NCBI GenBank assembly: GCA_028286915.1
Contig: JAQBQQ010000002.1
Coordinates: 1-39,244, forward strand
DNA: 39,244 bases
DNA from: Candidatus Peribacteria bacterium
GTDB lineage: Bacteria > Patescibacteriota > Gracilibacteria > Peribacterales > Peribacteraceae
Direction of reading: 5' to 3'
Shown here: in pieces, positions 1-39,244 of the stretch
Layout: the number at the start of each line of letters is the position of its first letter
How positions within the stretch are numbered: position 1 is the first letter of the stretch
Notes under the pieces: model-generated
What the model was told of the DNA's origin: nothing
Database searches by the model: none
What the model saw: the letters and a program-made list of their open reading frames with translations, nothing else
Position numbers and translations under genes: made by a program

Positions 1-1890
1 TGATCCGCCGTTGTTCAGCCACGATCCGCTTACCGTAAGCGCGTAATTCGACGAAGACACATCCAGTGTTTTTCCATCCAATATCAAATTCCCATACACG
101 GTGAGTGCATTATTAAGCGTGATGGTCCCCGATGCCGTTGCCGGTTCATTGCCGCCTGAGAGTGCCGCGATTTCACTCTGGTTCAATGCGCGATTATAGA
201 TACGGACATCATCAATATTGCCGCTGAAGTATCTACCGTTAGCAAATCCGTTTCCGATATGAACAGCATTGGAGCCGAGGATGGTTGTGAATGATGTTGT
301 ATCTTTAGCAGTCAATGCGCCATCGACATACAGGCGCGTATTGCCGGATCTGGAAGTGACCGCTATATGGCGCCATGTATTGAGCGGTGTGACGGCTAGA
401 ATGGGGAGATTAATGGCGCCGACATTCGTATACACGACGATATTGCCGCCCGTATGCAGCTGCAAATGAACGAAGCGCGAATCGGTGGGGGAGACGACGG
501 CTTCGAAGGTTCCGGTCGTGGCATTCGGTCGCACCCACGCCGAGACAGTCATTTCACTGCCGCTGCCATATCCGCCTGATAGCGTGACATACTGGCTCGA
601 TCCATTAAAGCTAAGGCTACGAGGATTTTGGAAGCTCGTCGGCGCAACAACAGTTGAAATACTTGGAGAGCCGATCAGAGAACCGCTGCTACTATAGCCA
701 GACGAGTCAGCGGCCCGGGAGCCGCTCGTTTCATCGAATTTTACATACGCAATAAGGCCATCATTGAGCGTCAGATTATTATAAGTATTTCCTGTCACAA
801 AACCTGTCTGCGATCCCGTTCCCATCATCATGATTGTTCCTTTATTGGTGGGAATCGAAAATGAAGTAAGTGTTTCCGTATTTTTTAATCCGAGCGTTCC
901 ATAGTTAGTAATGGTGCCGCTGTCATTAATTGTCACGCTTTGGCCGCTCAAAAACGCGATGGCTCCGGTGTTCGTCTGGATGCCGGCGATCTGAAGAGAA
1001 CCTGTAAGCGTCAGTCGATTATTCATCGGCTGCACCACGATGCGGCTATACAGATCGGGAATGTACGATCCGCTCCAGTTCGTCGCATTTTCGAAGCTCG
1101 TGGAATTTGTTCCTTTCCAATAGGCCCGCGGATGAGTGCCCGCGCCAAGGTCCGCGATTTCCCACGGCGCAAGCGCGCGATTATAGATGCGGACATCATC
1201 CAATTTTCCGCCGAAATAGTTATCTACCTGGCCGAGGCGATAATCAGTTCCGCTTCTATAGATGAGAGCAGGCGACGGCTGATTGCTTACCATCAGCACG
1301 CCGTTTCTGTAAAAATTAGAGGATGTACCGTTTTTGACCCATGTGACATGCACCCACTCATTGGAGTTTACAAAAAAGTTCGGGAGATAATCGTAATAAG
1401 CGGTACCTGTAGTGCTGACTATCATATAGTGCAAAATTCCGTTGTTCGGTCCCACCCACATAGTTGGCGGACGGCTGGCCCAACTGCCGCCTTCCCGGCC
1501 CATGAACCCTTGATACGAACCATTGTTGGCAACGGTTGGATTCACCCATAAAGAGATTGTAAAATTATCCGCCGTGAAGGGATTCGCACTCATGCTCACG
1601 TAATCATCTGTTCCATCAAAGCTCAAACTGCGCGCATCGGGAAAGGAGATCGCGGCTGGAACACTCACTGATGGTTGCGGCGTATTGTTGGCACCGCCTG
1701 AACCATTGCCCGTGCCGGTATTCGTTTCACCCGAAGAATTTAAAAATGTTCCCGCGCTTGTTTCATCCAGTTTCCAATACGCGTTGAGTGAGTCGGTTGT
1801 TGCAGAAGCAAAGGCCGGAATCGATGCCGGAGCAAAAACAAGACCGATACAAAAAGCAGCTGTAACGATAGCGCGGCGTGAAAAGTGCAT
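1..1890 (-). CDS. Secreted LamG-domain surface protein, 3' end outside window
   Basis: I translated the minus strand from ATG at 1890 to base 1 and found 630 codons without a stop, so the gene is 3'-truncated by the window. Residues 1-27 form a signal peptide starting MHFSRRAIVTAAF, with a paired arginine that could also be read as Tat-like. Two LamG/concanavalin-like modules follow, roughly residues 32-250 and 375-575. Each opens with an AYWKLDET or AYVKFDET strand and ends with the LamG signature DDVRIYNRAL (about residues 231 and 560). Between and after them are beta-rich Asn/Thr/Gly-rich stretches, for example NNLTLNDG. LamG folds bind carbohydrates or proteins, so an adhesin or surface-coat role is inferred. 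No Shine-Dalgarno precedes the start. It lies 254 bp downstream of purF on the same strand. Confidence 0.85.
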   Translation of the reverse strand, partial: MHFSRRAIVTAAFCIGLVFAPASIPAFASATTDSLNAYWKLDETSAGTFLNSSGETNTGTGNGSGGANNTPQPSVSVPAAISFPDARSLSFDGTDDYVSMSANPFTADNFTISLWVNPTVANNGSYQGFMGREGGSWASRPPTMWVGPNNGILHYMIVSTTGTAYYDYLPNFFVNSNEWVHVTWVKNGTSSNFYRNGVLMVSNQPSPALIYRSGTDYRLGQVDNYFGGKLDDVRIYNRALAPWEIADLGAGTHPRAYWKGTNSTSFENATNWSGSYIPDLYSRIVVQPMNNRLTLTGSLQIAGIQTNTGAIAFLSGQSVTINDSGTITNYGTLGLKNTETLTSFSIPTNKGTIMMMGTGSQTGFVTGNTYNNLTLNDGLIAYVKFDETSGSRAADSSGYSSSGSLIGSPSISTVVAPTSFQNPRSLSFNGSSQYVTLSGGYGSGSEMTVSAWVRPNATTGTFEAVVSPTDSRFVHLQLHTGGNIVVYTNVGAINLPILAVTPLNTWRHIAVTSRSGNTRLYVDGALTAKDTTSFTTILGSNAVHIGNGFANGRYFSGNIDDVRIYNRALNQSEIAALSGGNEPATASGTITLNNALTVYGNLILDGKTLDVSSSNYALTVSGSWLNNGGS

Positions 1891-1982
1891 GTTCAAAGGA
1901 GAGGCGATAAATAGGATAATAGTACGCGCCTCGCTTTAGGCTCTGCATTGTATTCAACAGAGTTCGTTGTACGGTGCGTAGG

Positions 1983-2004
1983 TTTGCTCTATTTTTAGAG
2001 CAAA
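1983..2004. repeat. Intergenic hairpin with 9-bp arms
   Basis: TTTGCTCTA and TAGAGCAAA are perfect inverted arms around a TTTT loop, between purF and the LamG gene. A weak uridine-rich stretch follows only on the plus strand, so it could be a poor terminator or a protein-binding site. Function is not established. Confidence 0.35.
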
Positions 2005-2144
2005 TTATTCTTTTGTCGATTCTGGCAAAGTGCCTCTTAGACCCTTGACTTATCTATGAATAGGACTAATGCATCGTCATTGAAAGTACGGTTCTAGCTA
2101 TTTCTGGCAACGGAGACAGAAGGAATATTTATATATGCAATATA

Positions 2145-3638
2145 TTATTGAATAACTTTTGTATTCTTTAAATTGATCTGCACCAAAGCGTTTTCCTCAG
2201 CTTTGGCTGCAAGTTTCTGGCCGGTTTTAGTACAGTATTTACCTGTGATACAGGCCATGCAAAGGCTGTTCACATCTTTTTGAATGGTTAGTGGAACACT
2301 GCTGATAGGTACGTATTTAACGGAGTCTGCACCTATTTCCTCTGCAATTGCGGCAAGAGCATCCGGCGGCAAAACATCCACGCCCAATTTTCCATGATAA
2401 TGCTTACGTACCAGTAATTCATCTACCGTTGAAAAATCTATCCCGTCAAAGCATGGGCTTACAATTGCCGGTGAAGCAAGACGCACATGTATGCGTTGCG
2501 CGCCTGCATCTCGCAGTTTTTTTATGAGCTTCTTCATTGTCAGTCCACGGACAAGGCTGTCATCAATTAAGATAATATCTTTTCCTCTCAGTAATTCCGG
2601 AACAGGAATATATTTTAATTCTGCCTTTCTTTCTCTGTCGACCGGGTCAATAAAAGTGCGTCCGGCATCCGGGTGATTTTCAATTCCTTCCACCAGTGGG
2701 ATTCCACTTTCTGCCGAATAGCCTGCAGCAGCTTTTAATGCCGATTTCGGAACGCCTACCACTCTATCCGCATATACCGAGCCCGCATCCATGCCGGCCA
2801 GTATTTTACCGCTGTGAATACGGGATTGTTCTACTGATGATCCGTCAATAACAGACAGGCCATCGGCAAAATACGGCCATTCAAAGAAGCAGTGTTTTGG
2901 ATTCGGTTCCCAAACTTTTTCCATATGCAGATCTTTACCTGCCTTTGCCTCCAGGCGAGACCCTGGTTCAATGTCATACATGTTTGTACCGGGCCAGAGT
3001 TCTTCAATCGGGCGGGTTTCCGATGATATGAGCACTAGAGAGTCTTTTTGGGCATATACCAGAGGGTGCCTGCCCTGTTTATCGCGCAATGCATGAACAG
3101 TTCCATCCTCCATCAGCATGATAGTATTAAATACGCCATCCAGACTGGATAAAGATGTAAAAACATCCGTCATATTTGATTTTGCTTTTTGTTGCAACGC
3201 AGCTAAAAGTTTACGTCCAATAATTTCCGTATCGCCTTTCTGCCGGGGCGGATGGCCAGACTCGGTAAGTTCGCGTTGAGCTTCTTCGTAATCCGGAATA
3301 TTGCCATTAAAGGCCAGAGCAAAATGATCATCAAACAACTCTTTTCTTCTGAAAAGTCGGGGGTGCAGCATAGTATAATCAGTCCCGCCATTTGTTGCAT
3401 ACCGAGTATGACCGATAACAGCACTGCTAAATTTTTTTGCCATTCCTTTTATGCGTGCTTCTTGAAAATATTGCTGTGCTTTTTTTTCTTCCTTATATGT
3501 CACCAGGCCATCGGCTGTTTTTCTGGCCATGCCGGTTCCTACTCCGCCTCTGTGGTCCAGGCGCTTAAGTAATTCAGCTGCAAGCAGTGTTGTATCTGTT
3601 CTTCCGTCCAAATCAATTGCTGCGGCAATACCACACAT
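2145..3638 (-). CDS. purF: Amidophosphoribosyltransferase (PurF-like)
   Basis: The family catalyses the first committed step of purine synthesis, transferring glutamine amide nitrogen to PRPP. I place the start at 3638 because it gives MCGIAA, which puts the nucleophilic cysteine at position 2; the longer frame to 3740 would bury it. The product is 497 residues, normal for PurF. Visible motifs are GHTRYATNG (about 76-84) in the glutaminase half, the PRPP loop IILIDDSLVRG (about 355-365) and a C-terminal CMACITGKYC cluster like the iron-sulfur or structural cysteines of the family. Divergences: the usual ARPDS segment reads DGLSVIDG, and the loop has GLT rather than GTT. It stands alone, with no other pur gene in the window. 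No Shine-Dalgarno is seen. Confidence 0.85.
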   Translation of the reverse strand: MCGIAAAIDLDGRTDTTLLAAELLKRLDHRGGVGTGMARKTADGLVTYKEEKKAQQYFQEARIKGMAKKFSSAVIGHTRYATNGGTDYTMLHPRLFRRKELFDDHFALAFNGNIPDYEEAQRELTESGHPPRQKGDTEIIGRKLLAALQQKAKSNMTDVFTSLSSLDGVFNTIMLMEDGTVHALRDKQGRHPLVYAQKDSLVLISSETRPIEELWPGTNMYDIEPGSRLEAKAGKDLHMEKVWEPNPKHCFFEWPYFADGLSVIDGSSVEQSRIHSGKILAGMDAGSVYADRVVGVPKSALKAAAGYSAESGIPLVEGIENHPDAGRTFIDPVDRERKAELKYIPVPELLRGKDIILIDDSLVRGLTMKKLIKKLRDAGAQRIHVRLASPAIVSPCFDGIDFSTVDELLVRKHYHGKLGVDVLPPDALAAIAEEIGADSVKYVPISSVPLTIQKDVNSLCMACITGKYCTKTGQKLAAKAEENALVQINLKNTKVIQ

Positions 3639-3977
3639 AGGTAAGAAAACTGTACACAGACTCAGGAGACGAAGCGAATGGAAAAATTTTATAACAGCGT
3701 GAGGTAACGCTGCGCAGACAAAACGGTAGGTTTGAAACAAGTCATGTATAAAATAAAAACAGATAGTAGAAGATATATTTCATGGAATGCCAGTTCTATC
3801 TAAAGATAAGAACACAAAAATAGTTCTTTTATTGTGGCTTATATAAAACAATTATAAAAATTTTACACATTAATTTATTATGACAGAACACCATTTGACA
3901 TTTATACAAGAACATTTCCATAACATTTATTGATACTACGTCTACACTCGCGATTCTATTTCCTCCCACCCTACCTT
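3639..3977. other. AT-rich divergent intergenic region
   Basis: This 339-bp stretch separates purF (minus) from the 30-residue peptide (plus). It is strongly AT-rich near 3780-3930 and holds the plus-strand promoter candidate at 3895-3924. I see no convincing purF promoter and no coding signal. Confidence 0.5.
3895..3924 (+). promoter_or_regulatory. Promoter candidate for the 30-aa peptide unit
   Basis: A consensus -35 TTGACA (3895-3900) is followed 17-18 bp later by CCATAAC, a weak -10. The predicted transcript starts near 3930 and reaches the terminator at 4125, about 195 nt. Confidence 0.45.
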
Positions 3978-4070
3978 ATGGAAGATACAATCATCGATAC
4001 GGAAGAGACACCAGTTGTCCCAGCCGCAGAAGAGACGACACCTGCAGCAGAAGAGTCCGAAGCTGCGTAA
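3978..4070 (+). CDS. 30-residue acidic Glu/Ala/Thr-rich peptide
   Basis: ATG at 3978 opens a 30-codon frame ending TAA at 4070. The peptide starts MEDTIIDTEETP and ends AAEESEAA: ten acidic residues, no basic residue, no aromatic residue and no hydrophobic helix. A consensus -35 lies upstream and a strong intrinsic terminator begins 22 bp after the stop, so it forms a compact transcription unit of its own. There is no Shine-Dalgarno. I do not recognise a family. It could be a real small protein (intrinsically disordered, acidic), or the transcript could be a small RNA with a chance reading frame. The biased composition without a stop argues mildly for coding. Confidence 0.4.
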   Translation: MEDTIIDTEETPVVPAAEETTPAAEESEAA

Positions 4071-4091
4071 GCAGCAAGGACGTTTATTGGG

Positions 4092-4125
4092 AGCCTTCGG
4101 ACGATGTCCGGAGGCTTCTTTTTTT
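4092..4125 (+). terminator. Strong rho-independent terminator
   Basis: An 11-bp stem with one G-U pair (AGCCTTCGGAC against GTCCGGAGGCT), a GAT loop and then TTC followed by seven T. It closes the small unit that starts near 3930. Confidence 0.85.
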
Positions 4126-4500
4126 ACAGTATTTTGCGTCTGTTTCAGGCAGCTCTTACTTTATCTTTGTCCGACCGACAGCTACGTGCAGGGGCGACAC
4201 AACGCGTAATGGTAAAAATACGATAGGTATCTTACTGCTACGAATAAAACATGGATATCAGCCATGGCAGCCTTACAGTCCTGCCGGGGTGCGTTTCCCT
4301 TCCGGCACATACTGTACATCATTTCTTTTTAACATTGCGATCAGTTCATTGATTCCGCCGTTGAACACTTCTATGGGAATATTATGCGCATTTTCTACGC
4401 TTTTTTACAATTTTGTAAAAATGTTGAATATTGTAATACAGCTATGCACTGGTCGTCCTTACTATCGGGTACCCATTTTTATTTATTTTCCTTCTTATGT
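4126..4500. other. Intergenic region upstream of KGG gene
   Basis: These 375 bp lie between the terminator at 4125 and the KGG gene. A short hairpin occurs around 4293-4318 (TGCCGG/CCGGCA), and a palindrome with a -10 sits at 4402-4439. A minus-strand frame at 4273-4404 encodes 43 protein-like codons but has no usable start. No other gene is supported. Confidence 0.45.
4402..4439 (+). promoter_or_regulatory. Palindromic operator-like site overlapping a promoter
   Basis: TTTTTACAA and TTGTAAAAA form perfect 9-bp arms around TT at 4402-4421. Their right half covers the expected -35 position of a TAATAC -10 at 4434-4439 (17-bp spacing, preceded by TG). The geometry fits a dimeric repressor site controlling the stress gene at 4501. 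This is inference from position only. Confidence 0.4.
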
Positions 4501-4725
4501 ATGGCTAGAGAAGAAGACATGTCGGGCCGCGGACTTGCCAGCGCGGACGAGGAGACAAGGCGTAGAGTTGCCAGTGAAGGCGGCAGGACTTCTGGCGGTA
4601 ATTTCAAAAACGATCCTCAGCGGGCCAGGGAAGCTGGTCGCCAGGGCGGTAAAGTATCGGGCGGTAACTTTAAAAACGACCCCCAGCGTGCGAGTGAGGC
4701 AGGAAGAAAAGGTGGAAAGCGCTAG
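4501..4725 (+). CDS. KGG-repeat stress-induced protein (YciG-like)
   Basis: The 74-residue product carries KGG-family repeats. One imperfect N-terminal copy (ASEGGRTSGG) is followed by two near-identical units containing SGGNFKNDPQRA, ending GRKGGKR. The second unit is almost the same as in enterobacterial YciG-type general stress proteins. I chose ATG 4501 (MAREEDMSGRG) rather than the upstream in-frame ATG at 4384, because the extra 39 residues are hydrophobic and unlike the family. The protein is small, hydrophilic and basic at its C-terminus. Family members are stress-induced, with a poorly defined mechanism. A palindromic operator-like site lies about 80 bp upstream. No Shine-Dalgarno is visible. 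Confidence 0.85.
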   Translation: MAREEDMSGRGLASADEETRRRVASEGGRTSGGNFKNDPQRAREAGRQGGKVSGGNFKNDPQRASEAGRKGGKR

Positions 4726-4762
4726 GTAGTACGCAAGTAATACACATGAATGAAATATCGGA

Positions 4763-4790
4763 CCCAAAGGAGCCAGTACGCTCTTTTGGG
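4763..4790. repeat. Intergenic hairpin between KGG gene and next promoter
   Basis: CCCAAAGGAGC and GCTCTTTTGGG pair over 11 bp with one G-U, around the loop CAGTAC. No T-run follows on either strand, so it may be a weak terminator or an RNA stabiliser for the KGG transcript. Confidence 0.4.
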
Positions 4791-4804
4791 CGTGCAAAGG
4801 CTGC

Positions 4805-4833
4805 TTGGTATGCCTATGAAAATATGGTATAAT
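4805..4833 (+). promoter_or_regulatory. Promoter with extended -10, predicted leaderless start
   Basis: TTGGTA (4805-4810), 17 bp, then a consensus TATAAT (4828-4833) preceded by TGG, i.e. an extended -10. The expected start point, about 7 bp downstream, falls on the ATG at 4840, so the mRNA would have no leader. Confidence 0.75.
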
Positions 4834-4839
4834 ATCCGG

Positions 4840-5250
4840 ATGTCTTTTGATGCAGCTGTAACGGCGAATACTCACAGGCAGCCGCCGTCCGTAGCTCTTA
4901 TTATCGGGGCCGGTCATGCGGCAGCCATGCTCATTCGTCGCTTGCATAAGGATACAGATACATTTTCTATTGTCGGTATTCTGGATGGCAATGGTTCACC
5001 GCAGAAAGAAATAGAAGGCGTGCCCGTACTGGGAAAATTGAATAAGCTTACCGAAGCGCTGTGGGATTACCGGGTGACGGATGTTATTCAGTGCGGAAAC
5101 ATGGAGCAGTCTTGTAATATTCAGGCTATCTGTCATCAGTTTTCGGTTCGGTATTTACTGCATCCGGCTGCCGTTGGCTTTGAAGCGGGTGCCAGCCTGC
5201 ATGTTACGGCGCAAAACCTGTTGTCTGCAGACATTGACCGGCAAGCATGA
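4840..5250 (+). CDS. Stand-alone CoA_binding_3-like nucleotide-binding domain
   Basis: The 136-residue product is one Rossmann-like domain. It has VALIIGAGHAAAMLIRRL near the N-terminus, then IVGILDGNG and EGVPVLGKL, and ends with RYLLHPAAVGF. The order matches the cytoplasmic nucleotide-binding domain that precedes the catalytic domain in WcaJ/WbaP-type sugar-phosphate transferases; PglD N-domains look similar. Here the membrane helices and the catalytic transferase domain are missing, so it cannot transfer sugar itself. I chose ATG 4840 because the promoter ends 6 bp before it. It sits 20 bp upstream of a sugar nucleotidyltransferase and is probably co-transcribed. A regulatory or subunit role in nucleotide-sugar metabolism is inferred. 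Confidence 0.6.
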   Translation: MSFDAAVTANTHRQPPSVALIIGAGHAAAMLIRRLHKDTDTFSIVGILDGNGSPQKEIEGVPVLGKLNKLTEALWDYRVTDVIQCGNMEQSCNIQAICHQFSVRYLLHPAAVGFEAGASLHVTAQNLLSADIDRQA

Positions 5251-5270
5251 AAACATGATACGCTGTGTCT

Positions 5271-6233
5271 ATGATCGCCTACATTCTTGCCGGCGGATTT
5301 GCCACCCGCCTGTGGCCGCTGTGTAACACTCATTCAAAAGCATTTCTGCCATTGGCAGGCAAGCCGCTGCTTTCGCATATAGTGGAAAAAATACCGGTGG
5401 ACATGCCCATCATTGTGAATATCAACCTGGCATCCGAAGACGCGTACGATGACTGGCGCCAGACTGTCACCCGCCCCAATGTGTCGGTCATTATCGAGCA
5501 GGCAAAAACAGATGAGACAAAGCTCGGCGCTCTTGGCGCGCTTGCAAAGTGGGCTCAGCAAGAGAAAATCAACGAGGATATTCTGCTTCTCACCGGTGAT
5601 AACTACTTCGGCTTTGTATTTGAAGATTTTTTGCGCGCGTATACCAAAGGAACGCCGCTCATTGCAGCCTATGATCTGCAGGATATAAAGCAGGCATCGG
5701 CATTCGGAACAGTGATTCTGAATGATGACGGCAAAACAGTCATCGGTTTTGAGGAGAAGCCGGCAGAGCCGAAGACAAGTATTATCAGCACCGGTTGCTC
5801 CATTTTGCCGGCATCGGTGTTACCTGCGCTCGTGGACTATGCGCACCGGCATCACGATAATATCGGCGGTATCTTTGAAGAATTGTTGCGGCAGCATACA
5901 AAACTGGAGGCATTTGTTTTTACCGATACATGGTTCGATGTCGGCTCATTTGAGTCGTACATGACAGCGACCATGGCGCTGGTAGGTGAAAACGTGCGAA
6001 CGGGTGAAGCGGTGGCCATGGACCCCGAAACAAAATGCGAGGGGAGTGTGGTCATCGGCTCGGGTTCTATTATCCGTAACAGCACGCTCAAAGATGTTGT
6101 CATTTTTGAAAGCTGCATGATTGATGATTGCCGGCTTGAGCACTGCGTCATCGATCGCAATTGCATTCTGCGCGGCGTGGATCTGGAACGTAAAATGCTG
6201 ATGGCGGAGACAAAATTAGAGGGTGGCAAGTAA
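5271..6233 (+). CDS. Sugar-phosphate nucleotidyltransferase (GT-A type, RmlA/GlmU-like)
   Basis: The 320-residue protein begins MIAYILAGGFATRLWPL and continues SKAFLPLAGKPLL, the nucleotide-binding loop and lysine segment of NTP-transferases. TGDNYFGF around residue 105 supplies the metal-binding aspartate, and GFEEKPAEP is the usual downstream motif. From about residue 250 the sequence shows short left-handed beta-helix repeats (GSVVIGSGSIIRNS and so on). It probably activates a hexose-1-phosphate to an NDP-sugar; the exact sugar cannot be read. The loop has GGFATRL where GGxGTRL is usual, and SK where PK is usual. I use ATG 5271, not the GTG at 5265. It is the second gene of the operon from 4840, and a terminator follows at 6386. 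Confidence 0.85.
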   Translation: MIAYILAGGFATRLWPLCNTHSKAFLPLAGKPLLSHIVEKIPVDMPIIVNINLASEDAYDDWRQTVTRPNVSVIIEQAKTDETKLGALGALAKWAQQEKINEDILLLTGDNYFGFVFEDFLRAYTKGTPLIAAYDLQDIKQASAFGTVILNDDGKTVIGFEEKPAEPKTSIISTGCSILPASVLPALVDYAHRHHDNIGGIFEELLRQHTKLEAFVFTDTWFDVGSFESYMTATMALVGENVRTGEAVAMDPETKCEGSVVIGSGSIIRNSTLKDVVIFESCMIDDCRLEHCVIDRNCILRGVDLERKMLMAETKLEGGK

Positions 6234-6385
6234 AAAAATAACCGATAGTATGTAATACGTTACCCGGATTCTGACGAGGGTGACGTGCAGTCTTTTTAAA
6301 GTATTCCCACGCTTTTAAGGTTTGTGCAAAGGGCGCTGCGTTCAGACATGGTCTGGGCGACGAGCATCATTGACCACTATGGCAC

Positions 6386-6421
6386 ATGGGCCGTATCAAT
6401 GGTAAAGCTAGCCCATTTTTT
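6386..6421 (+). terminator. Intrinsic terminator after nucleotidyltransferase operon
   Basis: ATGGGC and GCCCAT pair around a 19-nt loop, followed by six T (6416-6421). It lies between convergent genes, 150 bp past the 6233 stop. The stem is short, so strength is uncertain. Confidence 0.5.
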
Positions 6422-6435
6422 ACATTTATTTGTCT

Positions 6436-8688
6436 TTAATTCACAATTTTTTTACGCACCCCTGCATACCCCAGCGCCGCACCGGTTATAAGAATAAGCG
6501 ATAATCCCGGTCCTGTCTGGGCAAGTGGTTTTTGATCGATTGATACCGCCGGTTGTGTTTTAGGATTTGTACTACTGGATGACGATGACGCCGGAATGAA
6601 CGGAAGCGATACATCCGGCTCGGCTTGTATTGGAGCAGCATGGAGGATGGGTATGCTTGGCTGACACAGTGCGCTGCATGTATCGCCATTATCAGTATTT
6701 CCATCATCGCACTTTTCGTACGCATCTATTTTTTTGTTGCCGCAGGTTTTTGTAATAAGTGCTCTTACGTCCATATACGATAGCATATGTGAATGGTAAT
6801 CCGCCGAATGAAGAATAGTTACTGGAGTAGTAGGTATGGATGATGAGGATGATGTTGAAGACGATAAGGAAGACATTGCAGATGAAACGGATGAGGCAGA
6901 AGAAGTATTATTCGGCGGGTTTATAGGCTCATGTGTGTTATCAGCAATAAGCTTCGGTGCTCGGAAAATACTATTGAAGAGAAGGGCATAGTTTTGCGGC
7001 ATGTGTTTTGGAATGCCTTTTGTCATTTCTTCGTCAATTTTTTCCGGCTCCCAGGAAATAATGGACGGGTTTAATGAGGGAACATTGGCGGCAATAAGTC
7101 CCAGTTTCGGGACATCTTCGCGCAAAGTGTCTTCATTTAAGGCATAGATCTTTTTCATGTCGTCTTCATAGGCAATATGATAATAATGCTTGAAACTTTC
7201 TGTTTTTTCTAATTCATGGAATTCATCGGTTCCACGGAATGTATTGTTTGTCGAAACTATGACCATACGTGCAAATAGCCATGGACGTGTTATTGCATTC
7301 CGGAAAAACTGATCATTGTATTCCAGAATAAAATCTTCAAGTGGTAACTTTGACTGAACAATGGTGCTTTCATTCGCGTATTTGTATGTAAGTATTTTTC
7401 CGTAGTCATAATTATCGTGCATAAATGCGGCAATCTTTCTCTGGCCGGCCGGTCCTTCATCGTTATGTTGTGGAATAATGGCGTAGCCTTCAATAATCCA
7501 TGTCCTGTAAGTAAACGTACCGGCAAAGCCAATGAGAATAACTGCACAGGCCGTGCTGCACATTTTATGCAAAATAGGAACACGATTGAATATTCGCAAC
7601 AATGAACTGGCTGCCAAGGCGGGTACAATAGCGGCGAAACCTAGCCACGTAAGTGCATAGCGCACGTTATGAAAGGCGAAGAAGGGCGGCAGATTCTCTA
7701 CAAGCAAAGGAAGCCGGCCGGATACAATGGTAAGTGAAACAAAAATAACGGGGCTTAGAAGGACCAGTGCCACAAAAAAGTTTCGTACCCTGTGTTTGAA
7801 CAGCAATAGTACAGGCAGAGAACCGGCCGCCAAATATACTTCGGGTTGTCCCATCATTAAATAGCTCGCGGCAAGAATGTGCTGGAGTTGCAGTTTCCAT
7901 CCGTTGGCATGCGGTATACTGAGTTCCGATGCAGGTAGCCATTTTAATGACAGGAAACCAAGCGGACTGCCGGCATATATCCAGCCGTAGACAAAAATAA
8001 ATGCAATTCCTGCCATGCCAAACATGGCAAACAGCAATAGTAATGCTTCTGATTCACTGTATTTTTTACGCAGTGCTATCTGTTTAACAATGATAGCCAG
8101 GGAGACAATAGGCAATAGCAGAAGCCCTTCATATCGAGAGATACATGCAAGACTTATGAATGTTCCGCATAGGAAAAGTGATCCAAGATTCTGATTGTCA
8201 TACCATCGGGCCAGAAAATAGGCAGTGCCCGCGACATTTGCAATGAACAATACTTCGGTCATTGGCGTGACCGTAAAATATAACGTGTAAGGATTCAGTA
8301 GAAATACGAGTGCTGCAGCCATGCTAAGAATTTTATTTTCCGAGCAATGCAGGCATGTCCGGTAGATGAAAAGAATGCCCAATAGGTAAAATGGGAGCAG
8401 TGCCGCAAACCCGGCCAGACCGGATTCATAAAGCGGATCAATAGCCGAGAAAGGCGCCATAATAACATGCAGCAAAGGGCCCCATGTTCCAATCTGGGAG
8501 ATGCCCGGTGTCATGCCGGTTACGGTCATTCGTGCGGTAAGCAGATGCGCGAATTGATCTGTTAAATACAGAGTAAGACCCGATGAATACACATACCAGG
8601 CAACAGCACTGGAAACGCACATGCCGAGTATCATCAGAAAAAATTCTGTGAGAGTTAGCCGTTGGAATTTTTTTGTGTTTGCTTCCAT
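6436..8688 (-). CDS. Membrane glycosyltransferase with Cys-rich repeat and LPXTG-like tail
   Basis: The 750-residue protein has about ten hydrophobic helices in residues 15-400. An early TDQFAHLLTARM segment and the overall layout recall GT-C/ArnT/PMT-like mannosyltransferases, which use a polyprenyl-phosphate sugar outside the membrane. Residues 400-590 form a soluble, presumably external domain. A serine-rich linker (about 595-625) leads to CGNKKIDAYEKCDDGN...GDTCSALC (649-675), a Myxococcus-type Cys-rich repeat. After a second Ser run comes LAQTGPG (722-728), one hydrophobic helix and a VRKK end. That resembles a sortase sorting signal with A for P. Its start is 5 bp after the stop of the double GT2 gene, so the two are translationally linked. 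The substrate is unknown. Confidence 0.75.
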   Translation of the reverse strand: MEANTKKFQRLTLTEFFLMILGMCVSSAVAWYVYSSGLTLYLTDQFAHLLTARMTVTGMTPGISQIGTWGPLLHVIMAPFSAIDPLYESGLAGFAALLPFYLLGILFIYRTCLHCSENKILSMAAALVFLLNPYTLYFTVTPMTEVLFIANVAGTAYFLARWYDNQNLGSLFLCGTFISLACISRYEGLLLLPIVSLAIIVKQIALRKKYSESEALLLLFAMFGMAGIAFIFVYGWIYAGSPLGFLSLKWLPASELSIPHANGWKLQLQHILAASYLMMGQPEVYLAAGSLPVLLLFKHRVRNFFVALVLLSPVIFVSLTIVSGRLPLLVENLPPFFAFHNVRYALTWLGFAAIVPALAASSLLRIFNRVPILHKMCSTACAVILIGFAGTFTYRTWIIEGYAIIPQHNDEGPAGQRKIAAFMHDNYDYGKILTYKYANESTIVQSKLPLEDFILEYNDQFFRNAITRPWLFARMVIVSTNNTFRGTDEFHELEKTESFKHYYHIAYEDDMKKIYALNEDTLREDVPKLGLIAANVPSLNPSIISWEPEKIDEEMTKGIPKHMPQNYALLFNSIFRAPKLIADNTHEPINPPNNTSSASSVSSAMSSLSSSTSSSSSIPTTPVTILHSADYHSHMLSYMDVRALITKTCGNKKIDAYEKCDDGNTDNGDTCSALCQPSIPILHAAPIQAEPDVSLPFIPASSSSSSTNPKTQPAVSIDQKPLAQTGPGLSLILITGAALGYAGVRKKIVN

Positions 8689-8693
8689 GTGTA

Positions 8694-11060
8694 TTACTGC
8701 GTGTTTTGTGAGACACCGTTATGAGTGGTCTTGGCCCATTGTGATGGCTTGAAGAATAATCGTATCTGTCCTTTGATAGTCGCATAGCCGAGCATGATCC
8801 AGTAGAAGCACGAGATAAGACCAAATTTTACCAGATGAAACCGTTGTCGCTTGTATGCTCCAAGCATATTGAGAACTGTAAAAATAAAATTGCCTACAAC
8901 AAAAGAAGTAACGGCAAAGTAGATGGTGTATCCCGGATACATTGAACTGATGACAGTACTGCGGGTAATAATCCAGAGTATGAGCAGAACCCACTGGATC
9001 ATATTGATGACATTGAGAAATACGGTTCCGGGAACTAAAAACAGGAAGGCGATAAAATTACTCCAGCTGCCGAGTTCTTTTTTAAGCAGAAGCGGATAAC
9101 GCAGATGCACAATGCTGGTCTGGAAAAACCCCTGCATCCAGCGTGCCCGCTGCTTTGCCCAGGTGGGAATGGAATTGGTGGCCTCTTCCCAGCTGATGGA
9201 ATCCAGAACCATGCTTTTACGATACCCTTTGCGGAACAAGCGGATCCCAATGTCGCAATCCTCGGTTACGTTGTACGGGTCCCAGCCTTTCACATCGGTT
9301 ATGGCAGAATGCAAAAAGTATGTACTGTGGCCCGAAAGTGGCAGGGGAACTTCCATGGACACAATTCCCGGGAAAAACATGTCATAAAAGAATGAAAATT
9401 CAATATTAAACAATTTGGTTATCCAGTTATACTCGGCGTTGTAGTGGTCCAGGCGGACATGCAGGTATGTCACATCGGGATATTTTTTAAAGGCCAGTGC
9501 CGCTTTTTTTATTTGGTTCCTGTCCGGCAGAATATCGGCATCGTAAATGACAATGACGTCTCCGGTTGCTTTGCGGAGAGCAACGTTCAAAGCTTTGGGT
9601 TTTGTTTTCGGTTGCAGGTCCGGCAGAACGAGCAGCTCAAAGTTAGGCGGTAACTGCGTATTCCTATATGCCTGAATGGTTTCCGTATCATCCGGTTCCA
9701 GAATAATAATAATTTGTAATTTTTCCGGCGGATACTCCATTTCCTTCAATCGCGTGGTAATTTGCGGAATAATTTCCGCCTCTTTGTACAGTGGTACAAA
9801 AGCCGTGACTGTCGGCAGGCTGTCGTTTGCTGCCGCATCGAGTTCCTCCCGGGTAAACACAATGCATGGATATTTTTTTGATCTTCGTACCATTTGTACC
9901 TTAAAGATAATAATGGATACATATAGTACCGATATAAAGGTCATAATAAGCGCCAGCGGCGACAGCCCCAGAAGATCGCTTGTTATCCAGCAGAAGAGCG
10001 ATAACAGAATGCCCCCGGTTACTACCAGAGAAACAGTTTCCGGTGTAAACGATTTTTTGGCGCTTTCGGCGTTCGACATGTACAGATAGTCGGCAACATT
10101 GGTAAACCCTTTGGATAAATATTCCAGCGGACCGGGCGGGAACAGAAAGGGGAAGAAGAAATGCAGAATTGCGTTTTTCTTAAGAAGAAAACCTTCTCGT
10201 ACTGCTACGCCGTAATCATGAAGAGAAATATTCTCATGTACTTTTTTTTGCTGGCCGGGATCCACTTCATGGTATGTAACTTTAAATCCCGAGTGACGTG
10301 CATGATTAATCAGTCGTACATCAAAGTTCCAGGAAGTCTTCATGGCAAATGAGTCGAGCAATTCACGTTTCATGATTTTTAACCCCGGCTGTATGTCTTC
10401 ATTCACGGGCATAAAAATATGACCCAAGGATATATTATACAGCTTCCTGATGATTGACTGATACCAGGGAAAGCGACTGAAAGTATCTTTGGCTATAATC
10501 AGATCATAAGGATCCAGCTTCTGCAGCATGGGAACAAGCGCTTCCGGTTCATAGGGCATGTTGGGGTCCAGTATTGCGATGATACTGCCTATGGCATTGT
10601 TTATGCCTTCCTGGATGGAGAATGATTTCCCATGGAAGCCCTCTTTTTCAAAAATACGAATGGGATACGTTGCATAGAGAGACCGGATAAATTCCAGCGT
10701 GCCGTCATTGGAACGATCATCAATAATAATAATTTCATAACTGCGTGACAGACTTTGTAAAACAGATACAAGACGATCCAATAGTATGGGCAATGTTTCT
10801 TTTTGTCTGAACGTGGGAATAATAATACTGATTCTGTCCTTACCGGCTTCGGCAACTCTCCCCAGGTAATTTTGGAGACTGATATTTTCATGGTCCGGAT
10901 CACTATCCAGGAATTCTTCCAAGAATGTACGTGGCTCGTTGGCAGCGGCAGTCATAAACGGTTCCTGTATGGTTGCCGCAGTAACTTCGGGCGAACCGGG
11001 ACCGGCATTCGCTGTGGGTACAGGGACAAGGGCCGTTGGCAATGGCAGTGGATCAGACAT
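8694..11060 (-). CDS. Bifunctional membrane GT2 glycosyltransferase (DPM1-like + cellulose-synthase-like)
   Basis: The 788-residue product joins two family-2 glycosyltransferases. After a Pro/Ala-rich start, residues 76-310 form a DPM1/polyprenyl-phosphate sugar transferase-like domain (SIIIPTFRQKETL, IIIDDRSNDG). Two helices span 340-390. Residues 415-645 form a processive-type GT2 with DAD (507-509), TEDCD (599-603) and QRARW (637-641), the catalytic D,D,D,QxxRW set of cellulose and hyaluronan synthases. Three or four further helices follow. It could make a polyprenyl-linked sugar and an extracellular polymer, or glycosylate lipid. It is the first gene of an operon with the membrane glycosyltransferase at 6436 and has a near-consensus promoter at 11166-11194. 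Confidence 0.85.
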   Translation of the reverse strand: MSDPLPLPTALVPVPTANAGPGSPEVTAATIQEPFMTAAANEPRTFLEEFLDSDPDHENISLQNYLGRVAEAGKDRISIIIPTFRQKETLPILLDRLVSVLQSLSRSYEIIIIDDRSNDGTLEFIRSLYATYPIRIFEKEGFHGKSFSIQEGINNAIGSIIAILDPNMPYEPEALVPMLQKLDPYDLIIAKDTFSRFPWYQSIIRKLYNISLGHIFMPVNEDIQPGLKIMKRELLDSFAMKTSWNFDVRLINHARHSGFKVTYHEVDPGQQKKVHENISLHDYGVAVREGFLLKKNAILHFFFPFLFPPGPLEYLSKGFTNVADYLYMSNAESAKKSFTPETVSLVVTGGILLSLFCWITSDLLGLSPLALIMTFISVLYVSIIIFKVQMVRRSKKYPCIVFTREELDAAANDSLPTVTAFVPLYKEAEIIPQITTRLKEMEYPPEKLQIIIILEPDDTETIQAYRNTQLPPNFELLVLPDLQPKTKPKALNVALRKATGDVIVIYDADILPDRNQIKKAALAFKKYPDVTYLHVRLDHYNAEYNWITKLFNIEFSFFYDMFFPGIVSMEVPLPLSGHSTYFLHSAITDVKGWDPYNVTEDCDIGIRLFRKGYRKSMVLDSISWEEATNSIPTWAKQRARWMQGFFQTSIVHLRYPLLLKKELGSWSNFIAFLFLVPGTVFLNVINMIQWVLLILWIITRSTVISSMYPGYTIYFAVTSFVVGNFIFTVLNMLGAYKRQRFHLVKFGLISCFYWIMLGYATIKGQIRLFFKPSQWAKTTHNGVSQNTQ

Positions 11061-11165
11061 GGAAAGAGTTCAAAAGCAGGGGACAGGCCGGAATTTTTAC
11101 CGGTGTTGCCATAAAGGCACAGGAGTACATTTAGAGGTAGGTTTTGTGTGTAAAAGTATCTCTTG

Positions 11166-11194
11166 ATTATAGCGTAAATTGTCATTTCTATCAA
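11166..11194 (-). promoter_or_regulatory. Near-consensus promoter for the glycosyltransferase operon
   Basis: On the minus strand TTGATA (11194-11189), 17 bp, then TATAAT (11171-11166). A start near 11159 gives a leader of about 100 nt before ATG 11060. The leader holds no recognised riboswitch. Confidence 0.75.
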
Positions 11195-11258
11195 TAATAA
11201 ATGAGTCTTTCGCTAAAATGATAGTTCATACCGTGTAACGCATCCTGCGTGTCGAATG

Positions 11259-11294
11259 TATAATATGGTTATATGTATAATTTTATGTTATAAT
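11259..11294 (+). promoter_or_regulatory. Three tandem TATAAT boxes, last one leaderless
   Basis: TATAAT occurs at 11259, 11276 and 11289. The last is an extended -10 (TGTTATAAT) and ends 6 bp before ATG 11301, so the predicted transcript starts on the start codon. The upstream boxes could give alternative, leadered transcripts. Confidence 0.65.
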
Positions 11295-11300
11295 ACTATA

Positions 11301-12143
11301 ATGACTGTTTCACCACTCTATTCCATTGTTCTCCCCTGTCACCACTGTGCGCAGTTGTGCAGGCAGGTTGTGGAAGGTCTGTTGCAGGATTTTACGCAAA
11401 ATACCTGTGAGATTATTATTGTAAGCGATGATAATTCGGAGGCTGATACAAAGATACTCCATGCCTTGTGTGCTGCTCATCCAAACGTGAAAGCTTTGCT
11501 TTTTGACACGCGCTTGGGAAAAGGATGCGCTGTCCAGCGTGGATTGTATGCTGCACACGGAAAATTTGTCGCGTATCTGGATGGCGATATGGCAATCAGC
11601 CCCAGGCATGTAAAAGATTTTTTCAGCATTCTGGAATCGGACGCCGGCGTGGATATTGTTATTGGGAACCGGACAAGCTACGAAACGCATGCGATTCGGA
11701 AGCTGACATCAAGAATATACAGGTTATTAAATATGATCCTGTTCCGGTTGCCTGTCCGTGATACGCAGGCAGGTATAAAAGCATTTACAGCCGATGCCGC
11801 CAAAAATATTTTCAATGAATTAACCGTGTACGGTTACGCATTTGATATTGAGGTATTAGTTTTGGCAGTACGCAAGCATTTGAATATTCGCGAGTTTTCA
11901 GTGCAGCAGACTGCAAAACCTCACAGCAGCATGACGCTTGGGTCTGTATTTCGTATGGTTGATGATACGCTCCGTATTTATCAGTTGGAATGGATGTCCG
12001 ACATCTGGCCGCTTACGTTGCTGTCACTGCGTCATCTCTTCTTGCTTCCGGCGAGCTGGCTCGGAAGAGGAATATTCTGGTGTGTGCAGGTTGTATTTCC
12101 GGCTGAGTATCAGCGAAGCAAAAAAGCAGATCCTGCAAAATAA
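11301..12143 (+). CDS. DPM1-like GT2 glycosyltransferase
   Basis: The 280-residue protein starts MTVSPLYSIVLPCHHCAQ and has the GT2 landmarks EIIIVSDDNSEADT, RLGKGCAVQRGL and AYLDGDMAIS (DGD, metal and nucleotide-sugar binding), then IVIGNR and RDTQAGIKAF. This order is that of dolichol- or undecaprenyl-phosphate mannose/glucose synthases. A single amphipathic or weakly hydrophobic segment near the C-terminus (LLSLRHLFLLPASWLG) may attach it to the membrane. It would supply lipid-linked sugar for GT-C enzymes such as the 6436-8688 protein, with which it is divergently arranged. ATG 11301 is chosen over 11256 because an extended -10 ends 6 bp upstream of it. A bidirectional-looking terminator follows at 12170. 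Confidence 0.85.
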   Translation: MTVSPLYSIVLPCHHCAQLCRQVVEGLLQDFTQNTCEIIIVSDDNSEADTKILHALCAAHPNVKALLFDTRLGKGCAVQRGLYAAHGKFVAYLDGDMAISPRHVKDFFSILESDAGVDIVIGNRTSYETHAIRKLTSRIYRLLNMILFRLPVRDTQAGIKAFTADAAKNIFNELTVYGYAFDIEVLVLAVRKHLNIREFSVQQTAKPHSSMTLGSVFRMVDDTLRIYQLEWMSDIWPLTLLSLRHLFLLPASWLGRGIFWCVQVVFPAEYQRSKKADPAK

Positions 12144-12169
12144 TTTTTCTCCAATGCGAAGGTTACAAT

Positions 12170-12204
12170 AAAAATGTCATCCTCGGCCGTGCCTAAGGAT
12201 GACA
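12170..12204 (-). terminator. Terminator, mainly minus strand
   Basis: TGTCATCCT and AGGATGACA form a 9-bp stem. On the minus strand it is followed by TTTTTATTG, giving a terminator for the 12236 gene. On the plus strand CTCTTT follows, so it may also stop the 11301 transcript. Confidence 0.75.
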
Positions 12205-12235
12205 CTCTTTAAGAATCATTGAATGTATTGATCTA

Positions 12236-12517
12236 TTATTCCTGCTTTTCTTTTTTCTTGTGATCAATGTATTGATCTTCATATTTCTGCCACCAGAAAG
12301 AGTCGCTCCCGGCCATAAAGTGAAACACTGCGCGGCACAGGAGAAGTGCGGCGTAAAAGAGAACGATGACAACCAGAATGCCGACGTACGGCCAGATATC
12401 GGATAACACCTGAATCCGGCCGCTGCCGGCAACCAGAAAAAATCCAAGCAGACCGACAGCCGCAATCAATGCCTCGCCGAAGATAGTATGACCGGACGCA
12501 GATGAACGCTGACACAT
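12236..12517 (-). CDS. Small two-helix membrane protein, unknown
   Basis: The 93-residue product starts MCQRSSASGHTIFGEAL and has two hydrophobic segments (about 14-31 and 43-63). They are followed by HFMAGSDSFWWQKY and a strongly charged tail ending KKKEKQE. I do not recognise a family. The terminator at 12170-12204 lies just behind its stop, which supports it as a real unit on this strand. No Shine-Dalgarno precedes ATG 12517, and I see only an AT-rich stretch (about 12530-12545) upstream. An alternative ATG within the same frame would not change the two-helix picture. Confidence 0.6.
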   Translation of the reverse strand: MCQRSSASGHTIFGEALIAAVGLLGFFLVAGSGRIQVLSDIWPYVGILVVIVLFYAALLLCRAVFHFMAGSDSFWWQKYEDQYIDHKKKEKQE

Positions 12518-12822
12518 ACGAGTGGAGAGAAAAAAATAAAAATACTGAACACCCGGCAGTATGCCATACCGGCTGCCTGCATACGAATGTCAGATATTTT
12601 TGAGTCCCAGCTTATTCATCTTCTGCTTTGATGCAGCGATGCTTACGCATGGGACAATGTAGCGTAAAAAACGAATACATTTTTTGATCAAGTCAGATAT
12701 TGAATCAGATAGTTATTATACTTTAATTGCTATTGTAAGCATCTATATGGCATTTTATCCAAATATTGCTAATTAACAATAAATAGTGTATAATACTATA
12801 CATATTCATACACACATTCACT
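12518..12822. other. Divergent intergenic region
   Basis: These 305 bp separate two small membrane-protein genes. Distal arms GTCCCA (12604) and TGGGAC (12650) could close a 50-nt stem-loop. The promoter of the 12823 gene lies at 12766-12794. I see no coding signal. Confidence 0.45.
12766..12794 (+). promoter_or_regulatory. Promoter of the 12823 gene
   Basis: TTGCTA (12766-12771), 17 bp, then TATAAT (12789-12794) directly preceded by TG. The predicted start near 12801 leaves a leader of about 22 nt without a Shine-Dalgarno. Confidence 0.7.
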
Positions 12823-13110
12823 ATGCCATTCTCTGCCTGGGTCTCGTATATCAGACATGATCGTTCATCTGCCATTGTGGTGGCAGTGCTTCTGCTCATG
12901 TGCGCATTTGTTATTTTTGAGCAGGTTACCGGTATGCCGGCATCCCTGCGTGGTACGGTAACATATGGCGGTTTGCATTCTATTGCAGGCAGTGAGCCGC
13001 ATCTTATAAAGAAGTCGCTTTCCGGTTCGCTGAAGAAAGCGGAGACCAAAATAAAAGTTCATTCGCCGGCTGCGCGTATGCGTCTTCGTTTGTCGAATCG
13101 TCAGCATTAA
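12823..13110 (+). CDS. Small single-pass membrane protein, unknown
   Basis: The 95-residue product starts MPFSAWVSYIRHDRSSAIVV. One hydrophobic helix spans about residues 17-34 (IVVAVLLLMCAFVIF), and a basic hydrophilic tail with many Lys and Arg ends RMRLRLSNRQH. The topology is probably N-in with an exported tail, or a signal anchor. It has its own promoter (12766-12794) and a perfect terminator (13171-13191), so it is an independent gene. No family is recognised. The basic exported tail could contact the cell wall or nucleic acid; this is only a suggestion. Confidence 0.6.
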   Translation: MPFSAWVSYIRHDRSSAIVVAVLLLMCAFVIFEQVTGMPASLRGTVTYGGLHSIAGSEPHLIKKSLSGSLKKAETKIKVHSPAARMRLRLSNRQH

Positions 13111-13170
13111 ATCAGTCGTACTTACCGGCGACATACGAAAAACAGACAGAATCCTAGGTGAGCTTTCATA

Positions 13171-13191
13171 GCCGGCAATTGCCGGCTTTTT
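13171..13191 (+). terminator. Palindromic rho-independent terminator
   Basis: GCCGGCAATTGCCGGC is self-complementary and is followed by TTTTTC. It ends the 12823 unit and lies 30 bp before the YdjC start. Confidence 0.8.
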
Positions 13192-13220
13192 CTATGGCAT
13201 ACTTGGTCTACACTGTCCGC

Positions 13221-14057
13221 ATGCGTCGCCTTCTTATTACGGCTGATGACCTGGGCGTGAACGCACAGCGTTCCCACGGTATTTTCCAGTGCATGGAGTT
13301 TGGCATTGTGACCGGCAGCGGCCTTGTGCCCAATGGGGCCGATGCCGATGCGGCGGCCAGGCATGCCCGCGAACGAAAAGTGACAGCCGGTCTGCATATA
13401 AATTTGACGGATGAATATCCGCTTACCGCGCAGGATGATGTGGCAACGCTTTTGGAAATGAATGGAATGTTTATGGGAAAAGATCGGTTTCTAAAAGCTT
13501 TGAAAGCGGGGGATATCCGGATGGAACATCTGGAGCGGGAGATACGGGCGCAGGTGGAATGGTGTTTTGACTCCTATGGTTCGCCGTCGCATATCAGCAG
13601 TCATCATCATGTTCACATACAGCCGCAGATTGCGGAAATAATTATGCCTCTTATGGAACGATACGGAATCCGGTTTGTAAGAACGCCGCATGAAGAACCG
13701 CTGCCGCCATTCGGGTTTGATATTCCGGCGGAGCAGTTGCAGGCGGCAGTGGTGCTGGGACGGGAAGCGGTACCGGCAAAAGAAATGTATGAAGCAAACG
13801 GCTTTCAGTCCACGGATCACTTCCGCGGCCTGTCGCTTCTGGGGAATGCATCGCTTAAAAATCTGCGTCACATTCTGGGCAAATTACCCGAAGGCACGAC
13901 AGAACTTATGGTGCACCCCGGCAGTAATGTTACCTATGGCACGCCGTTCGACCTGGACCCGCAGCGCCAGACCGAATTCCGTATGCTGATGGATGATTCC
14001 ATTCCGGCATTGCTGGGGGAGAAGAAAATTGAATTGTGCGGGTGGGGGGATTTGTAG
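13221..14057 (+). CDS. YdjC/ChbG-family carbohydrate deacetylase
   Basis: The 278-residue protein begins MRRLLITADDLGVN, the metal-binding aspartate pair of the family (D9, D10). It continues with GLHINLT (H59) and SSHHHVH (histidines 128-130 and 132), the other metal and catalytic site. YdjC-fold enzymes remove acetyl groups from N-acetylated sugars such as chitooligosaccharides. MVHPGSN near residue 232 is also typical. I chose ATG 13221 because the protein then starts at the family's first beta strand and a TACACT -10-like box ends 6 bp before it. The upstream in-frame start at 13158 lies inside a terminator region. The deacetylase fits the envelope-polysaccharide genes upstream. Confidence 0.85.
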   Translation: MRRLLITADDLGVNAQRSHGIFQCMEFGIVTGSGLVPNGADADAAARHARERKVTAGLHINLTDEYPLTAQDDVATLLEMNGMFMGKDRFLKALKAGDIRMEHLEREIRAQVEWCFDSYGSPSHISSHHHVHIQPQIAEIIMPLMERYGIRFVRTPHEEPLPPFGFDIPAEQLQAAVVLGREAVPAKEMYEANGFQSTDHFRGLSLLGNASLKNLRHILGKLPEGTTELMVHPGSNVTYGTPFDLDPQRQTEFRMLMDDSIPALLGEKKIELCGWGDL

Positions 14058-14139
14058 AAGGGCAAAAAAAGTGAGGAGGGGCAGAAAAGGCAGAAAGGTT
14101 CAGTGTATAAGAGTGTGTTTAAAAAAGATTAAAAGTAGC

Positions 14140-14200
14140 AAATTTGTCACCCTGAGCCGGGCCCAAAGAGCTCCCCTCAAGAACGAAGGGCGACAAATTT
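14140..14200. repeat. Imperfect inverted repeat, 14-bp arms
   Basis: AAATTTGTCACCCT and AGGGCGACAAATTT pair with one mismatch around a 33-nt GC-rich loop. No T-run follows. It may be a palindromic intergenic repeat unit; only one copy is seen in this window. Confidence 0.55.
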
Positions 14201-14257
14201 GTGATCCTTATGTTTTGATAAATGAATGTATATTGAGATTTTTAAATACGCTCTAAG

Positions 14258-14282
14258 AAAAAGGCCACCCCACGGGGTGGCC
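14258..14282 (-). terminator. Strong GC-rich terminator of the 14317 gene
   Basis: GGCCACCCC and GGGGTGGCC form a 9-bp stem with a two-base loop. On the minus strand it is followed by TTTTTC, 34 bp beyond the stop of the 147-residue gene. Confidence 0.85.
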
Positions 14283-14316
14283 AATCCAGCACGTCGTGCG
14301 CTGAGAGGTCGGATGG

Positions 14317-14760
14317 CTACTTGTCATTCACAGTATTCAGAGCGTTCATCCAGGCCCGCTGAGCTGCGTCTTTGGACAAGAAATCCGATTTGAGATCGGC
14401 GATGCGATCGGTCCAGTACTGGGGCAGCTCCGCATAGATGTAGTCATTTACACCCCAGAGATGGATGGGGTCGAGAGCCAGCTTGCCCAGTTTCTCGTCA
14501 TCCAGCGGGGTAAGACCGTCGTCATACGTGCCATCGCAGAGTCTGTCGACGCTGTTATCGTCACGAGCCATGGTCGTAATGTATGACCTGTGGGTTTCGA
14601 GGTGTCTCATATATCCCTTCAGCTGATCCCGGTCCACCAGTGCCAGCTCCAGGCCGGTGATGAGCTCGGCCCGATCTTCGGCCGACATCCGGATGGTGCC
14701 GGTGATCTTGTGCGTGTTGACCAGCCGGTCGACAGCCGCGAGAAACGTGGGGTCCAGCAT
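14317..14760 (-). CDS. Unknown 147-residue soluble protein, GC-rich codons
   Basis: The product starts MLDPTFLAAVDRLVNTHKI, is soluble, rich in Asp/Leu and mostly helical by eye, and ends ALNTVNDK. No family is recognised. The gene is a complete cassette: promoter TTGACT-16-TAGACT (14829-14856), a leader hairpin, a real Shine-Dalgarno AGGAG 8 bp before ATG 14760, and a strong terminator. Its codons end mostly in C or G (for example CTG, GTC, ACC, ATC), unlike most neighbours. The Shine-Dalgarno also contrasts with neighbouring genes that lack one. Horizontal acquisition or high expression are both possible. Confidence 0.7.
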   Translation of the reverse strand: MLDPTFLAAVDRLVNTHKITGTIRMSAEDRAELITGLELALVDRDQLKGYMRHLETHRSYITTMARDDNSVDRLCDGTYDDGLTPLDDEKLGKLALDPIHLWGVNDYIYAELPQYWTDRIADLKSDFLSKDAAQRAWMNALNTVNDK

Positions 14761-14768
14761 CGGAAATG

Positions 14769-14856
14769 CTCCTGTGATGGTGAAAGAGCGTTGTGGCTCT
14801 TTCGTGTTGAGGAAGAGGCACTTGACTAAGTCTAATTAGTATTGTTAATAAGTCAA
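14769..14856 (-). promoter_or_regulatory. Promoter, leader hairpin and Shine-Dalgarno of the 14317 gene
   Basis: On the minus strand TTGACT (14856-14851), 16 bp, then TAGACT (14834-14829). A predicted leader of about 60 nt contains a perfect 8-bp hairpin (GAAAGAGC/GCTCTTTC, 14782-14803) just upstream of AGGAG (14773-14769). The hairpin could protect or control the transcript. Confidence 0.6.
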
Positions 14857-14919
14857 TATAAAAGATTTGTTTGTCTACAACTGATTGACTCCTGCATCTT
14901 ATGGATCAATCATACCTGT

Positions 14920-15378
14920 ATGAAAACTTCCCTTTTAGCTGCGTCACTGGCCATTTCATGTTTGTCTCTTATTGGTTGCTCATCCGGTTCTATATCTACT
15001 GATACAAATAGCTCGTCATCGGCTGTCGCATCTGTTGCCTCTTCCGGAGGACTGGAGATTGCCAACGGCCTGCGGATGGAGGAGCCATTGCCCGGTTCCA
15101 TTGTGCAAAGCCCCCTTGTTGTTCGCGGCGAGGCGCAGGGCAGCTGGTATTTTGAGGCAAGTTTCCCCATAAGGCTTTTAGACAGCCATGGTGTGGAGTT
15201 GGCTTCGGTACCGGCCAAGGCGCAGGGCGACTGGATGACTGCCGATTACGTTCCGTTTCTGGCATCCATCAGTTTTGCCGCCACAACCGATACCGGTTCG
15301 CTTGTCCTGGATAAAGATAACCCGTCGGGTTTGCCACAAAACGCAGGAACGTTGGTTATTCCGGTACGGTTTAAGTAA
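14920..15378 (+). CDS. Lipoprotein with Gmad2-like immunoglobulin domain
   Basis: The 152-residue product starts [24 protein letters not shown] is a lipobox, so the mature protein starts at Cys20 and is lipid-anchored. A Ser-rich linker (about 22-46) follows. The rest ([19 protein letters not shown], then [10 protein letters not shown] and a final VIPVRFK strand) matches the pattern of Gmad2 spore-germination-associated Ig-like domains, found in many exported bacterial proteins. ATG 14920 is preferred over 14842 because it gives a clean signal peptide. A terminator follows 7 bp after the stop. Role: extracytoplasmic, possibly a wall or protein-binding module; no enzyme is implied. Confidence 0.75.
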
Positions 15379-15385
15379 AAATTCC

Positions 15386-15411
15386 AAGCGGTCGCACATG
15401 ACCGCTTTTTT
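15386..15411 (+). terminator. Terminator abutting the msrB promoter
   Basis: AAGCGGTC and GACCGCTT form an 8-bp stem around GCACAT, followed by T6. The -10 box of msrB starts only 4 bp later. Confidence 0.8.
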
Positions 15412-15414
15412 CTG

Positions 15415-15420
15415 TATAAT
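15415..15420 (+). promoter_or_regulatory. msrB: msrB -10 box, predicted leaderless
   Basis: TATAAT, directly preceded by TG, ends 7 bp before ATG 15428. The expected -35 position (15392-15397) lies inside the preceding terminator hairpin and is not consensus. Confidence 0.6.
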
Positions 15421-15427
15421 CATACCT

Positions 15428-16027
15428 ATGCGTCACTCTCTTTTTATCGTAGCCAGCTTCGGTCTGCTGCTGTTAACGGCTTGCTCATCGTCAGCCGATA
15501 CCTTGCCTTCTTCTTCAGCTTCTTTTTCCTCTATCTCTTCTATTTCCTCGGCCTCCTCTATCTCCTCCTCGCCTTCTTCCTGGCAAACTTTCCAGAAGCC
15601 ATCCGCCGACACGCTAAAAACACAACTTACGCCGCTGCAGTACCAGGTAACACAGCAGGACGGGACCGAAACGCCTTTTGATAATGCCTACTGGAACGAG
15701 CACAGAGACGGTATCTATGTGGATATTGTTTCCGGCGAGCCGCTTTTTAGCTCTAAAGATAAGTATGATTCGGGCACCGGCTGGCCCAGCTTTACCCAGC
15801 CATTGGTGCCTGCAAATATTCTCACGCACGAGGACCATCAGTTGTTTGCCGCCCGTACCGAAGTGCGAAGCAGGCATGCAAATTCCCATTTGGGCCATGT
15901 CTTTACAGATGGACCTCAGCCGACAGGCCTGCGCTACTGTATGAATTCGGCTGCACTGCGGTTTATTCCCAGGGAAAATCTGGCTGCCGAGGGCTATGCG
16001 GAATATGTGGCATTATTCCAATCGTAA
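15428..16027 (+). CDS. msrB: Lipoprotein peptide-methionine (R)-S-oxide reductase MsrB
   Basis: The 199-residue protein has an N-terminal lipoprotein signal (FGLLLLTAC, Cys19) and a long Ser-rich linker (20-55). A full MsrB domain follows with [38 protein letters not shown] and NSAALRF. The cysteine in RYC is the catalytic one that reduces methionine-R-sulfoxide. The usual zinc CxxC pairs are absent, and Ser replaces the common resolving cysteine in RTEVRSRHA. Recycling therefore needs an external reductant or thiol. Lipid anchoring implies repair of exported proteins at the outer face of the membrane. No msrA is present in the window. ATG 15428 fits both the signal peptide and the TATAAT 7 bp upstream. 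Confidence 0.9.
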
Positions 16028-16050
16028 TTTTCCGTAACTCTTACACTCCT

Positions 16051-16581
16051 ATGCTCGAGGCTGCCGTTGCTGTTATTCTCTGGCTTTTTTTCAAGCAGTA
16101 CCCTGTGGTGTGGCTGGTGTGCGGGGCTCTTTTTGTACCGGGCCTTTATGCCATGATCACGGGTGCGCCATTTGTCCCGACATCCGGCCGTACCATGCGG
16201 ACCATGCTTGGTCTTGCCGCTATTCAACCGGGCGAACATGTATACGATCTTGGCTGCGGCGATGGCCGTCTGTTGCTCCGGGCCGCAGGTAAAGGCGCCA
16301 AGGCAGTGGGCTATGAGTTGTCTGTTCCCACGTATGCCCTTGCCAGGTTGCGTTGTGTGTTCCGGAGAAATATCCGCGTGCGCTTTGCGGATTTCTGGTC
16401 ACAGTCGTACGGCGATGCCGATGTCATATTCTGTTACCTCCTTACAGATTCCATGCGGCACTTTGAAACGCGTATCTGGCCCGGCCTTCCTGCCGGTTGC
16501 CGCGTTGTCTCGCATGCATTCAGTATGAAAAATGTGCCGTACGCACAAAAGAAAGACGGCGTATTGCTGTATGTAAAATAA
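16051..16581 (+). CDS. Membrane-anchored class I SAM-dependent methyltransferase
   Basis: The 176-residue protein has hydrophobic N-terminal segments (about 1-37), then HVYDLGCGDGRLLLRA (residues 63-78), the SAM-binding motif I. GYELSVPTY supplies the acidic motif II residue, and ADVIFCYLL is motif IV-like. Such small membrane-tethered methyltransferases are common in bacteria, but their substrate is rarely known. It lies 23 bp after msrB and is probably co-transcribed with it. No Shine-Dalgarno is seen. The substrate could be a lipid, quinone or protein; nothing in the sequence decides. Confidence 0.75.
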   Translation: MLEAAVAVILWLFFKQYPVVWLVCGALFVPGLYAMITGAPFVPTSGRTMRTMLGLAAIQPGEHVYDLGCGDGRLLLRAAGKGAKAVGYELSVPTYALARLRCVFRRNIRVRFADFWSQSYGDADVIFCYLLTDSMRHFETRIWPGLPAGCRVVSHAFSMKNVPYAQKKDGVLLYVK

Positions 16582-16725
16582 TCCATAAACAAGTTGTTGA
16601 ATTATAAAGTGAGATGAGCCGCAGGTATGAAGCATAGCAATGACATGAATGTATGATTTCTTCAATGTCAGTTCTCAATTTCCGCATTCATTCCCGAAAG
16701 CTAACCATGCTACCATTACCGGCAT

Positions 16726-17109
16726 ATGGATAAGTACGATATCATTATTGCAGAGGACGACCCGGTACTGCGCGAGCTCTACCTGCGGAAGTTCGATAAA
16801 AAGCATTTTAACGTGCGCACCGCAGCCGATGGCCAGGAGGCACTTAACCTCATAGCAGCTTCACCGCCTCAGGTATTATTACTGGACATCAACATGCCGG
16901 TAAAAGATGGTATTGATGTGCTCAAATCCCTGCCCAAAGAGCAGCGTTCATTTTCCGTTATCATTCTCACGAATCACGAAGAGCAGATTATGAAAGATCA
17001 GATGAATGACTTAGGCGTGGACGGTTACTTCGTCAAAAAAGACATGACTCTGCAGTCGCTTTTGGAAATGGCGGATGGGTTACTGAACAAGTCAGTGGCA
17101 GCGGCTTAA
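16726..17109 (+). CDS. Single-domain response regulator (CheY-like)
   Basis: The 127-residue protein is a receiver domain only. It has the acidic pocket (E10, D11, D12), phospho-acceptor D54 in LLLDINMP, T82 in IILTN and the lysine in YFVKKDM (104-105). No DNA-binding output domain follows, so it must act through protein contact or as a phosphate relay. It is convergent with the histidine kinase at 17185-18564, 75 bp away, which is its likely partner. The stretch TGCTACCAT, an extended -10-like sequence, ends 9 bp before ATG 16726, consistent with a near-leaderless mRNA. Confidence 0.9.
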   Translation: MDKYDIIIAEDDPVLRELYLRKFDKKHFNVRTAADGQEALNLIAASPPQVLLLDINMPVKDGIDVLKSLPKEQRSFSVIILTNHEEQIMKDQMNDLGVDGYFVKKDMTLQSLLEMADGLLNKSVAAA

Positions 17110-17184
17110 GTAATCAGTATGATGACTGAATCATAAAAAGGCAGTGTATTCAATTGTAATAGCGACTGCATGGATAAGCAGTGT

Positions 17185-18564
17185 TTATTTTCCCATATAC
17201 CATCTTTTTGGCTCATCTTCGATTTCTTCTTTTTTGGTCTCATCAAACGGCAGCGTGAAGTAGACCGTGGTGCCTTTGTCGAGTTTGCTTTCTACCCAGA
17301 GTTCACCTCCAAAATTTTCGATGATACCCTTGGAGATAAAGAGGCCGAGGCCGTTACCCACCGGCTTATGTTGGGCGGCGTTGGACGCGCGGGTGAATTT
17401 TTCTCCAATATGAATAAGGTCTTCCTCGGGAATACCGTACCCCTGGTCGGCCACTTCAATTTGCGCCATTTTACCTTCTTTGGCGACGCGCACGGTAATC
17501 GTGCTGTTGTCCGGCGAATAACACATGGCATTGGTAATTAATTCCTGCAGCACGCCGTACATAAGTTTGGTATCTATCTGTACCGCCTGCATGGTTGGGT
17601 CTAAGTGAATTTCCAGCTTTTGCTTGCGGCGCGTAAGTTCCGGGCGTGACTCATCTACAATGCGCTGCAGAATATGCTTAAGAGATTTCAGTACTTCCAC
17701 ATGGTAGAGCATGCCCTGTTTCTCCACATGGCTGGCTTCCGTCATGGCCTTCACAATGCCGTCCATGCGCGTCACCGCCTCCTGGATCTGCTCAAGTACT
17801 TGCGGGGCATGTATTAAATCATCGCCATCGTCATCGGCCAGAAGCTCTGCCCACCATCGAAAGGTTGCCAGCGGAGCACCCAACTGGTGGGTGGCCAGTT
17901 CCAGCAGGGCCAGGCGGTTGGCATCTATCTGTTGGTGCATTTCATGCCGGCCCTTGCTGGCGTAGGAGGTAACTCTTCGCGCCATAAACAAGCCGGCCAG
18001 GAAGAGCAGAATAAACGGCGGCGCGAGTGTCATGATGAGCGCCATGGTAAACTTTTCATCGGTTGTCAGAATCAGTATTTCTGCATCTTTAAAATGCGGG
18101 TCAGACAATGGAACATATGCCGTCACCTTGTCATTGGTCGTGGTAACGGTACTGCGGAGTACGTCTGTTTCACTTGGCAATGGCGGTACGGCGATGGGTT
18201 TGCCATTGAGTGTGGTGTCAGTAGAGGTACGCACTATCCACTCCTGCCTATTGCTGATTTTTTCGGCTACAGCTACAGATTGTGCCTGCGGAATTCTGCC
18301 AGCCAGTTCCATGAGGAATGCCGTAGCCGGTCCTTTATCCGGTGCATGAAGTGCGTTTAGTGTCGTTGGATTCTGCGATAACGTATACGACAGAACGGCT
18401 CCCATGCTTTTGACACGTTCAGTGGCCCTGTTCTGGAGAAGAATTTTTGTCGAAAAGAAAAAGCCGGCACCAATACTGGCAGTCAGCAGTAATACCAGTG
18501 CCTGCAGGCCATACAGCCGCCATGGGTGTTCTCTGTGCTCGGCGGAAAGAGGACTGCTGTTCAT
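17185..18564 (-). CDS. Sensor histidine kinase
   Basis: The 459-residue protein has two membrane helices (about 17-40 and 174-196). They flank an extracytoplasmic sensor region of about 130 residues. The HisKA motif follows as LATHQLGAPLATFRWW (H226), then the ATPase boxes: N345 in ELITNAMCYS, DQGYGIPEED, EKFTRA and GNGLGLFISKG. It should autophosphorylate H226 and pass phosphate to the response regulator at 16726-17109. The THQLxxPL form replaces the usual SHELRTPL. The sensor domain shows no recognised ligand motif. An extended -10 (TGCTATAAT) lies 27 bp upstream of the ATG. Confidence 0.9.
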   Translation of the reverse strand: MNSSPLSAEHREHPWRLYGLQALVLLLTASIGAGFFFSTKILLQNRATERVKSMGAVLSYTLSQNPTTLNALHAPDKGPATAFLMELAGRIPQAQSVAVAEKISNRQEWIVRTSTDTTLNGKPIAVPPLPSETDVLRSTVTTTNDKVTAYVPLSDPHFKDAEILILTTDEKFTMALIMTLAPPFILLFLAGLFMARRVTSYASKGRHEMHQQIDANRLALLELATHQLGAPLATFRWWAELLADDDGDDLIHAPQVLEQIQEAVTRMDGIVKAMTEASHVEKQGMLYHVEVLKSLKHILQRIVDESRPELTRRKQKLEIHLDPTMQAVQIDTKLMYGVLQELITNAMCYSPDNSTITVRVAKEGKMAQIEVADQGYGIPEEDLIHIGEKFTRASNAAQHKPVGNGLGLFISKGIIENFGGELWVESKLDKGTTVYFTLPFDETKKEEIEDEPKRWYMGK

Positions 18565-18590
18565 AAAATGTAATATAGGTTTTTCGTATT

Positions 18591-18599
18591 ATTATAGCA
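18591..18599 (-). promoter_or_regulatory. Extended -10 of the histidine kinase gene
   Basis: TGCTATAAT on the minus strand (18599-18591). It predicts a leader of about 20 nt before ATG 18564. No clear -35 is present, as expected for an extended -10 promoter. Confidence 0.55.
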
Positions 18600-18696
18600 G
18601 AAAAAGGCGATTATAGGAATAGAGGAAAAATCGGATTCCTACACGGTTTAAGGGTAATCGTGGCCAGATTTCTGCGTGCCACGGCGGAAGGGATGC

Positions 18697-18728
18697 AAAA
18701 AAACCGCTGACGGCGAGAGAGCGGTTTT
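18697..18728 (-). terminator. Terminator of the SLH gene at 18765
   Basis: AAAACCGCT and AGCGGTTTT form a 9-bp stem around an 11-nt loop. On the minus strand it ends in a run of seven T, 37 bp past the 18765 stop. Confidence 0.8.
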
Positions 18729-18764
18729 CTTCATGTCATATAGAAGACTGTGCATACGCAGTGC

Positions 18765-19538
18765 TTACTTCTGGATACTTTTTATCTCAAGCGAACCTGG
18801 AATAAGTCTCATATGATAATTGCCAATAGTAGGCCCCAGCGGCTTGGGAGCTGCTTTCCGGACAGTTGCATGCCGGCCATTGAGACGGCGATAGTGAGCC
18901 AGGGTCTGCCTGGATGAAGAAGTGCCGGCAGCGGTCTGTACAATGTCTGTTTGATGCGAGCCGATACTAAGGCCGCCCTGAGCGGTGGCATGATTGAGCG
19001 CAGCATTTTCGGCCAGAATGCGAGGCTTGTATGGTTCAAGTTTGTGGATCATGGCCAGAAGTTCCGTCTGAGTGACTGTCTGTGCGTAATCCTTCGTTCT
19101 CCAGTCCAGTACGCCTTTGCGCTTGAGCGCTTCCGTATAGCGCCAGTGCCAGCCAAGCGGACGGATCTTGGCACTGTCCGGCAGGGCTGTGCCATAGGCG
19201 ACAGCAAGTAGCTTGGACACTTCGGCAATATTAATTGAGTTATCCGGCCGGAAGTTGCCATCTCTATTGCCGCGGATCAGACCGAAGGCAATACCTTCGC
19301 ATACGTAGACAGCATTTTTATCGGTGATACTGACATCGCTAAAAAAATGCGTGTAGGTGACAGGTAAGGATGGTGCCAGATTTTTTTTGCAATCAAATGA
19401 AGAATCATACGGATACACTTCCAGGACAACCATTTGTAAAGCTTCCGCCCGCGTAAGAGGCTGTTCAGCTGCTTGCGTTACGTGTGCCTGGAGAAAAAAT
19501 GCAACCGGTACGATGAGTAGAAGGGCGAGGCGTTTCAT
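18765..19538 (-). CDS. Secreted SLH-domain protein
   Basis: The 257-residue protein has a signal peptide (MKRLALLLIVPVAFFLQAHVTQA, cut near residue 23). S-layer homology repeats follow in about residues 24-170: FSDVSITDKNAVYVCEGI, GNRDGNFRPDNSINIAEV and ALKRKGVLDWR. SLH repeats bind pyruvylated cell-wall polymer and tether proteins to the surface. The C-terminal 85 residues are Ser/Thr/His-rich, low in hydrophobicity and of unknown role. One of its cysteine pairs (Cys50, Cys80) could form a disulfide. It has its own terminator. A TATGAT -10-like box lies about 35 bp before the start. Confidence 0.8.
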   Translation of the reverse strand: MKRLALLLIVPVAFFLQAHVTQAAEQPLTRAEALQMVVLEVYPYDSSFDCKKNLAPSLPVTYTHFFSDVSITDKNAVYVCEGIAFGLIRGNRDGNFRPDNSINIAEVSKLLAVAYGTALPDSAKIRPLGWHWRYTEALKRKGVLDWRTKDYAQTVTQTELLAMIHKLEPYKPRILAENAALNHATAQGGLSIGSHQTDIVQTAAGTSSSRQTLAHYRRLNGRHATVRKAAPKPLGPTIGNYHMRLIPGSLEIKSIQK

Positions 19539-19669
19539 GGACTGACAGGAAATAAATGAAAGGAAATCATACTAGCGCTCACATTGGCAGATAGGCAAGA
19601 GATCGTATTATCGGCATGGCATTTCTGTGTTTGATATTCCACTTATTATAACATACAGACATATGTATG

Positions 19670-20971
19670 TCATTGTTTCTTCCCGGCCTCATCGAATAGT
19701 GGGAACTGGGCGTGCACGTTTGGGCCTGGCTGTTCATGAAAGTAGAAAACGAACAGGAGCCAGGCGATGAAAGTGACCGTACTGGCGACAAAAATGGGCA
19801 AATTCGGATGAATGGTGGATATAAAACCGCCGATAATAGGCGGAATAGCTGCGGCAAGCGCCTGGAGTGACTGCTTAATGCCGATAATCTCTCCCTGCAT
19901 CTCTTCGCCCGCCAGGTCTGAGACAATCGTACTCGCCGCAGGATCCAGCAGCCCTTCGGCAATGGCTATGAAAGGAATCAAAAGGTACAGATAGATGGAT
20001 GTATTGGGCAATAGAAGTGCCGGTAACAGAAGGGCCAGCAAAAAGCTGCAAACCGCGATTGTACGCCGAAGACCAAATCTTTTGGTAATAGGACGAACCA
20101 GGAAACCCTGAACAATGGCAATCCATACGCCGGCATAGCCGAAGAAATCACCGATATTTGACTGATTGTAGTGGAATTTTTCAATCAGAAAGACCTGGAA
20201 GAACTGAACAAAAAAATTGAAGCCGAGCGTAAGAATGAATACGACTAACAGAATAGTGCGCAAATGGCTGATTTCCATGGCACGTTTAATGTTATAAAAA
20301 CCTGTGAAAAGGCTTATGCGGGCCTTGGAACGGGTATGGAGTGTTTCCTGAAAGAATACCAGAAACAGCAGAATGTTGATGACGCTCAGCGCAGCTGCAA
20401 ACCAGAATGGCGTGGCAATGCTGAGTGCCGGATGCAGTGTGGAGTCCGACAATTTTCCGCCAATGTACGGTCCCAGAATAAAGCCCAATCCAAAAGCCAT
20501 GCCCAGCAGGCCGAAATTGCGGGTTTTCAAACTTTTTTCCTGGCTTATATCCGCTGCCGCCGACATGGCGATAGAGATATTGCCGCCGGTAAATCCGTCC
20601 AGTGCACGCGAGAAAAAGAGCAACGGCACATTTCTGGTCACAATGCCGATGGCAAACAACGCATAGCCGACAAGAGTGCCGAAGAGCGACATAATCAGCG
20701 TTACTTTGCGGCCGTATCTGTCGGATGCCGCGCCCAAAATAGGTGACCCGAAGAACTGCAGTAGCGGATACGCGGCCAGCAGGAAGCCATACAGAATGGA
20801 TCGTGTCGCGAGTGAGGTATGAGCCGGCAGAATGCTTACCGGTGTGTCCAGAACAATGACGGCCAGGACAGGCAGGGCTATACCGACGCCCATCATATCC
20901 AAAAAGACAGTCAGGAAGAGCGGAACGAGGGTGCGTTTGTGGGTAGAGACGTTTCGTGAAATGTCCGTCAT
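19670..20971 (-). CDS. MFS transporter, TetA/multidrug-efflux-like
   Basis: The 433-residue protein has 12 hydrophobic helices in two sets of six. LGAASDRYGRKVTLI is the MFS loop 2-3 motif (GxxxDRxGRK). FFSRALDGFTGGNISI in helix 4 and LGFILGPYIGGKLSD in helix 5 are the signatures of the drug:H+ antiporter branch that includes TetA. The substrate is not readable. It is the third gene of the operon after ileS and the 132-residue membrane protein, 27 bp downstream of the latter. Because the IleRS here is of the eukaryote-like class, a link to antibiotic tolerance is conceivable but unproven. Confidence 0.85.
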   Translation of the reverse strand: MTDISRNVSTHKRTLVPLFLTVFLDMMGVGIALPVLAVIVLDTPVSILPAHTSLATRSILYGFLLAAYPLLQFFGSPILGAASDRYGRKVTLIMSLFGTLVGYALFAIGIVTRNVPLLFFSRALDGFTGGNISIAMSAAADISQEKSLKTRNFGLLGMAFGLGFILGPYIGGKLSDSTLHPALSIATPFWFAAALSVINILLFLVFFQETLHTRSKARISLFTGFYNIKRAMEISHLRTILLVVFILTLGFNFFVQFFQVFLIEKFHYNQSNIGDFFGYAGVWIAIVQGFLVRPITKRFGLRRTIAVCSFLLALLLPALLLPNTSIYLYLLIPFIAIAEGLLDPAASTIVSDLAGEEMQGEIIGIKQSLQALAAAIPPIIGGFISTIHPNLPIFVASTVTFIAWLLFVFYFHEQPGPNVHAQFPLFDEAGKKQ

Positions 20972-20998
20972 ACAATCCGGGATGAGTGGAGGCGTATA

Positions 20999-21397
20999 CT
21001 ACTTTAAAGCCATCTTCATAAGCCAGTTTCCAATGCCAAATACAATACTTACCAGTACCCAACCTGCAATGCCGCCCAGAATCTCCATGTGCACCAGATT
21101 CTGGTCCATGAGTTGTATCATGCTGTAGGTGAGCCACATAAAAATGCCGTTAATGAGAATGAGTGCCAATAGCATGGCAAATAATTTCAGTGGTAGTGCC
21201 AAAATGCCCAGCAGTGGCCGGATAATGATATTCATGAACGTAAGCAGCGCGCCAATGACAATGTAGGCAAACAGTCCGCCTCCCACCGAAAAGTAATCCG
21301 TAAGATAGCTGGCCATAGCCCAGACCAGCAGGATATTCAGTATTGCACGGATGAACAGCCGGGCTGGGAAAGAAAGCGTATGATTCTCGTGAGGCAT
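20999..21397 (-). CDS. Four-helix membrane protein, phage holin 4_2 / DUF-type
   Basis: The 132-residue protein has four membrane helices (about 13-35, 40-60, 63-90 and 107-130). The segment LTFMNIIIRPLLGILALPL, followed by a final hydrophobic pair, matches the widespread bacterial family called mycobacterial 4-TM phage holin superfamily IV. Despite the name, these proteins are ordinary chromosomal membrane proteins of unknown role. The start is 10 bp after the ileS stop, so it belongs to the ileS operon. No other phage gene is near, which argues against a prophage. Confidence 0.75.
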   Translation of the reverse strand: MPHENHTLSFPARLFIRAILNILLVWAMASYLTDYFSVGGGLFAYIVIGALLTFMNIIIRPLLGILALPLKLFAMLLALILINGIFMWLTYSMIQLMDQNLVHMEILGGIAGWVLVSIVFGIGNWLMKMALK

Positions 21398-21407
21398 GGC
21401 GCAAAGA

Positions 21408-24400
21408 TTAGCGCACGGAGAAGCGTACTGTCACCTTGCGGTCATCCAACTCCATGGCATGGTCATCACCCTGGGCGGTGCCTATGATGGCATTTGTCTC
21501 ACGTTCAATAAGTGCCTGATGGCCGGATAGAATGTCATCTGCGCCGGTTACAGCCAGGACAATCTGATCCTGCATCTGAAGGCCCTGTTCTTTGCGGAGC
21601 TTCTGTATGCCCCGGACTATATCGCGTGCCAGGCCTTCCAGCTGGAGTTCGGGCGTTACGGTTGTATCCATACTCACTACAATACCGTGATCGGCCGCCA
21701 CATTGGCCGAGCCTTCCCGGCTGCGGTAGACCACTGTCACTTCCTCGGGTAGAAGCGTTTCGCCCATAATATCTATGGATCCGTCTTCTTTGACCGTAAA
21801 TTCACCGCGTTTACCGGCCGCTATGAGCTCCTGCACCTTTTTGCCGAACCGCGGACCGGCTTTGCGGGCATCTACCTGCGCGAACGCTTCGGCCAATGTA
21901 CCCGGGTCTTCCACGAATTCCAGGTTTTTCACGTTCAACTCATCACGCAGTAGTTGCAGGTCGGCATGTGTCAGCCAGTCGCGCGACAGGATATCGGTTG
22001 GAAGTGCCACAATGCTGCCAGCCAGCGGTTGTCGTACTTTTACCTTCTGGTCGGAGCGGATACTAAGGCCCAGCGATACAATGCGCCGCATAACGCGTGT
22101 TTTGTGTAATAATACGTGTTCATCAGCGGTCAGCTGTCTTGTTTCCGGCCAACGGGTAAGGTGCACGGAACCATGCTCTTCACCGGTAAGGTTGAGATAC
22201 ACGGCTTCCGTCATAAACGGGCAGAACGGCGCGAGCAATTGGCTGACTGTTAACAGCACATCGTACAATGTAGATAAAGCCATCTGCTGATCCTCCGTGT
22301 GTTCGCCTTCGCCGGGACTGTCTTCCTGCAGGGCTGATTTACCCGCAAAACGCCGGCGCGACAGGCGAATGTACCAGTTGGTGAGCCGGTCAATGGTTTC
22401 ATGGAGTTCATTACAACAGGCAGAGAGGTCGTAGCTGTCCAGCTGGGCAGTCATACGGTTCGTTAAATCCTGTATCTCGGTTAATATCCAGGTATCCAGT
22501 GGATGATCGGATTTTTTCCGTGTCGGGACTGGTTCCCATCCCGCCGCGTTGGCATATGTGACAAAGAACGAATACGTATTCCAAAATGGTAAAAGGACAT
22601 TGCGCAGCGTTTCCTCTACCAGTTTTTCGGAGAATCGCATGTCTTCCGCCCGCACGGCAGGTGATTGCATGAGGGCAAAACGGACTGCATCGGCGCCGTG
22701 CTTGTCAACAATAATAAGTGGTTCCGGGTAGTTCTTTAGGCGCTTGCTCATTTTTTTGCCGTCCTCGGCCAGCACGGTGCCGTTTACAATACAGTGCTCA
22801 AATGCCGGTTTGCCAAACAGGGCGGCGCTTAAGACGGTAAGCGTATAGAACCATCCGCGTGTCTGGTCGATTCCTTCGGCAATAAAATCAGCCGGAAAAC
22901 CTGGCGGCAGGCTGTCGGAGGTGCTTTCAAACGGGTAATGAGCCTGGGCATATGGCATGGATCCGCTCTCAAACCAGCAATCCAGTACATCCGGAATGCG
23001 GCGGAATTTTGGTCCCAGATAGATAGTTTCGGTATGGCAGTTCGGGTAAAGCGTGTAGCCGGAAGCACCCTGCTCCACCTGCTTGAGCGCATTTATGAAG
23101 CGGCCGTGAGTTACCAGTAGCACGCGTTTGCCTGCGTACTGTTCTTTTATATAAAGAATAGCTGCTTTTGCCCGGTCCAGAAGAGCGGCTTTGGATTCAC
23201 CGTCCGGCATATCCATCAGGTTTAACCGGAAGTTCCTGGCAAATTCCGGATCTATAGCCTCCAGCTCCTGTATGGTCTTTCCTTCGTAAGCGCCAAACGA
23301 TTGTTCCTGAAATAGTGCCATGGGGATAATGTCCTTATTCCAGCCTTCGGTAACAATACATGCTGTTTCATTGGCTCTCTGCAAGTCCGATGAAAGGATG
23401 ACATCATAGTCCTCCATTTTTAGTACTGACTGCACCCCGGCCGCCTGTTTCCTGCCAAGTTCCGACAGTTCCCTATCCGATGCGCCGGTAATTCTTCCCT
23501 CCCCGTTCCAGTCGCTCTCGCCATGCAGCAGAACAGTTAACTGCACAGCTGTCGGGTCCTCTGCTTCATGCCAGCTAATAGAATCCATAACCTCCTTGTG
23601 TAAGTCGAACGGGCTGCCCGTCTGATGGTCCCAGTAAAATGTATAGGGCGTTGCGTAAGACGGAAATGGTTGTTCGGTTAACTTACGCGGCTCCTCACCG
23701 GTAAAGAAATATTCTATATTTTTGACTATATCCGCATGAGTAACGAGCACTATATGTTCACCTTTATTGTTCAGTATTATCTCCTTTAGAAAGGGCTGAA
23801 CCCTTCTATTTACGTCTTCCCAATTTTCCATACCCGGTAGATGATAGATTGTTTCAATTTTGTTCGTTTCCAGCTTATGCTGCCGTCGTTCTTTTACAAA
23901 CGACAAGTCGGTGTAATCCAGTGTCTTGCCTTCATACTCGTTAAATTCAACTTCACGGATACGATCATCTATTTCGACAGGAATGCCGGTTTCCTTGCCG
24001 ATAACTGCTGCAGTTTGTTGGGTTCGTGCCAGCGGAGAAGAATAAATTTTTTGTACACCTTTATCCTTTAATATAAGAGCTAATTTAAATGCCTGTAATT
24101 TTCCATTTTCGGTTAAATCTGTTCCAGGAACCTCGCTTTGATATATGGGAATGAGATTGCCTTCGCTTTCGCCGTGTCTTACTACGGTAATCTTTGTAAA
24201 GCGACCCGGGCATATTCCGCGCACGGCATCACGGCTGCCAAGGACACGTATCTCACCGGTTGTGTCGTGCCGCCAAAGCGGTAAGGGGGTTCCCCAGTAG
24301 CGGCTGCGGGAAATAGCCCAGTCACGGGAGTTTTCGAGCCAATTCCCAAAGCGTCCATCGCGTATGTGATCCGGTACCCATTCCGTTTGCGCATTCGCTT

Positions 24401-25784
24401 TCAGCATGGCTTGCTTGATTTTCTCAACTGAAACGAACCAGGAAGAAGTGGCATAGTTAAGCAGCGGAGTGTCGCACCGCCAGCAGTGAGGATACGTGTG
24501 AGTATAACTTATTTGTTCAAATAATAGCCCTTTCTCTTGAAGTTTTTTTATTATTTTTTGATCGGTTTTAGTCGGGTCGTCCTTTGGTTTTACTTCCTGT
24601 CCTGCAAAGTCGGTTACGGCAGGTATAAATTTCCCTTCCATGGTTACATGCTGGAGTACTTTGGTTCCTTCGCGTTTGCCCACTTCAAAGTCATCTTCGC
24701 CAAAGCCCGGTGCAATATGTACAACACCCGTGCCATCTTCCGTTGTCACAAAATCGCCTGCTACCACTCGGAAGGCAAGTGGGTAATCGGCAGTAAAATA
24801 GGGGAAAAGAGGCGTATATTTTTTGCCAATCAAATCCTGCGCGGATAGTTCGGAGAGAAGTTCATAGGACTCATTGTCTGGCTGGTTATTTTTAGGTTTT
24901 TCATTGGATTTCTTCGTAAAATAAGCCTGAGAGGCTATGTAAACGCCGTTTTGGTCAGGATTTTCCGTATTTTTGTAGCGAAACTTCACATAAGTCACAC
25001 CCGGATTTACTGCCAGAAACAAGTTTCCTGGCAATGTCCAGGGCGTGGTTGTCCAGGCCAGAACATAGGTCTTCTCATTACTCGTTTCCTTTGAATCCTT
25101 TCCGTCTTTTGGTTCCTCCAGGACAAACTTCACCACCGCGGATTGATCCGTTACTTCTTTATAGCCCTGCGTTACTTCAAAGTTGCTCAGCGGCGTGACA
25201 CAGCGCGGGCAGATTTGCATGGGCTTATGACCTTCATAGATAAGACCTTTTTTATAAAGTTCCTCAAATACCCACCAGATGCTTTCCATGTAATCGGGGT
25301 CCATGGTGCGGTAGTCCCAGTCCATGTCCGCCCAGCGTCCCATGCGTTCCACGGTCGTCCGCCACTCTTTGGTATAGCGTAGTACTACGCTGCGACATAA
25401 GTCATTAAAGGCCTTTACGCCCATGGCTTTGATCTTATCCCGGTCCAGGCCGAACTCTTTTTCTACTTCGTATTCAACGGGCAATCCATGGCAATCCCAC
25501 CCAAAACGGCGTTGTACATGCTTACCCTGCATGGTCTGGTAACGCGGAATAACATCTTTGATAGTGCCGGCCAACAAGTGACCGTAATGCGGCAGGCCGG
25601 TGGCAAACGGCGGGCCATCGTAAAAGCTAAAACTGTCTTTGCCACCCTTTTTGCGTTCAGACTCTGTATCCAGCGCAATCAGGCTGCGGAGCGAGCGCTT
25701 AAAGGTATCTTCCTCTTGCCAGTATTTGAGTATGCCGCGTTCCAGCGCTGGAAATGATTGTTTAGGGTCGATGGGGTCGAACAT
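21408..25784 (-). CDS. ileS: Isoleucyl-tRNA synthetase with two inserted histidine-phosphatase domains
   Basis: The 1458-residue protein charges tRNA-Ile. Class I signatures are HYGH (66-69) and KMSKR (1011-1015); the editing CP1 domain occupies about 200-440. The [16 protein letters not shown] and [11 protein letters not shown] segments match the eukaryote-like IleS2 class, often mupirocin-insensitive. Residues about 528-922 (24203-23019) do not belong to IleRS. They are two tandem histidine-phosphatase (phosphoglycerate-mutase-like) domains between GSRDAVRGI and [20 protein letters not shown]. Domain 1 has R536-H537-G-E, R587, E611 and H683. Domain 2 has L753-H754-G-E, R803, E827 and H893. 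Normal length is about 1000-1050, so the excess equals the insert. The frame is unbroken. The start is the only ATG consistent with the family N-terminus. Confidence 0.95.
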   Translation of the reverse strand: [1458 protein letters not shown]

Positions 25785-25909
25785 AGAAAATTGGATAAAT
25801 TCAGCAGAGAGTATAGATGCTTTAGTTGTGGAATAATATTTGAATATAGACTTGGCTTTAAACTAATATTAGTTTATAAGTATAATTCATATTGTTTGGC
25901 TCTTTATAT

Positions 25910-26794
25910 ATGAATAAGGATTTGGATACATCTGGTAAAGATTTTGAATCTTTGCATGGCGAAGTGAGACGAGCAAAACTTCGTTCTGTAGCGATCGTAT
26001 ATTTTATGGATAGAGTTAATAAAGAAATAAACAAAGTTTTTCAATACAAAGACGTAGATGAATTTGAAAATGTTTTAGAGGATTTAGTACGTTTTTGTCA
26101 TTATGAAAACCAGAAAGAGGCAGTTCCGCTTTGGGAAGTGGCGGCAGATTACGTGGCACTAAAAGATTTTGACAATGATGCAGACATCCAAAAAGCATGT
26201 GTCGCATACGAAAAGCGGCGGGATATTGATCTTAAATTAAAAGATGAAGAGGCGCATATTTTGGCTTTGTATAATCAAAATGAAAGGGTGCAATTTATCA
26301 AGCCGGGAGTAAATCCTTTATATCGCGGGGAAAGACATGCTGAGAGAGGCTTTATTCACACAGAAACTACCCGGTTGAAAAACTTGATAGATCTTTTGAA
26401 TACGATTGCCTATGTTGAATCACATTTTCTTCATCGTGTTAGAAATTTATTACTTATGCCGCTTAGAAAGGGCCAGGATATCGATGAGACTATCAAATTT
26501 ACACGTAATGAATTTTGTCATATTTTGTATTCATCTCGCCTTACCGGCGAAGTTGAGGTGTCTATACCTCTTTTAATAGGTATTTTATATAATGATGTAT
26601 TGGATCAGGCAGACAACGCTATTCCTATAGAAGAATTCATAGCCAATAAGCAACCAGGTAGGTTCGAAGTCAGTCTTAATAAATCCGATCAGTCGCTAAA
26701 AGATGCATTTATGGGAGCAAAGTTCCTACTCTATACGGAAGATGGAAAAGACTATCCGGTAGCTGACGAGGAAGAGGTAATAGAGTATGGGTAG
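25910..26794 (+). CDS. Unknown 294-residue protein, first of three-gene cluster
   Basis: The product starts MNKDLDTSGKDFESLHGE, is soluble, charged and mainly helical by eye, with no signal peptide or membrane helix. Features that can be seen are a histidine/arginine-containing YRGERHAERGF around residue 140, TRLKNLIDLLNT, and a C-terminal acidic tail ending DEEEVIEYG. I recognise no family and no catalytic motif. Base composition is AT-richer than the flanking genes. ATG 25910 is chosen; an in-frame TTG at 25892 is possible because a TATAAT (25881-25886) would place transcription start almost on it. It is divergent from ileS and lies 99 bp before the next unknown gene. Confidence 0.65.
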   Translation: MNKDLDTSGKDFESLHGEVRRAKLRSVAIVYFMDRVNKEINKVFQYKDVDEFENVLEDLVRFCHYENQKEAVPLWEVAADYVALKDFDNDADIQKACVAYEKRRDIDLKLKDEEAHILALYNQNERVQFIKPGVNPLYRGERHAERGFIHTETTRLKNLIDLLNTIAYVESHFLHRVRNLLLMPLRKGQDIDETIKFTRNEFCHILYSSRLTGEVEVSIPLLIGILYNDVLDQADNAIPIEEFIANKQPGRFEVSLNKSDQSLKDAFMGAKFLLYTEDGKDYPVADEEEVIEYG

Positions 26795-26893
26795 ATAGTA
26801 TCTTTTGGCTATACAAACAGCAAAAAATACTTGCAACATACCAAGGAATGCGTAGTATTATGATGTAATATTTTATTTGTATTGGTCAAGATT

Positions 26894-27376
26894 ATGAGAA
26901 TTGATACCGTCAATCCCAGTGTGTACGCGCAGCTACGTAGACTTCACGGTCTGAATGACCGGGCAGATACTGTAGCAGCGCAGGTTAATATCATAGAAGT
27001 GGATTACGAGCAGATTATCAGGGAAAAACTTGCCGCTGACATGCGGATTCTTGTCAACGATATTCTTAGGGATCCAACTTCTGTCGATATATTGCGGCTT
27101 TCGGCCGAATTATTACTCAAGCTCGAAGATTGCATGGCTGAAAAGGGACGAAATTCGATGAGTCACGACGATGATAATTTGCAACTCGAATCTCCGCTGA
27201 CAGATCGTATGAATCACTTGCAGACTGCCTCTTCTGAGCCCTTGGTAAATAATGTTGATTTAAGCTTAATCTGGGAATTGAGTCGCGTTTTAACTCAGAA
27301 TATACATAATATTACAGTTTCCATTCTGGATGAGGATAGTGAGTTTCAGCCTGGTCCAAACGGTATTGCTGCATAA
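26894..27376 (+). CDS. Unknown 160-residue protein, second of three-gene cluster
   Basis: The product starts MRIDTVNPSVYAQLRRLHG. It is soluble and predicted helical in residues 1-75 (AQVNIIEVDYEQIIREKLAA) and 120-150, with an acidic low-complexity middle (SHDDDNLQLESP). No family is recognised. It ends 11 bp before the ATG of the next gene, so the two are almost certainly co-transcribed and possibly translationally coupled. ATG 26894 is preferred over an in-frame TTG at 26882. A small helical partner of the following protein is a reasonable guess from the gene spacing, nothing more. Confidence 0.6.
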   Translation: MRIDTVNPSVYAQLRRLHGLNDRADTVAAQVNIIEVDYEQIIREKLAADMRILVNDILRDPTSVDILRLSAELLLKLEDCMAEKGRNSMSHDDDNLQLESPLTDRMNHLQTASSEPLVNNVDLSLIWELSRVLTQNIHNITVSILDEDSEFQPGPNGIAA

Positions 27377-27387
27377 TTTTGTATAGT

Positions 27388-28365
27388 ATGGATCGTCAAC
27401 TTCATAGAATACCCGGCCCGGAAATTACTAATTATTATAATGGCGGTCAGCCAGGAAGGTTACTACATAGTGATTCAATTAACTCCATGCTCGAGCAGTT
27501 TAAGGCCATTTTTCAAGACGCAGTTGCCAAGCAAAAAGCAGAAATCGCACGCTGGAAAGAGTGGCTTCCTTGTATTTCAGATGCGACAGAAATAGATATT
27601 CCTACCATGGCGGCTTTATATCAGCAGACTATTGTCTCAAATAAAAAGTTGAATGATTTAATAAGAGGAAATGAAGAGCAGCAATACAGGGCAAGAATAA
27701 ACCTCGAGAATGAAGGAGGCTTCTTGCATGAAGAAGCTCCGGATATGAATTTAGAGCAGTATGTACATCAGGGTATTTGTCGCGTGCTTAAATCTCCAGC
27801 GGAGGGAGTATTGGGTTTTTATACTATTCTTACCGACCATAAAGCAGTTCAGGAAACCAGTATGCGCGAATTCGGTTGGCAACCAGGCAAGAAATATGAA
27901 TCAATTACCGATTTACCGCAGGTAAATACTGCCGGTGATAAACTTATGTGGATAAAGCCCGAGTATGCCTGCAACGTGTTAAATAAGATTGAGGAAAACA
28001 GACTTGCGCTTCCGGGTAGCATTGTCATCAAAAGGAATGATATCAATAACCTGCCGACCAGAGACCTGGGTCTTGCAACAGCCTTAAAAGTTCAGGCATA
28101 TGAAAGCCTGCCGGAGGATTGCTATACGCTTACCAGTATCTTCCATATTCGCCGGGTAAAAACGGAGAATGTAGATATGATATTTGAATCGTCTGTCGTC
28201 AACAGATGGAGTGAAATTATGAACAGGCGGTTAGGTGCCGAAGCCATTGGTTATAGAATTGAAAAATTTATCCGGGCTGATGGTATCGAATTGGAGGTGT
28301 ACTGGGAGTTAAACTCGTCCAAAGTAAAAGACCTTGTGCGACGGGCATATGAAAGAAAGACATAA
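27388..28365 (+). CDS. Unknown 325-residue protein, possible GNAT-like acyltransferase
   Basis: The product starts MDRQLHRIPGPEITNYYNGG. An N-terminal part (25-75) is helical with heptad character (QFKAIFQDAVAKQKAEIARW). The C-terminal half (about 135-325) has an order reminiscent of GNAT acetyltransferases: VLGFYTIL strand, RDLGLATALKVQA (an RxxGxA acetyl-CoA-loop-like motif), YTLTSIFHI strand, then NRWSEIMNRRLGAEAIGYR. In GNATs that last pattern, N..S...RLG, closes the fold. Similarity is by eye only, and residues 150-225 do not fit clearly. The gene is convergent with the RelA/SpoT-EamA gene, whose stop lies 1 bp away. No terminator separates them. Confidence 0.6.
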   Translation: MDRQLHRIPGPEITNYYNGGQPGRLLHSDSINSMLEQFKAIFQDAVAKQKAEIARWKEWLPCISDATEIDIPTMAALYQQTIVSNKKLNDLIRGNEEQQYRARINLENEGGFLHEEAPDMNLEQYVHQGICRVLKSPAEGVLGFYTILTDHKAVQETSMREFGWQPGKKYESITDLPQVNTAGDKLMWIKPEYACNVLNKIEENRLALPGSIVIKRNDINNLPTRDLGLATALKVQAYESLPEDCYTLTSIFHIRRVKTENVDMIFESSVVNRWSEIMNRRLGAEAIGYRIEKFIRADGIELEVYWELNSSKVKDLVRRAYERKT

Positions 28366-28366
28366 T

Positions 28367-31132
28367 TTATGCCTCTTTTTGATTAACTGCGATTAAATTG
28401 CCTCCAATAAGCAATGTTATTGCCATTATGACAGGGCCCATGCCTGCCCATCCGAATATAATTCCATCAGCAATACATGTTATGATTGCTGCTGCGTTAA
28501 TGGAGCGGGATACGCCTTGGTAACTTAATTGCTGCGTAAGATAGTAGAAAAGAACATAAGGAAGTCCTACGAAAAAAACGCTAAAAAGACTTGTGAGAAC
28601 AATAATATTAAAAGACGGAATTGAGCTTCTCAGTACGAATAGCAGTGGTGTTGAGGTGATGGCAGCCGTAAGGCTTGTATAAAAAAAGAACTGCGTATAG
28701 CGAGCATGAATACGAGCTTCTTTCTGGAATTTATTGCTTGCTGCCGTGTAAATTGCAAACATGCCGAGTACGCATATGGAAAGTACAATGCCTAACTGGT
28801 CATAACCGCTGAAGAATAATATTCCGAGGCCTGCAATAGTAAGTGCCCAGGATGCTGAGAATGAAGCCACCGAACGTTTTCTTATAAGAAGTGGTGATAT
28901 GAGAATGACGGCAGTGGCACGCAGGATGCCGTTGTAAATACTGGGAGATGTATGATCCAATGCCACGTATGTGAGAATGTTAACAAAAAACAACGTAACG
29001 CCTGCTACCCAAAGCGAAGGCTGCCTGAGGGGAATTCTGGATAGTTGATTGTTGCGATTCATGAAGAAGAAAATAGCAGCCGCAAAAATGGCAGTAGACC
29101 ATGCTCTAATGACGGCAAAATATTCAGGCGTAATATCCGTCATTAGTATTTTTTTTGCGAAGATTGGATCCAATCCCCAAAGTATTAAGAGAATAATGAC
29201 AGCGAATACGTTGATAATAGCTGATGAAGATGAAATTTTCATTTTTACATTCAGCCCTAGATATTGTAACTCTTTGTAAAAAAGTAATTGCTCATCTCGT
29301 GTCAGCAATACTTCAATCTTTCCTCTGCCGGGCCGGGATAACGGTTTAAGCTGAATATAAAGATTAAGAATTCGATGGCTGTATTTTTGATAAATTTTAT
29401 TCATGTCATTTGGCAGATCCTGTTTTTCTTTGGGGATGGGAAAAGATACTTCCCATTTCAACGGCTTTGATTGCTTGCTGTTTTTTTTTCTGCCAAAAGT
29501 ATTGGCTACTTTTTGAGGATCGATTCTGCCATCTGCAATGGCAATAAATGTATCATCCAGCGTTTCAAGGCCGATGGTTTGCAGGGAGGTTTCTAATTTT
29601 GCCTTGTCAAATTCTTCGATGTATCCCTGCTTTTGATCCAGCAATATTTCTTGCAGAATATCTCTGCCAAGCAATAATTTTTTATTTATTGATTTGGAAG
29701 ACAGGGCATTGCGGATTTCAGCACTTGCAAAAGCCGTATGGACCCACTGAAGCCATTCACGATTTACTGTCTGATGCCTGTTGAACGTCACCTCCAGCGA
29801 ATCAGCCTGGTTCAATGATGTGTAAAAAGGGACTTCCTTTCCATTGACGCGGATGGAGGAAATGCGCAGGCCTTCTTCCTGTAAAAGATACAGTGCGGCA
29901 TCCAGCGCAGTGGATTCCTTTGGTACCTGCATCGTCTTATCGCCGGGGCCGTGAATGAGCATGGTTTCGCCTAAAATATCGCTCTGCAGGCTGCCCCAGA
30001 AATCGTTACTGCTTCCTTTTGTATCCTTGGCCAGCGGAGAAATACGAAGCGTCCAGGAAAGATATTCTTTTACACCGAGTGCCTTATGATTAAAGCAGAA
30101 CAGTGTTACGCCTTTCTCGGTATATTCCTGCATTTCGTGCGTGCGGATTTTGCAGCGGACACGGGTGCCGTCGCTTAGAATGATGGTAGTGTGCAGCGCC
30201 TTATAGCCGTTAATAAGCGGTCCGTTAATATAGTCCTGGAAGGAAAGCATTTCACGCGGCCAGAGCTGATGCAACATGCCCAGGCACTGGTAGCATTCAT
30301 CTACCGTATCGCACTCGAAGACAATGGCGATATCGGCAATACCGGTAATGGCCGAGCCTTCGGCATTGAGTTGCGGACGCAGTTTATCAAAACGCTGATC
30401 CTCATAATGAAGATCAAACTTGGGTCCCATGGCTGGAAATTCCTCAGTCATATACTGCCGGATAGCTTTTGTGACGGTTTGTGCCCGGCGCTCCAGCTTA
30501 TCCCGTAAGGCCAATAATTGTTTTAGTTCTTCCGGTTCCAGTACGGCCGTACAAAGTTCTTCCATTTCCAGAAAAACCGATTGCATGCTCAGGCGGTCGG
30601 CGATTTTTACGTACACGTCCATGGTTTCCTGCGCCATAATGCGTTGCTTTTCCGGTGACAGGAATTCAATCGTCTCCATATTGTGCAGACGGTCGTACAG
30701 CTTGATGATCATGATGCGGACATCTTTTTCCATGAGGCTGAAAATCTTGCGGAGCGTTTCAATTTGCTCGTTCATGCTGGAATGCTCAGCCATATCTTCG
30801 TCATATAATTTCGTGACACCGTCGATAAGCATGGCCACATGGCCGTTGAAGGCTTTGTCAATTTCTTTCAGCGTAAGAGGCGTGTCTTCCACGGTGTCGT
30901 GCAATAAGGCGGCAATGAGCGTGTCGGCATCGGCTGCCACGTGAGTCAGTTTTTCGGCGACGGCAATGGGGTGCGTAAAGTACGGCTCACCGGATTTCCG
31001 CTTTTGGTCTTTATGCATATGTTCGCCCAGTTCAAAAGCCTTCTGCACACGCTTTTTATCGTCAGCATGTAAGTAGCCCAAAGAGGATGCAAATTCATTC
31101 CAATGCATATAGACTTGTAATTTTACTCTCAT
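28367..31132 (-). CDS. RelA/SpoT homologue fused to EamA-type membrane transporter
   Basis: The 921-residue open frame joins two proteins. Residues 15-200 are the (p)ppGpp hydrolase HD domain with H54 (YFTHPIAVAE), H78-D79 (ALLHDTVED) and D147 (YDRLHNM), close to known Rel numbering. Residues 225-350 resemble the synthetase: NGYKALHTT and IRTHEM are present, but the basic ATP-binding stretch is missing and the catalytic Glu of EIQIRT is Arg (R326). Activity may be hydrolysis only. A TGS domain (395-452) and an ACT-like end (590-630) follow. Residues 634-917 are a ten-helix EamA/DMT permease. M631 is an internal ATG at 29242 exactly at the junction. A Nudix gene ends 28 bp upstream. ATG 31132 or the ATG at residue 9 may be the start. 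Confidence 0.85.
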   Translation of the reverse strand: MRVKLQVYMHWNEFASSLGYLHADDKKRVQKAFELGEHMHKDQKRKSGEPYFTHPIAVAEKLTHVAADADTLIAALLHDTVEDTPLTLKEIDKAFNGHVAMLIDGVTKLYDEDMAEHSSMNEQIETLRKIFSLMEKDVRIMIIKLYDRLHNMETIEFLSPEKQRIMAQETMDVYVKIADRLSMQSVFLEMEELCTAVLEPEELKQLLALRDKLERRAQTVTKAIRQYMTEEFPAMGPKFDLHYEDQRFDKLRPQLNAEGSAITGIADIAIVFECDTVDECYQCLGMLHQLWPREMLSFQDYINGPLINGYKALHTTIILSDGTRVRCKIRTHEMQEYTEKGVTLFCFNHKALGVKEYLSWTLRISPLAKDTKGSSNDFWGSLQSDILGETMLIHGPGDKTMQVPKESTALDAALYLLQEEGLRISSIRVNGKEVPFYTSLNQADSLEVTFNRHQTVNREWLQWVHTAFASAEIRNALSSKSINKKLLLGRDILQEILLDQKQGYIEEFDKAKLETSLQTIGLETLDDTFIAIADGRIDPQKVANTFGRKKNSKQSKPLKWEVSFPIPKEKQDLPNDMNKIYQKYSHRILNLYIQLKPLSRPGRGKIEVLLTRDEQLLFYKELQYLGLNVKMKISSSSAIINVFAVIILLILWGLDPIFAKKILMTDITPEYFAVIRAWSTAIFAAAIFFFMNRNNQLSRIPLRQPSLWVAGVTLFFVNILTYVALDHTSPSIYNGILRATAVILISPLLIRKRSVASFSASWALTIAGLGILFFSGYDQLGIVLSICVLGMFAIYTAASNKFQKEARIHARYTQFFFYTSLTAAITSTPLLFVLRSSIPSFNIIVLTSLFSVFFVGLPYVLFYYLTQQLSYQGVSRSINAAAIITCIADGIIFGWAGMGPVIMAITLLIGGNLIAVNQKEA

Positions 31133-31160
31133 TTAAGCTTTTGGCACGCTTTTTTTTAGC

Positions 31161-31640
31161 TTACGTTAAAACAATTTTAAGCGTTTTTTTCACATTGGCA
31201 AAAATTTCGGTGTTCTCGTCCATTTCAGATATGTCATTCCAGGTAAACCATCGCAGATCTTCTGCTTCAGTTTGCTCGCATTGGAGTGCCTGTTCTTCGC
31301 ATAAAGGCCGGGCCAGATAGACAAAATCCATGTGCTGATGAAACGGTTCGCCGCGTTCGGGGCTGGCGGGAATATGCTCCAATAGCAGCAGGTACGGCTT
31401 TCGGAGCAGCCGGCCTTCGTGGTCACTTGTCTCAAAAACATTCGGCTGATGGTCGCTGGCCAGTTCTATATCCAGCCCTGTTTCCTCCTTGCACTCCCTC
31501 CGCGCAGCATCTTCCGGCAGCTCATTGGCATCCACGTGTCCGCCCGGCGGCATCCAGCGGCCCAGGCGCTTGTGCCAAAGTAAAAGCACGCGCTTGCGGC
31601 TGTCTATGACAATGGCAGTGGCGGTAAAGTGTCGGATCAT
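31161..31640 (-). CDS. Nudix hydrolase
   Basis: The 159-residue protein carries a complete Nudix box. It begins GGHVDANELPEDAARRE (about residues 33-49) and continues CKEETGL, satisfying GX5EX7REUXEEXGU. The start MIRHFTATAIVIDSRKR is the first Nudix beta strand. Nudix enzymes cleave nucleoside diphosphates linked to other groups; the substrate is not readable. It lies just upstream of the RelA/SpoT-EamA gene (28 bp) and is likely co-transcribed, which makes a nucleotide such as a (p)ppGpp relative worth considering. A TACTAT -10-like box ends 7 bp before the ATG, with TTTACC 17 bp further up, so the mRNA may be leaderless. Confidence 0.9.
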   Translation of the reverse strand: MIRHFTATAIVIDSRKRVLLLWHKRLGRWMPPGGHVDANELPEDAARRECKEETGLDIELASDHQPNVFETSDHEGRLLRKPYLLLLEHIPASPERGEPFHQHMDFVYLARPLCEEQALQCEQTEAEDLRWFTWNDISEMDENTEIFANVKKTLKIVLT

Positions 31641-31744
31641 CAGCAGGATAGTAAGTCACGCACTCTGTATGGTAAAGAAGCCTTTACGATGGTGTCTCCG
31701 GTTCTGTATGTCGTGCGTTTCACACTGGCATATAGCTTATATAA

Positions 31745-32707
31745 TTATGGATGCGTATCCAGAATCATTACCTCCGGCCAGGCGAATAACCGTGCCCGGA
31801 CACCGGATTCACCCACGCCGCGGGTAATGGCCAGCGTCGTGTCGGCATCAATGGTAAATATTCCCTGGTCATACTGCCTGCCCAGACGGTCGGGAATTTT
31901 TGCCAGTGGCCCCATGAAGGGCAACCGTATTTGTCCGCCGTGCGTATGTCCGGTCACAATCAGTTGGGCGCGTTTGCTCTGGTCGTTTAAGATAATATCC
32001 GGACTATGGGAAAGAAGAATAAGTGGCATGTCTTTCGGGACGCTTGCCAGTGTCTGCGTAAGTTCATAGTTACGGAACAGCGGATCATCCATGCCGGCAA
32101 TGGCTATGTCTCCGCCTGGCATGTGCACGATGGCGGATGTGCCGCGCAATGTAATGATATGCATGTCTGCCAGATATTTTTCGATGGCGTCGGATGCATT
32201 CTTATATCTTGTGCCGCCGTTTTCGCCAATATTTCCAAGGTCATGGTTCCCAATGACGGCATAGATTCCAAATGATGCGTGTATATTTCCCAGCGGCGCC
32301 AGGTCCTCCAGTTTTGCTTCCGATGTGTACAAAAAATCTCCGGGAATAAATACCAGATCCGGTTTTGTGGCATTCACTTTTTTTACAACGCGCTCTACGA
32401 AGCGTTTTCCTTTAAACGGGCCGACGTGCAAGTCTGAAATGACCGCAATGGTCAGCGGCTGTCTGGCCGGGAATGCCACGCTATGGTGCGTCGTCACAAT
32501 AATCTGCGGCTCAACGAACGCGCCGTAGAGAACAGTGAAAAACCCGATAATACCCAGAATGCCGATAGGAGCAATAATGAACCGCCTTCTGGCTTTCCTA
32601 TTCCGCCTGAGCCACACGAGGCTGCCCGCACTCAGTGCCACAAAATAGGCCAGCATCAGCAGGATCATCATATCTCCCGGGAAGGCGTAGGTATTGAGCA
32701 GGAACAT
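31745..32707 (-). CDS. Membrane-anchored metallophosphoesterase (YkuE/YaeI-like)
   Basis: The 320-residue protein has two N-terminal helices (about 10-33 and 43-64), then a calcineurin-like phosphoesterase domain. Its motifs are VISDLHVG (metal), FIPGDFLY, VIGNHDLG, LSHSPDI and TGHTHGGQIRLP. All five metal-binding blocks are present. The GHTHGGQIRLP ending is that of the YkuE/YaeI group, which acts on membrane lipids or wall intermediates at the cytoplasmic face or outside. The substrate is unknown. It lies 104 bp upstream of the Nudix gene on the same strand. No Shine-Dalgarno is present. Confidence 0.9.
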   Translation of the reverse strand: MFLLNTYAFPGDMMILLMLAYFVALSAGSLVWLRRNRKARRRFIIAPIGILGIIGFFTVLYGAFVEPQIIVTTHHSVAFPARQPLTIAVISDLHVGPFKGKRFVERVVKKVNATKPDLVFIPGDFLYTSEAKLEDLAPLGNIHASFGIYAVIGNHDLGNIGENGGTRYKNASDAIEKYLADMHIITLRGTSAIVHMPGGDIAIAGMDDPLFRNYELTQTLASVPKDMPLILLSHSPDIILNDQSKRAQLIVTGHTHGGQIRLPFMGPLAKIPDRLGRQYDQGIFTIDADTTLAITRGVGESGVRARLFAWPEVMILDTHP

Positions 32708-32783
32708 GTGAAGCCAGTTTAATTGACCGGCCTCCGTTCGCCTAGGTTGTCTGCGTGCAATAAATCTCGTTTTTTTCAGCCAT

Positions 32784-32823
32784 AAAAATTGCCCCCAAAT
32801 CCGAATTTTCGGAAGTGGGGGGC
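32784..32823 (-). terminator. Terminator of the 51-residue gene
   Basis: On the minus strand GCCCCC...GGGGGC forms an outer stem and TCCGAA/TTCGGA an inner stem, followed by AATTTTT. The stem has internal mismatches. It begins 6 bp after the stop at 32829. Confidence 0.7.
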
Positions 32824-32828
32824 GTAAC

Positions 32829-32984
32829 TCAGCCGGCGAGAACTTTTGCCGGGATCAGTCTTCTGAAACCCCATTGCAGTGCCCAGAAGATCCAAATTGC
32901 CGGCACTGCCAGCAAGATGCTGGCAGCAATAGTGGCGGCGACGTAGATGGACCAGTCGCAGGTGATGGAATGAACGTGTCCCAT
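32829..32984 (-). CDS. 51-residue single-pass membrane protein, unknown
   Basis: The product starts MGHVHSITCDWSIYVAA, has one long hydrophobic helix (about residues 12-38, ending WIFWALQWG) and a basic tail RRLIPAKVLAG. I start at ATG 32984 because GAGGA lies 7 bp upstream; the longer frame to 33020 would run through that Shine-Dalgarno. It has a consensus promoter, a leader hairpin and a terminator. Codons are rich in C/G at third positions, as in the 14317 gene. No family is recognised. Size, strong expression signals and topology would suit a small membrane regulator, or a toxin-like peptide; there is no antitoxin evident. Confidence 0.7.
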   Translation of the reverse strand: MGHVHSITCDWSIYVAATIAASILLAVPAIWIFWALQWGFRRLIPAKVLAG

Positions 32985-33017
32985 GGCTTTATCCTCGCTG
33001 GACTGAGTAGGGATCGT

Positions 33018-33072
33018 CACGTCACGTTGACGTGCATACTAAATATTATACATTTAAATAATCAAATGTCAA
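33018..33072 (-). promoter_or_regulatory. Consensus promoter with leader hairpin
   Basis: On the minus strand a perfect TTGACA (33072-33067), 16 bp, then a perfect TATAAT (33050-33045). Just downstream a hairpin with arms CACGTCA and TGACGTG and a 3-nt loop (33018-33034) covers the expected 5' end of the mRNA. This is the strongest promoter in the window. Confidence 0.85.
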
Positions 33073-33108
33073 TTTTATGGACCGCAATATTTTCCGGCTG
33101 TGGGTTCG

Positions 33109-33136
33109 CTTAAGACACGGCATGCCGTGTCTTAAG
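33109..33136. repeat. Perfect 28-bp palindrome
   Basis: The left arm CTTAAGACACGGCA is exactly complementary to the right arm, with no loop. It lies 24 bp beyond the uvrA stop and 36 bp upstream of the consensus -35 at 33067-33072. No T-run follows on the uvrA side. It could be a terminator stem without a U-tail or a binding site for a dimeric regulator. Confidence 0.6.
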
Positions 33137-33159
33137 GAAGTGCTAGCTGTCTTGTAATT

Positions 33160-36105
33160 TTAATTTCTCTTTCCCTTCGCCAGCATTTTCTCCAGGTATT
33201 GCCCGGTGTAGCTCTCGTCAGTTTTGGCAATTTCTTCCGGTGTTCCAATGGCCACTACTTTTCCACCGCCGTTACCGCCATCCGGACCGATATCAATAAT
33301 GTGATCCACGCACTTGAGCACGTCTAAGTTATGTTCAATGACCAGCACGGTATTGCCTTTCTCTACCAGGCGCTGCAGTACTTCCAGCAGGCGCTGGATA
33401 TCATCAAAGTGCAGGCCGGTCGTCGGCTCATCCAGAATATAGAATGTCTTGCCGGTTGCGCGCTTGGTAAGTTCGGTTGCCAGCTTGACGCGTTGTGCCT
33501 CTCCGCCGGAGAGGGTGGTGGCGCTCTGTCCCAAGTGGATGTAGCCGAGTCCCACATCCTCCAGTGTCTGCAGCTTATTTTTAATGGACGGCACCGCACT
33601 AAAGAAGTTCAGGCCTTCGCTAATGGTCATGTCCAGCGCCTCGGCAATATTCTTGCCCTTGTACGTAATTTCCAGTGTTTCGCGGTTGTAGCGTTTGCCG
33701 TGACACGTTTCACACGTTACAAAGACATCCGGCAGGAAATGCATTTCAATCCGCTTGAGTCCGTCACCTTCGCAGTCTTCACAGCGGCCGCCCTTGACGT
33801 TAAAGCTAAAGCGTCCCGGTTTGTAGCCTCGCATTTTTGCTTCGGGCACAGCGGCAAACATATCGCGGATGTCGGTGAAAATACCGGTGTAGGTGGCGGG
33901 GTTACTGCGCGGCGTGCGGCCGATTGGCGACTGGTCAATGACAATTGCTTTATCCAGGTGCTCCAGCCCTTCGATGCTGCCGTAATTTTGCGGCTTGGAA
34001 TGGGCTTTGTTTAAGACGCGCAGAAGCTCGGGTGCCAGAATACCGTGAATGAGACTGGATTTCCCGGAGCCGGATACGCCGGAAATGCCCAGGAATGTGC
34101 CCAGTGGAAAGGAGACATCAATATGCTGCAGGTTATGATGATGCGCATCTTTGACATGGATGAATTTGCCGTTTCCTTTGCGGCGTTTCTTGGGAATGGC
34201 AATGAATTTCTTGCCGCTCAAATACTGGCCGGTTACCGAGTGCTCCATGGCAATAAGCTCCTGCGGTGTGCCCTGGGCAATCACCTGTCCGCCATGCTTA
34301 CCGGCGCCGGGACCGATTTCCAGCAGATAATCGGCAGCTTCAATCGTCTCTTCATCATGCTCCACGACAATGACGGTGTTACCCAGGTCTCGTAGTTGCG
34401 TCATGGTGCGGATGAGACGTGAATTATCACGCTGATGCAAGCCGATGCTCGGTTCGTCCAAAACGTACAGCACGCCCTGCAATGCCGAACCGATCTGTGT
34501 GGCCAGGCGAATACGCTGCGCTTCGCCGCCGGAAAGAGTGGCGGCCGAACGCGACATGGTGAGGTATTTGAGTCCCACGTTTTCCAGGAATGTGAGGCGC
34601 GCGATGATTTCCTGAAGTACTTTTTTGACAATAGTGTACTCATATGATGAAAGCGCGAGTTGACTAGTTGATTGGTTGATTGGTTCAGTATTCTGTTTTT
34701 TCGTTTTTCGTTTTTCGTTTTTCGTTGTATCTGATGGAACCAGGGACTGGAAAAATATTTCCGCTTCCTCAATGCTCATGTCGGTGCCGTCGACAATATT
34801 TTTCTCGCCGACTGTCACTCCCAGAATTTCTTTTTTCAGGCGCCTGCCGCCGCATGATGTACAAGGCAGTTCTTCCATGTATTCCTCCATTTGCGAGCGC
34901 ATGTAACTGCTGTCTGTTTCGCTGTGACGCCGCTCCAGGTTGGGAATAAGTCCTTCGTAGGAAGTGGCGTAGCGGCTGCCGAACTTAAAGGAGTTCACCT
35001 GTACGTTAATCTGCTTATCGTAGCCGTGCATAATAATATGCTGATGTTCCGGTTTGAGCTTGTTCCATGGCGTGTCCAAATCAAACCCGAGTGCCGTGGC
35101 CAGGCCTTCCAGAATTTGTGTCATATACCCCATACGGCTGGCGGATGTGGCCCATGGGTGCAATGCGCCTTCGGCAATGGAAAGTTTTGGGTTGGGAATA
35201 ACCAAATTTTCATCCACGCGCAGAATAGAGCCGAGTCCGTGACATTCTTCGCAGGCGCCGTGTGGTGAATTGAAAGAGAAGCTGCGTGGTTCAATATCCG
35301 GAATATCTTTATCCGGGTGCAGCGGACACACAAATGATTCCGAGAAGCGCGTTTCGGCATCCGTATCCACATCCAGCACAATCAGCGAACCTTCGCCGCG
35401 CTTGAGTGCCAGTTCCACCGAGTCCGCCAGGCGCGTCCGGTTCGGATTACTTTCATTGTCCTTTATTTCCAGGTCGCGGATAATAAGACGGTCCACCACG
35501 ATTTCAATGGTGTGCGGCTGCTTGGGATCCAGTTTTATATCCTCGTCGGCTGTCACAATCTGGCCGTCAATCCGCATGCGCACAAACCCTTCACGCTTGA
35601 TACTGTCTATAATTTTGACATGCTCACCTTTGCGGCCTTCCACCACCGGTGCCAGAATGAATATTTTCCTGCCATCCGGCATGTGGGTAATAGTCTCCAC
35701 AATTTGTGTCGGTGACTGCTTGCCAAGTACGCGGCCGCAGACCGTGCAGTGAACCTTGCCCACCTTGGCCCACAGCAAGCGCATGTAGTCATAAATTTCC
35801 GTTACCGTACCAACAGTGGAACGCGGGTTCCTTGGCGCAGTTTTTTGATCAATAGAAATGGCTGGTGAAAGCCCTTCTATGCTATCAACTTCCGGTTTTT
35901 CCATTTGCGCGATGAATTGCCGGGCGTAGGCCGACAGACTTTCTACATACCGGCGCTGGCCCTCGGCAAAAATAGTGTCGAATGCCAGGGTGGATTTCCC
36001 CGAACCCGACAGTCCGGTAATCACTGTCAGTTTATTGCGCGGAATAGAGACATCAATATTTTTAAGGTTGTGCATGCGGGCACCCTTAACGATTATTCGT
36101 TCCAT
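33160..36105 (-). CDS. uvrA: Excinuclease ABC subunit A
   Basis: The 981-residue protein recognises DNA damage in nucleotide excision repair. It has two ABC ATPase modules: Walker [13 protein letters not shown] near residue 30 and [10 protein letters not shown] in the second half; signature [12 protein letters not shown] and [12 protein letters not shown]. Zinc-finger cysteine pairs include CTVCGR, CEECHG/CTSCGG and CEDCEG/CETCHG. I start at ATG 36105 ([16 protein letters not shown]), the family's conserved beginning, not at 36195. Odd: between FFQSL and the helix VLQEIIARL about 28 extra residues (starting [10 protein letters not shown]) are encoded by short direct repeats at 34668-34724. 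No uvrB or uvrC is in the window. Confidence 0.95.
34668..34724. repeat. Simple direct repeats inside uvrA
   Basis: The octamer TTGATTGG occurs twice in tandem (34668-34683), then the heptamer TTTTTCG four times (34697-34724, plus-strand sense). Both lie in frame within uvrA and encode its extra hydrophilic loop. Composition is typical of non-coding spacer DNA. Confidence 0.8.
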
Positions 36106-36419
36106 AAGAGAGATTGAGAATTGATCGGCCTTCGTCCGTCGCGGCGGATGACAGCCAACGAGAAATTGAAAATTGGAATAAGTAAAACACAACATCTGGC
36201 GCCGCTTTTACCGCAGTTACACACGTACAAAAACCCCGCGGCGTGCGTGGCGAGAGCTGAGCTTACACAAAAATTAAGCTTTTGTCCATGGTAGGGGCCG
36301 GGTTTTCTGTTCATAAAGCCGGAAAGGCCTGGCGGCCGTATCTCCGCTTACTGTGACCATAAAGTTGGGATTCATCCTCACGTGGCTACTCTTGGTAATA
36401 AGTGCTATTTTAGCTGTCT
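36106..36419. other. Divergent uvrA-ribE intergenic region
   Basis: This 314-bp region holds two imperfect copies of a 16-mer (36108-36123 and 36160-36175, GAGAGATTGAGAATTG and GAGAAATTGAAAATTG). They flank a GC-rich hairpin-forming segment. An ACAAAA/TTTTGT pair lies near 36268-36290. A TGCTATTTT extended -10-like box ends 8 bp before ribE. I see no FMN-riboswitch core. Confidence 0.5.
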
Positions 36420-37043
36420 ATGTTTACAGGCATTATTGAGGCAACGGCTAAAATTCTTCAAAAGACAGACAATACCCTGCAGATTGAGCGTCCGTCTTTA
36501 TTTAGTGATATAAAGGAGGGGAATAGCATCAGCGTGTCGGGCACCTGTCTTTCGGTCACAAAATTTGATCAGACTTTTATGGAATTTGATGTGGTTCCAG
36601 AGACATGGAGCCGCACAAAGTTTGGTGGTATGAACATAGGTGATTCGGTCAACCTGGAACGGTCGCTGGCTGCCAATGGCCGCTTTGAAGGGCATATTGT
36701 GCAGGGGCATGTGGAGGCCGTGGGAATGGTGCAGGCACTTACTATGCTTCTGCAGGACTCATCTGCCGAGGGTTCCTGGCAGGCAGCTATGTTGCATATT
36801 GTTCTGCCCAGGCAACTGCTGGACCGGGTTGTTTTCAAAGGATCTATCGCCATCGACGGAACATCTCTGACAGTGGCAAATATTGATCAACAAATTTGTT
36901 CAATTGCACTCATTCCACACACACTGGAGCACACGACGCTCGGGTTGCTGAAAACAGGCGATGCCGTGAATATTGAGACTGATGTACTCGGGCGTTATGT
37001 CTCTGCTATGCTTAGCCGCTCTCCTTCCCCTCAAAACGTATGA
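36420..37043 (+). CDS. ribE: Riboflavin synthase alpha chain
   Basis: The 207-residue enzyme converts two molecules of 6,7-dimethyl-8-ribityllumazine to riboflavin. It starts MFTGIIEATA, the invariant N-terminus. The two homologous barrels carry NGRFEGHIVQGHVEAVG (first) and GSIAIDGTSLTV with LIPHTLEHTTLG (second). The domain order and length are normal. Its stop overlaps the ribH start by 4 bp (ATGA), so the pair is translationally coupled. A TATTTT box preceded by TGC ends 8 bp upstream of the ATG, suggesting a leaderless or very short-leader mRNA. The genes for the earlier steps (ribBA, ribD) are not in the window. Confidence 0.95.
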   Translation: MFTGIIEATAKILQKTDNTLQIERPSLFSDIKEGNSISVSGTCLSVTKFDQTFMEFDVVPETWSRTKFGGMNIGDSVNLERSLAANGRFEGHIVQGHVEAVGMVQALTMLLQDSSAEGSWQAAMLHIVLPRQLLDRVVFKGSIAIDGTSLTVANIDQQICSIALIPHTLEHTTLGLLKTGDAVNIETDVLGRYVSAMLSRSPSPQNV

Positions 37044-37516
37044 AGGCACACACTGGCGGGCTTATTATGCCAAAGGCGGCAGACAGCTGGAAAATCGGTA
37101 TTGTGTATTCCTCTTATTATAAGGAGGAGATGGATAGTCTGGTGGCCGGCGCCAGGGCGGCACTTATGGAAGCCGGTATAGAGGAGACGCATATTGAGAC
37201 GTTCGAAGCGCCGGGTTCGTTCGAGGTTCCGCTTATTGGTGCGGCACTGGCCGAAACCGGTACGTTTAGTGCGCTCATGGGCTTTGGTATTATTCTGGAA
37301 GGCGCCACGCACCATGCACGGCTACTGGCCGAACAGGTAGCGGCCGGGATCATGCAGATCCAGATTAATCACGTCATTCCATTTGCTTTTGAAATTTTGT
37401 ATGTGAATACCATTGAGCAGGCCCGCGAACGTGCGTTTGGCGAGCATAATAAAGGAAGGGAAGCGGCATATGCCGTATTGCATTCGCTGGTGACGCTGGG
37501 AAAAATCAGGCAATAG
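37040..37516 (+). CDS. ribH: 6,7-dimethyl-8-ribityllumazine synthase
   Basis: The 158-residue protein joins the ribityl-aminouracil and the butanone phosphate to give lumazine, the substrate of RibE. Family landmarks are IGIVYSSYYKEEMDSLVAGA, EAPGSFEVPL, GFGIILEGATHHARLL (catalytic histidine in the HH pair) and VNTIEQARERA. The start ATG 37040 overlaps the ribE stop. An internal ATG at 37070 would give MPKAADSWKIG, closer to the usual N-terminus, so the first ten residues may be extra. No downstream gene follows in the operon. Confidence 0.95.
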   Translation: MKAHTGGLIMPKAADSWKIGIVYSSYYKEEMDSLVAGARAALMEAGIEETHIETFEAPGSFEVPLIGAALAETGTFSALMGFGIILEGATHHARLLAEQVAAGIMQIQINHVIPFAFEILYVNTIEQARERAFGEHNKGREAAYAVLHSLVTLGKIRQ

Positions 37517-37698
37517 CGGCATGTAAGTCTGAAACTCAATTTCTGAACTGCCCGGACGCAGGTATCGGCCATACTCCGCTATAGTGGACTATGGCTGAAG
37601 GCTCAATCATTCAAGACTCAAAAACGAAACATGCGTTGAGGCAATATGATCAGGGCAAAGAAGGGGGTAGAATAATTTCCTCTCTCCTCCCGTTTCGT

Positions 37699-39111
37699 AT
37701 GCGCATGTTTCGCTCTATCTCCGTGGCAACATTGTTCACGCTTGTAGCTTTGCCGGTTCAGGCGGCTATTTTCCCGGATGTCCCGGCTGGCTACCCGTAT
37801 AAGAAGCAGATTGATAAGCTCGTGTTCCAGAATGTTATTACCGGCAATGCCGATGGCACGTTCAAGCCGTCCACTCCGGTGAACCGCGCGGCAATGGTTG
37901 TGCTTCTGTATCGGGCAATGGGGAAAACACCAGCCGAACCGGAAAAGATTTGCATGTCGGATATTGTACCCGGCTCGTGGTATGAGGCTGCTGTGTGTCA
38001 TGCACTCGGCCAGCGCTTTGTAGCCGGCTACGCAGGCGGAACATTTGAACCAAATAAGGCAGTCACGCGTGCCGAAGCACTTAAAATGATTGAAACAATT
38101 ATGGAATTTGATCTGTCACTGGACAGTATCAAAAATTACCAGCCGCCGGTCTTGCATGATGTATCTGCCACGGACTGGTTTGCAAACTACGTGTACTTTG
38201 GGTACCTCCGGCATATTCTGCCGATTGATGGCTGGACAGGCGATACGCTGTCGCCGAATAGTCCGCTCAGCCGTGGTGAGGCGGCGGCGCTTATCTACAA
38301 CGCATTATCGGTAAAAAATCTGCTCACTACGCCTGCCGTTGGCGCGTCTTCTTCTTCGCTTGTTGCTCTTACGGAAGAAAAGAGGCAGGCGGACATGCAG
38401 CAGAAGCGTGATGAAGAAATAAAGAAAGCCGATGAGCGCGCCAAAGAAGTACGTATGAAAACGGTAAATATTCCGTTCAGTGATTCGGAAACTTTCATCA
38501 AAAAGAAGCCGTATTCATACAATTTTACCGTAAAGCAAACGGCAACTATAGAAGTAGTGGCTACTCTTGCGTCTGCCGGCACCGGCAGTATGAGTGCGCG
38601 CCTGTACTACCTGGCCGATACCGGTATTTCCAGCGAGTATTATTTATCTTTCACAGAGAAAGACAGCGCCTACCTGCGTGTTACGCTCAAGCCCGGCAAA
38701 TACCAGATAGATCTGCAACCGGTTGGAGCGGATAATTCTACGTACTCGGTAAGTGCCAAGCTCACAGCCAGCGACAGTAACGACGGCTTTTCTGTGGCCA
38801 GGAATATAGATGCCACTAAACTAAAAACAGATGTGCTGGAACCAAACGATCTGGCTGATTATTTTAGCTTTAGCGTCACCGGCCTGGCGAAAGATGAGCT
38901 GGGTAAAACCATGACTGTTGATGCCGTGAGCCAGGGAGACGCGAAGTGTCTTATTTACGGTCTGGATAACGTGGATTATTACGGCGAGACGTTCCCGGAA
39001 TGCGGAAAGTCGTACTTGTACCCGGCGGGGAATTATATTATTGCCGTTATGCGCGGACCCAAAGCCAGCCGTGCCGAAAAGCTGACATATACGGTAAAGC
39101 TCACGAAGTGA
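37699..39111 (+). CDS. Secreted SLH protein with PPC-like C-terminal beta domains
   Basis: From ATG 37699 the product is 470 residues: signal peptide MRMFRSISVATLFTLVALPV (cleavage after QAA) and three SLH repeats. The repeats run to about residue 215: FPDVPAGYPYKKQIDKL, GYAGGTFEPNKAVTRAEAL and TGDTLSPNSPLSRGEAA. A charged coiled-coil-like segment follows (about 232-262, KRQADMQQKRDEE). Then come two beta domains with prepeptidase-C-like features: YSYNFTVKQTATIEV, LKPGKYQIDLQP, LEPNDLADYFSFSV and YPAGNYIIAVMRG. It should be anchored to wall polymer. I chose ATG 37699 because it gives the signal peptide. An upstream frame reaches ATG 37591, which follows a TATAGT box by 5 bp, so an extended form is possible. 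Confidence 0.8.
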   Translation: MRMFRSISVATLFTLVALPVQAAIFPDVPAGYPYKKQIDKLVFQNVITGNADGTFKPSTPVNRAAMVVLLYRAMGKTPAEPEKICMSDIVPGSWYEAAVCHALGQRFVAGYAGGTFEPNKAVTRAEALKMIETIMEFDLSLDSIKNYQPPVLHDVSATDWFANYVYFGYLRHILPIDGWTGDTLSPNSPLSRGEAAALIYNALSVKNLLTTPAVGASSSSLVALTEEKRQADMQQKRDEEIKKADERAKEVRMKTVNIPFSDSETFIKKKPYSYNFTVKQTATIEVVATLASAGTGSMSARLYYLADTGISSEYYLSFTEKDSAYLRVTLKPGKYQIDLQPVGADNSTYSVSAKLTASDSNDGFSVARNIDATKLKTDVLEPNDLADYFSFSVTGLAKDELGKTMTVDAVSQGDAKCLIYGLDNVDYYGETFPECGKSYLYPAGNYIIAVMRGPKASRAEKLTYTVKLTK

Positions 39112-39115
39112 GTTT

Positions 39116-39174
39116 TGAATCTTGAATCTTGATTAATAGTATTTCATGACTCAAAAATCGGGACTCAAGATTCA
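39116..39174. repeat. Tandem and inverted short repeats
   Basis: TGAATCTTGA occurs twice in overlapping tandem (39116 and 39123) and once inverted as TCAAGATTCA (39165-39174). They could form a 10-bp stem over a 32-nt loop. This lies between the SLH gene and a possible next gene and may act as a weak terminator. Confidence 0.5.
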
Positions 39175-39177
39175 TGT

Positions 39178-39244
39178 ATGCCGCTATCCTTATCTATAGA
39201 CAGGCACCTTGCAGTCACCTCTATTGCAGCGGCTGGTTCATTGC
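39178..39244 (+). CDS. Possible start of a further gene, truncated by window end
   Basis: ATG 39178 opens a frame MPLSLSIDRHLAVTSIAAAG that stays open to the last base. It looks protein-like with a hydrophobic run after residue 11, possibly a signal or membrane segment. Only 22 codons are visible and no promoter is clear, so this is tentative. Confidence 0.3.
   Translation, partial: MPLSLSIDRHLAVTSIAAAGSL

Follow-up and report, generated by a model that had tools for sequence, protein, structure and literature searches.

Why should an isoleucyl-tRNA synthetase (IleRS) hold histidine phosphatases inside its catalytic core, and would they act there as enzymes? The question is posed by a 39,244-nucleotide stretch of Candidatus Peribacteria DNA (referred to here as the window), in which one reading frame runs, free of stops, through synthetase, phosphatase, phosphatase and synthetase again (Table 1). 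An initial sequence-only reading had taken the product for a true IleRS in one unbroken frame with two phosphatase domains in its CP2 region. That much has held, and the phenomenon turns out to be wider than was claimed.

The synthetase and its two enclosed phosphatases

The frame passes the cut-off of the IleRS equivalog profile (621 bits) and retains the IleRS signatures PHYGH and KMSKR, together with TTTPWTLPGN and GEDDF in the editing site. The profile search that yielded this single match covered a 1.43 Mb genome, a draft of 48 contigs with an estimated completeness of 100%. On these sequence features, the product is predicted to be the cell's working IleRS, the enzyme that aminoacylates tRNA-Ile. 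The AlphaFold2 model of residues 1-1095 has a mean pLDDT of 82.5 and a pTM of 0.77 (the insert modelled by itself reaches a pLDDT of 90.4); its host part finds its matches among IleRS structures and the insert among histidine phosphatases of solved structure, which supports intact folds of both parts, as modelled. An Rfam scan of positions 20500-32800 found no structured RNA.

Table 1. Features of the ileS region of the window
Feature	Position	Strand	Basis
ileS, whole ORF, 1458 aa, with two inserted phosphatase domains	21408..25784	(-)	ORF; TIGR00392 866 bits; the genome's only IleRS match
IleRS residues 1-527: HIGH-type motif PHYGH 65-69, CP1 editing domain, catalytic core to WGTPLPLW	24204..25784	(-)	Pfam tRNA-synt_1 18-516; motif conservation
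Phosphatase domain 1, residues ~528-712, CP2 site i; R536 H537 R587 E611 H683	23649..24203	(-)	His_Phos_1 123.7 bits; invariance; model
Retained IleRS CP2 motif DLHKEVMDSISW, residues 727-738, separating both phosphatases	23571..23606	(-)	Alignment with insert-free IleRS DLHKPYIDDITF
Phosphatase domain 2, residues ~748-922, CP2 site ii; LHG for RHG	23019..23543	(-)	His_Phos_1 135.6 bits; L753
IleRS residues 926-1458: DCWFESG, KMSKR 1011-1015, anticodon-binding domain, C-terminal DUF5915	21408..23009	(-)	Pfam; motif conservation
4-TM holin-like gene, downstream of ileS	20999..21397		
RelA/SpoT gene, upstream of ileS	28367..31132		

Both matches to Pfam His_Phos_1 (PF00300, the branch-1 histidine phosphatases; overall E 1.4e-74) exceed the gathering cut-off of 21.7 bits, and the segment singled out by the sequence-only reading, 23019-24203 or residues 528-922, comprises the two domains. 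Domain 1 has the complete R-H/R/E/H catalytic set, with RHGE (536-539), R587, E611 and H683 just where that reading had placed them, and these five residues, R, H, R, E and H, are invariant in all 52 Peribacteraceae sequences (the G of the RHG motif is often A); judged by these residues, domain 1 is apparently active. Domain 2 of the window genome lacks the first arginine of the set: L753 (codon CTG) stands at a position where Arg is found in all 46 of the other Peribacteraceae sequences that have a residue there, while H754, R803, E827 and H893 are kept, and the domain is probably impaired or weakened in this genome. The mean frequency of the majority residue in Peribacteraceae is 0.71 for domain 1, 0.59 for the IleRS editing domain and 0.55 for domain 2.

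The editing site itself is variable. Located in CP1 (residues 245-253 and 351-366 of the window protein), it is degenerate in about half of Peribacteraceae IleRSs, with Ser or Gly in place of the catalytic Asp, or STLSTMG in place of TLPGN; the canonical DD is found in 27 of 53, the window's among them.

Insertion points, origins and spread

In insert-free relatives of the class, CP2 is a zinc ribbon, WRCPNC...SSRDEL...DLHKPYIDDITFPCEKC...RRISDVFDCWFESG. The window protein has domain 1 at site i, flanked by GSRDAV and DLHKEVMDSISW, and domain 2 at site ii, flanked by DLHKEVMDSISW and RRIPDVLDCWFESG, with the motif DLHKxxVDxI retained between the two sites. The two domains belong to different phosphatase clades, and a tree grouping both together is rejected (p-AU 0.002). 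The sequence-only reading, right as to two phosphatase domains, was incomplete on this point. The domains are not consecutive copies in a single loop: separate CP2 positions and different clades mark them as separate acquisitions, and tandem duplication of one phosphatase is ruled out.

When about 110 IleRSs are aligned to a model without inserts, inserts of any type fall after model positions 218, 254, 471-492 (CP2), 541 (CP3) and 673, the last lying past KMSKS and ahead of the anticodon-binding domain. Histidine phosphatases occupy four of the sites (CP2-i, CP2-ii, CP3 and 673), and one IleRS (L056) has three of them at three sites. The tree tests reject one shared origin for the whole set of IleRS inserts (p-AU 0.009), but not one origin for those of site i (p 0.17), of site ii (0.64) or of the KMSKS site (0.14) taken alone, so that the number of insertions is fixed only as a minimum, by the distinct positions. 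On the IleRS tree, inserts of any type require at least 13 changes of CP2 state, with minima of 5 at the 673 site and 7 at CP3. Other domains are also inserted in frame into IleRSs of the class: an IS200/REP-type transposase within the editing domain, GNAT acetyltransferases at CP3 and a Nudix-like domain (the loci of these non-phosphatase inserts are L047 and L080 at position 254, L046, L062, L086 and L087 at 541 and L048 at 218).

Within the window's family, 36 genomes (the window's included) provide 35 assessable IleRSs. Every one of them has domain 1: 27 carry two domains, seven carry one, and one is ended by a contig edge within domain 1. A scan of named genomes from many separate projects, nearly all Candidatus Peribacteria/Peregrinibacteria, gave 70 loci, with two phosphatase domains in 53, one in 15 (several of these ended by contig edges, and three not from the window's family), none in one fragment and three in one (L159, CG1_02_54_53). 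The outcomes that would have counted against the sequence-only reading, a short IleRS with separate phosphatase genes in independent assemblies or absence of the insert from close relatives, did not materialize. One record titled Kiritimatiellales (L199) has a Peribacteria-type IleRS with one phosphatase; that bin is probably mislabelled or contaminated.

Farther afield, a sample drawn evenly from the class, excluding the family, confirmed phosphatases in 36 genomes with long IleRS frames; beyond the class, 15 of 20 long IleRSs that were fetched have one, and four further ones were identified later. The internal hosts found in Patescibacteria are almost exclusively synthetases: IleRS, ValRS in 14 genomes and one AlaRS (L224), plus one UvrB (L102). 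The UvrB (L102:1561-4935) holds its histidine phosphatase in mid-protein with the catalytic set intact. A single genome (G058) combines an AlaRS whose insert lacks the catalytic Glu (L224:1297-4482) and a ValRS with three phosphatase domains (L105:501-4799) with an IleRS of its own that has GNAT-type inserts instead of a phosphatase.

The catalytic set is complete in 117 of the 120 phosphatase domains inserted in IleRS: 27/27 for domain 1 and 26/27 for domain 2 of the family, 39/39 for other CP2 inserts, 22/23 at the 673 site and 3/4 at CP3. It is complete in 10 of 16 ValRS inserts and incomplete in the AlaRS insert. We infer from these residues that phosphatase activity is under selection in IleRS and that it has decayed in some of the ValRS copies.

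Family assignment and gene neighbours

Which phosphatase is it? Glycolytic 2,3-BPG-dependent phosphoglycerate mutase is out: the whole protein scores 72 bits against TIGR01258, under the cut-off of 81.7, and the mutase is a separate, freestanding gene (C19) that scores 236 bits and is of the glycolytic dPGM type. Where a family genome has iPGM, it mostly has no freestanding dPGM-type gene, and vice versa (G006 may have both; in G005 neither was found), and the inserts occur with either. Fusions of a dPGM-type mutase do exist, to a 2-hydroxyacid dehydrogenase in two genomes and to pyruvate kinase in one (L233, L234, L236); unlike the synthetase inserts, these are of the glycolytic type and joined end-to-end. 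Against TIGR03162 (alpha-ribazole phosphatase CobC; cut-off 162.9), the whole protein scores 156 bits and the excised insert 161.8, summed over both domains and still below. The protein is also not a member of NF040702, the IleRS with a GNAT domain (283 bits, cut-off 1999). Since the inserts fall under the curated cut-offs of specific phosphatase families, sequence assigns them no substrate; among enzymes of solved structure, the PspA, PhoE and Rv2419c types come nearest to them.

Two further proposals were discarded. The insert does not stand in for a missing inorganic pyrophosphatase: PF00719 is patchy in a way unrelated to the insert and is present in the window genome. Nor is it a universally needed phosphatase that has been relocated, for 17 genomes of the class have neither an insert nor any PF00300 protein, which means that this phosphatase activity is not required universally.

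The neighbours of ileS and of freestanding relatives of the inserts offer a different kind of clue. In one lineage of the class (L083, L084, L242 and L243), a CP3-type phosphatase has a gene of its own, near ileS and between a tRNA-editing-domain gene (PF04073) and the threonine ammonia-lyase gene ilvA; genomes related to that lineage have the CP3-type phosphatase within IleRS. A freestanding relative of domain 2 overlaps smpB in two insert-free genomes of one family (L225:3399-4417, L227:2821-3839). In the window, a RelA/SpoT gene lies 2.6 kb from ileS, and one is found near ileS in about 40 of 104 Peribacteria loci, despite short flanks; this proximity is a suggestive but weak hint of a functional link. 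The holin-like gene on the other side recurs in 82 of the 104. Taken together, the neighbour genes point to translation or amino-acid supply without naming a substrate.

Candidate roles and known relatives

We lean, with somewhat less than even confidence, to the proposal that a tethered and active phosphomonoesterase serves aminoacylation or tRNA. Held beside the IleRS catalytic core, domain 1 would work by the phospho-histidine mechanism on a phosphate compound that is produced at, bound by or blocking aminoacylation, and the tether would put the phosphatase where that compound arises; domain 2, acquired separately, would be another phosphatase and one that is probably weakened in the window genome. 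Candidate targets would be the by-products AMP, PPi or ApnA, nucleotides of the (p)ppGpp type, or tRNA with a blocked 3' end. Aminoacyl-AMP, which the sequence-only reading had listed with signalling nucleotides and tRNA ends, is a poor candidate for a histidine phosphatase, its phosphate being no terminal monoester. The proposal draws on the retention of the catalytic set in nearly all IleRS inserts and the conservation of domain 1 above the editing domain; on the use of at least four IleRS positions, the rejection of a single origin and the near restriction of hosts to synthetases; and on the CP3-type phosphatase that is found either in IleRS or near ileS and the domain-2 relatives that overlap smpB. 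It is weakened by the loss of catalytic residues from some ValRS inserts, the AlaRS insert and the window's domain 2, by a host, UvrB, that belongs to DNA repair, and by the many relatives that have no PF00300 protein. A bolder extension, which we put forward more tentatively, is that Patescibacteria have repeatedly built IleRS-, ValRS- and AlaRS-phosphatases that carry out an unrecognised step of translation quality control or regulation, such as ridding the synthetase of an inhibitory nucleotide or of a tRNA with a blocked end.

The main rival, unlikely but to be taken seriously, regards the insert as a passenger, an active phosphatase for metabolites in general, lodged in a tolerant loop of a protein that is both essential and abundant, with a substrate unrelated to aminoacylation. 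The top structure and sequence matches, PspA, PhoE and Rv2419c, are indeed metabolite phosphatases, one phosphatase has entered UvrB, and the presence of GNAT, Nudix and transposase domains in IleRSs of the class means that the protein may simply tolerate inserts in its loops. Against mere lodging speak the strong skew of hosts to IleRS and ValRS and the translation-related genes that adjoin the freestanding relatives. Two other explanations are each improbable. In CP2, the inserts stand in place of the zinc knuckle or divide it, and they might have taken over from it as a structural or tRNA-contacting scaffold, the phosphatase chemistry being irrelevant; the residues lost from the window's domain 2 and some ValRS inserts would fit, but the almost complete conservation of catalytic residues in IleRS inserts throughout the phylum does not. 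Alternatively, the phosphatase might undo phosphorylation or pyrophosphorylation of the synthetase or its tRNA by kinase- or alarmone-synthetase-like toxins, which are known to attack synthetases and the CCA end of tRNAs. The patchy gain, loss and decay of inserts suits such an arms race; however, no toxin partner came to light, and in Peribacteraceae the domain is universal rather than sporadic. That the frame is an assembly artefact or chimera, conceivable for a 48-contig draft, is refuted to the point of near-certainty by the 70 loci from many independent projects and by single-contig genomes of the same architecture.

To return to the tethered enzyme, its interest is that a highly conserved, essential protein has had its core interrupted at several positions by one enzyme family whose catalytic residues are kept, which implies that selection has favoured a phosphatase close to or at the site of aminoacylation. 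It provides a testable handle on an unrecognised way in which phosphate chemistry would be tied to tRNA charging across a very large radiation of uncultured bacteria, and it shows, in a present-day series of examples, how insertion domains of the kind seen in the ancient editing domain can come about in synthetases. The sequence-only reading knew of no characterised enzyme of this design; full-text searches of a collection of published open-access papers likewise found no description of a synthetase with a histidine phosphatase or phosphoglycerate-mutase domain, nor of Peribacteria synthetases so built.

Several known systems resemble the protein in part. It shares catalytic, editing and anticodon-binding parts, and the HIGH-type and KMSKR motifs, with the IleRS2/eukaryote-like IleRSs (TIGR00392; PDB 8c8v, 7d5c, 1ile); in these insert-free relatives CP2 holds a short zinc ribbon, whereas here it holds two phosphatase domains. 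With the branch-1 enzymes PspA, PhoE, CobC and Rv2419c (PDB 4ij5, 1h2e, 4pz9) the inserts have fold and catalytic residues in common, but those enzymes are freestanding and the inserts score below their families' cut-offs. The NF040702 IleRSs also have an enzyme domain within the frame, in their case an acetyltransferase instead of a phosphatase. Finally, the RNase H/acid phosphatase (PRK07238) and mycobacterial MutT1 (Nudix plus histidine phosphatase, PMC11784022) likewise join a phosphatase to an enzyme of nucleic acids or nucleotides; these fusions are end-to-end and involve no synthetase, whereas the inserts of the window protein interrupt the catalytic core of one.
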